This document shows positions 1 through 64,000 of a stretch of 64,000 bases of DNA, piece after piece. Location of the stretch: assembly GCF_000151315.2 (NCBI RefSeq), contig NW_011887297.1, positions 473,587 to 537,586 of the forward strand, given 5' to 3'. This DNA comes from Capsaspora owczarzaki ATCC 30864 (lineage: Eukaryota > Opisthokonta > Filasterea). The notes under the pieces are model-generated. The model was not told the DNA's origin. It did no database searches and worked only from the letters and a program-made list of their open reading frames with translations. Each line of letters starts with the position of its first letter. The stretch's first letter is position 1. Position numbers and translations under genes: made by a program.

Positions 1-193
1 TCTTGAGCAGCGAATCCAAAATGTTCGCGGCCTGGGTCGCGTCGAACGCCACCGAGCGCAGGCAGCCAGCGACCTGGGTGTGGTTGAAGTAAGGCCCGTT
101 GGTTGCAATGGCGTCGCACTCGGGCGTGGCCGTTGCGACGGAGGGAGCCAGCGCGGCGAGCGACAGCAGCAGCAGGAGCGAGAATTGGCGCAT
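1..193 (-). CDS. N-terminal part of a secreted protein, probably S41-family peptidase-like
   Basis: The frame opens at an ATG at 191-193 on the minus strand and runs off the left edge. It begins with a signal peptide (MRQFS, then a Leu-rich core, then a small-residue cleavage region). The mature part shows a Cys near residue 26, an N-glycosylation site (NHT) and then CLRSVAFDATQAANILDSLL. This last stretch resembles the N-terminal region of fungal secreted S41-family peptidase-like proteins, which carry a CLxSVPFN-type motif followed by a helix. No catalytic residues fall inside the window, so the family call rests on this short resemblance alone. The signal peptide is directly visible; the peptidase assignment is inference. 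Confidence 0.45.
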   Translation of the reverse strand, partial: MRQFSLLLLLSLAALAPSVATATPECDAIATNGPYFNHTQVAGCLRSVAFDATQAANILDSLLK

Positions 194-395
194 TGAGAAT
201 AGAATTGAAAAAAAAAAAAAAGAAAAAAAAGATGGAATGATTTTGGGTTTTTTGTTTTAGAGATGTCTGAGAAACGAAGAAAATGCATGAATGCATGTAC
301 TGAAAAAGCGGGAAGCATCAACACCACCAAACAAAAAAAGCGAATCGCTCGAGCCACAAAACAACAACAACAACCAAAACCAAACGCTTCGAGAT

Positions 396-3300
396 CTAGG
401 CCAAATCGTCCGCAGAGCGCATGCGAAGCGAGCACCCAAACTTGGCGAGCGAGGATCGGACAGTGTCAATGTCCTTGTCACCACGACCGCTCAAGCACAC
501 GACAATGTTCTTGCCAGGACCCATCTCTTCAGCAAGCTTGATGGCACGGAAGATGGCGTGCGACGATTCCAGCGCTGGGATGATGCCTAATCACACAGGG
601 AAAGAGTCAGTCAATACTTTGAACGCAAGCGCAGACACCATTTCCAACCGTATCAACTGACCTTCGAGCTGGGTCAACTTCTTGAAGCCCAGCAGCGCCT
701 CTCGGTCGGTGACGGCCACGTACTCGGCGCGACCAGTGTCCTTCAACCAAGCGTGCTCAGGACCGACACCGGGATAGTCCAAACCCTGAAGGCAAAGAAA
801 AACGCTCCGAGTGAGCCTTCTAGTAGGCAGGTTGGGCAAGAGTCGCATCTCCAATGCATACCGCGCTGATCGAGTGCGTCTCTTGGATTTGACCGGCAGC
901 GTCCTGGAGCAGATACGTGCGAGTTCCGTGCAGAACGCCGGGCGTTCCGGCGACCAAAGTGGCAGAGTGGTGAGGGGTGTCGACACCTAAGATCAACAAG
1001 AACAAGTTGACAAGTATTTCAGTCATCCGATAACTTTTTGGCCGAGAACAAGCTTGCCTTCAAGTCACAACAAACAAGAAAAGCTTAAGAAGCGTGTACC
1101 TTCACCGCCAGCTTCGCAACCAACAAGTCGAACAGACGGGTCGTTGATGAAGGGGTAGAATGTACCAATGGCATTGCTGCCTCCGCCAACGCAGGCCACA
1201 CAGGCGTCGGGCAAGCGGCCAGTGTACTTGAGCATCTGGAATTTGGGCGAATTGAATTGCGCGAAAAAATGAGCATGAGACCCTCGTGCGGACCCTGTGC
1301 GGCTTCACACACCGGAATCATACCTGCTCCTTAATCTCGCGACCAATGACGGACTGGAAATCGCGCACAATTGTTGGGAAGGGATGAGGGCCGATCGCCG
1401 AGCCAACCAGGTAATGCGTGTTGCGAATGTTGGTCACCCAGTCTCGCATTGCCTCGTTGATTGCGTCCTTCAGCGTGCGCGATCCGGCTGTGACGGCAAC
1501 GACCTAAAGCACAAAACAGGCACGCACGCACGCACAAACGAAATGAGTTCGAGTCACCAGGCTCTGTTTCTCGCAATCAGAGTAACACGCTCCTTTTTTA
1601 CCTTGGCACCAAGCATTTCCATGCGGAACACATTCAAGGACTGGCGCTTGACATCATCGGCGCCCATGTACACAACCAGCTCGAGACCGAGCTTGGCGCA
1701 CACGGTGGCACTGGCAACACCGTGTTGTCCTGCGCCCGTCTCGGCAATGATTCGTGTCTTGCCAAGCCGTTTCGCAAGCAGAGCCTGGCCGATCGCGTTG
1801 TTGATCTTGTGCGAGCCAGTGTGGTTGAGGTCTTCGCGCTTGAGCCAGATCTTGGCAGCCTTGGTGGAGTCCACCAAGCGGTCGGTCGCGTGCAAGGAGC
1901 TGGGGCGGCCCACGTAGTCGCAAAAGGAGGCAATCTCGGCGAGGAAGGACGGATCGTCCTTGACCTTGTTGTACTCGCGCTCGAGCTCGTCCAGCGCGTG
2001 GACCAGCGTCTCGGGCACATAGCGACCGCCGAATGCGCCGAAAAAGTCGGGTGTGGATGGGGCGAGATGCTGAGTATGTTGCTGATGTTGTTGTTGTTGT
2101 TGCTGTTGCGCGCTGGCTTCGGTCGTTCGGCGATAGGCGAGCGCCACCGGGTGGCGTTGAGCGTCAGTGCGCAGGGTCACAGACTGTGCATACTGTTCGA
2201 CACGCGAAGCGTGCGTTTCGCCGGCTGTAGGCGTTGCGAGGAGCAGCTTGATGATGGCCGAGCCAATGACCACGCCATCGGCAACGTGAGAGACCTTCTC
2301 AAACTGCTCTCGATTGCTAATGCCAAAGCCAACCGCCAGCGGAACGCTCGTGAGCTTGCGAATGCCCGCCACAAGCGCGGGGAGGTCGGCACTGACGTTA
2401 TCGCGCGCGCCAGTGACGCCCGTGATGGACACAACATAGACGAACGAGTCGGCGTTGGCCACGAGCTTTGCAGTGCGCTCGACGGTCGTTGTGGGCGTGA
2501 CAAGCGGGATCATGGACAGACCGTGCTGGCCGCACGCGCCGACAAACCCGGGCGATGCTTCCGGTGGCAAATCCACAAATGATAAATTCCGTTGATGCCC
2601 GCGTCGGGCAACCTCCGCCACGGCGCGCTCGACTTCCATGGACGTAGAAAGGATTAAAGCGCTCGACTCCATGGACGTAGAATGGATTAAAGTAGCCCAT
2701 AAACACGAGCGGGACGGTGACACCGGCGGCACGGACGCCCTTGACGAGCTCGATGCACTTGGCAAGCGATCCGACGCCGTTCTCGAGGGCAACCTTGTTG
2801 GACGCTTGGATGACGGGTCCTTCTGCGATCGGGTCGCTGAATGGCACGCCAATCTCAATAATGTCTGCGCCACCGCGCTGCAGACCCAGCACGACGTCGT
2901 TGAACTCGGGGACGGTCGGGAATCCGCAAGTGACAAAGGCAACGAATGCCGGTCGACCTGCAGCAAGGCGACAACAACGGAGAGAGAGAAAGAGAATGAC
3001 ACAAAAGCAGAGTGTACATTGTGAAGTGAGTGATGAGAGTGGGAGTGAGTGAGCGAGTGAGTGAGTGAGAATGACTGAGTGGGTCTCGCCGCTGGCAATC
3101 CACCGCCACACATCCCAATCGCAGTGGTCGCTTTTTGCTGCGGATGGGCTGAAGTGCGACTCGTGTCTGTCTGTCTGTCTGTCTGCTGGATATCGGATGA
3201 AACAATGCAAGGCGGGTGGTGCGTGGCGGAGATTACAGTGACCCAATCACATCACGCGCGAAGGCGGGGCGATGAGGTCATTGCCACCGAACCGACCACA

Positions 3301-3456
3301 CTACAACGCGCGCAGTGACATTGCTCAAGTCATCGTGGATGAGAGTGGATTTGTTGAAGGCAGGCCAATGTTGGGCGTCGTTGTTGCACCAGAGAAAAAA
3401 ACAAACTCGCCTTGAGATTTGCAGTGCGCAAACACCTCGCGGAGTTGTGCAGACAT
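396..3456 (-). CDS. Tryptophan synthase, fused alpha-beta (TRP5 type), with an internal frame break
   Basis: This catalyses the last two steps of tryptophan synthesis: the alpha domain cleaves indole-3-glycerol phosphate and the beta domain condenses indole with serine using PLP. Seven exons read on the minus strand: 3456-3411, 2957-1602, 1503-1324, 1235-1100, 986-862, 785-662 and 586-396. The alpha part starts [16 protein letters not shown] and contains [15 protein letters not shown]; the usual catalytic Asp of the ADGP motif is Glu here. A Gln-rich linker (near 2080-2110) leads to the beta part, which has HTGSHKINN with the PLP lysine, ETGAGQHG, and [17 protein letters not shown]. Intron 1 uses a GC donor. 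The exons sum to one base more than a multiple of three because of a 33/34-bp tandem duplication at 2625-2691; with one copy counted, the length would be 707 residues, the size usual for fused fungal enzymes. The fusion order alpha then beta matches fungi. Either the duplication is an assembly fault or this allele is damaged. Confidence 0.9.
2625..2691 (-). repeat. Near-perfect tandem duplication inside tryptophan synthase alpha domain
   Basis: The 34-bp unit at 2625-2658 and the 33-bp unit at 2659-2691 are nearly identical, differing by one substitution and one single-base length difference. Both encode FNPFYVHG, so the protein would read that segment twice and then lose frame. Both flanks match TrpA well: FMGYFNPF on one side and ERAVAEVAR on the other. 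A single copy restores one continuous reading frame. Confidence 0.85.
3025..3184. repeat. GAGT and TGTC microsatellites in tryptophan synthase intron 1
   Basis: An imperfect GTGA/GAGT array covers about 3025-3070, and a short perfect TGTC array lies at 3167-3184. Both sit inside the 453-bp first intron of the tryptophan synthase gene. Confidence 0.75.
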
Positions 3457-3783
3457 GTTCGCTATGGAAAAAAAAAAAAAAAAAAAAAGAGTGAAGTGGA
3501 TTTGGAAGAACAAAATGGACGACATCGCTCGGTCGGTTAGACGAGCGATTGACAGTGTCAAAGCGCCTCGAACTCAGTCGCTGAGCGCAATCCATTTTAA
3601 CATCCCTTTCCTTTTCGATTCTCATAAACTCGATGATCCAATCAAAACGGCACTGGATTGACCAAAACTATTCACATTCAAGCGTGCTACACATATCCGC
3701 TCAAGGACACAGCCGACACAACAGAGAAACAAAGAAACGAGAGGCGACACGAACAAACACAAAACACAAGCCTCAGAAACAAA
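3457..3783. other. Spacer between tryptophan synthase start and transhydrogenase stop
   Basis: On the minus strand a T tract (3471-3488 as A on the plus strand) followed by CCATAG lies just upstream of the tryptophan synthase ATG. It looks like a polypyrimidine tract with an acceptor, so the 5' UTR may be spliced. Nothing else gene-like is visible. Confidence 0.4.
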
Positions 3784-6700
3784 TTACTTGCTGGCGAAAT
3801 GCGACGCAACCTTCGCCTGCAGCGCCTCGCAGGTCTTCTTGGCATCGCCAAAGAGCATGGACGTGTTGGGCTTGTAGAAGACAGGGTTGGGGATGTCGGC
3901 ATAGCCGCCGGCGAGCGAGCGCTTCATGACAATGACTTGGCGCGCCTTCCAGACCTCAATCACGGGCATGCCGGCAATGAGCGAGTTGGGATCCTCTTGC
4001 GCGGCAGAGTTGATGGTGTCGTTGGCACCAATCACAAGGCAGAGGTCGGTTTCGGGCATTTCCGGGTTGAGCTCGTCCATCTCAAAGACGTGCTCGTAGC
4101 CAACGCGGGCCTCGGCCAGAAGTACATTCAGCTGACCAGGCATGCGTCCAGCAACCGGGTGGATGCTGAAGCGCACCTTGATGCCGTTCTTCAGGAGCAT
4201 GTTGGTCATCTCGGCGATGGCGTACTGCGCCTTGGCAACAGCCATGCCGTAGCCGGGCACAATGACCACCGACTTGCTCTGGGTGATAATCTCAACTGCC
4301 TCGTCCACGTTGACCTCGGTGTGCGTGCCAGTCACCTTCTGTGCGCTGGCAGCGGCGCCAGCGTTCGACTGCGTGCCAAAGCCGCCAAAAATGACATTGG
4401 GGAGCGAGCGGTTCATGGCCACGCACATAATGTAGCTTAGAATGGCACCGCTCGAGCCAACGAGCGCTCCGACAATCGTCAGCAGGTCATTTCCGAGGAG
4501 GAAGCCCTCCGCGCACAGGGCCCAGCCAGAGTACGAGTTGAGCACTGTGATGACGATGGGCATGTCGGCACCACCGATGGCCAGCGTCAGGTGCGCGCCG
4601 AGGGCAAACGAAGCAGTCGTGGCGAGTCCCAGCACGGCGAGCGAGGGGTTTTGGATGAATTCGTACATGCCGTAGGACGTGGCGGCGGCCATGGCGAGGT
4701 TGATGGCGTTGCGACCGGGAAGGAGAAGGGGCGCGGATGCAAGCAAGCCTTGCAGCTTGCCAAACGCAGCCAACGAGCCAGTAAACGTGATGCCACCAAT
4801 CACGGTCGCCAAATAGATGGACGAGCTGCTGATGGCGGAAAGCTCGTGAGCCGAGGACGCAGCTGCTGCAGCTGCCGCGCCGTGCGCCGCGCCAATCGCA
4901 CCCTGACTCGTGTGCAGGTATGAAGCAACCGACACGAGCACTGCAGCCAGACCAGAGAAGCTGTGGAAGGCGGCAACCAACTGCGGAAGCTCGGTAATGG
5001 CAACTTTACGCGCAATGGCGACACCAATCAGACCGCCAGCACCGGCGGTCGCGGCCATTTGCACAAGCGCCTCGGTCGACGGCGAGAGAGCGCCGACAAA
5101 CGAAGCCGTGCCGATGGCCACACCGACCTGACCCAGGACGATGCCGGTGCGCGCAGACTCTTGCGAAGAAAGGGCAGAGAGTGCGGCAATGCAGCACAGA
5201 GCCGATGCCAGGTAGCCCATCGCGGGGACGTTGACATAGCCAAACGACGAGGCGCCGAGGAACAGGGCGGGGAAGGCGATGGCCGGAGCAGCGTACAGGT
5301 AGTTGTGTGAAGGCGGGTCATCTTGGCGACGGAACATGTCCAGCATGCGCTGGGTGATTAAAAATCCGCCAAACACATTGATTGACGAGATGAACACGGC
5401 GCCGGCGGCCAAGCCAGCTGCAGCACCATCCGGCGCATAACCGCTACTCATCAAGTGCAAACCACCCAGACCCACAATGCCCGACACGGCATTGGTGATG
5501 GACATGAGCGGCGAATGAAGGGCGGGCGTGACGCCCCAGATGGCCTTGTAGCCAACAATGCCAGCCAAGGAAAAGGTGGTGACCACCGGCAACAGCGATG
5601 CCGGAGCCGTGGCACCAAGTGCCAGCAGAGTGGTGATGCCCGTCGAGGTGAGGGCGACGTCTTTAGCAGTGTCGGCAAATGTCGCAGGACCGGACGAGGC
5701 CGCGCTATGGCCGTGGCCACCTGTGGCGGGTTTCTTTGACGCCGCAGGCTTGGCAGCTGGAGCAGCAGTCGCAGCAGCAGCATTTGCGGAGGCAGCTGGA
5801 GCACCTGCGGCAGAGGCTGCGGCGGCCGGCTTTGCCGTCACGGCCAGCGGCGGCGGCGGCCACAAAAGCTCACCTTCGCGCAAGACAATCGCGCCGCGCA
5901 CGACTTCGTCGGCAAGGTCAATCCTAAACTTTTTGTCCTTGGTGCCCATCGACAGCAAGAACTTGACCACATTGTTCGAGTACAGCGTGGACGAGACGGT
6001 GGGCAGGCGGGAGGGCAAGTCCGTGTAGCCAACGTGCGTCACGCCGTGGTGCACATACAGCTCCCCAGGGCGCGTTGTCTCAATGTTACCGCCGGCCTCG
6101 GCAGCAAGGTCAATCACAACAGAGCCCGCCTTCATGTTCTCAATCATGGCCTTGGTGATGAGGCGCGGCGCGGGCTTGCCTGGGATGAGCGCGGTTGTGA
6201 TGACAATGTCCACCTCCTTGAGCTGCTTGGTGAACAAGGCAATCTCGGCGTCGTGGAATTCCTTTGACATTTCCTTGCCGTAGCCGCCAGTGCCCTCGCC
6301 ATTCTCCTTGACGCTGATTTCCAGAAACTCGGCGCCGAGGGACTCGACCTGCTCGCGCACGGCGGGACGCGTGTCAAACGCACGAACAATGGCACCCATG
6401 TTGCGAGCAGTGACGGCAGCCTGCAAGCCAGCCACGCCAGCGCCAATGATCAGGACCTTTGCGGGCGGCACGCGACCCGCAGCTGTCATTTGACCGGCAA
6501 AGTAGCGCGGGAAGTGCTCGGCGGCCATAATCACCGCCTTGTAGCCGGAAATGTTGGCCATCGAGCTGAGGGCGTCAAACACCTGCGAGCGACTCAAGCG
6601 AGGGATGCAGTCCATGGCAAACACGTTCGCCTTGCGCTTGGCCAGCGTGTCCAGCAGCGCCTTGTTCTTGGCGGGGTACAGGAACGAAATGACCGTGGCG

Positions 6701-7998
6701 CCGGCACGCACCAGCTCCGACTCGTGCTTGCCCAGCGTCGGGTTGAGCTCTGGCGCGCGAACCTTGAGCACAATGTCGGCGGCAAAGGCCTCGGCGGGCG
6801 TGCTGACAATCTGAGCGCCGGCAGCCACATACTCGGCATCCGAAAACTTGGCGCCAAGACCCGCCCCGCTTTCGACCACGACCTTGAATCCCTCCTTGAC
6901 CAACGCGCGCGTGTTGTCGGGGGTCAGCGCAACGCGTCGCTCGCTTCCGCCGTTGAAGATTTCACGCGGCGCGCCCACCGTGAGGCTGCTGAATGGGACG
7001 CCCGCCGTGTCCTGTAAGTACAGGCGGTGAGTTGAGTTCAAAGTGTTTTGTGGTTGTTGGTGAGATTTTTGTTTTTGTTTCCCCTGTTAAAATCATCATC
7101 CACAGTTGAGTGTGGCACATAGCGATGATTGCAGCAGCGATGGCTGTAAATCAACAAAGCCGAAAACGGACGTAAAGGGCCGCTGCAGGTTGTTTGTTCT
7201 GTTCTTTCACTGTTGTCTGCCCGTCGCTTGCTCCCCCCCCCCTTTCGCCCTTTTCTGATCGCTTGACACTGGCAGACAGACATTCATTGCATCAGTGATC
7301 ACAGGTTGTTTTTGAAAACAAACATTTTTTTAATGTTTTTTCCAATTCAAATGTCCTTTTTTGGATGCGTTGTTTTGTTGTTGTTTCGACGACGGCGTTG
7401 TTTTTCGGGCTCAGAACGCCGACCGATGGCCTCGGATGTGCTCATGCGCAACCCAACCGCTTCACCAGCGACTCTGATCAAGATCACCAACCAAAAAGCA
7501 ACTCCGAAACCGAAAACAAAAAAATCCAGATTTTAGATGTTTGGATTTTTTAAAAAAATGGCTGGCGAACAATTTGGAAATTTGGAAGCTCGTCATCGAA
7601 AAAAGCTTGATGAAAAATCGCACCAACGACACCGCTGCGCAGACGCGACATCGAGGGAGATGGTGATGGAGGAAACGTACAGATGCAGGCGCAGCGGAGG
7701 AGGAAGGCGGCGGCGGAGTGGCCTGGGCAATAGCGGCAGCGCTCGCCGACATGAATCGGCGCGCTGCGAACAATCCGAGCTGGTCATGGACGCGATGACG
7801 AGTGCGCATCGGCTGCCTCTGCGTGGTCGTAGTGTGCAGCAGTGACTGGAGCGGAGACGACGCGAGCGACAGCGACCTCGATGGCGCAGATCGGTGCGCA
7901 GCGGCCGAACCAGCCGAAATTGCAGCAACCACTGCGACACGTCCAACCGGACTGGCGTAAAATCGCGCAGCAGCAACAATCGTCCCAGCCCGCAACAT
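3784..7998 (-). CDS. NNT: NAD(P) transhydrogenase, mitochondrial, proton-translocating
   Basis: This inner-membrane enzyme transfers hydride from NADH to NADP+, driven by the proton gradient, and so supplies mitochondrial NADPH. There are two exons: 7998-7681, which encodes a long Arg/Ala/Ser-rich mitochondrial presequence starting [20 protein letters not shown], and 7011-3784. The 669-bp intron joins in phase 0 (AS then DTAGVPFS). Domain I begins [20 protein letters not shown] and has the NAD-binding GAGVAGLQA. An Ala/Pro-rich linker precedes a multi-pass domain II. Domain III ends the protein with the NADP-binding [14 protein letters not shown], the [13 protein letters not shown] segment and IGANDTIN. 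Total length is about 1181 residues, against roughly 1086 in animals; the excess is presequence and linker. The single chain in domain order I-II-III is the animal-like layout. Its start codon lies 144 bp from that of the divergent ADP-ribosyl cyclase gene. Confidence 0.95.
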
Positions 7999-8142
7999 TG
8001 AACAGAATAATTCAAAACAAGAAAAAAAAAAAGGAGACTGGATTGCCAGTTTCGACCCAACAAAAATCTCAGATTGTCAAACTCAAATCAATCCAAATCA
8101 ATCCAGTTTTCCTTTTTTTTTTTTTTTTTCCATTCTGTTGCA
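7999..8142. promoter_or_regulatory. Short divergent promoter region, transhydrogenase / ADP-ribosyl cyclase
   Basis: Only 144 bp separate the two outward-facing start codons. The region holds an A-rich tract and a 17-18-base T tract (8113-8129) just before the cyclase ATG. No TATA box is evident. Shared control is inferred from spacing only. Confidence 0.55.
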
Positions 8143-9306
8143 ATGCAAAGTGCCTTGTTGATGCTGGTTGCAGGCCTCGCACTGGCGAGCGGCGTGCGCG
8201 GGGACGACGCACCAGGCACCACTGCACACTTGGCCGAGATTTTTGTTGGCCGCTGCTTTGACAAGTCCACGGTGGCGGACTGCAATGCGTGGTGGGCAGC
8301 CTTCAACCAGGTCGTTGCGGACGTCGATCCGCTCAGCGTCACCGCCGCCAGCTTCGACCCGTACTTTGCCATTGCGAACTTTTCCACGCCCGTCGACAAG
8401 GCCATGTTCTGGTCTGGTGAGGCTCCCCCCCGCCCTTTGCTTCTTGTGGTCGATGTGGTGTGAGTGATCGTTGTGAACAATTTGGGGGTCAAATTGGGGT
8501 CGACACCACATGTGCAATGATCACCGCCTTCGCCCCCATTTCACTCCAATCGCTCTTCTGACATGTCCTCCTCGTTGGTTGTCTGCTATGGTGTGCCTGC
8601 TTCCAATATAGGCTCGCAGTACTACGTGCACCAGCTCTCGGACGCTGGCCTCCGCTACTTTACGATGGAGGACACGGTCGGCGGGTTTGTCCAAAACGGG
8701 CTGCATTGGTGCGGCAGTTCGTCGGGGTACAATTACACGAGCTGCCCTCCAGGATTCCGCAACACAACGACAGACACTTGGTATGGGGCCGAGCTGGCCT
8801 TCTGGCAACACGCGTCGACGACGTTTGCTCGCCAAGCGACCGGTCGCGTCTCGGTGCTCCTGGGCTCTCCGTACGGCGGCTCGGCCTACCGCAACTCGTC
8901 CTTCTTTGCCCTGTACGAGCTGCCCAACATGAACACGTCGCTCGTTACTGCCATCGATGTGTACGTGATTACCAACGGCACAGAGCGATGCGGGAGCGGC
9001 TCGCTCGTTGCGTTGGTGCAGGACATCAAGCACCACCTGGGCCTCACGCCGTCCTGCTATGACAACCCGGACATGGTTCGCTTCATTCTGTGCGAGAATA
9101 ACGGCGCTCCTTCGGCGCAGTGCCAGTTTGCCAACGAGTTCTCGGAATCGAGCGATCTCCCCGCCGACAAAGCCGTCCCGCTTGCGCTGGGCTGCCTTCT
9201 CGGTGGCGCCATTCTCGTTATTGCAGTCCAGCAGATTCTCTTGCTGCGCAAAAAGCAGGCCAGTAGTCAACCGATGCGTCAGCCATTGATGGGCTACGGA
9301 GCATGA
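8143..9306 (+). CDS. ADP-ribosyl cyclase (CD38/Aplysia-cyclase family), type I membrane protein
   Basis: The family converts NAD+ to cyclic ADP-ribose, and by base exchange NADP+ to NAADP; both mobilise calcium. Two exons, 8143-8416 and 8612-9306, join in phase 1 within FWSGSQYYV and give 322 residues. A signal peptide (MQSALLMLVAGLALASG) starts the protein. Family landmarks appear in order: FWSG, the TMEDT motif (TLEDT in the family), LHWCG with the active-site Trp, AFWQHAS with the second Trp, and YELPN, where the Glu lies at the catalytic position. Many Cys residues (CFDKS, CNAWW, CGSG, SCYD, LCENN) fit the disulphide-rich fold, and there are several N-glycosylation sites. Near the C-terminus a hydrophobic helix (LALGCLLGGAILVIAV) followed by LLRKK anchors it, with the catalytic domain outside the cell or inside an organelle. 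Soluble Aplysia enzyme lacks this anchor, and CD38 is anchored at the other end. Confidence 0.85.
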
Positions 9307-9308
9307 TT

Positions 9309-9452
9309 GTTTTTTTTTTTTTTTTGTTTGTTTGTTTGTTTGTTTTTTTTTTTTTTTTGTTTGTTTGTTTGTTTGTTTTTTTTTTTTGTTTGTTTGTTTG
9401 TTTGTTTGTTTTTTTTTTTTTTTGTTTGTTTGTTTGTTTGTTTGTTTGTTTT
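9309..9452. repeat. TTTG microsatellite with T tracts after the cyclase gene
   Basis: Five blocks of repeated TTTG are separated by T tracts of about 9-13 bases, starting two bases after the cyclase stop codon. It probably lies in the 3' UTR. Confidence 0.85.
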
Positions 9453-9674
9453 GTTTTTTCAAAAAGTCAGCACAGCACAGGGTTTTGTCGGAAAAGTTGC
9501 TGTGATGGTTCAATGTGCAGTGTTTCCAATGCACTGCTTTTTTGTTTTTTGATAGATATTTGTTCTCGTTTTTTGACGGGACTGTTTCATGGGGGATTGA
9601 ATGCACTGTTTTGCAATTGCCTTACAAACAACAAACAAGTTCGGTTCGTTTTGAATGGCAAAACTTCCACATCT

Positions 9675-11484
9675 CTACCAACTGCTTTGCTCATCAACCT
9701 TGAGAACAACGCGTCCGGTAGCTCCGCGATTGGCAAGCATGCGGTGAGCATCGGCTGCCTCGCCGAGGGGCAGAACAGCAGAAATGTTGGGGCGGATGTT
9801 GTGCTTGACCATGAAAGCCATGACATCTTGGAGTTCGGTGGCGGTACAGCTGGCAAAAAGCAGAGAGAGACAAAGGAGGAGACAAAAAGTCAGCAAGGGA
9901 GGTGGGAATGGAGAAGGGACGAGGTGCGCAGACAAATCAACTTACCTGTCACTGCCGATAATCTCAATCGAGTTGATGATGAGATAGCCGAGCTTCAAGT
10001 TGATGGCACCAACCGTGACGTTGCCAATCAAAATGAGGCGCCCTCCTGTGTGAAGCGACCGCAGCGACGAGTTGAAAGTAGGCTCGCCGACCGCTTCAAA
10101 GGCCAGTGTAGGCTGTGGGCACAGGTTGAAGTGAGCATGGGGAAAAGGCAAGGGGGAAGGGGGGAATTTCGAAATGGCAACGCCTGCATTACTTTGAATT
10201 CGTCTGGGATTTTGAAGGTGCTGTTCTTGGCCACCACAACGTGGTCGGCGCCAAGTCCTTTCAAGTAATCGACCTTGGCGTCACTCGACGTCACCGCCGT
10301 CACCGTGCAGCCCTATTTTTTGTTTTTTTCAGGTTGCAGTGATTGAGTCGCGTGGTGGCGATGTCAGCGGGCACAAACACACATCGTGCACGACGAAACG
10401 AATCGTACCATTGCTTTGGCAAGCACCACCATGGCCGAGCCAACGCCTCCAGTTGCGCCAGTCACGACAATCTTCTCACCGGCCTTCAGACGGCCACGCG
10501 TAACGGCAGCGCGCCATGCCACCGCAAAAGTGCACATGACTTTAGTCCAAGCATCAGAGCAGTGGTGAGCAGCAGACAACATACACACATTGAGACACGC
10601 GGAAACAGACAGGCCAGATCTATTACTGGCGGAGGCCTGGATGGAGGTGAACTGGGCTGGAACCTTGGTGAACGTGCGCGCGCTGGCAGTGATGAACGGG
10701 GCATAGCCGCCGTTGGCAGTCAGGCCGAGGAAGGAAGCCCTGGCTTGCTCGCACGAGGTTGTGTGGTTGGCAAGGCATGCAGGGCATTGGCCGCACGATC
10801 CCCAGTGCAACGACACGACGCGATCGCCGACAGACAGGTCCTTGACGTTGGTGCCGACCTGGGCGACCGTTCCTGCAATTTCGTGACTTCAGAAGCAGGC
10901 TCGACTCAAGTGAGGAGCTTCCCCCCTCCCCCATTTTTCAATCCATCAAACGATGGCAGCGGTTTTTGGAACGGATGTACGCTTACCCAGGAACGATTGG
11001 CGTCATGATGAAAGGAAATGCGCCCTTCCGGTCGAGCAGATCGCGATAGCACACGGCGCATGCTGCAATTTTCACTAACACCTGGTGTTGAGATTCAACA
11101 GATTCGATCAGGATGATGGTGAATAAACACGCTGAGATTGTGAGAATCTGAGATTGAAATTTTGTGAATCCGACAAGTTCCGTGTTGCTTTTTGCTGGAG
11201 GCGACAAATGACTCGAGCAAAGGCGCCACACTGCTACTTGCCTCGTTGGTTGCTGGAGCTGCGACGGGAATGTTGGTCATCTTCAAGTTCTCTTCGGGAC
11301 CGGTGGCGGTGAGAACGATCGCATTCATGCTCGCTGGGATTGGTCCCGCCGAGCACGACGACGCGTGTGTGCCGTGCGACGCGGCGGGCACGGTCGAGAC
11401 AAGTCCAGCTGCGATCGCAGCCAAGCGACGGGACGACGCGGACGCCACGGACAAGCTCGATCCCTTGAGCGCGAGGCGGAACAT
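9675..11484 (-). CDS. Medium-chain dehydrogenase/reductase (zinc-type alcohol dehydrogenase family)
   Basis: An NAD(P)-dependent oxidoreductase. Seven exons read on the minus strand: 11484-11242, 11081-10987, 10886-10627, 10539-10409, 10312-10193, 10112-9946 and 9849-9675, summing to 397 codons. The N-terminus is rich in Arg, Ala and Ser with no acidic residue early on, which suggests a mitochondrial presequence. The GroES-like domain shows CAVCYRDLLDR and then PGHEIAGTV, followed by a structural-zinc loop CGQCPACLANHTTSC with four Cys. The Rossmann domain has VTGATGGVGSAMVVLAKAMG, then GADHVV and LIGNVTVG. The C-terminus GATGRVVLKV is typical of the superfamily. Substrate cannot be told. Intron 1 is bounded by a GCAAGT donor, the only donor that fits the frame. 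It is transcribed away from the glycosyltransferase gene. Confidence 0.85.
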
Positions 11485-11808
11485 GGTTGGAGATTGAAGA
11501 CTGAGAAAAGAAACAAAAAGACTGAGACAAACCGAACTCAGAAATCCAACATTCAGAAGATGCTCGAGCTGCAACCTCGTAGTTCTAAGTCTAACAGATG
11601 CGATTCTGCGGGGTAGATGTACGCTGGAGAATCGGAAAACGCGAACAAACTCAGAGTTCCGAGCATTTCACTCTCAACCCTCACCGACCACCAGCCTCGA
11701 AAAGGACAACGTTGACATGCAACAGCTCATCACTGCATCGGCTCGGGTGTGTGCATGTCATTGGGGGGGGGGGTCGGAGAAAACTCAGTCCTTGTAATCC
11801 TGAATGCA
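11485..11808. promoter_or_regulatory. Divergent intergenic region, dehydrogenase / glycosyltransferase
   Basis: The two start codons face outward over 324 bp. The region includes an 11-base G run (11763-11773). In-frame ATG codons upstream of the glycosyltransferase exist from 11749, but the ATG at 11809 is immediately followed by a good signal peptide. No TATA box stands out. Confidence 0.4.
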
Positions 11809-14676
11809 ATGACGCTCAGATTCGGAGCGAGATTGGCGCCAATTTTACTCGTTCTGAGCATTCTGAGCGGCGGCTGTTCTTGGACTTGCCTCGCTGCAGA
11901 CCAACCAAATCATCATCGCCATCATCATGCCGCTGATGCTGACGCTCGACTGCCGTTGCGCATCGAGTGGGAAGGACCGATCGAAACGAGCTCGTTCGTG
12001 CAGCGCATGAACGTCGAGGTCGTCTCGCGACTGATTGCCCGCGGCCATCGCGTCTCGATTCACCCGCGCGAGCCTGTCGACGGGATCCGGGAGACCTCCT
12101 CGGACGCCTTCTCCGAGCGCACGGCACGGGGCAGCAGTCAGACCGGCGCTTGGGACGCGGCGCTGAGTGGCCGTGGCGCGTCGCTGTACCACTCGCCGTA
12201 CACCACCGTCGCCGAGATGGCAGACCACGCAACAACGCCAGGAAGTCAAGATCATCATCACCACCACCACCATGGAGCCCACCATCGTCGGGCTCCATCG
12301 GAGGATGCGCTGGCAGAGCAAGACGCGACGCTCCTGCCCAATGGTGAGGACAGCAATCAAGGCGACTCACCACTTCGAGGCGCATTTTCAGCCCGCAAGT
12401 GCGAAGCGCTGCGCCAGTACTACTATGCGCCGTTGTTGCGAGATGGCCATGATCATGGCGCCAGCACTGGCTCGCCGTCAGATGCTGATGATGCATGGAC
12501 GCCAGTGCTGCACGTCACAGCCGATGCCACTGGTCTGCCCGACTTTTTCCACCCGCCACTGCCGCTGGCTGCCAACTACTCGGCCGCGACCGACCTCGTG
12601 AACGAGACGCCGTATTGGATTTCAGTGTTGCAGTGGGACTTTGGGCAGCTTCCCAAGGTGTGGCCGAGCGCATTCGCTTCCTCCATGGACGAGATTTGGG
12701 TGCCTTCGAACGCTGTTGCCGAGGCCTTTGAGCGCGGTGGTGTCTCCAAAGACCTTGTGCAGGTTGTGCGCATGGCTGGCACGGATTTGTGTGCGCTTAC
12801 GGCTCTCTCGACCGGTGTGCCATGCGTCCAAGGGGCGCCGCCGCGCACCATGCCCAATTTCTTTGCCAAGCTGCTTGCCGACATTCGCAGTCCACGTGTC
12901 AAGGCCGACCCAGAGCCAGCGGCCAGGATGGTGCACAGGACGCGCACTCAGCTGCGCCAAGAGCGCCAGCAGGCGTCTCGATTCATGTCCGACCAGACCG
13001 TCCACCCGCTCGCCAAAGTCAAACCGTTCCCAATCAACAATGGCAAAGCCAATGCGTTTCGGTTCCTGTGGCTCGGCGATCCGAGGTGGGTCAAGTCGTT
13101 TGATTTGGTGATTGACGTCTTCCGCCACACCTTCCGCAATCACGACAATGTCACGCTGGTCATTGCGGGCTACGGCGACGCCGGCCTCAAGCACCACCAC
13201 TCGGACACCAACCACATTGTTGAGAAAATGTACGAGAGCATCCGTGCTGATCGGCACACTCCTGAAATCCGCTATTTGCCCAGGGGGGTAGTCCCAGTCA
13301 CAATGCTTTCGTCCGTCTTTGCTTCCGTCGATGCCGTGCTTCTCCCCTATCGGATGGACGGCTCAGGCTGGGAGGTGACTGCCGCCATGGAGCACGGATT
13401 ACCCATCATTGTGACGGCAGTTGGCGCAGCGCGCGATCTCTGCTCGTCCACACGTTGTGTCCAAGTGCCAGCCCCGCAAGACGGTAGCTTCCGTGAATTT
13501 GGGCGGAAGGTCTGCATCGACCAAACCTTCCTGTATGCCACCGCCGACTCGCACCGCCACGCCACGCGAGACGCTGCAGACATCCACAGCGACGATTCGG
13601 GCCACCGCGAAGAGACTGAAACCGAAACGCATCGCCACTTTGATCTCATGGGCTATCCCGTTGTCGGCGTGCCCGACCGTGCTGCGTTGCAAATAGCCAT
13701 GAAAAGCATGTACGAGGAGTGGCTGCAAAAGCAATCCGACGAACAAGGTTCATCTTCTTCATCTGACTCTTCTTCCTCTGATTCGGAGCTGGTGCTGAAC
13801 GCCCTCGAGTTTGCCTACAGCGAGCTATCATGGGAGCGCATTGTCGATCGCATTGAATCGCGCCTCTACACAGTTGCAGAAAAGGAGGCGACGCTTCGCC
13901 GTGGCCTCTCTTTGCAAGAATGGCACGCCCGAATGCACCAACGCATTTTGTCACGTCTTGGCACTGCAGGCAAGTTTGCGCTGGCTATTGGAGAGCCAGA
14001 CGCGGCCTCTCTTTATCTTCGTCGCGCTGTTGCAGAAGCGCTGCCCCTTGCCAAGGCGGAACTCGCCGTGCTCAACGCCAAGGCGTTGCGGCTGGCATCC
14101 CGAGCCGCGGACGCCGTTGCGCACCTGCGTGATCAATTCCCGCTGCTGAGTCGACTGTTTGCGCCATCGAGCACCCAGAGTGACGCGAGCGCTTCGAGCA
14201 CTGCAGAGCAAGAAGCCGAACCGCTTTCAGAGACCACCTCCGCAGACGTCGCTCTCCTGGTCGAGTACGCAGCCTCGCTGCGCACCTCCGGTGATGTCGA
14301 TGTCGCCGAAAAGCTTTTGAAGCGGGCGCTTGCGCTCGAAAAGTGCCCAGTCGAGGCCTTTGTGGAGCTGGCCAAGCTGTACCGCGAGCAGCGCAACGAC
14401 TTTGGCAAAGCCACCAAGACCATCAGTGATGGGCTTTTGTGTGCACAGCGTGACCTGCGTCTGCTCGAGCTCTTTGGGCACATCTCTTCAGAGCTTGGTT
14501 ATACCAAAGGCGTGGACGCAGCCGCGCAAATGATCCGTGCGGTGGACGATCAGCACGCGCTTGTGCTCGAAAACCAACGCTCCAAAGCACAGCAAGCCTC
14601 TGACGAGGCTGCCACAAGGCAAGCATGGGCCGAGTATGAGCGTCGCATTGAAGAGTTTCGGAATACGTGGAAGTGA
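11809..14676 (+). CDS. Secretory-pathway glycosyltransferase (GT4-like) with C-terminal TPR-like helices
   Basis: A single-exon gene of 955 residues. The chosen ATG is followed by a hydrophobic signal sequence (FGARLAPILLVLSILSGG). The first third carries His-rich stretches (HHRHHH and a run of eight His near 12255) of unknown use. The glycosyltransferase core lies near residues 410-560. It has FLWLGDPRWVKSFDLVIDVF, the strand VTLVIAGYGDAG, a segment ending ASVDAVLLPYR, and SGWEVTAAMEHGLPIIVTAV, which is the nucleotide-sugar E-x7-E-type region of GT-B enzymes. The last 250 residues are helical with TPR-like spacing (ALALEKCPVEAFVELAKLYR). Donor and acceptor sugars are unknown. ER/Golgi location is inferred from the signal sequence. 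An earlier in-frame ATG at 11749 would put a Gly-rich leader before the signal and is less likely. Confidence 0.8.
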   Translation: MTLRFGARLAPILLVLSILSGGCSWTCLAADQPNHHRHHHAADADARLPLRIEWEGPIETSSFVQRMNVEVVSRLIARGHRVSIHPREPVDGIRETSSDAFSERTARGSSQTGAWDAALSGRGASLYHSPYTTVAEMADHATTPGSQDHHHHHHHGAHHRRAPSEDALAEQDATLLPNGEDSNQGDSPLRGAFSARKCEALRQYYYAPLLRDGHDHGASTGSPSDADDAWTPVLHVTADATGLPDFFHPPLPLAANYSAATDLVNETPYWISVLQWDFGQLPKVWPSAFASSMDEIWVPSNAVAEAFERGGVSKDLVQVVRMAGTDLCALTALSTGVPCVQGAPPRTMPNFFAKLLADIRSPRVKADPEPAARMVHRTRTQLRQERQQASRFMSDQTVHPLAKVKPFPINNGKANAFRFLWLGDPRWVKSFDLVIDVFRHTFRNHDNVTLVIAGYGDAGLKHHHSDTNHIVEKMYESIRADRHTPEIRYLPRGVVPVTMLSSVFASVDAVLLPYRMDGSGWEVTAAMEHGLPIIVTAVGAARDLCSSTRCVQVPAPQDGSFREFGRKVCIDQTFLYATADSHRHATRDAADIHSDDSGHREETETETHRHFDLMGYPVVGVPDRAALQIAMKSMYEEWLQKQSDEQGSSSSSDSSSSDSELVLNALEFAYSELSWERIVDRIESRLYTVAEKEATLRRGLSLQEWHARMHQRILSRLGTAGKFALAIGEPDAASLYLRRAVAEALPLAKAELAVLNAKALRLASRAADAVAHLRDQFPLLSRLFAPSSTQSDASASSTAEQEAEPLSETTSADVALLVEYAASLRTSGDVDVAEKLLKRALALEKCPVEAFVELAKLYREQRNDFGKATKTISDGLLCAQRDLRLLELFGHISSELGYTKGVDAAAQMIRAVDDQHALVLENQRSKAQQASDEAATRQAWAEYERRIEEFRNTWK

Positions 14677-15162
14677 CGCAAAAGAAGTGGCGTTTGGTTT
14701 TGGTTGTGTTTGTTTGTTTTCCCTGTTCGGTTTTTGTATCTGCTGTGTATTTTGTGTAGATCTAGTTCTGGTTTATTGATTTGCCCTGATTCTGCATCGT
14801 GGCCTTTGAAGGGCGATTGATGCTTTTGATCATTGAGCGGCTGTGGCTTGGGGGGGGGGCTATCGCGCGCTTGCGCTTGCTCGCATAGCAGTGGTCGCCC
14901 TTCGGGCTGTAGTAACAACTCCCAAATCAACAGTGCTACCTATTCGATAATATATTCTTATCCGAGGCAGCACTGTTTCTAACAACTCCCAGACTTGCCC
15001 CATACTCCCCCTTCAGTGCCTTCAGTGCCTTTTATATCGGTGCCACCCACCCACAGGCGGGCGCTTTTATATTCACGTTTTGGCGCAAGTGGAATTGGAA
15101 ATTTTGAAACCGCCTTAAGAAATACGAATAATGTATTAAATGTATCTTGCTATTTACCAATG
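14677..15162. other. Spacer with short repeats, lower GC than neighbours
   Basis: It contains the 3' UTR of the glycosyltransferase, a G run near 14851, and then an AT-rich patch. The string AACAACTCCCA occurs twice (near 14914 and 14980), flanking a 7-bp inverted repeat (CAGTGCT and AGCACTG). No gene was recognised. Confidence 0.4.
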
Positions 15163-15327
15163 ACCGCCAAGATGAACAAATCCCACACGCACCTCGACCT
15201 CGCTGATAGCGAAAAGAGAGACATTATTATCAAGTCAATCGACCTGACTGCCCCAATGCTCATCATCAAATTACCAATGGGCTCTGGAAAAACCATTTGC
15301 CTTGCGGAAACACTCAAACCGCTTTGA
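15163..15327 (+). pseudogene. Orphan P-loop fragment, helicase-like Walker A
   Basis: A short frame reads MTAKMNKSHTHLDLADSEKR and then continues to LIIKLPMGSGKTICLAETL before it ends. The PMGSGKT segment, with hydrophobic residues before it, is a Walker A motif of the kind found at the start of helicase domains, including origin-binding-type helicases of large DNA viruses and mobile elements. No Walker B or later helicase motif follows. The local base composition is AT-richer and codon use unlike its neighbours. It is either a decayed fragment of a foreign or mobile element, or a misread exon. The family assignment is a weak inference. Confidence 0.3.
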
Positions 15328-15458
15328 AAAGCGGCACAATGCAGCATCATCAGGAACGTCTTGGAAGAACAATGATACAATCATTCACTCATTATGGGTT
15401 GACACTGGATTGCCAAAGCTGAGAAAGATGACAGCGCAGTTTTTAGTTTCTTCTTCTT

Positions 15459-16754
15459 TTGTTTTTCTTGTTTTATCCCGCAATCTCGGCTGCGGCTGCA
15501 GCTGGAGCTGTTTTAGCAGCCCTGGCTCAGCAACAGCCAACTTTTCGGCGTGTGTTCGGTTTCATAGGCGGCGCGGTCGCCCACGCGGTCTCCACCATAT
15601 TCATCATTTTGGTTGTGGCGGCTTTTGTTGCTCGGCACGTGCTGGACGATAAGAACACGATCGCCAAGACCCACTCGCCCGAAGTCGTTCAAGCTCGCAT
15701 GCTCGCACGCTTCGAGGCCGGCTCCGTCATCCCGCCCGTCAGACAGTCCCACATCGATCGTCCAGAGGCCGTTGCTATGCTTCAAGGGGTGCTGCGCCCC
15801 GCGCTGTTGAAGGACTACACGGTCTTCATTGGCGAAGTAGGCTGCGGCAAGACCACCGCCGTCCTCGACGCCATCCGAGCCAACAGCACTGGCATTGTCT
15901 ACCACATCGTCCAAAGCGAGCTAATCGTTGATGTGCCGAAACGACTGGCGGGGTCTCTCGCGTTCGCGTTCAACCGGTTCACCTTCACGGCAGGCTACTT
16001 CAAAGACCGTGGTGTGGAGATGGAGCAAGTCACATCGGCAGAAGAGCCGTTCAAGAGCTGGGCGATACTCGAGCTCGGTCTTCGGGACGTCGCCGCACAG
16101 TTCAAGGCCAAGCATGGTCACGTTGCCACGCTCGTCATCGACGCCGTGGACCTCATCGCCAAGAAGGGTTCAGCACTGTTGCATGCGATTCAAAAATTTG
16201 CCAAGGCGGCTGCTGACGAGCAGCTGCTCAATGTTGTTCTCGTCACCTGCGATGTTTCGAATCTGCCTGAGCTCAAGGCATCGTCAGCAATGACCCGTGC
16301 TCGCGTTGTTGAAGTGGGTGATCTCACCGACCAACAAGCTGTCACATATCTGGTGCGTCGTGACATCCACGAGGATTTGGCCAAGCGTGCGGTCGCTGAA
16401 ATTGCTGGTGGGCGTCTCATTCTGCTCAACAATCTAGCAGACGACCTTCTGTTCAAGACTGTGGACGAGATCTTTGAAGAGTTTCGCGTGGATACGGCAG
16501 ACTCTCTCCTGCGCCTGATTGGCCGTTCTGAAATGAGCAACGCAACATCTTCTGTGCACCAGACACTCTGTGATCTCACTCGTGGAGCTCTGGGGCATAG
16601 CCTCGTGCACGAGATGCTAGGCGTCGATCTGACCAAGCAACTCCTCGCCACCAAGATCAACATTCTTGCCTACCATCCCAACAAGACCTACACCCTTCAC
16701 TCGCGCCACGTTCAGCGCTCTGTGTCTACCCTGCTGAACTGCACGAGACCGTAG
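15459..16754 (+). CDS. P-loop ATPase with N-terminal membrane helix; first exon not located
   Basis: An open frame of about 430 codons ends at 16754. It has no ATG before its hydrophobic segment, so the true start lies in an upstream exon; a plausible acceptor is the TGCAG ending at 15501. After an Ala-rich stretch comes a membrane helix (AVSTIFIILVVAAFVARHVL) and a linker. The ATPase core has Walker A GEVGCGKTTAVLDAI and a Walker B-like strand ending ATLVIDAVDLI. A sensor-like strand NVVLVTCDVSN follows, and then a helical lid. The layout resembles STAND/ORC-type ATPases that are expanded in some protists and fungi. Its role is unknown, and a membrane anchor is unusual for a DNA-replication ATPase. 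A poly-A signal lies 123 bases after the stop. Confidence 0.65.
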   Translation: MFFLFYPAISAAAAAGAVLAALAQQQPTFRRVFGFIGGAVAHAVSTIFIILVVAAFVARHVLDDKNTIAKTHSPEVVQARMLARFEAGSVIPPVRQSHIDRPEAVAMLQGVLRPALLKDYTVFIGEVGCGKTTAVLDAIRANSTGIVYHIVQSELIVDVPKRLAGSLAFAFNRFTFTAGYFKDRGVEMEQVTSAEEPFKSWAILELGLRDVAAQFKAKHGHVATLVIDAVDLIAKKGSALLHAIQKFAKAAADEQLLNVVLVTCDVSNLPELKASSAMTRARVVEVGDLTDQQAVTYLVRRDIHEDLAKRAVAEIAGGRLILLNNLADDLLFKTVDEIFEEFRVDTADSLLRLIGRSEMSNATSSVHQTLCDLTRGALGHSLVHEMLGVDLTKQLLATKINILAYHPNKTYTLHSRHVQRSVSTLLNCTRP

Positions 16755-16876
16755 GGCCGTCCCTTGTTTCTGGCTTCTTGAGCCATCTTCAAGCGTTCAC
16801 CCTCTGCCAACCTCGCCTTCGTGTGTTGCAATGCGTTCTCAGCATCTGTATTGTATCTTGAAGACGTCGCTCTGAG

Positions 16877-16882
16877 AATAAA
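16877..16882 (+). terminator. AATAAA polyadenylation signal
   Basis: A canonical AATAAA lies 123 bases downstream of the P-loop ATPase stop codon, in the right orientation and with T-rich sequence after it. Confidence 0.6.
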
Positions 16883-17196
16883 ACCCCAATTGTTAAGTTT
16901 TTTCGGCCTTTCTTCGATCCTCGTTGAGGCGGACGACTTGGCTTTTGCAGTCAGAATTCTTTAAACCTTTCCAGCAGGAGGGATATTTCCCGCTTGGATA
17001 TTGGGGGACAACCCTTGTGAAATCCGCTTGTTAATTTGGAGCTCCTGTCTCGGCTGTTGATTTTGACCACGAGTACCTGGAAGAATGCCCCAGCTTTGAA
17101 ACTTTTCTTCCACCGCCCTTCTCTCTCTTTCTCTCTCTTTTTTCTTTTGGTTTTTTTGCTTTCATTTTCATCGATATCTATTTTTTCCAATGCCAA

Positions 17197-17472
17197 ATGA
17201 CAAAAGGTCGAGGTCAGTCGTGTTGTTTTTCATTCGTTCGATGGGCTCGTACCTCTTTGGCTCGTCCATTGGTTTGTTATTCTGTTTCACAAAACACAAA
17301 CAACAAACAACTGCTCTCTCTCCTTCTCGTCCTCGCCCTTCCTCCATCGCCCCCTGCTTCCGCTCGCTTTCCACTCTTTTGCCTTCCCATTCATTCCACG
17401 AGCTCCAAAAAACGACTCAAACGCCAACCGAATGACGAAATGCGAATCTTTGACAAAAACAACCCGCCAACC

Positions 17473-17520
<48 letters not shown>

Positions 17521-18130
17521 ACGACACGCGATGGTCTCTGCTTTTGTTTTGCTCGCTTCGCCTGCGTTTCGTTTTGTTTTCGTTTTGTGTCTGTCGCTCA
17601 CGTCTCGCTTGTGTCGGGTTTTTGTGTGTGTGTGGCTCATCCTTTTGTATTGCAGGCTACCCTGGTCCCGCGCGGCCTGCGCTGTCGGACGGCGAGCACG
17701 GCTGGCTCGTTGTGCTCCAAGTCGTCCATGCGCTCGTCTGCGTCGCCTCCTTGGGTTGTGGCGTGGCTCTCTTTGAATGGAAGCGACAGGTAAAAACGAG
17801 CCTCCACCCTGTGTTTTCGCTCCAACGGACTCTGCTATTCAGACACGCCGTCCCCCCGTTTTCAGTGTCATTGGCATATTTCGCATCACATCTTGAAAGT
17901 GATCCACTTTCGGCTGTCTTTTCAATTTTGGGCGCGCGCAACAGCCCAAAAAAAGGTCGATTCGGATTCGCGCACAACAAAATCGCTTTCTTCTTATTTC
18001 TTGTGGATTTGCAGTTGTCGCTCATCAGCACGCTTTGAGTTTTTCTGCTTTGCTCAACAGCGAGGTGAGGAGGGAGAGGGGGAGGGGGTTGAATGCGAAA
18101 CACAGGAAACGAAAAGCAAACCACAACGGA

Positions 18131-18161
<31 letters not shown>

Positions 18162-20406
18162 CACCGCAAAAAAAGCCACAACGAATCAAATTCGACCAAG
18201 TTGTGAGGAAAGGCTTTCGAGCTCCATCCCCTCATGCGCTTGTCATGCACGACTACTTGACACTGCTTTGGTTGGTTTGAGAACGGGGAGTGGGGACTTG
18301 TCCATTCAAATGGCTCCGAATTCGTCACCTCTTCTCTCTCGCTCAATCCGTCGGTCTGACTCGCTCGCAAATCGTCTCTCGCAGATTCAAGTCTTCCAAC
18401 CGAAACAGCCACTGCTGGTGGCATCGGTGGCAATCGGATGCTTTCTGCTGTCCTTGCATCCGTTGCTCGCCTTGATCGAAAACCGCTTTGCCTGCCCCGC
18501 TGCGCTGTGGCTGCTATACTTTGGCATGGCAATGACGTTCACACCGCTCATTCTGCAAGAAGAATTGTTGAGACAATCGGTGCCGAGTGGCGACGCGGAA
18601 ACAGCTCGCCAAATACGAGCGCGATTGCAGCCGCCACGCATGACGGCAATCCAATATGTGTTGTCGCTGCTGGTGTTTATCGTCGTGGCGTTCATTCTTC
18701 AGTTTGCACGATCCTACTACGAGAGCAATGCATTGACTGACGGCTGTTGGTGGGCGGACGCAGAGTGGGCCACTTTGCACCTGCTGTTGCTCGCCGTCAC
18801 TGCCATCCTGATTGCCTACCGCATTCGAGCTGCGCGGCGGCGGCCGGACGCCACCGCGCCTCAACTTGTTGCTCACGCTCGTGCCATGGTGATTGTCTGC
18901 GCCCTGTTCTGCGTCCTTGCCATCATCATGCTCTTCTACCCGGCATTTTGGACGCTGTACTTTGTCATGCTGGTGCCCATGTTTGTCTCAGTCGTGTACT
19001 GTCTATGGCCCGTCGGGACAACACTGCGCCTGCTTGTCAAAAACCCTGGCGCGTTGATGAATTCCAGCAGCTCTGACAGCGCCATCATCGGTGCCAGTGT
19101 CACGCGGGACAGCACTCGTCTGTCACTCGCTCCTGGTACAAAGGCCAACACCAACGCCAACGCCAATGCCTTGGAAATGGTGCAGCCACCGCTCTCGCCA
19201 TCCGGCATCAGCATTGCAAGCGCCGATAGCCTCACATCAGCCAACTTAAATGGCAAACTCAGCTCGCTGATCAGCAACACCTCGGCTGCCAGTGGCCAGT
19301 TCTTCCCAGACGATCCCAACGCGTACCAGTATGTGGACGACGAGGATCCGCTGCAGGAAGAGCTGCGCAGGGAGCAAGATCGTCTCGAACAAGCAGAGCT
19401 GGGCGCAGTCACGCGACTCGACCGCCGGTTTCAAAAACGCACCAAGATTCAGGGGACGGCGCTTGTGCTCGGCACTGGTGGCATCGCCACGATGGCGGCA
19501 AACTCGCGGCGTGTAGAAGAAAGCTTTGCTGCACACGCCAAGCCCGCTTCCGCGATCGCTGCCGCTGCGAGGCACAAGGCCCGCCTAGCGGCTGCTTCGG
19601 AAGCCGAGGCGACGATGGCTGAGGCCGAGCCGGAGGATGAGCTGGAGCAGGCTTTCGGCGAAGAGGACGTGGTGCAACGCCCAGGATCCATAGCGCGCCG
19701 GTCTGTGGCCGAGCGGCCCGGTCGCCCTTCGTTCTCTGCGGCCTTTGCCCAGTCGACAAACAAGCGGCCATCCTTGACCACAAATTTCTCCACAGCAACC
19801 ACCAACAAGCCACCAAAGGGGCTCGTGGCCTCCGTGGCCCGGAGCGAAAGCACTGCGAGCAACCGAAGTGCGCGCTCCTACGGCCAGCACAACAGCGTCA
19901 TGCAAGCCGAGCGTGTTGCGGCCGACATTTCTCTGCCACCAGGAGTGCGACCTTCCACGCTCAAGCAGGTTTTGGCGTCTGTAACGTACATTGAAATTTT
20001 CAAGCAGTTCTCGCTGGGCGTGTACTGCTCGGAGAATATTCTCTTCTTTATGGAAGTCGCTCAATTCCGCGCTTTGTCTGAGCGCAAGAAGGCCGAGTCG
20101 GCGCTCACCGGTGAGCAGACGTCGATTATCGGCGAAACCTCTCTGCTCAACAAGTTCAACGAAATCTACGATCTCTTCATCAGCGAGCACGCTCTCATGG
20201 GAGTGAACATTTCCTCGGCCGCGCGTGAGCCCATTCTGAAGGCCGTGCAGACGTTCAATGCGCCTGTCGAGGCGTTCGATCTTGCCCAAAAAGAAGTGCT
20301 CAAGCTCATGCTAACCGACACGTGGCCAAAGTTCAAGCAACTAGTGTTGAGCAAACCCGCAACTGAAGAAGAAGTTCAGGCGGTGCTAGACGCAGTAGCA
20401 GTTTGA
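17197..20406 (+). CDS. Seven-transmembrane receptor-like protein with C-terminal RGS domain
   Basis: Such proteins couple a GPCR-like membrane module to a regulator of G-protein signalling that speeds GTP hydrolysis by G-alpha. The proposed exons are 17197-17212 (MTKGRG, ending at a GTCAGT donor), 17656-17789 and 18385-20406, giving 723 residues. The tiny first exon is the least certain part. Seven hydrophobic segments can be counted, beginning WLVVLQVVHALVCVASLG, PLLVASVAIGCFLLSLHPLL, ALWLLYFGMAMTF, AIQYVLSLLVFIVVAFI and LHLLLLAVTAILIAYRI. Two more lie close together before LWPVGTTLRLLV. A long polar cytoplasmic linker follows, with Ala/Glu-rich patches. The last 130 residues match an RGS box: LKQVLASVTYIEIFKQFSLG, then SENILFFMEVAQFR, FNEIYDLFI, and a final helical AQKEVLKLML with WPKFKQLV. 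The architecture is known in plants (RGS1), fungi and amoebae. The 593-bp second intron contains a 29-base A run. Confidence 0.85.
17475..17518. repeat. A tract of about 44 bases in RGS-gene intron 1
   Basis: An unbroken poly-A lies in the proposed first intron of the 7TM-RGS gene. A second one of about 29 bases lies at 18130-18158 in intron 2. Confidence 0.9.
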
Positions 20407-20618
20407 TCCACACTTTCAGAGATTTCTTCCATTGTTCGTTTTTATTTGTTTTGTTGGTTTGTTTTGGTTTTGCCTCGTGTTGAGCATTTTGTTCCATCGT
20501 TACATTTTTTTCCTTGCCCGTGCGCCAGTCTTGAAACCCCCATTTGGTTGAATTTTCATCATTCAACTTTGCAGTAGAAGTTGCCAAAAAAACAACAACC
20601 AAAAATTGCAGACATGCA

Positions 20619-22889
20619 CTACAACGAGCCCGACGCCTCGGCGGGCTGCTTTGCTTTACGCTCGTTCAAAATCTTCTTGAGGAAAAACTCACCCGCCTTG
20701 TAGGAGGAGCGCACCAAGGGGCCACTCGCAGTGTACTTGAAGCCGAGCTCGTCTCCGACCTTGCCCCAGTACGCAAACTTTTCCGGCGTGACATACTCGA
20801 TGACTTTGAGATGCTTTTTTGTTGGTTGCATGTACTGGCCAAACGTGACGCAGTCGACATCAATCGCACGCAAATCTGATTGTTGGGTGAAGGCAGAAAA
20901 GAAGAAGGGAAAAAAAAAACATTCCCGTCAGACTCGGGCGCGTTTTGAAGCACAAACTCTAGGCGAGCAGCATCCATCCAAAAAACGTACCCTTCAAAGT
21001 TTGCATCACTTCCTCGTCGCGCTCGCCAAGGCCGAGCATGATGGACGTTTTCGTCACCAGATTCGGTCGAACCTTTTTGGCATGCGTGAGAACGGCGAGC
21101 GATTGCTTGTAGTTGGCACGGCGGTCACGGACATGCTGCGTGAAACCCACAATGAGCAGCAAAAATGGCATGAGCATCCATGGCAAACACACACACACAT
21201 TGAATTCGGTATTGCAGCTCAGCGCTGCGGAGAAAGGTGGCGCGTTACCTTCTGTAGCGCTTCGACGGTTTCCACGTTGTGGGCATACACGTCGAGCCCG
21301 GAAGTCGCGACGCGTTCAATCTGCTCGAGATTGCCGCGGAAATCAGGGGTCAGGCACTCGACGAGTAGAGACGGCTTCTGGCGCTTGATTTCTCGGATGG
21401 TTTCGGCAAAATGATGCGAGCCGCCGTCCGGAAGATCATCGCGGTCCACGGACGTCAACACCACATAGTCAAGACCCCACTTGACAATAGCCTGCGCTGT
21501 GTTTGTCGGCTCGTTGGGATCAAGCGGCGGCGGGTTTCGGCTGGTACCGACCGAGCAAAAGCGGCATCCTCGAGTGCAAGTGTCGCCCATGAGCTAGCCA
21601 AGGCCGTCGGATGAACAATGCGCAATCAGTACCAGAAAACGGAGGAACGGAGGGACGATGACCCCAAAACAATAACAACACAAAAATACACCAAGCAAAA
21701 TGCGGCTTTGTGCTCCTTACCATGATGGTCGCGGTCGCGGTACCCTTGCCTCCACCCCAGCACTCTCCGATATTTGGGCAGCGAGCTTCCTCGCAAACCT
21801 ACGAGGGGGAGGGGGAATGGGCCGGACAGGGAAATGGGAATCAAGGACAACAATGGCCACACAGCCGTCAGCGACACAACAACAAACTTATTTCGCCCCC
21901 TTTTTTGCACAAAATCAAAACAGCGGCAATAGCGGCAAGAGACTCACCGTGTGTAATTTGAGACCGCGCAAGTCGTTCTTGACTTGGTTGAAGCTGGCAC
22001 TGACCGGAATATCGGTCTTGAGCCAGCGAGGCAGTCGAGGCCTACGGACGTAAAACCGGGAAGCGCAAGAGGTGAGTGACCACCCAAAGCGTAAAATCCA
22101 AAACGATAACAATTCAAAAAGACCAAAAACAAAATAAATCCAATGGTGGCCACACGAAAACCGGTTTCGCGATTTCTCAGATTCGCTTTTTCAAGCAACG
22201 ACTCGCTGTGGCCCTCAACCCTCATCCACGGCTCCGACAACAGCCCAATATTCCCCATCGCATGGTGCTGATGCAATAAGCCAGCATTTTCCAACATGGG
22301 CGTGACGAAACGAGTCGCGTCGAAGCGCTGAGCCAACATGCACTCGTTGAGCACTGGCAGTGACTCGCTGAAGAAGCGCAGGACGGAGGAGGGTCTTTGT
22401 GTGGAAATGCTCTTACCGAGCTGGCTTTGTGCTGGCTGGCCTTGCATCTGTCGCGGCAGCATCGACGGCAGCCCCAGTCGGAGTGGTTGCGTTGGCAGTG
22501 GCCGTGGCCGTGGCTGTGTGGCCATGCGCGGCCTCGTGCGGCTCCTCGTCGCCTTCAAACTCGGCGTCCTCGGGCACCGCACTGCCCCCGCTGCTGCATG
22601 ACGACGCAGCAGATGCAGATGCAGACTGCTGCTTCTGGGACATGAAGTGCTCCAGGCCGGGTCCCTGGGCGAGCTTGGCGCGGAACTTGCCGATCGACGC
22701 CGAGTCGCCCGCCTTGGTTGGAGATGAGTGTGTATCAGCGGTGCCAGAGGTAGTCGTGGTAGCAACAGAAGCAGCAGCAGTAGCAGAAGCAGCAGCAGAG
22801 GCAGCAGCAGCGGCGGCCGTCGACTGAGCACGCTGGACGAACGGCATCGCGAGCAATCCGACTCGACGCGACACGACTGTTGCGAGCAT
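20619..22889 (-). CDS. LIAS: Lipoyl synthase, mitochondrial (radical SAM)
   Basis: It inserts two sulphur atoms into octanoyl chains on carrier proteins to make lipoate for the 2-oxoacid dehydrogenases and glycine cleavage. Six exons read on the minus strand: 22889-22417, 22041-21948, 21798-21721, 21593-21249, 21135-20991 and 20875-20619, summing to 464 codons. The sacrificial cluster motif is [12 protein letters not shown], and the radical SAM cluster motif is CTRGCRFC. Further landmarks are [46 protein letters not shown] and [13 protein letters not shown]. The first exon encodes [13 protein letters not shown] followed by about 140 residues of Ala/Ser/Thr-rich low-complexity sequence before the conserved domain starts. 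That is far longer than a normal presequence. Most of the intron joints were forced by matching conserved motifs across them. Confidence 0.93.
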
Positions 22890-23061
22890 GATGGAACAAA
22901 ATAAAAAGTGAAAATAAGAGGACTGAGACGTTGTTTTGAAATGGAAGTGGATTTGAAAAGAAACCATTTCAAAAAAAAATCAAACAGAGGTTGAACACAA
23001 AACACGATTCGCGTCAAAAAGAACAAGGTACAGGAGGGTGTACGCGGATGCACCCTGCTGG

Positions 23062-24783
23062 TCATCGAGAGCTAGGGCGAAGTACAATGTCTGCAAAGGC
23101 AGATGGCTGTGAGGTCACTGCCCAGCTGAAACAGTAGTGCCGCAACATAATGTCCCACTCTTCCATTTCGTCAAATCGCTCGATGCGCTCAATTCTATCA
23201 AGCCAATCGCAAGGACAGCGGTGAGTGCACGTGTGAGCGTATGAAAAAGAGATGGAGAACAAGCGCAACGCTTTGGCAGCCACCAGCGCAGAAACATCAT
23301 CATACCGTGTTCGCTCGGCTCCCTGAACAACAGCCGAGTACACCTCAATCATGTCCAGAGCGTGTGCGTGTGCAAACCCATTCGATAAAAATCGCTGTCG
23401 TTGTGCTTCCAGATCTGGCACGGCCTGAATACCGAGCAGAGCACATTGGCGGAGCTGTTGCAGAAAGCGAGCACACGTAACCAATGAATTTTCCACGACT
23501 GTCAGCCGCTGGGCAATCTGCAGGCACAATGTCGGCGCATAGCAAATGCTTTACCTCGAGATTTGAAACCATCGTTACGCCAAAGGCATCGTTGGGCAGA
23601 ATCTGCTCGTAATTGACAAAGATGCTTTGTGGTAGGCTGCCAGCCCAGCGAATAATCTCTGCTGCATTTTCTGGCGGCAGATAGATCAATACGCATTCTG
23701 AAAGCACGAGAGTTGGAAGGCTGCGGACAGAAACAAAAAAGGGGGGGGGGAAATGTGAGCAATCCACACCTTTTGGTTTGACCAACCAAAGAAAATTTCG
23801 TCTGAAACGCACCTGGGATCAAAGTCACAGCCTGCAAGCTTGGCCTTCAGCTGATCCCACTGTCTCAAATCGCCAGATATCAAATGATACCGGTTTGTGT
23901 GCACTTGCTGCCCGTCTGCTCAAAAAAAACAAAACAAAAATCGACGAAGATCAATCAGTCAACAATTTGTCGTTCACCGACAGATCAAACATTGCCATCA
24001 CATCAGGCAGTGCATGGGGGGTACTCACCATTCTTATACACGTAAGGCGCATCGGGCTCATCTTCGCTGACGCGCAGTCCGGTTTTGAGCGGGGTTTGGC
24101 GATGGATGGCGGCCGCTTTCCGCATCACAACAGCCTCGAAATCGACTTCGTACCATCGTATCCGTTGCTCGGCCAGCTTTAACAGCCTATTGTAGCGGAG
24201 ATTGATGATGTTTCTAGGATGAGTGCGTGGTGGACCAACCAAACAACAAAATTGTTCAGTTTAAGAATTGTGCCTCTCAGACTTTACCAATAGCTCGTGT
24301 CAAACCCAGCTCCAAGAACGACAACCTGCTTGAAGGTTTCGGTTGTCACAGCCATGAATTGCTTCAGTATCGAATGGACGGCAGTGACTCGTGCATAGTA
24401 GCCTGTCCATTCAACCGAAAGCCAAGAGTGAGCAACGCGTTCAACCTCTGACTCGTCTCTCTCTGTCTCTCGCTCGCTCGCTCGCTCTGGTCAATGGCGA
24501 CTCACCGCGATGGATGAGCGGGATCTTCTTGTCGGTGCGCTTGACAAACAGCGAGATGAACGGGTCGCTCCAGTAACCGAGATTCACAGCCGACCTGTGA
24601 TGACGACGACAACGACATCAACGACGAGCGGGTGAGAAGAGAGGGGGGGGGGGCTCAACAAAGGTGCGCGCGCAAATCAGTCGCTCACAGCTTGGCAGTC
24701 GCAGCATCGTCGTTGGTCGCGCGGACGGCATCGTCGTCGCTGACGGATTGGCTTCGATTGGAAGGAGTTCGTGTGGGATTCAT
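23062..24783 (-). CDS. LCMT1: Leucine carboxyl methyltransferase (PP2A methyltransferase)
   Basis: It methylates the C-terminal leucine of the PP2A catalytic subunit, using SAM, and so steers holoenzyme assembly. Eight exons read on the minus strand: 24783-24689, 24594-24506, 24402-24288, 24186-24029, 23915-23813, 23720-23555, 23454-23306 and 23194-23062, summing to 336 codons, close to the usual 334. Landmarks are SDPFISLFVKR, the R-G-YYARV segment, SAM-binding VVVLGAGFDTSYW, RWYEVDFEAVV, DLRQW, SECVLIYLPPENAAEIIRW, VNYEQILPNDAFG, and the C-terminal ERFDEMEEWDIMLRHYCFSW. For exon 7, an acceptor at 23455 gives LRQCALLG and fits the family better than the longer open frame. Start choice: the ATG at 24783 is followed directly by the variable N-terminal region and then the conserved core. 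Confidence 0.92.
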
Positions 24784-25078
24784 CCGCAATGTGCGCCAAA
24801 CAACAAAGACTGAGAAGTGAATGAATTCACCACATCGATAGTGCAGCATACATGGTGATATCGATCTCGTTGCGGAAAGTGAAGAAAGCGCTGCGCTGGA
24901 GAATGAAACGAACAAGCAACCCCTATGTTCCTTCACAACCCTCAACTGTCGATACGACGTTCATTCAAGCAAATCACAAGGAGCAACAAGGCAAAAAAAC
25001 ACGCTTCTGCAACAAATGCACACAGAAACAACACTCAAAACAGAAACACCAATAAACACAACTTTTTTTGGTTTTTTT

Positions 25079-26381
25079 CTACTGGGAAGCAGGCTTCTCG
25101 GGCTGGTCAATCTTGGTGTGGTTCATTTGCTCAAACGCAAGAAGCAGAGAGTGCGTGCCGAGCTGGCCGTGGCCTTGGGCCTTCAGGGCAACGTAGAATT
25201 GGTGGGCGAGGGCGAGACCGGGCAGCGACAGGTTCATGCGACGGCTCTCGTCGAGGGCAATCTCGAGGTCCTTGACAAAGTGGTTGACAAAGAAGCCGGG
25301 GTCAAAGTTACGCTTGATCATGCGAGGACCATAGTTGTTGATGGACCAGGATCCGGCGGCACCGGCGCCGACCGCCTTGATGACATCGACGAGATCAAGC
25401 CCGGCCTTGTAGCCGTAGAGCAGCCCCTCCACGACGCCAATCATGGTGGTCGAGATGAGCACCTGGTTGACCATCTTTGTGTGTTGGCCAGCGCCCGGGC
25501 CGCCCAAGCGGTTAATGTTCTTGCCCATGGCCGAGAAGAGCGGGCGCAGTGCCTCGACGGCAGCCTCCTCGCCGCCAATCATGATGGACAGCGTGGCGTT
25601 CTTGGCACCGACATCGCCTCCAGAGACGGGGGCGTCGACAGCATAAATCCCCTTGGCCTTGGCCGCCTTTGCAATCTCCTCTGCGAGCGACGGCTGCGAA
25701 GTGGTCATGTCGACGCAGACGCCGTTCGCCTTGAGCCCAGCGAGCACGCCGTCGGCGCCGAGATACGTCTCTCTGACATCCTTCGGGTAGCCCACAATCG
25801 TAAACACGACGTCCGAGTTCTCGGCGACCTCGCGCGGAGTGGCCACAACGCGTGCGCCCAGTGCTCGCAGCGGCTCCGTCTTGGCCTCAGTGCGGTTGTG
25901 CACCGTCATATTGGTGAATCCAGCTGGGAAACAAAAAACAAACGATACGAATCCACACAACAGCACACGACAGCAGCAGCAGCAGCAGGGCAGTGAGTTT
26001 GCAGGTTGAAGCATTCGGATTTTGGTTTCTCCGCAGTCACCATCGTCAGCCAATCCCCAGCAAACGGAATCGCTTTGTGAGTGCGTGCGTTGTTGTTGTT
26101 GTTGGGTGTACAAGCGTGCTTTGTGTGATTCTCCATGCTTGCATGGGCTGATGAGCAGTGGTGCGAATCAAGGGGAGGGGAGAAGAGAGTCAACTGGTGG
26201 CGGGAAAAAACGAAATTGGCGGGAGATTTTGACTCAGAAACCAAGGAAGGGGGTGGAGAAACTGTTGGTTGAGCAAAGCCTCACCCTTCATGACGTGCTC
26301 GCACATCCAGCGACCCATGACGCCGGTGCCAATCCAGCCAACGCGGCAGTTTCCAGCAGTCAGATTGAGGGGAGACGCCAT
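25079..26381 (-). CDS. 3-hydroxyisobutyrate dehydrogenase-like beta-hydroxyacid dehydrogenase
   Basis: An NAD(P)-dependent oxidoreductase acting on small beta-hydroxyacids. The exons are 26381-26285 and 25923-25079, joined in phase 1 and giving 313 residues. The N-terminal dinucleotide site is [17 protein letters not shown]. The substrate-binding signature is [19 protein letters not shown], and the catalytic lysine lies in [11 protein letters not shown]. The last third is the helical dimerisation domain. Animal HIBADH has a mitochondrial presequence; here only about 12 neutral residues precede the Rossmann fold, so a cytosolic place is likely. The sequence is closer in style to bacterial and plant cytosolic members than to mitochondrial HIBADH, and the substrate could be 2-hydroxy-3-oxopropionate or succinic semialdehyde instead. 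Confidence 0.85.
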
Positions 26382-26657
26382 TTTGTTTGTGTTTGTCCGA
26401 ATCCAAAGAACAAAAAAGACTGAGTGATGAAGAGACTAAGGAATAGCTAAAGATGGTAGGTACATACATTTGCAAATGCAATTTTGGTACATTACGAGCA
26501 GAGCAGCATTAGAGGGGGAAGAACACTGAGCGGCCTCAGAACAGCAGCTTCATTCAGCAACAACACTTGCTTCTGAGCACCTACGACATGTCAAAATCGT
26601 GATCATCAAGGGGAAATGAGCTTCCAAATACTGTCGCCAGCATGAAACAGCTCCAGC
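26382..26657. promoter_or_regulatory. Divergent intergenic region, dehydrogenase / first esterase
   Basis: About 276 bp separate the dehydrogenase start from the first possible esterase ATG. No TATA box or repeat stands out. Confidence 0.35.
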
Positions 26658-28452
26658 ATGAGCCCTCCAGTCCCACATCTGTTTGACTTTTCCATTACAC
26701 TTCCGACTGAGCAGGGTGGAAGCGGCTGCTCACCTCTCCCCTTACCCAAAAGCATGCACGTCGCCCAACGACACCGACTGACCGCCGCGGTCTGGATTGT
26801 GTCGTCGTGTGTGCTCGTGAGCATCCTCGTCCTGGCAGCGTCGCCAGTCGAGCTCCGCTGGAGCGGAGGCGGCTCAGGGGACCATGGCGACAGTCTCAAG
26901 CTCGACCTGAGCTACTTGCTGCAGCACCCAAACCGCGCCGTCGCGTCGACAAGTGCGTCGATTCCAGTGATTGATGGCCAGCAGGGCGACACGCTGGACA
27001 GCCAGCCCATCACGGCGATGCTGGGCGTCCAGCCGATCGGGCTGCTCGGCCGATTCGACGGCGAGCTGCACGCGCAGAAGCCCGGCTCGGCCGTCGTCTT
27101 TGGATGGTCTGGCTTTGAGATTAACGCAATGGTAACTGGCGCGTCGTCCATTGCCGCGGTCATGGCCGGTCCGCAGCTCGCAGCCAAGCGCGCCGGGCTC
27201 GACCCCGAGTTGCCCATGATCATCAACAACACCCGCGAAGCGTCGTGCCAATTCAACGTGTACATTGACGGCATTCAGCTTCATCCAGCTCCTCCGACAG
27301 AGGCGGCGCTGAAATTGACCTCGGACGCACTTGGTGCTCGCCTGCTCGCCTCCAATTTGGACGAGACGAGCGTTCACTCAATCCGCATTGTCAAGCGCAC
27401 AGAATTGCAAGCAGCCAGTACTGCCCCACGACAAGGGGCTTGCGCATTCTACGGGCTGCTGCTCACTTCACAAGGCCGCGCCGCTCCACGGCTGCTCCCT
27501 CCGCCGCGTCCGGCCGTGTTCGCTCATGGCGCGTTTTCGGATCACCTAAACGCCATGAACGACGTTGCGGCCGTCAGCCAATCCTTGCTCCACCCTGTGC
27601 GCCTTGAGTTCTACGGAGATTCCATCACTGTTGGATTCGGGGCTTTGGATCGCGACCCATGCAAGTTCAGCTTTGATACTGAAGATATTCGAGCCTCCTA
27701 CGCCACCAAGGTCACCAAAGCCCTGCTTGCCGAAGCGCATTACATTGCACGCTCGGGTATTGGCCTGATAAGGTAGCTGCGTTGGTTGTAGCCCTCCCCC
27801 CCTTATGCGTTGATTGTCGCGGTCGTACTCATGCACCCGCCAACTTTGTTGCATTCCTTCCGCTTTTGCCCACTCACCCGCACCCCGAATCAGGAGCCGC
27901 TCGACTGAACCGACGACGGTCATGAAGGAGATTGCGCATCTCTCTCTTGGAGGGACAGGGGCCACTCCCTGGGATTATGCAAACTTTACCCCAGACCTCG
28001 CGTTTTTCAATTTGGGCACCAACGATTTTCGAGGATGGGGTGACAACGGACCCGTATTTGTCGCAGCATTCATTGATGGTAAGACTATCGCGGTACTTTT
28101 TCCCCTTTGCGCTCTGTGATCACCCAACTCAAGACATTTCATTGTTTGTTTGTTTGCTTGTTTTTTTCGGTTGACAGAATACGAATCGCTCATCCAGCGC
28201 GTGCGAGCGGCTCACCATCAACCCAACCTTCCAGTGTACTTGCTTTGTGGACCGATGGACTTGCCTCCTGTCGCGTGCGACGCCATCAAGGACGTCGCCA
28301 CTCGCGTTGGTGGCAAATATATCGATGTCACAGATACGCTCGATCCGTCAGAGTATGGCTGTCGCAAGCATCCCAGCGAAAGTAGCAACGTCAAAGTTGC
28401 CGCTCGCGTCCTCGATCAGGTCAAGCAAGACTTTCCTCAATACTTTCCATGA
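26658..28452 (+). CDS. CE2-like SGNH carbohydrate esterase, membrane-anchored, copy 1
   Basis: It is probably an acetyl esterase acting on glycans outside the cell or in the secretory pathway. Three exons: 26658-27772, 27894-28078 and 28178-28452. A start at 26658 gives 524 residues; the ATG at 26754 (MHVAQRHR, then a hydrophobic AAVWIVSSCVLVSILVLA anchor) matches the layout of copy 2 better. An N-terminal jelly-roll-type domain (VVFGWSGFEINAMVTGASS, then FNVYIDGIQL) precedes the SGNH hydrolase domain, the order known for family CE2. The nucleophile motif is FYGDSITVGFGA; block III is NLGTNDF; the His of the Ser-His dyad is in GCRKHPSESSN. Intron positions and phases are the same as in copy 2, and both middle exons are 185 bp. 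Substrate specificity is unknown. Confidence 0.8.
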
Positions 28453-28977
28453 CCCAAGGGGGGGGGACGAGCTGGCAACGTGTGTTGTCGTATTGTTTTT
28501 TTCGTTTTTTGAATTATTGTTGCGAATTGTAATATAACGCTTTACCCACGTTCGCAGACTCCCTTAAGCCATACTAGTATTTGCCTTTCTATCTTCACAC
28601 GTCAATATTGTACGATCAACCGACTCACCAGCGATGCGGCAACCCCGACACAGCAAACCTTGGCCATTTGCTTTCTGTAGTTCGGTCAACTCCCAACCCC
28701 GACCGCATCTGCCGGCTCAGTGCTCAACACTACTTTGCATCGAAATCCACCTATTCCTCCCCTCGGGTGTAGCACAACCGACCATGCCAACGGACGACGG
28801 ATCTGAGATCAGGAGTGCTTCAGTCTCAGTTTTTGATTTTGTCCGTTTGTTTCGTATTGTTCCAGGTTTGGCCATCGTTCCCACCACCACCACCACCACC
28901 ACCTCATCGAACCGACTCACCACGACAGCAACGCAGTAAACCACACCCACCCGCCACTGCGCTACCTGCAGGCCCGA
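28453..28977. other. Spacer between the two esterase genes
   Basis: It contains a G run after the first stop codon, a poly-ACC stretch (28880-28905) and the presumed promoter of copy 2. No gene or recognisable element is seen. Confidence 0.4.
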
Positions 28978-30757
28978 ATGAAGCCAAGGGCGTTGGTGCT
29001 CATCCCATTCGCAGCGGCGGTGCTGCTCTGCTCTGGGCTCGTGCTCTGGCCCTCGATGATGCTTGTGCAAGAGCAAGGCACAACAGTCGACTACTACGCC
29101 GACGACCAGCGAAATCCGTTCGTCGAGGCGTGGCAGGCGCTCGATCCCGAGTTGAGCCAGCTGCTCAGGCAGCCAGACCAGGCCATCCAGCGCCCAAGCG
29201 CAGAATTGTTGGACAGTCATGATCAACGAGACGGACTGGTCGTGCTTGCAACACACCCGATTGGCTTCCTTGGGCGCTATGCAACAGTGCACGATCCGCA
29301 TGCAACCGGCGACGCGGTCGTGTTTGGGTGGCCGGGATTCGAGATCAATGCGGTATTCACTGGCGCGTCAAGCATTGCTGCCGTCCTAGCTGGTCCTGTC
29401 ATTGCAACCCAGCTCGCTGGCACTGATAGCAGCGTCACTGTGAATCTCAACGACGTTCAGCAAGGCTTGGATCCAAGTCCGCACTCGTCGGACTGTGACT
29501 TTAATGTGTACGTTGACGGAGTGCAACTTTCGCCGCTGCCACCAAAGACGCCCGTGCTGAGCTTGTCGACAGACATGGTGGCCGCGCAGCAGCTGGTTTC
29601 GGGACTGGACGAAACTGCCGTCCATTCTGTTCGAATTGTCAAGCGCACCGACTCGCGAGCCCTGCACACATCTGTCCGGCAAGGTGTATGCGCGTTTTAC
29701 GGGTTTCGCCTGCATTCGACTGGGCAAATGCCACCGCGCCTCCTACCGCCACCTCGACCTGCCGTTTTTGCGCATGGCTCGCATGCCGACATGCTCAATG
29801 CTGTAGCCGGTGGCACTGTCCATCAGCGATTGACAAACCCGCCTCGGTTGGTGTTTTACGGCGACTCTGTCACGGCTGGCTCGGCAGCTTTGCAAAACAT
29901 TTCATGCGCCAAGAACGTGAGAGACGTCCGGGCCTCCTACTCTTCAAAAGTCACAAAAGCTCTCCATGCAGAGGCGCATTACATTGCGCGGTCGGGCATG
30001 GGCGTGCTACGGTAAAACATGTTTGTTGAGTCGCGTTTGTTTGGGTTTTTTTTTTTGTTTGTTTGTTTGTTTGGTTGTTTAGTTTGGTTTGTGTTTGAGG
30101 CTCGCAAAGGTGTCCGTCATCTCATCTCGTCGTGCTCTACCGTGTAACATGCATCACAGGAGCAATTCTGTGGAAGCGAAGACGGTCATGAAGGATGTCA
30201 TGCATCTTTCCATGGCAGCGCCATCTGCTCCGCGGTGGGACACGACCTTGTTCGCGCCGGATGTGCTCGTGTTGAATTTGGGCACGAACGACTTTATTGG
30301 CTGGGGCAGCATTACTCCCGCCTTTGCAGCGTCGTTCACGGAGGGTAAATGCGGTTTGAACGATGGGTGTGCGCGTTTGACGGGCTGCTTTTTTTTTTTT
30401 TTCTTTTTTTCCTTTTTTTTTCCTTTTTTTGCAACTCTAACAAACCAAATATGGGCTGGATGGCTTGTGGCAGGCTACCAGTCCCTCATTCAGGAATTGC
30501 GGGTGGCTCACAACCAACCAAACCTCCCCGTCTACCTTTTATGTGGTCCAATGCATTTTGAGAAGGCTGGATGCGAGGCCATCAAGGCCGTCGCTGATCT
30601 GGTTGGAGGAACGTTTCTCAATGTCACCGATATAATCGGCCCGTCCGATTGGGGCTGCAGAAGCCACCCGGGCGAGAGTGGCAACGAGAAGATTGCGGCA
30701 TTCGTGGCGGAACGTCTCCGGGTGGATTTTGCAGATATTTGGCCACAGCTACCGTAG
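28978..30757 (+). CDS. CE2-like SGNH carbohydrate esterase, membrane-anchored, copy 2
   Basis: Paralogue of the preceding gene. The exons 28978-30011, 30160-30344 and 30474-30757 give 500 residues. It starts MKPRALVLIPFAAAVLLCSG, a signal anchor or signal peptide. The jelly-roll domain has VVFGWPGFEINAVFTGASS and CDFNVYVDGVQL. The SGNH domain has FYGDSVTAGSAA, VLNLGTNDFIGWG and the His in GCRSHPGESGN. The residue after the nucleophile block differs from copy 1 (AGSAA in place of VGFGA), which may alter the oxyanion or substrate pocket. Both copies keep Ser, GxND and His, so both look active. The amino-acid divergence between the copies is large, so the duplication is not recent. Confidence 0.8.
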
Positions 30758-31860
30758 CCAGCCAATTCTTCGTGTCATGACTTTTACAATTCTTGTGTGT
30801 CATGACTTTCACTGTTAACGCGATGATGTACAGTATTCACGAAAAGTATTTAACTGATGCGAAACCCCTCCAACGTTGAATGTTTTGCGTCTGACGGTCG
30901 CCAATTACCATGCATCTTCATTCTCCGGCCTCTGCTACCTGTACCCAGCAAGATGAGATCGACACGCAAAGAGCGGAGGGTCGTACAACTGCAGAGAACG
31001 GGCGTTGACACGTTGGCGTTCGCTACAAGGTCGATGTCACCAACAAGAAATCGTTCCGGTACTCGCAGCTGTCGTTCAAACCCGAAGTGTCACAGCTGCA
31101 AGAGTGGAGACGCCAAACAACCAGACCACAGCTCACAGTCCGCAGAAGGAAGGGGGAACCGCTTAGCGGTGTCGTCGCAGATTGGAATGCGTTCCAACCG
31201 GCTGAGAAGTAACCCTCCGCCTTTTTCCCTCTTTGGTATCAATTTCGAAGGAGGAAGAAAGATATTCAGAAAGGAACTGACATTTCTTTTTTTTTCAGTC
31301 CCCATTTTACGACGCAAGAAGGTAAATCAGTAGCAGAGTCTGAGAATCGAGCTGCCACCACCACCAAAAGGCCAACAACAACACGGGGAGTTGGGGCCTT
31401 CGAGCTCGCGTCTTCTGGACGACGAACGGATGACATTTGCAGGGCGTTCATCTCGCGCTCTCGCTCGCGGCCTGCAGTAGTGGCGGTTGGTTGTTCCACG
31501 ACGAAAAGGGAAGGGTATCTGCAATCGAAGCAAAGCGCACGCATACGCTGTGGTCTAATCCCGAATGATTCGAATCAGCGAGCACGGCGGTGCCGTCGGG
31601 CATCAGAGTGACGCACTCGGCTCGCTTGGCCGCGCGTGTGTGTGTCTGTGTGTCCAGCGCGTTTGAGGGACCATGTGGTGCAATTGAAGCTGTCCTCACC
31701 GAATTTGCCGCAAAACTTGGGGCATGCCGTGGAGCTGGCCAAAAGTTGCGACCGCTCGCGACACCTCCCCCGCAACCTGGCAGCACTGGAGCACGGAGGT
31801 GTTTGGATCCAGTCTATTCTGTGGGCATTTCAGTTAGACATTGCCAACGAGTAGAGCTGG
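30758..31860. other. Gene-like but unresolved stretch
   Basis: Several short frames look coding but cannot be joined with confidence. On the plus strand, about 31019-31209 reads RYKVDVTNKKSFRYSQLSF and on to DWNAFQPAEK. About 31440-31510 reads GVHLALSLAACSSGGWLFHD. About 31650-31854 reads LRDHVVQLKLSSPNLPQ and ends in DIANE with G/C-rich third positions. A pyrimidine tract with TTTTCAG at about 31300 and GTAAAT at 31321 look like splice sites. On the minus strand, 31786-31448 also gives a plausible frame (VTLMPDGTAVLADSNHSG). GC-rich DNA makes shadow frames look natural, so strand and exon set remain open. It could be a small unknown gene or a decayed one. Confidence 0.3.
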
Positions 31861-32656
31861 GGAGTCGAACTTGCAAGAGAAGAGGAAGGAAAGAGTGACA
31901 TGATGAAGAACGCTCAGCGCGGTAGGAACTCAATTCCCAACTCGAGAACGCCCCCGCGTTGATTCTCATTTCATGCTGACTTGTCGGCCTTTTTGTCCTT
32001 GCGGCATGTTGCTCGGTTGTTTTTTCGTTTTGTTGTTTTGTCCCCTCAAGCATCCAGACTCCAGTTTCCCACAACTGAGCTAGTCGTGTTGAAAGTGATT
32101 AACATGTCGCAAAATTGGGACGTCATGAGAGAGGTGTGTCGACAACACGTCGGGGGACGCCATTTGAGTGCATGATGTCGTATGGAATGGGCGTGAAGAG
32201 TCGCAAATACGCGGCCGATGGCATAGTAAAGTGCGATTGCTCAGAGTCCACAACGACATTTCGCCGTAACTTTTAGTTGCCGTCGTTCCGGCTTTCCCGC
32301 CGTTCACTCGGGCAAATCCACCGACCCGTAGATCTGATGTTGCACTCTACTCACACCCATTATGTATCAACATGTCGAGTAAAGAGCTCGCGAGCTTTGT
32401 GAACACGGCATGTCGACAAACGAAAAACTAGCGAAAAACAAAAAACCACAGCTACTTTCTTTTGTCGCGACAACGCCATTTCCAACCGCGATTGGCAACC
32501 GCGCCACCATGACAAGTCACACTTTGCTCCAGAAAACGTGATAATTAGGTCCATGTTCGTTTTCGCATGCGTCGTCCCAAATTCAGCCTTGCCTTTCCAG
32601 CGCGCACCTCACTCTTCATTTTAATCTATAAACCTTTAAGCTTTAGTATAAACTAA
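31861..32656. promoter_or_regulatory. Upstream region of the C2H2 factor gene
   Basis: No coding frame convinces here. TATAAA at 32627-32632 lies 25 bases before the ATG, so it is either a TATA box with a very short leader or chance. A CRE-like GACGTCAT lies near 32120. Confidence 0.35.
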
Positions 32657-34561
32657 ATGTCTTCACGTCGTTTGCTCTTGGCGACGGGATACACTCACTT
32701 GCCCCTCGACTCGCAACGCAGAATGCCACTTGGGTACGATCAAGGAGGCGCTTTCGGCAACGTCGACAGTTTGGAAGCCGCAATGTCGTCTGACATGGAC
32801 CTTTTGTTCAAAACCAGACTGTGTGACGCGGAATCACGTATTCCCGAGGCGGTTGCGTGGGTTTGGTCGAGTCAACCCGCGGTTGCCGCCAACCCTGCGC
32901 GTGCGAGCACGACGTCACCATCATTGCAGCCGCCAGGCCCCGTCCAGTCTGTGTTCGATGTTTGGAGCATGCCCACGGCAACAACAGAGATGAATTACAA
33001 GCCGTCAACCGCGCAAGACCGGGCCACGACACTTGAAGCTCACGTGCCGGAACTGGAACTGCCGTCCGAAGCGAACGTTGCAGACCTGCTCGCCACCGTC
33101 GAACAAACCCTCCCATCGCTCTCCTCAGAGCAGCTGGAGCACCTTTGGCAGCTGTCATTCCAACAGCCTGATGACTTGGCGCCGATTGCGCAGCTGCCGC
33201 AGTCGCGAGGTCGGGTGGAGACCGATGCACCTGTGGCAACGCGCCTCGAGACATTTTCTGACGCGCCTCAGCCAATAGCGTTCGCCGACTATAATGCAAT
33301 TTGGCAAAACTCAAAGCTGCACCTGGAACCCGAGGCGTCTCGGCGTCTGCCGGTGCGACCACACTTTGACCTCAAGCGGATTGCTGCGCAGCTCGCCGAG
33401 CTAGAGCATCGACGTGCCATCGGGACGTTGCGCCCTGAAGACGCACGAGAGATGCAAGCGACCTTGGATATGGCCATTGCTGCGGCGTCGGCTGCCAGTG
33501 CGAACGTCCCAGTCGCTCAGGGCGCGGGCAGCGGTCGCACTACAGCAGCCAGCGGCACCAGCATCAGTAACAGCAGCCCCCTGTATCGTGTCAGCCCGTC
33601 TCGAGACTCAACGGGTGCTGATGCGACACAAAGGACGTCCAGCTTGCTCGAGCAGCAGAATCTGCTGGAGGCAGCTCTCATGGACAGCGCCGACCACTTT
33701 GGTCGCAAGCGGTCCGCCTCGATTGATCGCATGTCTGGGATTTCGATGAGCTCAGTCTCGTCGTTTAGTGGCTCGGTCGCAGGCTCGGCCGGGGTTGATT
33801 CTCCCAGCATGGCTGCTGAATGGCTTGTCCGCCCGCAGTCTAGCGAGACTGCTGTTCCTCCAAAGCGAGAGTTTCACTTTGCGCGGTCCAGTTCCGCGGC
33901 GGATTTGGGCTTGGGTGCCCGCCATTTCTTTCCGCAAGAGACCCAAGCGAGGCAAGAGAGGGATGCGCATTGTCAGGACAGCCATGCCTTGACCAATAGC
34001 GAAAGCAAGCAAGGAGGCCTGGCGCACAGCGACGGCGCTGCACGCCGCCCGCGCCGTCGCCGGCTGTTCACCTGCCCGATCGCAAAATGCGGCCGTGAGT
34101 ACCGCAATCCAGGCGGGCTGCGCTATCATCTCGACCACGGACACGGCCCAACGGCGCAGTGCAAGAAGCCGTACAGATGCCCAGTGCGAGGATGCTGCAA
34201 GCGGTACACGACCGACACGAGCTTGCGCCACCACGTTGTCCACTCGCACATGACTGGCTCCAATCCCGCACGCGTGGACGACCTAATGCAGCAGTCCATT
34301 GAGCTGCAAGACGAAGAGCGCGCACAGTATCTGGAGTATCTTCGTGCACGCGCCTGTGCGAACGACGACATGGCCGGCGATGAAGACGACCAAGAAGGCC
34401 AAGTCACACACTCCGACGATGACGACAAGAACGCATGTGATGCGGCCGACCCTGCAGCCCATGAGCAGCAAGGCATGGCTGAGACCACGGGCGTTTTTGA
34501 CTTGTTTGGCGATCTCGATGCAACAGACCAAGAAGACGCACTCGACCACTACATTTTTTAA
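32657..34561 (+). CDS. C2H2 zinc-finger protein, SFP1/JAZF1-like finger pair
   Basis: A single-exon gene of 634 residues and a probable nuclear DNA-binding factor. The first 460 residues are low-complexity and Ser/Ala/Thr-rich, with a few amphipathic stretches. A basic patch (RRPRRRRL) then leads into two fingers near residues 473-530. Finger 1 is CPIAKCGREY with RNPGGLRYHLDHGH. Finger 2 is KPYRCPVRGCCKRY with TDTSLRHHVVHSH. The CX4C spacing and the GLRYHLDHGH end are typical of the SFP1/JAZF1 group, where the first finger reads GLKYHxxHGH. A strongly acidic tail (DDDDK, EDALDHYIF) could be an activation region. In fungi SFP1 drives ribosomal genes; that role is not shown here and the match covers only the fingers. 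Confidence 0.75.
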   Translation: MSSRRLLLATGYTHLPLDSQRRMPLGYDQGGAFGNVDSLEAAMSSDMDLLFKTRLCDAESRIPEAVAWVWSSQPAVAANPARASTTSPSLQPPGPVQSVFDVWSMPTATTEMNYKPSTAQDRATTLEAHVPELELPSEANVADLLATVEQTLPSLSSEQLEHLWQLSFQQPDDLAPIAQLPQSRGRVETDAPVATRLETFSDAPQPIAFADYNAIWQNSKLHLEPEASRRLPVRPHFDLKRIAAQLAELEHRRAIGTLRPEDAREMQATLDMAIAAASAASANVPVAQGAGSGRTTAASGTSISNSSPLYRVSPSRDSTGADATQRTSSLLEQQNLLEAALMDSADHFGRKRSASIDRMSGISMSSVSSFSGSVAGSAGVDSPSMAAEWLVRPQSSETAVPPKREFHFARSSSAADLGLGARHFFPQETQARQERDAHCQDSHALTNSESKQGGLAHSDGAARRPRRRRLFTCPIAKCGREYRNPGGLRYHLDHGHGPTAQCKKPYRCPVRGCCKRYTTDTSLRHHVVHSHMTGSNPARVDDLMQQSIELQDEERAQYLEYLRARACANDDMAGDEDDQEGQVTHSDDDDKNACDAADPAAHEQQGMAETTGVFDLFGDLDATDQEDALDHYIF

Positions 34562-34878
34562 CTCGATGATACGGCCGAAATAGGGCGTGGTGGGTTACAG
34601 TACCAAAGCCGTTCCCCCTACTTGTACAGAACTTTAGAGCTTTGGGTGGAGGAGAGTTGTTTGAGATTTTCTCAATGGCAGTTGTTGGGTCAGAGGCGCC
34701 ATCTATTGGAACAATGTTTTTAAAATGTATTTAAATAGTTATTTGTTTGTTTGTCTGTTTGTGTTGTTGTTGTTGTTGTTGTTTTTGGTTTTTGGAAATT
34801 AAAATGTTTTTCGATTCAATGTAGTACAAGAGAAAAAGTGTACAACAGACACGCTGGCGGAAGGAGCGCGAGAATCGC
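34562..34878. other. Convergent 3' region between C2H2 factor and SmgGDS-like gene
   Basis: Both flanking genes end here. It contains TTTG and GTT microsatellites at 34740-34790. No gene is seen. Confidence 0.4.
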
Positions 34879-37800
34879 TCACGGATGAAGGCTGGCCAAA
34901 GCGTCCGCAACCTCTTTGGCTTTGGCTCGGAGAATCGGATCCACAGTTTCGTCCTGCGCCAGATCTTGGATGCCCTCCGTTGTTTCGGTTGACAATTGCT
35001 GGGTGGGAGCTGAAGAAAAAAAAAGTTTCACGAAGAAAAAGGAAAACGACAAAAGGATGAGTGAATCTGCTGACTGCGATGGTCGAAACTACTTTCTCGC
35101 TACAATGCCATGACTTACCTGCCGTGAAGAGGTGAAGCAGCAAGGTCAGCGCATTCGCGGACACGACAGGAGACGCGTTGGCAGTTGTGGAAGATTGGGC
35201 GATTTTCAACAGCTTTGACTCGAGGTGGAGCAGCTTGTCGACAGTACCAGCTGCACAAGCGAGAGACCACAACAGAAGAAATCAAAAATAAAAATGAAAA
35301 AGGTCAGTGCAGCATGTTGTGCTTTTGGACAATCAAAACGAAGATCGCTCTTACGTCGAACTTTGACAAGGACAGAAAGCGCAAAGATGGCTTCGCCGTG
35401 CAGCATGACGTGTTCGGACGCAAATAGGGACGACACGGCATCCAGAGCGCCGGGGATGGCAATCACCGCGTCGATCGTTTCTATATCCGAAGGGCAAACG
35501 AAATGAGACGAGGGCAGTCGGTTTTTTCGCGCAACGTACTCCTAAAGGAAAACTCACCGCCAACATCCACGTAGCGAATAAGGTTGCAGAACAATCGCCC
35601 GCTCTCGCACTGTGTGCCGACATGCTCTGACTTGAGCAACTCGATGCATCGCAGCAGAATTTCGTCTCGAGCAAGGAGCTTTGGAACGTTGGCGCCTAGA
35701 CAAAGGGAAGGAGTGAAACAAGAAGTGAAAAGAGGATGCTGACGACTTTTGCGCGGCCGTTAGATGCGAGGTGGCTTACCGCAATTGTTGCACAAGCTCC
35801 GCAGAGTGGAGACGGCCAAGTATTGGATGGCAGTGTGCGGCGAGTGGAGCAACGGATTGAAGTCGTCGAGCAACTGGGAAGTCAGCATTTTCTCCTTGTT
35901 GTCGGCTGTAGAACAAAACGCAAACGGGTCAAAACGTGTGAGTTGCTTGAAAGAAACGAGGAACGGGCCAGAAGGACGGGGGGGGTGGCTGGCGCATCAT
36001 AGATCTGACGTACCTGGCATGGACAGGTTCTTGATGGCGCCAAGCGCCGCGTGCTGCTCGCGTGCGTCGGTCGCAGGGAACAACTTGCTCAGAGGAGCAA
36101 CAATGCCGGCGGCGAACAGTTGCATGCAGTGGTCGTCGCGACGAGCGAGATTGCCAACCGACAAGGCGCCAGCCATGCGAACAGTAGCCTCGGAGTGCTC
36201 CATCCATCGCAAGAACTCGCTCAAGGGATTGCCATCGGTGGACGGTTGGAACATGGGAAGCATGCATTCGTCTGCCCAAACCAAGACAAAGTTAAAAGTT
36301 ATGCAAAAACAAGCTGGATTGACTTTTCTTGTAGCAGCTTTTGTGTTGCAGCACAGAGGGGATGGAGGAGGGGGGTGGGAAGGCCTTACCTTCGGTGAGA
36401 GCTGTCGAAACCACCTTGGCCACAGAACCAATCACTTCCGATGTAGCCAAGCCATTACCACCGGAATTGACAAACACAATCAATTTGTGGAGCAAGAGCG
36501 GGCCCGCAAACTGGACGCGTCCAGATTCTAGTTGGAATAGAGAGAGCACGATGAAAGCCAGGGGGAGCGTGAGGAGAATTGAAGTGCATTCCCCAACAAA
36601 CAAACAAACACAAACAAACAAACAAAAAGCCAAACTCACCGTCTTCGACAAGCAGCTCGAGAGCGGCGACCGATAGCTCTTGCACGCCCTCATCCGAAGT
36701 GCGAGACAGAGCGTCGACCAGCACAGGGACAATACTCGCACCCAGAAGCGCAGCTTTGCCTTGCTCTACAGTGCACACATGATGATGATGATGATGATGA
36801 TGATGATGGCCCGATCGAGTCAGAGACAACAAAAAGCATGGCGCGCAACCAACGCATGAAAATTTCACCAGCGCGCACGTACCAACTTCAGCCAACGAAG
36901 CGAGGGCACGCAAGCTCATCGTGACGGCATCCGGTGCAGTGTCGACAAACTTTTCAACGACAGTCACAAGGGGTGCCACTGCGCCAGCCTCCACAAACGC
37001 CTTCTGGCTGTCCGCTGCGCACAAAAAAAGAGACGAGTAGTCACGAGAGATCAGAGAGATTCGGCCAGACGAAACCCCGCCCCCCCCGTTGAACCAGTCA
37101 AACAAATTCAAAACAAACCGCGCATAACACAACAACAACGACCACTCCAGCGGGGGTGCGTACCATTGTCTGCAGAAACGTTCAAGACAAAGCCCGCGCA
37201 GATGCGCAGCAACACAGTTCCCTCGCGCACCGATCCGGGTGAAGAACGCAAAGCAGCCACCGCCTCGACAAGAAGGGCGACTTGAGACGCAACGGCACCT
37301 GCAGCGATGATCTGGGCTCGAGTCTCATCTGCCAGAGCAAAAGCATCGAGGCGAAATGAATACACAAGTCATGGTTGGTCAACCAATCCTGCAGCAAAAG
37401 TCACAACGAGTGTGCCACACCATTATCAAAACTCATGTTGGCCAGCGCACGCATGATCTGACGGGGTGCTTTGGCGTTGAGACTCGCGACCGAGACTGGC
37501 TGCAGTGCTTTGGCAAGCGGAGCGACAAGACCAGCCTCTCGCAAAGCTCCGCGATTGCTTTCTGCCAAACATGCGCGACAAAATTCATCCAACAATCAGA
37601 TCGCTCAGTGTAAGCCCTCCAAAAGAATAAATAAATAAATAAAAATGCAAACCTAATACTCAAACTCACCACTGGCAGCGAGCAATGCGACAATGTGAGC
37701 AGCGGCAGCGACGTGCTCGTCGTCCGCCGCACCAGCACGCTGGTCGATCGTGTACGCCAGCGCAGAGGCACCAGCGATCGCAGGCGCAGAGATCACTAAG

Positions 37801-38046
37801 GCATTCACACAGTTATCCAACAGCCGAGTCAGTGAAGGGACTCCAAACACAGCGAGAGAGGGAGAACAGGTCTCGCTCAGTCAAACCAGATACCACAGTC
37901 GTACCGGCGACGGGGCTCTCGGTGCTACTGGTCTGGTCGCCGTCGTCGTCTGCAGCGGCATCGAGTTCGTGCTGCAGTTGCCGCGCGAGGTCGTCCAGAT
38001 CGGCGAGCGGAATGACCGTGGTCGGTGTCCAGTTCAGCTTTGTCAT
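34879..38046 (-). CDS. RAP1GDS1: SmgGDS-like armadillo protein (RAP1GDS1 family)
   Basis: SmgGDS proteins bind prenylated small GTPases with polybasic tails and act as chaperones or exchange factors for Rho and Rap. Thirteen exons read on the minus strand: 38046-37905, 37795-37670, 37561-37421, 37328-37164, 37014-36883, 36765-36640, 36527-36390, 36271-36014, 35905-35780, 35695-35558, 35480-35355, 35250-35119 and 35009-34879. They sum to 627 codons; human SmgGDS has 607. The clearest family match is the stretch GALSVGNLARRDDHCMQLF, then EQHAALGAIKNLSMPG and DNKEKMLTSQLL. Other exons show repeat-type helices (ESNRGALREAGLVAPLAKAL; DSQKAFVEAGAVAPLVTVVE). Every internal exon is a multiple of three, most are 126-141 bp (about one 42-residue armadillo repeat), and every intron is in phase 1. 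It ends LRAKAKEVADALASLHP. Confidence 0.85.
36779..36808. repeat. ATG trinucleotide repeat in an intron
   Basis: About ten tandem copies of GAT/ATG lie in the intron between exons 5 and 6 of the SmgGDS-like gene. Confidence 0.85.
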
Positions 38047-38306
38047 CGAACAAGGCTCAAAATAGCTCAAACTTCTTGTTAAAAAAAAAAAAAAAAAAAA
38101 AGCTCAAATCTGAGAGTGAATGAGAAGTGAACTGAAAGATACAAATAATAAAGTAAGATCAAAGAAAGACGGATGGAATGCAAAAAAAAAATCGAGGGGA
38201 TGGGGAGATTGTTATTTCAAAACGGGAATCGGAATGAAGGCAACAAACACAGAAAGAAAGAAAGGGGGAAAAAAAAAATGAAACAACAGAAACCAACAAA
38301 GGTCGC

Positions 38307-40728
38307 TTATGCGTCGGTGTCGTACTGAGTCTCCATGTTAATCCGCATATGTTGCGGGGGCGGAGTTTGTACACCAAGGCGCATGTAAAGGTCGCTGCGC
38401 ATACGAGCTGCTGTTCGTGGCTTGAATTTCTCCTACGGCCGAGAACAACCAGTGTTAGTCTCGCGAAAAAAGCGGCGGGGAAACAAAAAAGCCTCGGGGG
38501 ACAAACGCGCTGTGCATGCATACCTGTTGCCGAACATGATCGGATTCAATCATTGTAGGCTCGGTCATGTTGATGGAGATCAAAGCCTTTGACGGTACTT
38601 GTTGACGCTTCTTCATGAGGCCGCCGACAAAGCGGTAAACAATCAAACCAGCGAGCACAATGCCGAGACCGCTGCCGTCGTACACGGTAAAGTCCTTTGC
38701 GTGATCGCCCAAGAAGGCGGGAATAGTGAAGCAGATGGCGCCGAGAGGGAGCTGCCGAACAGAACGAAGGGCAGAGTTTCAAAGTCAGCAAAACGAGAGC
38801 AGATCGAGAGCAAAACGAGAGCAAAACGAGAGCAAAACGAGAGCAAAGAAAAAAACCCCGGAACCCAAAGCCACAGCGTCAATCTGCATATGTAGAAACG
38901 TACCACAGCCGTGCTGGCCACATACATCAACGCAGCGCTACCGTACTTGATAACCATGACAAGGACGACGTTACTGCAGAGAGAAACATAAAAGTGATGC
39001 CAAAGTCAACGAGCCACCGAAACCCAACGCGCGAAGCTGTTGTCGAAACACGTACTAGATGAGATTGGCAGACAGATACATGAGCATGCCACCGTAAGCG
39101 GGAAGGGCAGAGACCTCAGAGAAGGAGCCGTCGCAAGAATCGCAGCAATTGGTGGCTAGCAGCAGGAACAAGCGTAAGAATGAGGCAAAGTGAGTTCGGC
39201 GCGAAGCAGAAGTGAACAAAAACACAAACGATACAACGACAACAACAAGAAGAAGAAGAAGAAAACAAAAATGAGAGACAACGAACACTTCAGCATTCAA
39301 ACGTACTGCAGTTGGAGAAGGTAACGCAGGAGCTCGACGAGTTGGTAGGAACGATCGTGTTGTGAGCAGCAAAGAGACACTCGATACCCTCCCAGAGATT
39401 GCTGGGAATGTCAGTGACGGCAAGATCGGACATGACTGCAGCGAGCGGTGCCAAAGGAAGACCCAGCAGGAACTGGAAGACCGAGACCCAGCCGTTCAGG
39501 TACCAGACATCCATGTCATCGCAGGAGCGGAAGGCAATCTCCTTGTACACGCCAGAAAGAGCCGTAGGGAGAGTAGCAGTGAAGAAGAGCATGTCGTCCG
39601 CAACTGGGCCACCACCATCTGCAGGCACATGACGAAGAAGCAGAACAAGACAATAGGGTTGGAATTCGCATCACGTACAGAAGCATGGAAGCAACCAAAC
39701 AAAAACCGAGGAAGGGAGAGGGAAATAGAGAGAGAGAGGAACGACCTACCGCCGCCAGAAACAGCGGGCCAGACCGAAACAACGAGACCAGCAAGAATGA
39801 TGACAGCGCCAACGTATTGCCAAACGCTGTAGAAGGACTTGAGATGTTCCTTCCAGGGCTGTGCACTAGTGTAGAGCGTGACCTGGGGCTTGAGGGTGGA
39901 TGGCATTTCGTTGTCGAGCACACGAGTAAGCTCGTTCACGTCGCCGTTGCGAACGTTCGTGCCGTTCAGCGAGGCCCAGCTCTTGCACTCGTCGTCAGTG
40001 CACTTGAGGGTTGGCAGAGTAGACTGCTCCGAGAAGCTGATTTTGCGCGTGGTGAGGACCTTGCGCATCTTTTTGCAGTTGCTGATCACGAGGAAAAACA
40101 AAAGAGAAAAAATAAACCACAGACAAGAACCGGGGGTGTGTGAAATAAGGCCAAAGGTTGGCAAGGCACAAGTCCAGAGACAACCAGGAATCGCAAAAAG
40201 CAAGAGATAATACTCACTCGCAACCAGTTGGACGCAGGAAGATGATGGAGGCAAGCATGGTGACTGGGACGGCGCCTTGCAAGAGCAGGTTTTGCATCAT
40301 GCCGGGCACTGTTTGCGTGACGAAATCACCCAAAGCCGACGCACGAGCACAAGGAAAGCAACAACACACAAAAAAAAAGTGAGTTGGTTGAGCTCTCGGA
40401 AGGGAATAAATAGCAGCCATGCGCATGCCCTACCGTTTCGGCCGCCGACAGTGATGAACAGACCCTGGAGCGTGTCGAGGCCGCCCATGACGGCAAACTT
40501 GTACTTTGGGAAGGCCAGTTGGTCGGGAGTGATGTCGTTGGTGAAGAGGCGCTTGAACAGAATGACGGCGAAGAAGATCGGGATGAAGATGAACGAGGTG
40601 AACTGTCCGCACAAAACAAACAAGCGGGGGGAGGGAAATCCCATGCAATGGGTGAGTTGATACGCACGCAAGACGACCGAGTGATGCTTCCAATGCAAAA
40701 GTGTGAAACGAATGAGTTGAGATGCCGG

Positions 40729-40773
<45 letters not shown>

Positions 40774-41682
40774 GAAAATCGAAAAATAAAAGAAAACTCG
40801 TGGACACGAAGACTCGCTTCAGCCACAACCAGCCATCCTCTTGCATTTGGGGGGAAAGACCGACCACCGACCATCCAGACACAGAGGATGGTGAGGAGTG
40901 GATGAAGACAGCTGTGCGCAGCGACAACTGCCAAAGATGAATGGAAGCGCAGAGAGAGCGAGGGCAAAAAATAATAAAAGTAATAAAATAATAAATAAAA
41001 ATAATAAAAATAAAAATAATTCTAATAATAAAGAAGAGACAACGGGGGGCGATCGATCGCAGCCACAACCGCGATACAAGAGCAAAGAAGCAAACGTGCT
41101 CCATTGTGGGGAGGGGGCGTATTGCCGTCCGTCGCTCCAACTGCCAGTGCCGACAAGGAGCAAACGAACAAAAAGTCCATTTTTTTTTTTCTTTTTTAAC
41201 ACACTTTCTGCCTTCTGCTTTCTCACATTGAATGGAATACATAGACGAAGGGGGGCCGACAAAGCATGCATACACCACCCGCCTCCACCAAAACTACAAT
41301 GCACACGACAGCCGGCTGACTGCAACTGCAAACTCACCTGCGAGACAAAGTACATGTAGTTGGTGTTGCCGTACTGCATGATTTTGAATGTCACGCGGTT
41401 GGTTGTGCCGATGAGAACGACCGTCAGCAGCAGCATGCCGAGCTTGAAGCCCTCGCCGGAAACGGCCTTGCGCCAGCCAGTGGGCGCGGGGGTCGCGGGC
41501 GAAGCGTTGGTCGCGGCGGCGCTGCTCGAGCTCGCAGACTGCTGGAAGCTCTGCGACAGCGACTTGGCGCTCACTGTGCTCTCATTCAGCTTGTTGTTGT
41601 AGTATTGTGATTGTGTTCGCGGAGAGCCCTGCGGTTCGCCTTGCAGCAGCGGCACTGTCTCGCCGGACTTGCGATTCGACAT
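38307..41682 (-). CDS. CRT-like (chloroquine-resistance-transporter family) membrane transporter
   Basis: A multi-pass transporter of the drug/metabolite superfamily. In plants CRT-like proteins export glutathione precursors from plastids, in Plasmodium CRT acts in the digestive vacuole, and in Dictyostelium they are endolysosomal. Nine exons read on the minus strand: 41682-41338, 40602-40434, 40308-40218, 40081-39750, 39618-39307, 39155-39056, 38973-38904, 38751-38524 and 38432-38307, summing to 591 codons. Landmarks are TTNRVTFKIMQYGNTNYMYF, FAVMGGLDTLQGLFITVGG and QNLLLQGAVPVTMLASIIF. The family signature follows as GVYKEIAFRS plus MDVWYLNGWVSVFQFLLGLP, and then a Cys-rich loop (SNC, TNCCDSCDG). 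The soluble loop in exon 4 between helices is longer than usual. A Ser-rich cytoplasmic N-terminus (GETVPLLQGEPQG) carries an acidic dileucine-like signal (ETVPLL), which suits an endolysosomal place. The gene is next to the poly-Q gene on the same strand. Confidence 0.88.
38787..38847. repeat. 11-bp tandem repeat in CRT-like gene intron
   Basis: Five tandem copies of an 11-bp unit (AGCAAAACGAG) lie in the intron between exons 7 and 8; the second copy carries two substitutions. Confidence 0.85.
40729..40768. repeat. A tract of about 40 bases in CRT-like gene intron
   Basis: Poly-A on the plus strand, so poly-T in the sense of the CRT-like gene, inside its first intron (40603-41337). The same intron also holds an AAT-rich microsatellite at about 40967-41032. 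Confidence 0.9.
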
Positions 41683-41885
41683 TGCGCTGGAACAACAACG
41701 ACAACGAAAGAAAAAAAAAAAAAAAGGAGAAGAAAGAAAAAAAAAAGAGTGCTCAGACAATAATATTTGACGAAAAGGCAAGTTGTGAATATGGCAGGAA
41801 AATGGCAAAAAGAAAACAATCGTGTATTGACAAGGTAAAATGGATGAAAACGAATCAAGGAAAACAAAGGGAACGCAAGGCTGCC

Positions 41886-43289
41886 TTATGCAATGCATCC
41901 TCGATGATTCAGAGGTGCAGCGAAATGCTGGCGAGGGGAGCAGCACCCGGCAAAGGACTCAAACTCTGCGACGATTGGCACCGGTTGGCGTCTGTGGCAG
42001 TGCAAAACGCTCAAACTCCTCCGGGTCAGAGATCGACGAGAAACTGGCTCGTGTTGCCCGGCACTAGAGCGCTTTTGTCGACGATGGTGTTGTTGTTGTT
42101 GCTGTGGTTGTTGTTGCTGCTCTTGTTGTTGTTGCTGTTCTTGTTGTAGCAAGTGGTGTGACTGGAACTGCGGGGATGTGCTGGCAACCGCTTGGTTTTC
42201 TTGGTCTGCTTGGCGATGGTGGTCAGCAGCAAGATTGCTCGGTTGCGTGGCGCATGCGCTCGAGCCGTGTGTCAGGGCGATGGGTGAGTCGGGCACCATG
42301 GTTGTCGAGGGAGATTCTTGCTGCGGTGGTTCGGGCTCTTCTTCCAGAACGGTCGGCAGGCCACCGTCATCGTCATCGCCCTCGCTGTCAAATTCGCGCA
42401 AGAGATCGTCCAAGCCAAGATGCAGCATTTCCTCCATGTTGCTGGCCATCGTGGCTGCCTGCCGCGCAGCGCGAGTCAGCTGGACGAGGCGTTCGCGCTC
42501 CTGGAACTCACGCTCCTCCAATTCTCGGCGCTGACGACAGGCTCGTTTGAGCGAGTTGTTGAGCAGCACCGACCGCCGCAGCGCCGGCTCGAGTTGGCGT
42601 GGCGATGTCGGCTCGCGGTCGGGGATGCTCTTGGCATTGTCGGCAACAGCAGTTGTGGAAGTAGCAGGTGCTGCGGCAGCGGTGGTGGTCGTGGTGGTGG
42701 CGGCGGCGGCGGCGTTCGCGGTTGCTCGGACGACAGCAAGCGGAGGTGTGACAGCGCGGTGCTGTTTTCGGACGGGAGGCGGGGACAGCAGAACCTTGTG
42801 CAGGGCCATGCGCAGCAGCCCCTCGACCTGCATGCGCTGCAAGGAGAGCTCGTTCATTCCTTGCTCGAGGTCGGAGATGGCTGTCGACTCTTCACGGCGG
42901 CAGCGGTGGTGCAAGGACAGAAGACTGCCATTTTCGGCAATCGGCGGTTGGCTTGACAGGACTGCGGTTTCGCCCCGTGTCTGCCAGGCGACACTGCGTC
43001 CAGTCTCTTCCCAGGCGCGCATATCGCTTTGAATAGTATCATCAGTCGCAGGAAGAGTTGGAGTGGTGCTCGAGGTGGCGGAGGTGGCGGAGGTGGGCGC
43101 TGCGAGGTGGCTTGCGACAGGCTGACGTTGTTCGTTCGCTGAAACGCGCGCAAAACACGCAACGTTTGCGCTGACGTGAGAGCCATCCGTGCTGTTTCCT
43201 GAGGTGGCTGGAGCACCCCGCGCGTCCGTCACAAGGCGAGACTCGCCCATGGAACGGATGGCGCCAGCGACGCGGAGCTCGACGGCCAT
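41886..43289 (-). CDS. Hypothetical protein, coiled coil and poly-Gln tract
   Basis: Not recognised. One open frame, 467 residues from the first in-frame ATG (MAVELRVAGAIRSMGESRL). The frame is open for nine further codons upstream without an ATG, so an earlier exon is possible. The middle has a predicted helical region (DLEQGMNELSLQRMQVEGLL), then a Thr/Ala-rich spacer. A strongly charged coiled coil follows (RRELEEREFQERERLVQLTR), leading into an acidic segment (SEGDDDDGG). Near the C-terminus a Gln-rich tract (LLQQEQQQQQEQQQQPQQQQ) precedes a basic tail (RRSLTRRSLSVLHCHRR). Composition suggests a nuclear or cytoskeletal scaffold, but nothing specific can be said. Base composition matches neighbouring genes, so it is probably a real gene. 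Confidence 0.55.
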   Translation of the reverse strand: MAVELRVAGAIRSMGESRLVTDARGAPATSGNSTDGSHVSANVACFARVSANEQRQPVASHLAAPTSATSATSSTTPTLPATDDTIQSDMRAWEETGRSVAWQTRGETAVLSSQPPIAENGSLLSLHHRCRREESTAISDLEQGMNELSLQRMQVEGLLRMALHKVLLSPPPVRKQHRAVTPPLAVVRATANAAAAATTTTTTAAAAPATSTTAVADNAKSIPDREPTSPRQLEPALRRSVLLNNSLKRACRQRRELEEREFQERERLVQLTRAARQAATMASNMEEMLHLGLDDLLREFDSEGDDDDGGLPTVLEEEPEPPQQESPSTTMVPDSPIALTHGSSACATQPSNLAADHHRQADQENQAVASTSPQFQSHHLLQQEQQQQQEQQQQPQQQQQHHRRQKRSSAGQHEPVSRRSLTRRSLSVLHCHRRQPVPIVAEFESFAGCCSPRQHFAAPLNHRGCIA

Positions 43290-43529
43290 CGCTGGTGAGA
43301 AGAGTGGCGGTGACAAAGGCTTTCAAAAAAAAGCGGAAATTAAAAACAAAAAAAAAGGCGGGAAATTGGAGCCGAGACAACCAAAAATAAGGGGGAAAAA
43401 AATAAAGAGTGAGAGCTTTTTCCATTTACCTCGCCAAATCCAGGCGCGAAATGGTTGTGGACGTGGCAGAGTAGATTGCGACGCGAAACGTGGGAAAGGT
43501 GGTGGTGGTTGGGGAGGGGAGCGCAAAAA

Positions 43530-43801
43530 CTACCACTTACAGCAAACGATGTTGCCGTGATTGCGAGTGATGATGAAATATTTTGCACGTTCGATCGCCT
43601 TCCGTTGCAGCTCGGTCGCGTTGTCTGGAGAGGAGCGACAACCCCCCGGGATGCACGCATCGGTGATAAATATCATTGCAATTCCGATAAAGATGAGACC
43701 GACAGCAAGATGATCTCCAGGACGACAACAGGCGGACGAGGAGGCGAGGCGGGTCTTATTGGATGGTAGTCCGGAAACCACTCCGCCGGTATCAGCATCT
43801 G
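43530..43801 (-). CDS. Doubtful small single-pass membrane ORF
   Basis: On the minus strand, after an acceptor-like ATTGTCAG at 43802, a frame reads DADTGGVVSGLPSNKTRLAS. It then gives a hydrophobic segment AVGLIFIGIAMIFITDACI and a charged stretch ELQRKAIERAKYFIITRN. It either stops at 43530 or splices at a GTAAGT at about 43543. The upstream DNA (43800-44100) is AT-rich and gives a continuous frame of different composition. It may be a short secreted or membrane protein, or chance. Confidence 0.3.
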
Positions 43802-44144
43802 ACAATTGATTTATCAAATTGCAGTGTTTTGCTATGTGTTGGTGGGTGTTTGGATGCTTGGGGGCTTGGAGGCTGCGGATTGTTGCATTCTTTGATTTGT
43901 GAAGCATAGTGTTTTGAATGTCCTTCAATCAACATTTTTGTGAAATTTTGGGCCATTTTTCCCAGTTGGCCAATCCCTTTGCCATAGATCGAAGAAAACG
44001 ACGTGGAATAAGAGATAATCAAAGGTACATTATACCCTACCGTGTTATCCGAATTTGTATTGGAAGAAAAACAAAAAAAAACACCCAAAAATTCTCACTT
44101 CGGACAAACATCAACTCAGATAGCAGCCAGGGAAGGAGTCCACA

Positions 44145-46586
44145 TCACTTGGCCATGCTGCTGCGCTTCCCAAATTGACTCGGATAGCCGGCGAGGGATT
44201 TGCTGGAGGCGACTTGACGCTGTTGCAGGGGAACGTACGCGCGCTCTTTCTCGCCCACATAGACCTGGTTTGACCACACACACAACGAAACAGCAAAGAA
44301 TAGACGAAACAACAAAGAATAAAAATCACAAGCCTTGCACGTCCGAGACAAAGGGGCCTCGCGATGCTGTCAAACCCATACATACCTGCAAAGGACGCCA
44401 GATTCGCCGTTCGCCCTTCTCAATGTCCTCGTTCCAGTGAGCAAGCCAGCCCGCCACGCGAGGAATGGCAAACAGCACCGGGAACATGTCAGTTGGGAAC
44501 CCCATGGCTGTCAACCACGAAGGGGAAGGCGAGTGGCCAAAGAAACATAAGAAACATGAGTCTGAGAATAATTTCCCCCGCCCCGCGTCTCTGCGCCTGA
44601 CAAAGCAAAGCACGACTCACATCGGTAAATCAGACCAGAATAAAAGTCCACGTTGGGATACAGCTTGCGGTCGATAAAGTACGAATCGGAGAGAGCGGCC
44701 TTCTCGAGAGCGACCGCAACTTCAATGAGGGGTTCGTTTCCGCCGCAAATTTCAATGACCTCATACGCAATGCGCTGGATAATCTTGGCACGAGGATCAT
44801 AGTTCTTGTACACGCGGTGGCCAAATCCAAACAGCTTGCCCTTCTTTTGCTTGACGGACTCGATAAACGCAGGCACATTCTGAACAGTGCCGATTTGCTC
44901 GAGCATGCGGAGGACAGCCTTGAGGAAAGAGCCAGGGGCGTGCAAAGGTCAATATGCAATGAGGGGAAAAAACAACAAAAAGACAAAACGCTCACACAGA
45001 CACCCCCCCTCTGCATTCTTGTTGCAACGCCATACCTCATTTGCGCCGCCGTGAAGGGGGCCGTAGAGAGCAGCGGCAGCGCCAGACATGGCCGTGTAAG
45101 GATCCACTTGCGAGCTGGCAATGTGACGCATCGCCGCAGTTGAGCAGTTCATCTCGTGATCGGCATGGAGAATGAAGAGAATGTCAAGCGCGCGCGCGAG
45201 CTGCGGGTTGGGACGGTAGTTGCTCTCACTGAGGCGATCCATCATGTACAAAAAGTTCTCAGTGTACGTGAGATGGTTGACCGGGTGGTTGAACGGGCGA
45301 CCCATGCGGTGGCGGTAGGCATTCGCGGCGATGGTGGGCACTTTTCCCATAATGCGATGGATTTGCTTGTTGCGCAGGCGAATGTCGTTGTAAATGTCGG
45401 CTCCTGACAGCGCCGGATTGGCCTCGGGGTGGAATGTAGACATGGCAGCAAACGAGCTGACCGACAGACAGGCGAGTGATGAGCAATCTGTGTTTGGCAC
45501 AAGTTCACGACGGGGGGGGGGGGTCGTCTTACCTCACAAGCATGCCCATCGGATGCGAGTCGTAGCGGAAGGACTGCATAAAATCTCGCAGGTTTTCGTG
45601 AATGAATGTGTGATGCATGATCATTGAATTCCAGTGATCAAGTTCAGGCTGGAAGTTGGACGCGCGGAGCGTGAGTGTAACAATTGGCAAACACCGACCG
45701 TGTTCGTTTTGTGGCACTTGCCTTTGTGGGCAACTCGCCGTAGAGGAGCAAGAAGCTGACTTCCAAGAAGGACGATTTCTCTGCCAGCTCTTCGATCGGA
45801 TATCCTATTGGTGCGAGTGTAAAAAAACGAAAAAAAAAAATGAGCGTTCAACCGTCGCATTTGGAACAGCAAAGCATCAAGCATGTTGCACAAACCTCTG
45901 TACAGCAGGACACCCTTGTCACCATCAATGTAAGAGATTGCTGAGCGTGCCACGGCGGTATTCGTATACGCGGGATCGTAAATTCTAGCCAGCCACCAGA
46001 TTCAGTGAGAACAACCAGGTGAACTGCAAACCAATCACGTCGTACTTGATGCCTTCAGTGTCTGCAGCTGCAAGTGCCATCTTCTTGAACTCGCTTGCCC
46101 GCACGGTTCCATCCTGGATGGCCAGTTCGTACTTGCGCCCAGTCCGGTTGTCGACCACTGTGAGCGAGTTAATCCCGCCGACTGCACTGCTACTTTTGGC
46201 AGGAATGGCAATACAAGCCGCACACCCGCACAGCCACAAAGCAGTAAACAAACAAACGTGCCGCAAGCACGATGCGCATGTGAGTGAGCCCGACAGACGT
46301 CTTAAAGGGGCAGGGGGGTGGCTTGGAGTAGAAGAGCGCGCAAAACGCCGACGGAATCCAACCGTCGGTTCAAAGTCACGGCCGTCCCAACTCACCTGCT
46401 GGTGGCCGCAGCCGCCTCCGTGCCCAACTTAGCAGCAGCCGCAGTGGATGGAGTGGACGACGATGACTGTGTCATCTGCGCAGACGAGGCGGTGGCGGAG
46501 GAGGGCATCGAAGCAGACGCATGGACGGGAGTAAAACGACCAGAGCCCAGCAGATGGCGCATCAGCACCGTCGCGCGATCCGACAT
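44145..46586 (-). CDS. Citrate synthase, bacterial/glyoxysomal type
   Basis: It condenses acetyl-CoA with oxaloacetate. Nine exons read on the minus strand: 46586-46396, 46186-46046, 45984-45896, 45804-45722, 45648-45533, 45456-45036, 44918-44621, 44507-44386 and 44264-44145, summing to 527 codons. Landmarks are [61 protein letters not shown] and the catalytic-loop [16 protein letters not shown]. The wording of these motifs follows type II bacterial and plant peroxisomal enzymes rather than the animal mitochondrial one. The N-terminus [12 protein letters not shown] contains R-A-x5-H-L, close to the PTS2 consensus R-L-x5-H-L seen in plant glyoxysomal citrate synthase; a Ser/Ala/Thr-rich linker follows. 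Intron 4 has a GC donor (GCAAGT), the only one that keeps frame. Peroxisomal location is therefore a reasonable inference, mitochondrial the alternative. Confidence 0.92.
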
Positions 46587-46888
46587 TGTGCGCTGTTTTT
46601 GGTGAGAAGAATGAAAAGTGAGCAACCTGCAAGTGAGTGGACAGTCTGGCATACTAACGTGTCTCAGGGTAAATCTGGCTGTCGTCGATCACAATCATTT
46701 CTAGCGACTGCATTGAGTGTGAATCAATCAATTCTCAAGATTGGTCTGAGACGGCCCCAACCATCATCTGAGGCCATCTCAACGCCCGAGCTGGCCCTTT
46801 ATAAATCATACTGTACAAGTTTCCATATGTGCATCATATTGCAAGGGCTCACTCTCAGTCCTTTGCCCCACTTTGACCAAATCCTCAA
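46587..46888. promoter_or_regulatory. Divergent promoter region, citrate synthase / D-amino-acid oxidase
   Basis: 302 bp separate the two outward-facing start codons. TATAAAT at 46800-46806 points toward the oxidase, about 83 bases before its ATG. Shared regulation of the two probable peroxisomal enzymes is inferred from layout. Confidence 0.5.
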
Positions 46889-48101
46889 ATGTCTGCGATT
46901 GTGATTGGCGCGGGCGTCAACGGCCTAACGTGCGCAGTGCGCCTGCTGGAAGACGGCTGGAAGGTGACTGTGGTTGCCAAGAACTTCTCCCCAAGCACGA
47001 CGAGCGATGGCGCTGCTGGCTTTTGGTTTCCGTACTTTGCGCAGCCACTCGACAAGATTGTTCGCTGGTCGAGCGAGACACTCTCGCGCTGGCAGTACCT
47101 CGCGACCCACGACTCCGCCGCAACGGGCTGCGAATTCTCAGAAGGCTACATCCGTGAGTGTGAAACTGCTTGCCAGCAAGCAAGGGGACGAATGCCACCC
47201 TTCATGTCGCATGCACTGGAGCGGAGGGTTTTTTGGTTTTGTTGAGTTCCATATGGTGTGTTGCCGCTCTTTTTGAAGCGCGAGTGTCGTTCGCGACCGT
47301 TGGGCCGGAGCCGCAGTGCTAAAAATGCGCGGGGATGTATTTCTCATGAAATGTATGCGCGTGTGTTTCTGTGCTGCAATAGTGTACGAGAAGGAGACAC
47401 ACGGACCAGAAGGACCGTATTGGACCGTGTTTAACATCCCGCAACGCAAGTTGACAAGCGCCGAGCTCCCAGCGGGCATGTCCGAGGGTTGGTTGATCAC
47501 CGCCGTTGTAACCCAAACGCACAAGCATTTGCTGTATTTGCAAGAGCGGTACGTCGACGAGTTCCATCGCTCTGATAAACGCCTTTTGTTCGTTTGTTTC
47601 GTTCCCTTGGAACCTCACATTTTCTGGCCGCCGCCCCCCCACCTCCCCTTCCAACAAATCCAACAATCTTGGTGCTTTCACAATGTGCATTAGCATCAAG
47701 GCGCTGGGTGGAACATTCGAGTGCAAAACGCTGTCTAGCGTGTACGACGTGGTTGGCCGAGGCGATGTTGTGATCAATTGCGCTGGACTTGAGGCGTATT
47801 CGCTCGTGCCCGACCCAAACGTCTATCCCATCCGAGGCCAAGTCACCTACCTCACGACGACACCAGAGTCTCCCGTCAACAAGTTTTACATTGTCGAGGA
47901 CCAAGTTGACAATGTCACCTACATTTTCCCTCGCCAAGACCGTATCGTCATTGGTGGCACCACACACAAAGGCCAATGGGACACGCACGTTGACATGAAG
48001 GTGGCTGCGGACATTCGGTACGTGCTGCGGGAGACTGATGTTTTGTATTCTTGTTAGAGTCGTTGGGGCTTCTTGCTCACCAGGATGCGATTTGGCCGAT
48101 T

Positions 48102-48163
<62 letters not shown>

Positions 48164-48548
48164 CGCTTTGATATGTTTGTGTTGCACACAACATACAACA
48201 TGCCACAACAGTCATCGGTGTGCCCAGCTGGCTCCTGGCATCAATGACACCTCCATGCACAAGGTGATGGGGCATTTTGTCGGGTTGCGTCCTGGACGCA
48301 CTGAAGTTCGCCTCGAGAAGGAACTGAAAAACGGTGCGTTGAACAATTTCTTTTGTCGAAGAGTGCTGTTGCCAATCAGCGAGCTCACGGGTGGTGGTGG
48401 TGGTTGGCATGTTTTGTGTTCAGGTTTCCCACTCATCCACAACTATGGACACGGAGGCTGCGGCTGGACTGTGAGCTACGGTTGTGCTGCTGATGTTGTG
48501 GAGCTCGCTCGCCCGCACAAGCCTGGCCGCGCGCTTTCCAAGCTTTAA
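46889..48548 (+). CDS. D-amino-acid oxidase / D-aspartate oxidase, peroxisomal (PTS1 SKL)
   Basis: An FAD enzyme that oxidises D-amino acids to 2-oxoacids, ammonia and hydrogen peroxide. Five exons, 46889-47153, 47383-47548, 47694-48017, 48212-48333 and 48424-48548, sum to 334 codons. The FAD site is AIVIGAGVNGLTCAVRLLED. The second flavin-contact region is TSDGAAGFWFPYF. VVINCAGLEAYSLV and YPIRGQVTYL follow, and then GTTHKGQWD and VGLRPGRTEVRLE. The family signature IHNYGHGGCGW binds FAD near the C-terminus. The last residues are ALSKL, a perfect peroxisomal PTS1. Whether neutral or acidic D-amino acids are preferred cannot be decided by eye. Intron 3 contains a T tract of about 61 bases. 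Confidence 0.93.
48103..48163. repeat. T tract of about 61 bases in D-amino-acid oxidase intron 3
   Basis: An uninterrupted poly-T in the sense strand of the 194-bp intron, about 50 bases before the acceptor. It is the longest homopolymer in the window. Confidence 0.9.
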
Positions 48549-49062
48549 CGAAACGGACGGATGAGATGCTCAGATTTGCCTCACTGCTTGGTGTCCAGCT
48601 CGTGGGTGTCTTCCAGCATCCAATATAAACCACGTTTGCATTTGACGCTGCAGAGTGTCTCTGTGGCGTATCTGGACACCTCGTTTGGTCAGAACCCACA
48701 CAATCGGTAAGGTGAGCAATGAGCAGTCAAGTCTCCTCGACAAGCTCAAGTCTCGGGCACGATAATTTTTCCAGACTCGGGTGCTTGACAGTCAGGAGGA
48801 CAGCAACACAGAACGACAAACAAACAAACAACCAACCAAACAACAAAAGAAAATCACAACTAACAACAAAAGAAAGCAAGGGTCAAGCACAAAAACAAAC
48901 AAACAACCACACAAGCAAACAAACAAACAAAGAAACCAGAAGGAAAGCAGGGACAAGCACGCTAGAGCTGGCTCGACGATGGCATTGTATTCGAAACAAT
49001 CAGTCTTTGTTTTTGATCTTCTTGTGGATTGTTTATTGTGTAAAAATCTTTGCGTTTCTCAA
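48549..49062. other. Upstream region and leader of the LRR gene
   Basis: Contains many imperfect CAAA/AACA repeats (48818-48935), complementary in type to the TTTG array near 9.3 kb. There are upstream ATG codons (48719, 48979) in frames that do not look coding. Probably 5' UTR and promoter. Confidence 0.4.
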
Positions 49063-52000
49063 ATGGCAAAGAAGGCGGTACCCTCGGCTGCTCCTGCTCC
49101 TACTCCTACTCCTGTGCGCGCTACAAGAGCCACCAAGCCAAAGACTGGTGGCAGCATCAGTAGCACCGACGCAGTGGAAGACGATCGTGTGGTCGCGCCA
49201 ATGGAGGTCGATCCACCCAAACCCAAGCGAGCTGCTGCCCGTGCTGCTGCCACTGCTGCTGCTGCCACTGCTGCTACATCAGCAGTACAAGTGGCTACTA
49301 CTACTATTGCTGCTCCGCGAGGCAGGACCAGCAAGGCAGCCGCACCTGTCCCTGCCACTTCAATCTCAGCGCCGCTCAGCAAGGTGCCGCTCCTGCCCAA
49401 AGAGTTGTGAGGCGTAATGCCACTCCACTAGCTCGTCGCTGACATCTTGTTTGCTTCGTTTGTGATTCCTACTGTTTGATTTTTCACATAACGCCAGACC
49501 GCTCAGAAGAAGGCCACTGCACCAACCAACCAAGGATCTCAGACTGTGAGCTACCATCTTCGTGCTCGCAAACCCATTCAGGTTGCAATTGCGCGTACTG
49601 GCAAGACGAGTTCAACTTCCAGTAGTGGCGCCCCCACGACCATCCGGAGCAAGCGTCGGGCTGCTGAAATGGCCGGGGAGAACACCTCAACATCCAAGAA
49701 GAACAAGAAGAAGGCTCGTCAAACGGATGCTGACGATGCTGACGACGGCGATTACGAGGACTGCGACGACGACACTGCTGGCGACGGCGACGACAACCAG
49801 GACAGCAAGAAGCTCAGCAGGGAGGAAGCGATTGGTGAAGCACTCCTGCAAAACACCACACTGACTACGCTCGAGTATGTACTTGTCGTCTTCTGCTAAC
49901 TCCATGTTTGTTTGATGCCTTGACTCACCGTATGGTTTCAGCTTGGGTTACCTTGTGGTTGACGATACAAAAATGCAGCCGATTGCGGCCGCGTTAGCGC
50001 AGAACAAAACGCTGACAACACTCTGGTATGTAAAGCAGGATCCGTTGCCAATGCCATGATAATGGCAGCTGTGCAAAGTCCCCCTTGCTCACTACTTTAC
50101 TTTCTGATAACAGGACTCAAAATTACATTGACGCAGTAATGTCCGATGCACTGACGCAAAACACCACTCTGACTGAACTCTCGTAAGTTGTTTTTGCACC
50201 ATTTGCCCGTGTTGCTTTGCGAGGTAATTGGCTCACCGTGTGACGACAGGGGTTACCTCGATGCCAATGGAGCGCGATCGATGGCAAAGGCACTGACGCA
50301 GAACGCCACGTTGACCACGCTCCAGTACGCACCCACTTTCGCATTTTGATTGCATTCCAGTGAACCATTGCAAACGCTCCATTTGTTTCGATGGCGTCGC
50401 TCACTTTGTGGTAACAGTGTGCACTCGGGCAAATTCGGCCCTGCCGAGGCAAACTCGATTGCCGCCATCCTGAAGCAAAACTCGACACTGACCACGCTCG
50501 TGTATGCTTCTTCCCTCTCATGCTGACCACTTCCGTGTCTGATTGCGAACATCAATCTAACTCTGTTTGTATGTCGCGGCCAGGTTGGATAATACGAAGA
50601 TTGGAGACTTGGGAGCTCATGCGATTGGAGAAGCGCTGAAATCAAACACCACTTTGACTGCACTCCGGTAAGGATTCCACCACTCTCTTCCTCGTCTGCG
50701 AGTTGCTTGTTCGCTGATAAGTTGAATCGTATATTGAATTATTGATTCTCATTGCATGGTCACCAGCTTGATCGACAACGATATTGGCAGCGCTGGAACG
50801 CAAGCGATTGGAGAGGCACTCAAGACCAACTTGGCATTGACTACGCTTGTGTCAGTGCCACTCTCATGCTGAATCATTGCTTGAGATCATTATTGGAGCT
50901 GCTGTGATGTTTGTTGCTCACTTCATTGTAATAGTTTGAGTACCGAGATTGGCGAAGCTGGAGCACGTGCGATCGCTGAGGCTCTGGTGTGCAACAAGAC
51001 GTTGACCACGCTTTCGTACGTACTGCCGGATGGATGTTGTGACTCTGGGTGCCACTGCTGCGTTGTTATGCCATCGCTGACATCAATTGCCACAGGCAGT
51101 ATTGGTGTTCGATTGGAGATGCTGGAGTTGAAGCGATTGTCCACGCGCTCGAGAAGAACACGACGCTGACCTCCCTCAAGTATGATCCTCCCTTCTCATT
51201 TTGACTGAATCCATGTCTTTGTAACTGCACGTGCTGTTCCACTCGTCATATCGCTCACTGCAATGCTCGCAGTTTGAAAAACAATATCACTCTCGGTTCT
51301 GGCGCGCAGGCGGCGATACCACGGATGCTCCAAGTGAACACGACGCTGACTGAGCTTGAGTACGTGACAGCTCCTACCTTTATCCCCCTACCCCAAACGA
51401 AAAGCAGAAAGATGAAGAGAACGAAAATCGAGACAATCAACGTTGCCTTCTGCCTTCAAGTAGCGCATGCTCACACATTGATTATAGTCTGGGTGCCAAT
51501 AACTTGAACAGCGTTGGATTCCAAGCAATTGCAGAAGCGCTCGCGAAAAATACTTCTCTCACGAAACTCTCGTACGAGATCTTCGCTTTGTGTTGATGAA
51601 TGTTGTGCTGTATTGTGGTATCCGATGGTATGGCTCATCGCTTTGGGAATAGACTTATGGGTGACGAAATGGAAGTAGCCGGAGCGCAGGCGATTGCTAC
51701 AGCACTCAAGAGCAACACCACACTGACCACACTCGAGTATGTTTGCAATCTGTCATGCCGGTTTGACGCTATCACTCTTGATTATCAAAGTAATTTGAAA
51801 TTCTCACTGCTTGAGCACAGTCTGGACCACAGTTGGTTTGGTGATGCCGGTGCTCAGGCCATTGCGGATGCTCTTCGGCAGAACAAGACGCTTACCACTC
51901 TGCAGTATGTTTTTCGGCCGCACATTGGCCCATTTCTCGTCTGCAAAGGCACAAAGATTAACTTTTCTTGTATTGCGTGTCACGTGTCAAGTCTCAATGA

Positions 52001-55000
52001 CTGCAGGATTGGCACTGCTGGACTCCAAGCGATCGGACGAGCACTCGCGCAGAACAACACGTTGACCACGCTCAAGTACGTTTGGGAATGCTGTTGTTGA
52101 GAGCGAGGCTATATTCTGGTGATTCACTTTCTTACCACTTGAAAACACAGTCTTTCAAGGAATCCGATTGACGATGTTGGTGCCAACAGCATTGCCGAAA
52201 TGCTGAAGTCGAACACAAGTTTGACCACTCTCGAGTACGTTCTATGCTCCTGTTGTTGTGGAACTGGTTGTTGCTGCTTTTACTCACGGTCAGCCAACAG
52301 TCTGAGTTGCAGTCAACTTTGTTTTAAAGTGCACGAGATTGCCGAAGCTCTCAAGCAGAACACGGCGCTGACGACACTCGAGTAAGGGTTTCGAACACCT
52401 TTCTGTCACTCATACACAATTGCTGTTCCTTGACCGTTCTATTACTCACGGCTTTGCTCAATCAGTTTATCTTCCAATGCTCGTGGGTTTATTGCCTTTA
52501 ACCCTATCGGCGCTGTTGGAGCGCAGGCGATTGCCGAGGCCCTGAAGCAGAACAAGACCCTGACGACGCTGCGGTACGTTCTTTGTTTGCTGATTGATGT
52601 GAAACCTGAAGGCGGGGCGACCTGCTTGTTGGTATTCTCACTTAGCACGTGGTTGCAGTCTGAATAACAATGCCATTGGCACTGCTGGTGTGAAACCTAT
52701 TGCCGAGGCGCTCAAAGTGAACACTGCGCTGACCACGCTCGAGTATGTTCAATCTTCCGCGGTGATTGATGTTGTCATGCCTCACTGTAATTACTTTCCT
52801 TGTTATGTGGGAGCAGGTTGGAGGATTGTTCCATTGGTGATGCTGAGACGCAGGCAATTGCACCCGCACTTGTTCAGAACACGACTCTAACCTCGCTCAA
52901 GTATGTACCAACCGGCATGCTGATTTGCCTCGATGCTTGATTCACTGAAACTGACACTGTTTCTGGGATTAGACTAGGGAACGGCGTGCTTGGCAAAGCT
53001 GGAGCGCACTCGATTGCCACTGTGCTGAAGCAAAACGCCAAGCTCACCACCCTCGAGTACGGTCACCTTTCATTGTGTGTCGTTTGATGCTCCGAAAGCG
53101 ATAGCAAGTGCTAATTGATGATTCATGGTTCGTTTTCTTGTTTGGTTGTTTGTTTTCTTCACCGTGATGGCATCACAGGGTGACGGCTCGCTTTGTTGAC
53201 TCAGGAGTGCAAATGATCGCAGCCGCACTCAAGCACAACACTACGCTGACCACGTTCAAGTAGGTTGCAATCCCTCGTGCCGGTCAAAATCTCACGTGTG
53301 CGCATAAAATGATTCTTTCTGATGCGATTACTCACGGCGTGATTCCAGGTTGCGCGACATGAAGCGCTATGACCCTGAATTCGAGCGTGAAATGTCAGAA
53401 CCATTGACCACAGAGCGGTATGTTGTCCTGCAGTTGACATTCACTCTGAAGTGGCCAGAGGTGGTCGTTCACGCAACTTGTCACCGTGTGGTCACAGTCT
53501 GCTGCCGCAGGTGCGTAATCCGCATGGATTTGGACTCGAAAAAGCCCTGTCGCGGGTTTCCAGGCTTTTGTATGTTCCTTCTCCCTTCTCCTGTTGTTCC
53601 CCCTTCTATGACGACGACGCATGTGATGCTTCTTTCGATGGATATAAGTAACTCAGTTTATGCGGACAGCTTGCGTGAGAACATTGTTGACTCTGCTGGA
53701 GTGCAAGTGATTCAAGAGGTTCTGAGTTTGATCAAGCCAAGCAAGCTTGAGTAAGTTCTCGTGTTCGGTTGGTGTTGTGACTTTCATTGCAACTCACATT
53801 GATTGTTGTTCACGACACTGTTTAGGATTTACTTTGGCCTTGACGACTTTGGAGCGCAAGTGCTTGCGACATCACTCAAGCAGAACTCTTGGATGACCGA
53901 GCTCAAGTTTGTTTGCTTCTTTCGCGCTGATGTTATTTGTTCTGGGGGAGGAGGGGTGGCGTCGGTGGTGTCGGTGGTCGGTCGGATTGATTTTTGATGC
54001 GAGCACATCAGCGCTCACCGTGACAACAGTCTGCGTTCCAGTCAGGTTGGCCCGATTGGAGCCCAAGCGATTGCAGAAGCGCTGACGCAGAACACCAAGC
54101 TCATTATACTCAAGTATGTTGTCTTTCCATCGCGCTGGCTTGCTGATTGTTGTCGTTCTCGGCGTCGTCAACTAATCGCTGCTTGATCATGTCGGGGGTT
54201 TGTTCAATCACGACACGATTCTAGTCTGAGTTCCACTCAGCTCGGAGATGCAGGAGCGGAAGCGATTTCCAAGGCACTCAGGGTGAACACGACACTGACC
54301 ACTCTAAAGTACGAAATGGCTATTTCTGCCCTTGCTTATTGCGCCCTTTTGCTGCTGCACTACGTTGATGATACTGACGCTTTGAGCAGCCTGCGCGAGT
54401 GTTGGATTGGCAGTACAGGAGCAATGGCGCTGGCGGAGGAACTGAAGCACAACGTGGGATTGACTTCGTTCGAGTACGTTTCCGTTCGCTTGCTACCTTG
54501 CATGCTGAGCATGTCGTTTAATGAACAGTGATAGCGGTACTTACCTTTTGAGAGCAGTCTGTCCCGCAATTCTATTCGCGATAGTGGTGCAAATGCGATG
54601 GCGGCAGTGATTTCGCAGAACACAACACTGACTACTCTCGAGTATGTTCCTCTCGCTTTTCTGCTGCTTCGTGTCGCACTGGTAATTGAACAAGCTGCAT
54701 GTTACTCACTGCATTGTACACAGTCTCGGAAAGAATCATATTGGCGATGCTGGCGCCGAAAGGTTGGCAGAAGCGCTCCTGCGAAACACCACACTCAAAG
54801 TACTCGAGTATGTGACCATTATTTTGCAGATTGAGATCAACAATGAATGTGTGTACGTCCTGATCTGCAGTGCTTTTGCTCACTCCTATGCAAACAGTTT
54901 GTGGTATAACGAAATCGGGGAAGCCGGAGAGCTTGCGTTGGACAACGCACTCAACCAGAAGTCTGCATTTGTCTCGCTCAAGTATGGGTCCCCTTTCTCT

Positions 55001-55102
55001 GATGCTGATACTGTCGTGTATGCACGTGGTACTTACTGTTTGACGGTATGGCCTGGCTTTCTCACTTCAAACAGCTTGAGCGAGAATCAACCGCCGAATT
55101 AA
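49063..55102 (+). CDS. Leucine-rich-repeat (RNI/NLR-type) protein, one repeat per exon
   Basis: The N-terminal region starts MAKKAVPSAAPAPTPTPVR and is Ala/Pro/Lys-rich. A second part (SYHLRARKPIQVAIARTGK) is basic, then acidic (DADDADDGDYEDCDDD). The joint between the two (49376-49500) is uncertain; an AAG/GTGCCG donor in phase 0 with the acceptor before 49499 is one solution. From 49820 onward come about 30 ribonuclease-inhibitor-like repeats of 28 residues, of the form LxxNxIGDAGAQAIAEALKQ then NTTLTTL. Nearly every one is encoded by its own exon of about 84 bp, with all resolved introns in phase 2 inside the last codon of the repeat. The gene ends SLSENQPPN at 55102. Such arrays make horseshoe scaffolds for protein binding; RNI repeats occur in RanGAP, NLRs and many protist proteins. 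No NACHT, F-box or signal peptide is seen. The acidic/basic N-terminus suggests a nuclear or cytosolic protein. Partner and function are unknown. Confidence 0.75.
49943..54982 (+). repeat. Array of about 30 LRR exon-intron units
   Basis: Units of one 84-bp exon plus one 70-110-bp intron recur with a period of about 160-175 bp. Donors are mostly GTATGT, GTACGT or GTAAGN, placed so that the frame would read EYV through the donor. Most introns carry CTCAC, often CTCACGG or CTCACCG, 15-45 bases before the acceptor. Units near 51.5 kb and 54.0-54.8 kb are close to consensus. Those around 52.3 kb and 53.2-53.9 kb are degenerate. Confidence 0.8.
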
Positions 55103-55347
55103 CCAAAGAACGCTCGCTTCCTTTTCTCTGGTGGTGTGATGCTGTGTTTTCTTCTGATGATGACTTTTGCTCACTTCGAGGTAGCAGATTGTGTTTGAGT
55201 TCGGGTAGTTTTGTAGACGTAGTTTGTTTGTTTGTTTGAGCTTTCATTGAATTTCTTTTTTTTTTTTTTTTTTTTTTCCGAAGCGTTTCAGTTTTTTTTT
55301 TTTTTTGTTTTTTTGTATTTAATTTTTTTTTTTGAACGCCAGTCGCC

Positions 55348-58300
55348 ATGACAGACATGTGGTCGCGGCTCAACACCCTCACCAAGACGGTGCAGGACCG
55401 GATTGAGCACGTCGTCGAGGATCTCGGGATGAACGCTGCTGCTCCTGGAGGTGGAGCGGGCGACGGCGGCCCGGCCGAAGCGGCGAAAGCAGGAGGAGAT
55501 CAAGCCGGTGGAGCCACGTCGTCACCCTCATCGACGCCCGAGGTCGTGACGGGCAGCAAGAGTGGACTGCAGCAGCAGGCCAACAGCACCAGTGGCTGGA
55601 ATCCCAGCGGCGACGCGGACGACAAGCAGCGCCGCATCGAGCAGCTCGAGCAGGAGACGGCTGGGCTCCGAACCCAGCTGGTCGAGCTCAACCAGACCGC
55701 CGAGCTCAAGTTCAACAAGCTCAAGAACCAGGCCCAAGCCAAGCTCGCCGCGGTCAAGCAGGAGCTCAAGCAGTACAAGGAGGCGGCCGGTGCCGGTGCC
55801 GGTGCCGGTGCCGGTGCAGGCGACTCAATGGCCTCGTCTGCAGCCAACTCTGGACGAGCAACGCCTGCCTCGGCCGGTGTGCTCAACGAAAGCCTCAACG
55901 CGAGCGCCATTGCGGCTGGAGATACGAGTTTCGCCGCGGAAGACCACTCGGCCACCTCGAACGCGCTGGCGGTGGCCAACTCGGCGCTGCGGGAAGCCGA
56001 GGACAAGCGTCGCGCGTTGACATCCAAAGTGTCGGAGCTCGAGTCCCAGCTCGCGACGGCCCAGCAGCAGCACCGGCAACAAGCTGATGCAGAGCTCAAG
56101 CAAAAGCTGGATCAGCTCCGCGAGGAGCATGCCGAAGAGAATGACGATTTGCAAACCCGCATTTCTGAGCTTCAGCAATCACTCAAGCAGGCTCAGCAGA
56201 GCGGCCTCCAGCAGCAGCAGACCGACCAGGCGTTGCAACAGTCTCGTGCGCACGTGCTGCAGCTCCAGGCCGAGGTTGATTTACTCCGCCAGCAGTCGTC
56301 CACCGCATCCGCATCCGCATCCGCACCCGCCCCGGCGGCCAATGAGAGCAGCATCAACCAAGAGCTAAGCGAACGTGTTGCCGAATTGGAGCAGCAGCTG
56401 CACGAACGCGTTACTGGGCTGGAGCAGCAACTTGCCGACTCCCAGCGACTCATTTCCAAGCTACAATGGGATGCGGACTCGGCAGAGGAGCTACGCACCG
56501 AAAAGGAAGAGTTGGAGCAAAAGCTTGAAAACTCTGTGCCCCGTGCGCAGCATGAAAGCGAACTTGCCCGCATTCGCGCGACCGGCGAAGAGGCACAACA
56601 ACAAGTGTCTGTGCTGCGCGAGCAGCTTGCCGCTGCTGCGTCGCAACAGCAGGCCACCATCCCCGACAACTCGGCCGACCTGGTCGTTCAGCTCCAAGCC
56701 CAAGTCGCTGCTCTCCAGCTTGCCGCCTCTGCTGCCGAGGAGGAGAAGACTGAGCTCGCCGCCCGTGCGACCGAGCTTCAACAGACACTGGACGCGGCAT
56801 CGGATGCTCGCGCGGTGTTGGTCGAGCAAGTTGATGTCCTCCGTCAAGCTGCCAGCACGGCAGACGCGCAACATGCTGCGCTTTTGGCCAAGCACAGCGC
56901 GGATCTTGCGTTGGCACAGTCCGCTGCCCAAGCGAACTCGGCCGCGGAAGCCGAGACCGCCCGCGAGCAAGGTGCTGCCGAAGCCGAGCGTTTGCGGGCG
57001 TCGATCGCTTCCTTGACTGCCGAGCTGGATTCTTCGAAGCAGTCTGCCACTGCAAGCATGGAGCAGAGCGCCGCCCTCTCTTCGGAGATTGCCCAGCTTC
57101 GCAGTACTGCGAGCGAAGCGACCGCTCTCATCGCCCAACAACACGCCGACGAGCTGGAGCGCGTCCGTGCCGAGGCAAAGGCTGCAACCCAAGCACAAGC
57201 GGCACTCCAACAGCGCGTGCAGCAGCTTGAGGCCGAGGTGGCGTCTGCATCGGCTGCGGTTGCATCCTCGACAGAGGCATCCCAAGAACTCGAAACCTTG
57301 CGGCAAGTGCACGCCGAGCACCTTGCATCGGGCTCCGAACGCGAAGATGCGCTTCGCACGGAACTGTCTGCTGCTCGTCAACAACTCGCAGCGCAGGCAG
57401 CTCAGGCCGAGGCTGCTGCGTCGGCGTCCGCCTCCGAGCAAGAGGGGCAAGTTTCGGCTCTGAACGAGCGCATTCGCGACCTGGCGGCGCAGCTGGCAGC
57501 TGCACAAGCCGCATCAGCACCGGCTCAGCAGACCAGTCAAGACGCGATTGCCACTGCTGTTCAACACGCTGATCGCGAAGCCTCGCTCCAGCAACAAGTG
57601 TCTGCCGCGAATTCCAAGTGCGCCGAGCTGGAACAGACCCTGGCCACGCTTCAACAGCAGCAGACCTCCAGTAGCGCAGATGTTGATGCTCGCATGAGTG
57701 CTGCTGCTGAGCAAGTGCGTGATTTGACGCAGCAGCTCGCTGCTGCTACCGCGCAAGCCGCGTTGGCACAGTCTGCCACGGATCAGGTGGCGGCACTGCA
57801 GGCCCAGCTTTCTGCTGCCGGCCAAACACAAGCTCTCGTGGCCGATTTGCAGACGCAGTTGGAGCGTCAAGCCGCACTCGAGCAGCAGCTGCGCGGTGAA
57901 ATGGCACGCAACGCTGAACTCCAGAGTGCCGAGTCTCGCGACTTGAGCTCGCTGCGCTCGCATGCGCACGATCTGCAGAGCAGGCTGTCCGAAGCGCTGG
58001 CGACTGTTGACCGGTTTGAGCAGGAAGCTGCGCTCAAGCAGTCCCACGCTGCCGTGCAGCAGCAGACCTTTGAGTCAGAGCGCGCGGCCTTCCGCAACCA
58101 GGTCGGGCAGCTGGAAGCGGCACTTGCTGGCAAGTCGCGTTTCGAGTCGTCGCAAGCGGACGAGCTCACGCAGCTACGCCAGGAGCTTGCAACGGCGACT
58201 GGCCTGGCCGCCCAAGCGCAACTGATGCGAGACGAGCGCGACCGCATTCGCGCGTCTGTGGGCGAGCTCGGCGAACAGCTCGCGGCAAGTCAACAACGCG

Positions 58301-59196
58301 AGTTGGCGTCCGCGTTGCTCGCAACACAGTTGAAAGAGCGCCTGGATGAAGTTTCGGTGCAACACCAGCAGCTGGCTCAAGCAGCACCGTCCCAGGAGAC
58401 GCAGGGCGCGGTGGACAAGCTGGAGCAGCGGGTCCGGGCGCTCACGCAGGAGCTCGAGCACACCAAAGCCGTGGCCGTTCAACAGCAGCAACAGCAACAA
58501 CAGCATCAGTTCCAAACTGCCTCTGCAAGTGCCGAGACACAACAGCAGCTGCAGCAACAGTTGCAGCAGCAATTGCAGCAGCATCGTCGTGAAGTTGACC
58601 AACTTCGCGCCGAGCTCGCCCGTGAAGTCGCCAACAGGCAATCTGCTGCCGAGCCGCACGTGAGTTTCCGCAGCGTGAGTGTTGTTTGCTTTTTTTTTTT
58701 TTTGGGGGAGGCGGGGCGGGCAGTTTCGGGCTTTTCTTTTTTCGTTTCTTTCTTTGCTTGAACAAACAATTCTGAGGCGCAGCGAATGCCAACCAATTCT
58801 GACACCAACCTTTCCGTGTTCAAACAGACTCCTATGGATTCGTGGGGAAGTGGCGCAAACTACGATTCTGGAAACGAAACTGGCGATTTCGACGTCGAGG
58901 CCGGCGCGTTCGAGCGAGGTGAGGAAGCGACAAAAAGCATTTGTGGTTTTTTTGTTTTTGGCCAGGAGTGTGCGTGTTGATCAAAACGCTCATGAATGTG
59001 TTTCCTTGTTCCATGTGCAGCCTCCAACCCGATCGATAAGGCCAAGATTCTCAGCCGCAAAGCTCTACGCGCTCTGAATACTGTCAGCATTCAAGCCAAT
59101 CGCAGCTTGCGCTCTCGCCCGTTGGTGCGCATTTCCGCGCTCGTTTATCTGGTTTTGCTTCATGTTTATTTGATCTACTCCATTCTTGTTGTGTAG
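55348..59196 (+). CDS. Tail-anchored long coiled-coil protein, golgin-84-like
   Basis: Golgin-84 tethers vesicles at the Golgi through a long coiled coil and is anchored by a C-terminal helix. Three exons, 55348-58659, 58783-58918 and 59021-59196, give 1207 residues. The N-terminus MTDMWSRLNTLTKTVQDRIE is a short amphipathic helix followed by a Gly/Ala/Ser-rich region. About 950 residues of Gln/Ala/Glu-rich heptads follow (ELNQTAELKFNKLKNQAQAK; QRVQQLEAEVASA). Exon 3 encodes LSRKALRALNTVSIQANRSL and then the membrane helix LVYLVLLHVYLIYSILVV at the very end. That tail matches the style of golgin-84 (an Arg-rich lead, then a helix with LLHL). Internal short repeats (GAGAGAG; ASASASA) lie in the DNA at 55785-55820 and 56308-56330. 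Coiled coils give little specificity, so the name rests on overall layout and the tail. Confidence 0.7.
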
Positions 59197-59335
59197 TGCC
59201 TGAGGCGCATTGTTTGACACGGTTTGCGTGCTTGTTCCATTCAAGAATCAGTCTTTTTTTTTTTTTGGTTTTTTTTTTTCGATTCGCGCAAAAAGCACCT
59301 GCTCTTGCTCAAAAATCCAGACTTCATTGCCAAAC

Positions 59336-60309
59336 ATGTCTTTGGATTCAGAGAGCAATGATTGGCGGTACATGGCGATGGCCATTCAGCAAGCCAACCA
59401 GAGTGTCCCAGTTGAAACGGCGTATTGCGTCGGGTGAGTCAATCCGACCCGATTTTGCCATCCGGACATGCTGCGTTCCTGCATGGCCTTGCCGTTGAGG
59501 CGGCCATGTGGAATCGCACGGCTGGGCTGGGCGTGGGGGGGGGAGGGCAAGGGGAGAAGTGGGACACAGGAGCTGAATTGGCTGGAAGTGGAAATGCTGC
59601 TCAGAAATCATGGACATTTCTGGTTTGGTGACACAGGTGTGTGATTGTCCAAAATGGCGTTGTCTTGTCGTCTGGATTTAGTCGCGAGCTGCCCGGGAAT
59701 ACTCACGCAGAGGTGAGGACCGTATCTGTCGCCCACACCGTTGTCGTCAATCATGTCATCGAGGGGTTGCAGGCGACATGACCGTGGTTTATGTTCATAG
59801 CATAGCTCTGAGATTATTTTCATGCTCCCATGCTTACTCAGTTGTGCATCATGGATGAAAACACTTGCAACAGGAGTGCGCGCTGAAAAAGTTGACGCCC
59901 GAGCAAGCACAGGGCGCCACTGTTTACACTACAATGGAGCCGTGCACGACGCGTAAAGTATTCGCAAAGTGTTGCTGGGTGATGAGGGCTGCAACTTGCC
60001 CGATTTCCATCGTGCTGACCCCCAACAACAACGACGGGGTTTTTTTTTTTGGAAATCTTCTCGATTCGCCTTGCAGGCCTGTCGGGAAATGTGTGCTGCA
60101 CAGATCACATTATCAACAATCGAATTGCACGCGTTGTGATTGGCGTGCGGGAGCCCGCCGAATTTGTGGTGTGTATTGGCATTGATCGGCTCGAAAAAGC
60201 GGGCATCCAAGTCACCAGACTGTCAGGCCTTGAGCTCGAGTGTCTCCAGCCCAACAAGCACATCCCAAGTGTTGCTGCACAGATCGCCGACCTTGAACTG
60301 CGGCGGTGA
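59336..60309 (+). CDS. Zinc-dependent pyrimidine deaminase, RibD/Rib2 (DRAP deaminase)-type, single domain
   Basis: Related enzymes deaminate a pyrimidine intermediate of riboflavin synthesis. Four exons, 59336-59433, 59637-59712, 59874-59952 and 60077-60309, sum to 162 codons. The zinc ligands are HAE (ending exon 2) and the Cys residues of MEPCTTRLSGNVCC. The Glu of HAE is the proton shuttle. After them come DHIINNRIARVVIGVREP and then FVVCIGIDRLEKAGIQV, which fits the deaminase fold of the RibD group; the RLSG between the two Cys is typical of fungal Rib2-type enzymes. Neither the C-terminal reductase of RibD nor the N-terminal pseudouridine-synthase domain of fungal Rib2 is present, so this is a free-standing deaminase. 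A tRNA or cytosine-type deaminase is a less likely alternative. Confidence 0.8.
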
Positions 60310-61805
60310 TGTTGGCGTTCCGTGACTTCAATCGTGGTGCCAAAAATTCAGACTTTTCCGGGAGCCAACCACAATCAAACAAGAACAGAATCCACGCACA
60401 AACAAAAGCAGATACTTGGGGAGCTTTGAGAGCAACCAGTAGCCAGCGGGTTGGTGGTTGCGTTGGTTGACTGAAGGAGGGGGGTGGTGTTTGTGCGAAA
60501 TTCCCAAATCACCAAAGTGCTGTCGTCTGCCATTCGAAAGCAATAGTCTAGCAATGGGGGATACATGCGATATATACTTGCACCTTTCTGCTTGATCCAT
60601 CATGTATCCAATTTGGGGGGGGGGTGACCTCTCGCACTGATTGGAGGGGGCATGCAGAACGAGCCGAAAGCAAAACTTCATTTTTGTTCGTCCCCACCGC
60701 CACCGCGCACGAAGCGTGGGCAATGCGCGCACGTCTCCACGCGCTCATGGTAAGCACGGTACAGAGGAACCTTCCTGGAGTGGGTGGCTTTTTTTTTTGT
60801 TGGTGTTCAGTGCGTGGTTTTTGTGTTTGTCGTCCGCAACGATCTAATCCACAATCCCACTTTTGGTGTGAATAGATCTGCGTTCAACTTTTGGTTTTGG
60901 TTTTTTTTTCTTTTTTTTTTTTTTTTCTGCTTTTTTTGAATTGAATTTGTGTTGGCATTCTTTTTTTTTTTTTTTTTTTTTCGTTTTCTCTTTGTTTTGG
61001 TTCGGTGAGTTTTTTTTTTTATTATTTTTTCATATTTTGTTTTGACAGCGCCAGTTGTTCGCCCTTCCCCAGCGCTCGCAAGTTTGCTGCAGCACTGTGG
61101 CTTTTGCTGGACATGTCTTCCTGCTGCGACCACCCGTCTCTCTTCTCTCTCTCCCTCCCGTTCAGAAAAAGCCATGCCAGTAATAAAATACAAAAAGCAT
61201 TCACCCGAAAAAGCCACCGCCTTTTTGTTCTTTTTGGTTATTGCGCCCTTGACGACCCCCCATCGCTGCTCCCTTTCAGTCAGCCATGTCGCTGCGCCGT
61301 TGTCGTGCTTGACTCAGCATCCCAACATGCACACGAAATCACTGCTCGTGCTCGCTCGGCGCCTCCTTTTCTCTCTCTCCCGCTCTTTTTTATTATTATT
61401 ATGATGATTTTTTATTTTTATTTTTATCTATTGTTTTTTTAGCAAAAATCCGTTTGGCTCGGCCGAGTGCCGTTCCTCTGCTCCACGTTTCCTCCTCCCC
61501 TCTTGCTTCCACTCCAGCAATCATCTTTCATGACCACCTTTTGCGCTCTGACCTCGTTGAAGCGCTGGCGGATCAGCCTTCACAGACACAAAAAACCAAA
61601 ACAAAAAACCTGCATCGTGCTCCGAAACTATGAATTATTATTATTATTATTTTTTTTTGTTGTTTTTGAATGTAGCTTTTTTTTTTTTTTTTTTTTTTTT
61701 CGTTTTTTCGTTTGGTTGTTTTTCAATTGAATCGCCGCTCATGCTTGGCTCACCCGCCCCCACCCCCACCTCTGCCCCTCACAGAACACCCCCTCCTCTA
61801 GTCTC
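60310..61805. other. Long T-rich spacer before the prominin gene
   Basis: No convincing coding frame. A candidate 5' UTR exon ends at the GTAAGC donor at 60750, with a matching acceptor CTCACAG ending at 61784, so the prominin leader may contain a 1-kb intron. The stretch 60890-61440 and 61640-61700 is dense in T tracts. A G run lies at about 60617. Confidence 0.35.
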
Positions 61806-64000
61806 ATGAAGCTCTCATCAAGCGGTCTGGCGGCGGCGCTCGCACTGGTGCTGCTGGCACATTCCGCCGCGGCTGTGGTTCTGCCCGTCAATGTCACCTT
61901 TGAGCCGCTTCCTGCGGCCAACTACACGCCAACGAAGAGCCTGGAAAGCGTGAACGAACTCAACAATGCAGGCTTGCGGGGCTCGGTCAACTTTGCGCGC
62001 TCGATGGTGCGGACCGCGGTCGGCACCTTCAGCATGACGTTCGTGCAGCAGCAAATCCAGGCCGAGCAGAACGGCAACGGCGTGGACTCGGATGCGGTCA
62101 AGGACGAGGCCATCTCGTTCTTCACGCCGGCAGCCATTGTGATTGGCCTCGGTGTTGTCTGCGCCATCATTGTGCCCATTGTGGGCCTGTTCTTTTGCTG
62201 CTGCCGTTGCTGCGGCAACTGCGGCGCTCGTCCGCTCCAGAAGAACAACACGCGCAAATGCCGCAACTGGCTCATCTTCTTCCTGCTCGTGTCCATCCTG
62301 TTTGTCTTTGCCGGCATGGTCTTGGCGTTTGTGAGCAACAAGCGCTTCTCCCAGTCGCTGGATGTTGCCAGCGAGGCAGGCCACAATGGCGTCGACAATG
62401 TGGGCATCTTTTTGAACAACACCATTGCCGAGGCCGAGCAGCTGATCAACAACTTTGACGCCTATGTCGACGAAGCGCGCAATCTGATCAACCTCGTGGA
62501 TGACCAAGTCGGCGCGCTCGTGCAGGACGACATTGCGCCCACCGTTTACAGCATGCTTGATGTTCTTGTGCAAATGGATCAGAGCATCAATGCGACATAC
62601 ACGCTCGTCGACGAGGTCCACACCGAGCTGGACGACATTCTCAGCCAAGCCAGCGCCATCAACGAGACTCTGGCGTGGATGCAAAGCGCGACGAACGATA
62701 TGATCACTGCATGCCAGGCACTGACGTCCCCGCCGCCGGATTGCGCGATCGTTGCGGCCTCGGTTTTCGGCCAAGCCTTTGATTTCTCCTCCATCACCGA
62801 CCTCTCGATCGAGCTTGCTGCCATGACTGCAGTGTACGACCAGCACATTAACCAGTTTATTTCGACGGCCAACAGCTCGTTCAACGACCTCGCCACCGAC
62901 GTTCAAGACCAAATCGATGTCTACCGCACCGACGCCATCCAGGCCATTGACGACATTTCCGCGACCATCCACGACAACATTGATGATGCGCGTGACACGG
63001 TCAACACTGTCATTACAGACCAAGTCGATGCCCCCGCGCGCCACGAGAGCATTGATGACGCGATGGATACTGCAGAAACCTACGACAAGTACCGCTACCA
63101 GGGCGGTGTTGCGCTGTGCTGCATGATTCTGATTGTGGTCGTGCTGGCGTCCATTGGCCTGCTCATGGGCGTTCTTTCGAACGACGCCGCTGCACTCCCG
63201 TGCGATCGCAGTGGTACTTCCAACGCTGCTGGCAACTTTTTGATGGCGTCCGTCGTCTTTGCCTTTATTTTCATTTTCTTCATGTTCCTCTTTGCGGCCA
63301 TTGGATTCCTTCTGTCTAGCGGTGTGCATACTGTTTGCGATCCGATCACCGAGGGCACCATTTATTCGCAAGTTCTCGACGTCGACAGCACCTGGTCGAA
63401 CAGTGAGCACCCGCTGTGCAAGCTGGCCAACATTTCCACCGTCCCTTGCCCCCTGACCTTTGCTGGTGTTCTTCACGCGTGCGAACACAACGAAGCAGCC
63501 TACACCGCTCTGCATCTCAGCTCCCTTATCGACATTCAGGAACTCACTGACGTTGACAGCTACTTTAACATTTCCGACTTTTCCGCGAGCGTGAACATTG
63601 ACAATATTGTCATCTTTGACCAGGCCACTGAAGACTTGTTGCTTGATTTCGCCAACTCGGGCTTGGTTCAGGTGGACTATGAGCTGTACGAGAACATGGT
63701 TGCCAACCCTGGCCTGTCCTTCAACCCTACCACCGTCACAAATGACCTCGACCAGCTTCAGAGTGAATTGAACCCGGTGGTTCCCGAAGAACTTGCCGTC
63801 TCCAACATGATTGACGCGATCAAGGCCAACATCACCGCTGTAGGTTTTCTTCAGACAGTAAAAGTGCTTGTGTCGGGGCTGTTGTCACTCCACTCACATG
63901 GCACGTTGCTTCCGTTTGATTTTCTCTTCCTTTTGATTTTTTTAAAACCTCCATTTGCAGGTTAACGCGATGGCGAGCAATTTGCAAACTTCCATCACGA
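61806..64000 (+). CDS. Prominin-like (CD133 family) pentaspan membrane protein, N-terminal part
   Basis: Prominins sit in plasma-membrane protrusions and bind cholesterol. Exon 1 is 61806-63839 and joins in phase 0 to an exon from 63961 that runs off the right edge. The start gives a signal peptide (MKLSSSGLAAALALVLLAHS). Membrane segment 1 (AAIVIGLGVVCAIIVPIVGL) is followed by the family-typical Cys-rich loop FFCCCRCCGNCGARP. Segment 2 is WLIFFLLVSILFVFAGMVLA. Next comes a large extracellular loop with helical repeats and N-glycosylation sites. Segments 3 (ALCCMILIVVVLASIGLLMG) and 4 (VFAFIFIFFMFLFAAIGFLL) follow, and then the start of the second large loop with Cys pairs (HTVCDP, HPLCKLAN, STVPCPL). 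Topology and the CCRCCGNCG motif support prominin. Segment 5 would lie beyond the window. Confidence 0.88.

Follow-up and report, generated by a model that had tools for sequence, protein, structure and literature searches.

The window, a 64,000-nucleotide stretch of the Capsaspora owczarzaki genome, carries a gene at 49063-55102 that encodes 1068 residues, with a charged low-complexity N-terminus followed by leucine-rich repeats (LRRs). Two coding exons lie upstream of the repeat array and one last exon lies downstream of it (Table 1). The array itself (49942-54981) consists of 30 LRR exons in a row, each stop-free, preceded by AG and followed by GT. All 30 are entered and left in phase 2, and every exon length is a multiple of three. 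The original prediction of about 30 consecutive 84-bp, phase-2 LRR exons is therefore right in number and phase but not in length: each exon is approximately one repeat long, and only 19 of the 30 measure exactly 84 bp. The remainder are 81 bp (five), 69 bp (two), 72, 75, 87 and 108 bp (range 69-108), with the short or degenerate units at positions 2-3 and 20-24. The associated argument, that symmetric phase allows any unit to be skipped, duplicated or lost without a change of frame, holds for the whole array. The intron interrupts codon 0 of the repeat and lies in a predicted beta-strand formed by repeat positions 26, 27 and 0 in the modelled structure of a Capsaspora relative.

Table 1. Exons of the LRR gene in window coordinates, with exon lengths in paralogues where they differ.
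Feature	Position	Strand	Remark
Exon 1, ATG, A/T/K/P-rich N-terminus	49063..49383	+	open in the 1068-aa model
Exon 2, NLS-like basic runs (by eye), D-rich acidic stretch, first half LRR, phase 2 end	49498..49874	+	
LRR unit 1, 84 bp	49942..50025	+	90 bp in 7/10 paralogues
LRR unit 2, 69 bp	50114..50182	+	
LRR unit 3, 75 bp	50250..50324	+	
LRR unit 4, 84 bp	50418..50501	+	
LRR unit 5, 84 bp	50584..50667	+	
LRR unit 6, 84 bp	50767..50850	+	donor GTCAGT
LRR unit 7, 81 bp	50935..51015	+	84 bp in 10/10 paralogues
LRR unit 8, 84 bp	51096..51179	+	
LRR unit 9, 87 bp	51273..51359	+	84 bp in 1/10 paralogues
LRR unit 10, 84 bp	51488..51571	+	
LRR unit 11, 84 bp	51653..51736	+	
LRR unit 12, 84 bp	51821..51904	+	
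LRR unit 13, 84 bp	51992..52075	+	
LRR unit 14, 84 bp	52151..52234	+	
LRR unit 15, 81 bp	52301..52381	+	
LRR unit 16, 108 bp	52466..52573	+	24-bp in-frame insertion; paralogues 108 bp in 4/10, 84 bp in 6/10
LRR unit 17, 84 bp	52659..52742	+	
LRR unit 18, 84 bp	52817..52900	+	
LRR unit 19, 84 bp	52973..53056	+	
LRR unit 20, 81 bp	53179..53259	+	
Unit 21, 69 bp	53349..53417	+	strongly degenerate
Unit 22, 72 bp	53498..53569	+	degenerate
Unit 23, 81 bp	53670..53750	+	degenerate
LRR unit 24, 81 bp	53826..53906	+	donor GTTTGT
LRR unit 25, 84 bp	54030..54113	+	
LRR unit 26, 84 bp	54225..54308	+	
LRR unit 27, 84 bp	54390..54473	+	
LRR unit 28, 84 bp	54558..54641	+	
LRR unit 29, 84 bp	54724..54807	+	
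LRR unit 30, 84 bp	54898..54981	+	
Last exon, half LRR and stop codon	55075..55102	+	reading frame closes
Span common to window gene and 9/10 paralogues	49055..55237	+	8 nt before ATG to 135 nt past stop

The spliced protein matches Pfam LRR_6 with E 3.7e-76, which places its repeats in the ribonuclease inhibitor (RI)-like class. Solved RI-type structures are matched by sequence (for example 1dfj, E 4.1e-29), as is a RanGAP1 chain (E 4.2e-17), one of many LRR chains; RanGAP is also the name that one source gives to some relatives. The families found by the Pfam scan of the spliced protein were four LRR families and SpoU_sub_bind, with no match to NACHT or ROC-COR domains. The SpoU_sub_bind match lies inside the LRRs (29.8 bits against a cut-off of 22.8) and was taken as spurious. 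No Pfam family exceeded the cut-off in the N-terminal 220 residues, and a tblastn search of the whole window with the kinase part of CAOG_09128 gave no match. The solenoid protein is probably intracellular. Among the matches listed, no public protein exceeds 52% identity; the family seems to be absent from public protein sets, among those matches and within the length limits of the search, and has therefore probably been overlooked so far.

The window gene is one intact member of an 11-copy family dispersed through the genome. The ten further copies are found on five other contigs and, two more of them, on the contig of the window. A 913-nt probe returned eleven near-full-length matches, the remaining matches covering at most 234 nt, and pairwise identity is 85.5-92.3% through exons and introns alike. 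The shared span begins at the identical base, 8 nt upstream of the ATG, in seven of the ten paralogues, and in one truncated paralogue homology ends near 54484 (window coordinates). The length of the shared flanks depends on which two copies are compared and reaches about 1.5 kb; the family therefore lacks fixed element ends. Six of the 11 copies contain a frameshift, stop or truncation and five are intact; exon length differences common to several copies are multiples of three, and each lesion that breaks the frame occurs in one copy only. Copy C11:1180k carries a break. Splice dinucleotides are AG or GT at all 695 positions checked across the 11 copies, with the truncated end of one copy set aside. 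By contrast, 10 copies show variation at 566 of 1876 columns of the intron interior; the splice pattern is therefore not due to chance. Eighteen introns of the window gene have a length divisible by three (P 0.011, computed for 17 of 31), but this count ranges from 8 to 18 across the ten full copies, and we therefore rejected it as a kept feature.

The array has the same 30 units in identical order in nine of the ten paralogues, the tenth being the truncated copy. For 290 of 296 paralogue units, the best-matching window unit has the same ordinal; all six exceptions concern unit 16, whose 24-bp insertion in the window gene lowers the score. Identity between units within the array is at most 73%, which implies that no unit was duplicated recently, and the fixed number and order of units imply that loss, gain and shuffling do not diversify the family. 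The reshuffling of units that had been predicted for this gene is absent from the 11-copy family. Sister LRR genes of this genome do show unit duplication, as in L011, which differs from L003 by an in-frame duplication of a two-unit block. The one-LRR-per-exon pattern recurs in 14 of 15 scanned LRR places outside the family and is therefore no special feature of it: many LRR genes of this genome have one LRR per phase-2 exon, an arrangement that is inherited rather than gene-specific.

We compared the copies position by position along the repeat. Replacements concentrate at repeat positions 2, 3 and 5, directly after the beta-strand, and moderate evidence places them above the neutral rate. 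At these positions, picked post hoc after a first look at the data, pN is 0.189 as against 0.109 in flanking introns, a ratio of 1.74 (bootstrap 1.30-2.17) with respect to a neutral reference that is possibly not strictly neutral. When three positions were re-chosen in half of the units and tested in the rest, the mean ratio was 1.43 (0.95-1.90), an interval that extends under 1, and 4.4% of splits gave a ratio of 1 or less. In all 2000 label permutations, the maximum stays below the value observed at position 3. The pS at positions 2, 3 and 5 is raised, which suggested a local mutation effect, but four-fold sites in these codons do not bear it out: they are not raised (0.102, compared with 0.098 elsewhere, computed from ten copies for pairs that agree in the first two bases). 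For the same reason, the NG86 pN/pS of 0.91 (0.58-1.44) at these positions was discounted as a multi-hit artefact. Core LRR positions are constrained (pN/intron 0.40), positions 25-26 are conserved, and the pooled dN/dS of 0.57 over LRR units 1-26 fits relaxed constraint. The xxLxLxx rule gives repeat positions 25, 26, 0, 2 and 3, which we take to be the concave set; fixed beforehand, this set has a ratio of 1.17 (0.92-1.46), not clearly above neutral. The anticipated positive selection on solvent-facing residues therefore finds moderate backing at the post hoc positions but no clear backing in the prespecified set. The position pattern is alike in the six broken and five intact copies.

Stretches of about 100-400 bp have been swapped in register between the dispersed copies. 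Across 717 sites in 10 copies, four-gamete incompatibility is 0.161 when sites lie fewer than 20 columns apart and climbs to 0.603 when they lie more than 2000 columns apart, and none of 300 permutations gave a near-site incompatibility as low. The same trend is seen with exon sites alone and with intron sites alone. The longest shared runs, 114-387 bp, are above the permutation threshold (20 pairs listed of 45). This mosaic exchange between non-allelic copies, with incompatibility rising with distance, has the character of ectopic conversion. There is some chance, probably small, that an assembly artefact within the repeat family contributes to this picture. Separately, in-register exchange between genes works without symmetric phase.

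Exons that each hold one LRR are already known from human NOD/NLRC genes and brown-algal ROCO genes, as far as PMC6642158 and PMC11378527 describe them. The human genes have RI-like 28-residue LRRs, mostly one per frame-preserving exon, with the exon border at a fixed place of the beta-sheet (PMC6642158). The window gene shares this arrangement of one 28-residue LRR per frame-preserving exon (19 of 30 at exactly 84 bp, all in phase 2), but it has 30 units, lacks a Pfam match to NACHT or any other NLR domain, and belongs to a protist family of many dispersed copies in which the units keep one order. The LRR-ROCO genes of brown algae combine 72-bp exons encoding 23-residue LRRs with ROC-COR, and their units are shuffled and alternatively spliced (PMC11378527), whereas unit order is fixed in the window family. 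Both systems have one LRR per phase-2 exon and, it seems, residues that change fast near the concave face. Within the same genome, the Capsaspora LRR-TKL/IRAK kinases (CAOG_09128 and relatives; L005, L041 and partly L016) also have 84-bp phase-2 LRR exons. They contain a kinase domain and their units are more alike, some having been duplicated recently, whereas the window gene gives no kinase match and its units are old. To ribonuclease inhibitor and other RI-like proteins, the likeness is that of a putative LRR-only solenoid of the RI class; the window protein differs in its 30 units and its 220-residue charged N-terminus, and the resemblance is one of sequence.

We favor, at a probability of roughly 55%, a reading in which the family is a germline set of long LRR-only genes that are diversified at one edge and reassorted by in-register ectopic gene conversion. 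The solenoid would bind partners along the edge just past the strands, and the copies would diverge at that edge under diversifying selection. Conversion tracts of about one or two exon-intron units would reassort variants among loci while also keeping the scaffold alike between copies. Each gene would then contribute one recognition surface to a small, germline-encoded set of related ones, and no single gene would make many surfaces through splicing or unequal exchange. If so, LRR surfaces are diversified between loci, with unit order unchanged, in a unicellular organism closely related to animals; exon-per-repeat structure and repeat shuffling, often lumped, become separable; and a laboratory protist becomes available for asking what LRR repertoires do outside animal immunity. 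A bolder version, which we consider unlikely in its entirety, would credit Capsaspora with eleven dispersed LRR recognition genes that together form a germline repertoire, with a binding edge under diversifying selection and reassortment approximately unit by unit, in register, by interlocus gene conversion. This would be a combinatorial LRR repertoire outside animals, perhaps for intracellular microbe sensing or for self/non-self in aggregation, and the strand-split one-LRR exon shared with human NOD/NLRC would be common holozoan inheritance.

A doubtful but possible alternative is relaxed constraint, under which a duplicated LRR scaffold drifts and is passively homogenized, the post-strand loop is simply least constrained, and the protein has no recognition role. 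The pooled dN/dS, the prespecified concave set with its ratio not clearly above neutral and the six broken copies all agree with this account, and gene conversion is expected in any such duplicated family. Relaxed constraint alone, however, does not give a pN at positions 2, 3 and 5 above both the intron and four-fold rates, and the permutation result for position 3 also speaks against it.

It is quite unlikely that a single gene makes many surfaces by skipping, duplicating or losing its symmetric LRR exons, as first proposed. The symmetry of all 30 exons and the block duplicated in sister gene L011 would suit such a mechanism, as would the splicing of LRR exons in human NLRs and brown-algal ROCOs (PMC6642158, PMC11378527) and the regulated exon skipping of Capsaspora itself, for which PMC3870316 gives 191 cassette exons, 29 of them stage-differing, with kinase genes enriched. 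Against it stand the fixed order and number of units in nine paralogues, the 73% ceiling on identity between units and the recurrence of the exon pattern outside the family. Less probable still is a decaying repeat family that spread as an element and consists mostly of pseudogenes. The 11 dispersed copies, the start base shared by seven paralogues, the damage in six copies and the distance to public proteins among the matches listed would fit such a family. Its copies, however, retain every splice dinucleotide checked, share only exon length differences that preserve the frame, differ in flank length from pair to pair and keep their core LRR positions under constraint.

Read exon by exon, the LRR gene of the window contains 30 LRR exons in succession. 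All 30 have AG/GT borders, phase 2 at both ends, a length divisible by three, and no stop. The original prediction of about 30 consecutive 84-bp phase-2 exons therefore holds for number and phase but not for exact length, since only 19 are 84 bp (the others are 81 (5), 69 (2), 72, 75, 87, and 108 bp). The gene's introns are 66–128 bp long and, in the LRR exons, cut the codon of repeat position 0 (the 28 residues are numbered 0–27), within the strand as placed by the model of P0093, a Capsaspora relative. The protein after residue 220 matches Pfam LRR_6 (E 3.7e-76), and its best solved-structure relatives by sequence include GALA, ribonuclease inhibitor, LRRC34, and NLRP LRR domains (best 60 of 85). 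Residues 1–220 are rich in A, T, S, K, and D, with 11.8% large hydrophobic residues, no 19-residue stretch of hydropathy above 1.12, and no Pfam match above cut-off; by composition, this region may be called disordered. Neither a signal peptide nor a membrane segment is apparent in the protein, and its basic runs look NLS-like by eye.

Features of the LRR gene and its neighbourhood in the window
Feature	Position	Strand	Remarks
Long T run	48103-48163		5' of the LRR gene
LRR gene, ATG to end	49063-55102		1068-residue product
LRR exons	49942-54981		30 exons
Long T run	about 55256-55335		3' of the LRR gene
1137-aa open frame, coiled-coil protein by eye	55348-58761	+	245 bp downstream of LRR gene; no Pfam match
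Prominin homologue, 719-aa open frame	61806-63965	+	Pfam Prominin E 1.7e-97

A 913-nt probe has 27 matches in the genome (27.46 Mb, 29 contigs). Eleven places including the window are near full length, and the others cover at most 234 nt. The ten paralogues, named here by contig and kilobase, lie on C2, C6 (two), C7, C9, C11 (three), and C17 (two), and the 11 copies share 85.5–92.3% pairwise identity with introns counted in. Homology to the window begins at 49055 in seven of the ten paralogues, so that the 5' flank switches 8 nt before the start codon; it begins at 49048 in one, and farther upstream in C17:431k and C2:2366k. It stops at 55237 or 55238 in five paralogues and at 55265–55316 in four, and is lost near 54484 in C11:1180k. 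The 5' flanks are of two or more types, one common to the window, C17:431k, and C2:2366k, the other to C6:990k, C17:541k, C11:319k, C11:393k, and in part C7:970k and C9:371k; those of C6:592k and C11:1180k match no other copy at the threshold used. Judged from these flanks, the copies may differ in promoter. Shared 3' flanks vary in length pair by pair, up to ~1.5 kb, which argues against fixed element ends.

The frame is open across all exons in five of the 11 copies (the window, C17:431k, C17:541k, C6:592k, and C11:319k). C2:2366k, C6:990k, C7:970k, and C11:393k have frameshifts, C9:371k has an in-frame stop, and C11:1180k is the copy that breaks off near 54484; this damage may reflect recent decay or sequence errors. 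Splice dinucleotides are AG or GT in 695 of 695 cases checked (C11:1180k without its end), whereas ten copies show variation in 566 of 1876 intron-interior columns, so the exon structure was under selection in the family until recently. In the public protein set, no match above 52% identity to the window gene appears among the matches listed. Unlike other Capsaspora LRR proteins, which are present there, the family seems to be unannotated, perhaps through masking as a repeat.

Symmetric exons had been proposed as a platform for unit duplication, loss, and reshuffling. Within this family the proposal is contradicted by a frozen order: nine of ten paralogues have all 30 units in identical order. 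Compared with all 30 window units (identity divided by the longer length; units 27–30 of C11:1180k left out), 290 of 296 paralogue units are most similar to the unit of the same ordinal, with mean identity 0.911 versus 0.687 for the closest unit of another ordinal. All six exceptions concern unit 16, in which a 24-bp insertion present in the window is missing from those copies. No unit pair in the window array exceeds 73% identity, and mean identity scarcely drops with distance (0.616 at lag 1, 0.598–0.607 at lags 9–11), so unit duplication is old.

The duplication mechanism is nevertheless active in this genome, in sister genes outside the family. In L011 (C9:1090k), a two-exon block is tandem-duplicated in frame relative to its paralogue L003 (C9:1122k) ~32 kb away; two 150-nt blocks are 97% identical, and the unit duplication is recent. 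Units can thus be younger in LRR genes outside the family (exon–exon identity up to 93–95%, intron–intron 99%). A scan of 34 loci (L001–L030 and L041–L044), which are the best matches to the window gene and no random sample, found strict 84-bp phase-2 LRR exons in 33. Counted by place, the window and its copies account for 14, and the remainder make up 15 separate LRR places that do not belong to the family, 14 of which have such exons (none in L010, C1:903k). Several CAOG proteins matched in the public protein search bear names of LRR-bearing TKL/IRAK kinases. A kinase match spans nearly the whole kinase part in L005 and L041, whereas in L016 and L015 the locus ends before the match does; L042, L043, and L044 have no kinase match within 8 kb, so not every relative is seen to be a kinase.

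We assessed recombination in ten copies (C11:1180k left out) at 717 biallelic informative sites. Four-gamete incompatibility climbs steadily from 0.161 at <20 columns to 0.603 at >2000. Over the 30 nearest sites it averages 0.406, versus 0.565 permuted (0 of 300 permutations as low), and the dependence on distance also holds for the 364 exon sites and the 353 intron sites taken apart. Homoplasy alone would generate incompatibility with no such dependence; non-allelic copies of the family therefore recombine. The longest shared polymorphic-site runs are 114–387 bp, all above the 99% permutation threshold among the 20 of 45 pairs listed. Exchange tracts thus span about one or two exon–intron units (period about 170 bp), and, judged from the fixed unit order of the paralogues, exchange is in register.

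Pairwise dN/dS over units 1–26 averages 0.58 (pooled 0.57), mean intron divergence between copies is 0.121, and the N-terminal part has dN 0.042 and dS 0.093. Position by position within the repeat (the 19 84-bp units, ten copies), pN is lowest at the conserved L, N, G, and I positions and highest at position 3 (1.99 times the intron rate), then 2 (1.59) and 5 (1.46). A test for positive selection on solvent-facing residues had been proposed, and it gives a moderate signal. Pooled over 11 copies, positions 2, 3, and 5, picked post hoc after a first look at the data, give a pN/intron ratio of 1.74 (bootstrap 1.30–2.17), with 1.68 in the intact five copies and 1.76 in the broken six, but the class set beforehand (25, 26, 0, 2, 3) gives 1.17 (0.92–1.46). 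Re-choosing positions in a split-half test, which most often selects 3, 5, and 2, gives 1.43 (0.95–1.90; ≤1 in 4.4% of splits). NG86 pN/pS at the three positions is 0.91 (0.58–1.44). Their neutral rate is not raised, since 4-fold sites differ by 0.102 there versus 0.098 elsewhere. The P0093 model (predicted; overall pLDDT 70.6, >90 over most of its LRRs) assigns the strand to positions 26, 27, and 0 and the helix to 7–20, which would place positions 2, 3, and 5 directly after the strand. The replacement pattern is moderate evidence, not proof, of diversifying selection on the repeat edge beside the strand.

The exon-per-LRR architecture is real, yet common in the Capsaspora genome and known elsewhere. 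In human NOD/NLRC genes, each frame-preserving exon mostly encodes a single LRR of 28 residues and its border keeps a constant place in the beta-sheet; NLRP3 exon 5 is skipped (PMC6642158). Brown-algal ROCO genes have 72-bp, phase-2 LRR exons that are shuffled and spliced, with four concave-side sites positively selected (PMC11378527), and Capsaspora has 191 cassette exons, 29 of them stage-differing, with kinase genes enriched (PMC3870316). By titles and abstract openings, the matches listed in the Capsaspora literature (LRR/exon, gene conversion, NOD-like receptor/innate immunity, exon skipping) contain no description of the 11-copy family. What is new is this family, whose eleven dispersed, apparently unannotated copies keep a frozen unit order, exchange sequence in register from locus to locus, and show an excess of replacements along a defined repeat edge.

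Two observations concern the surroundings of the copies. Long T runs flank the window gene, and T-rich runs also occur 5' of the ATG in several other copies. Locus L034 has a kinase-like match at about 49–653 (34% and 31% identity), within ~1.5 kb of the 3' end of C11:319k.
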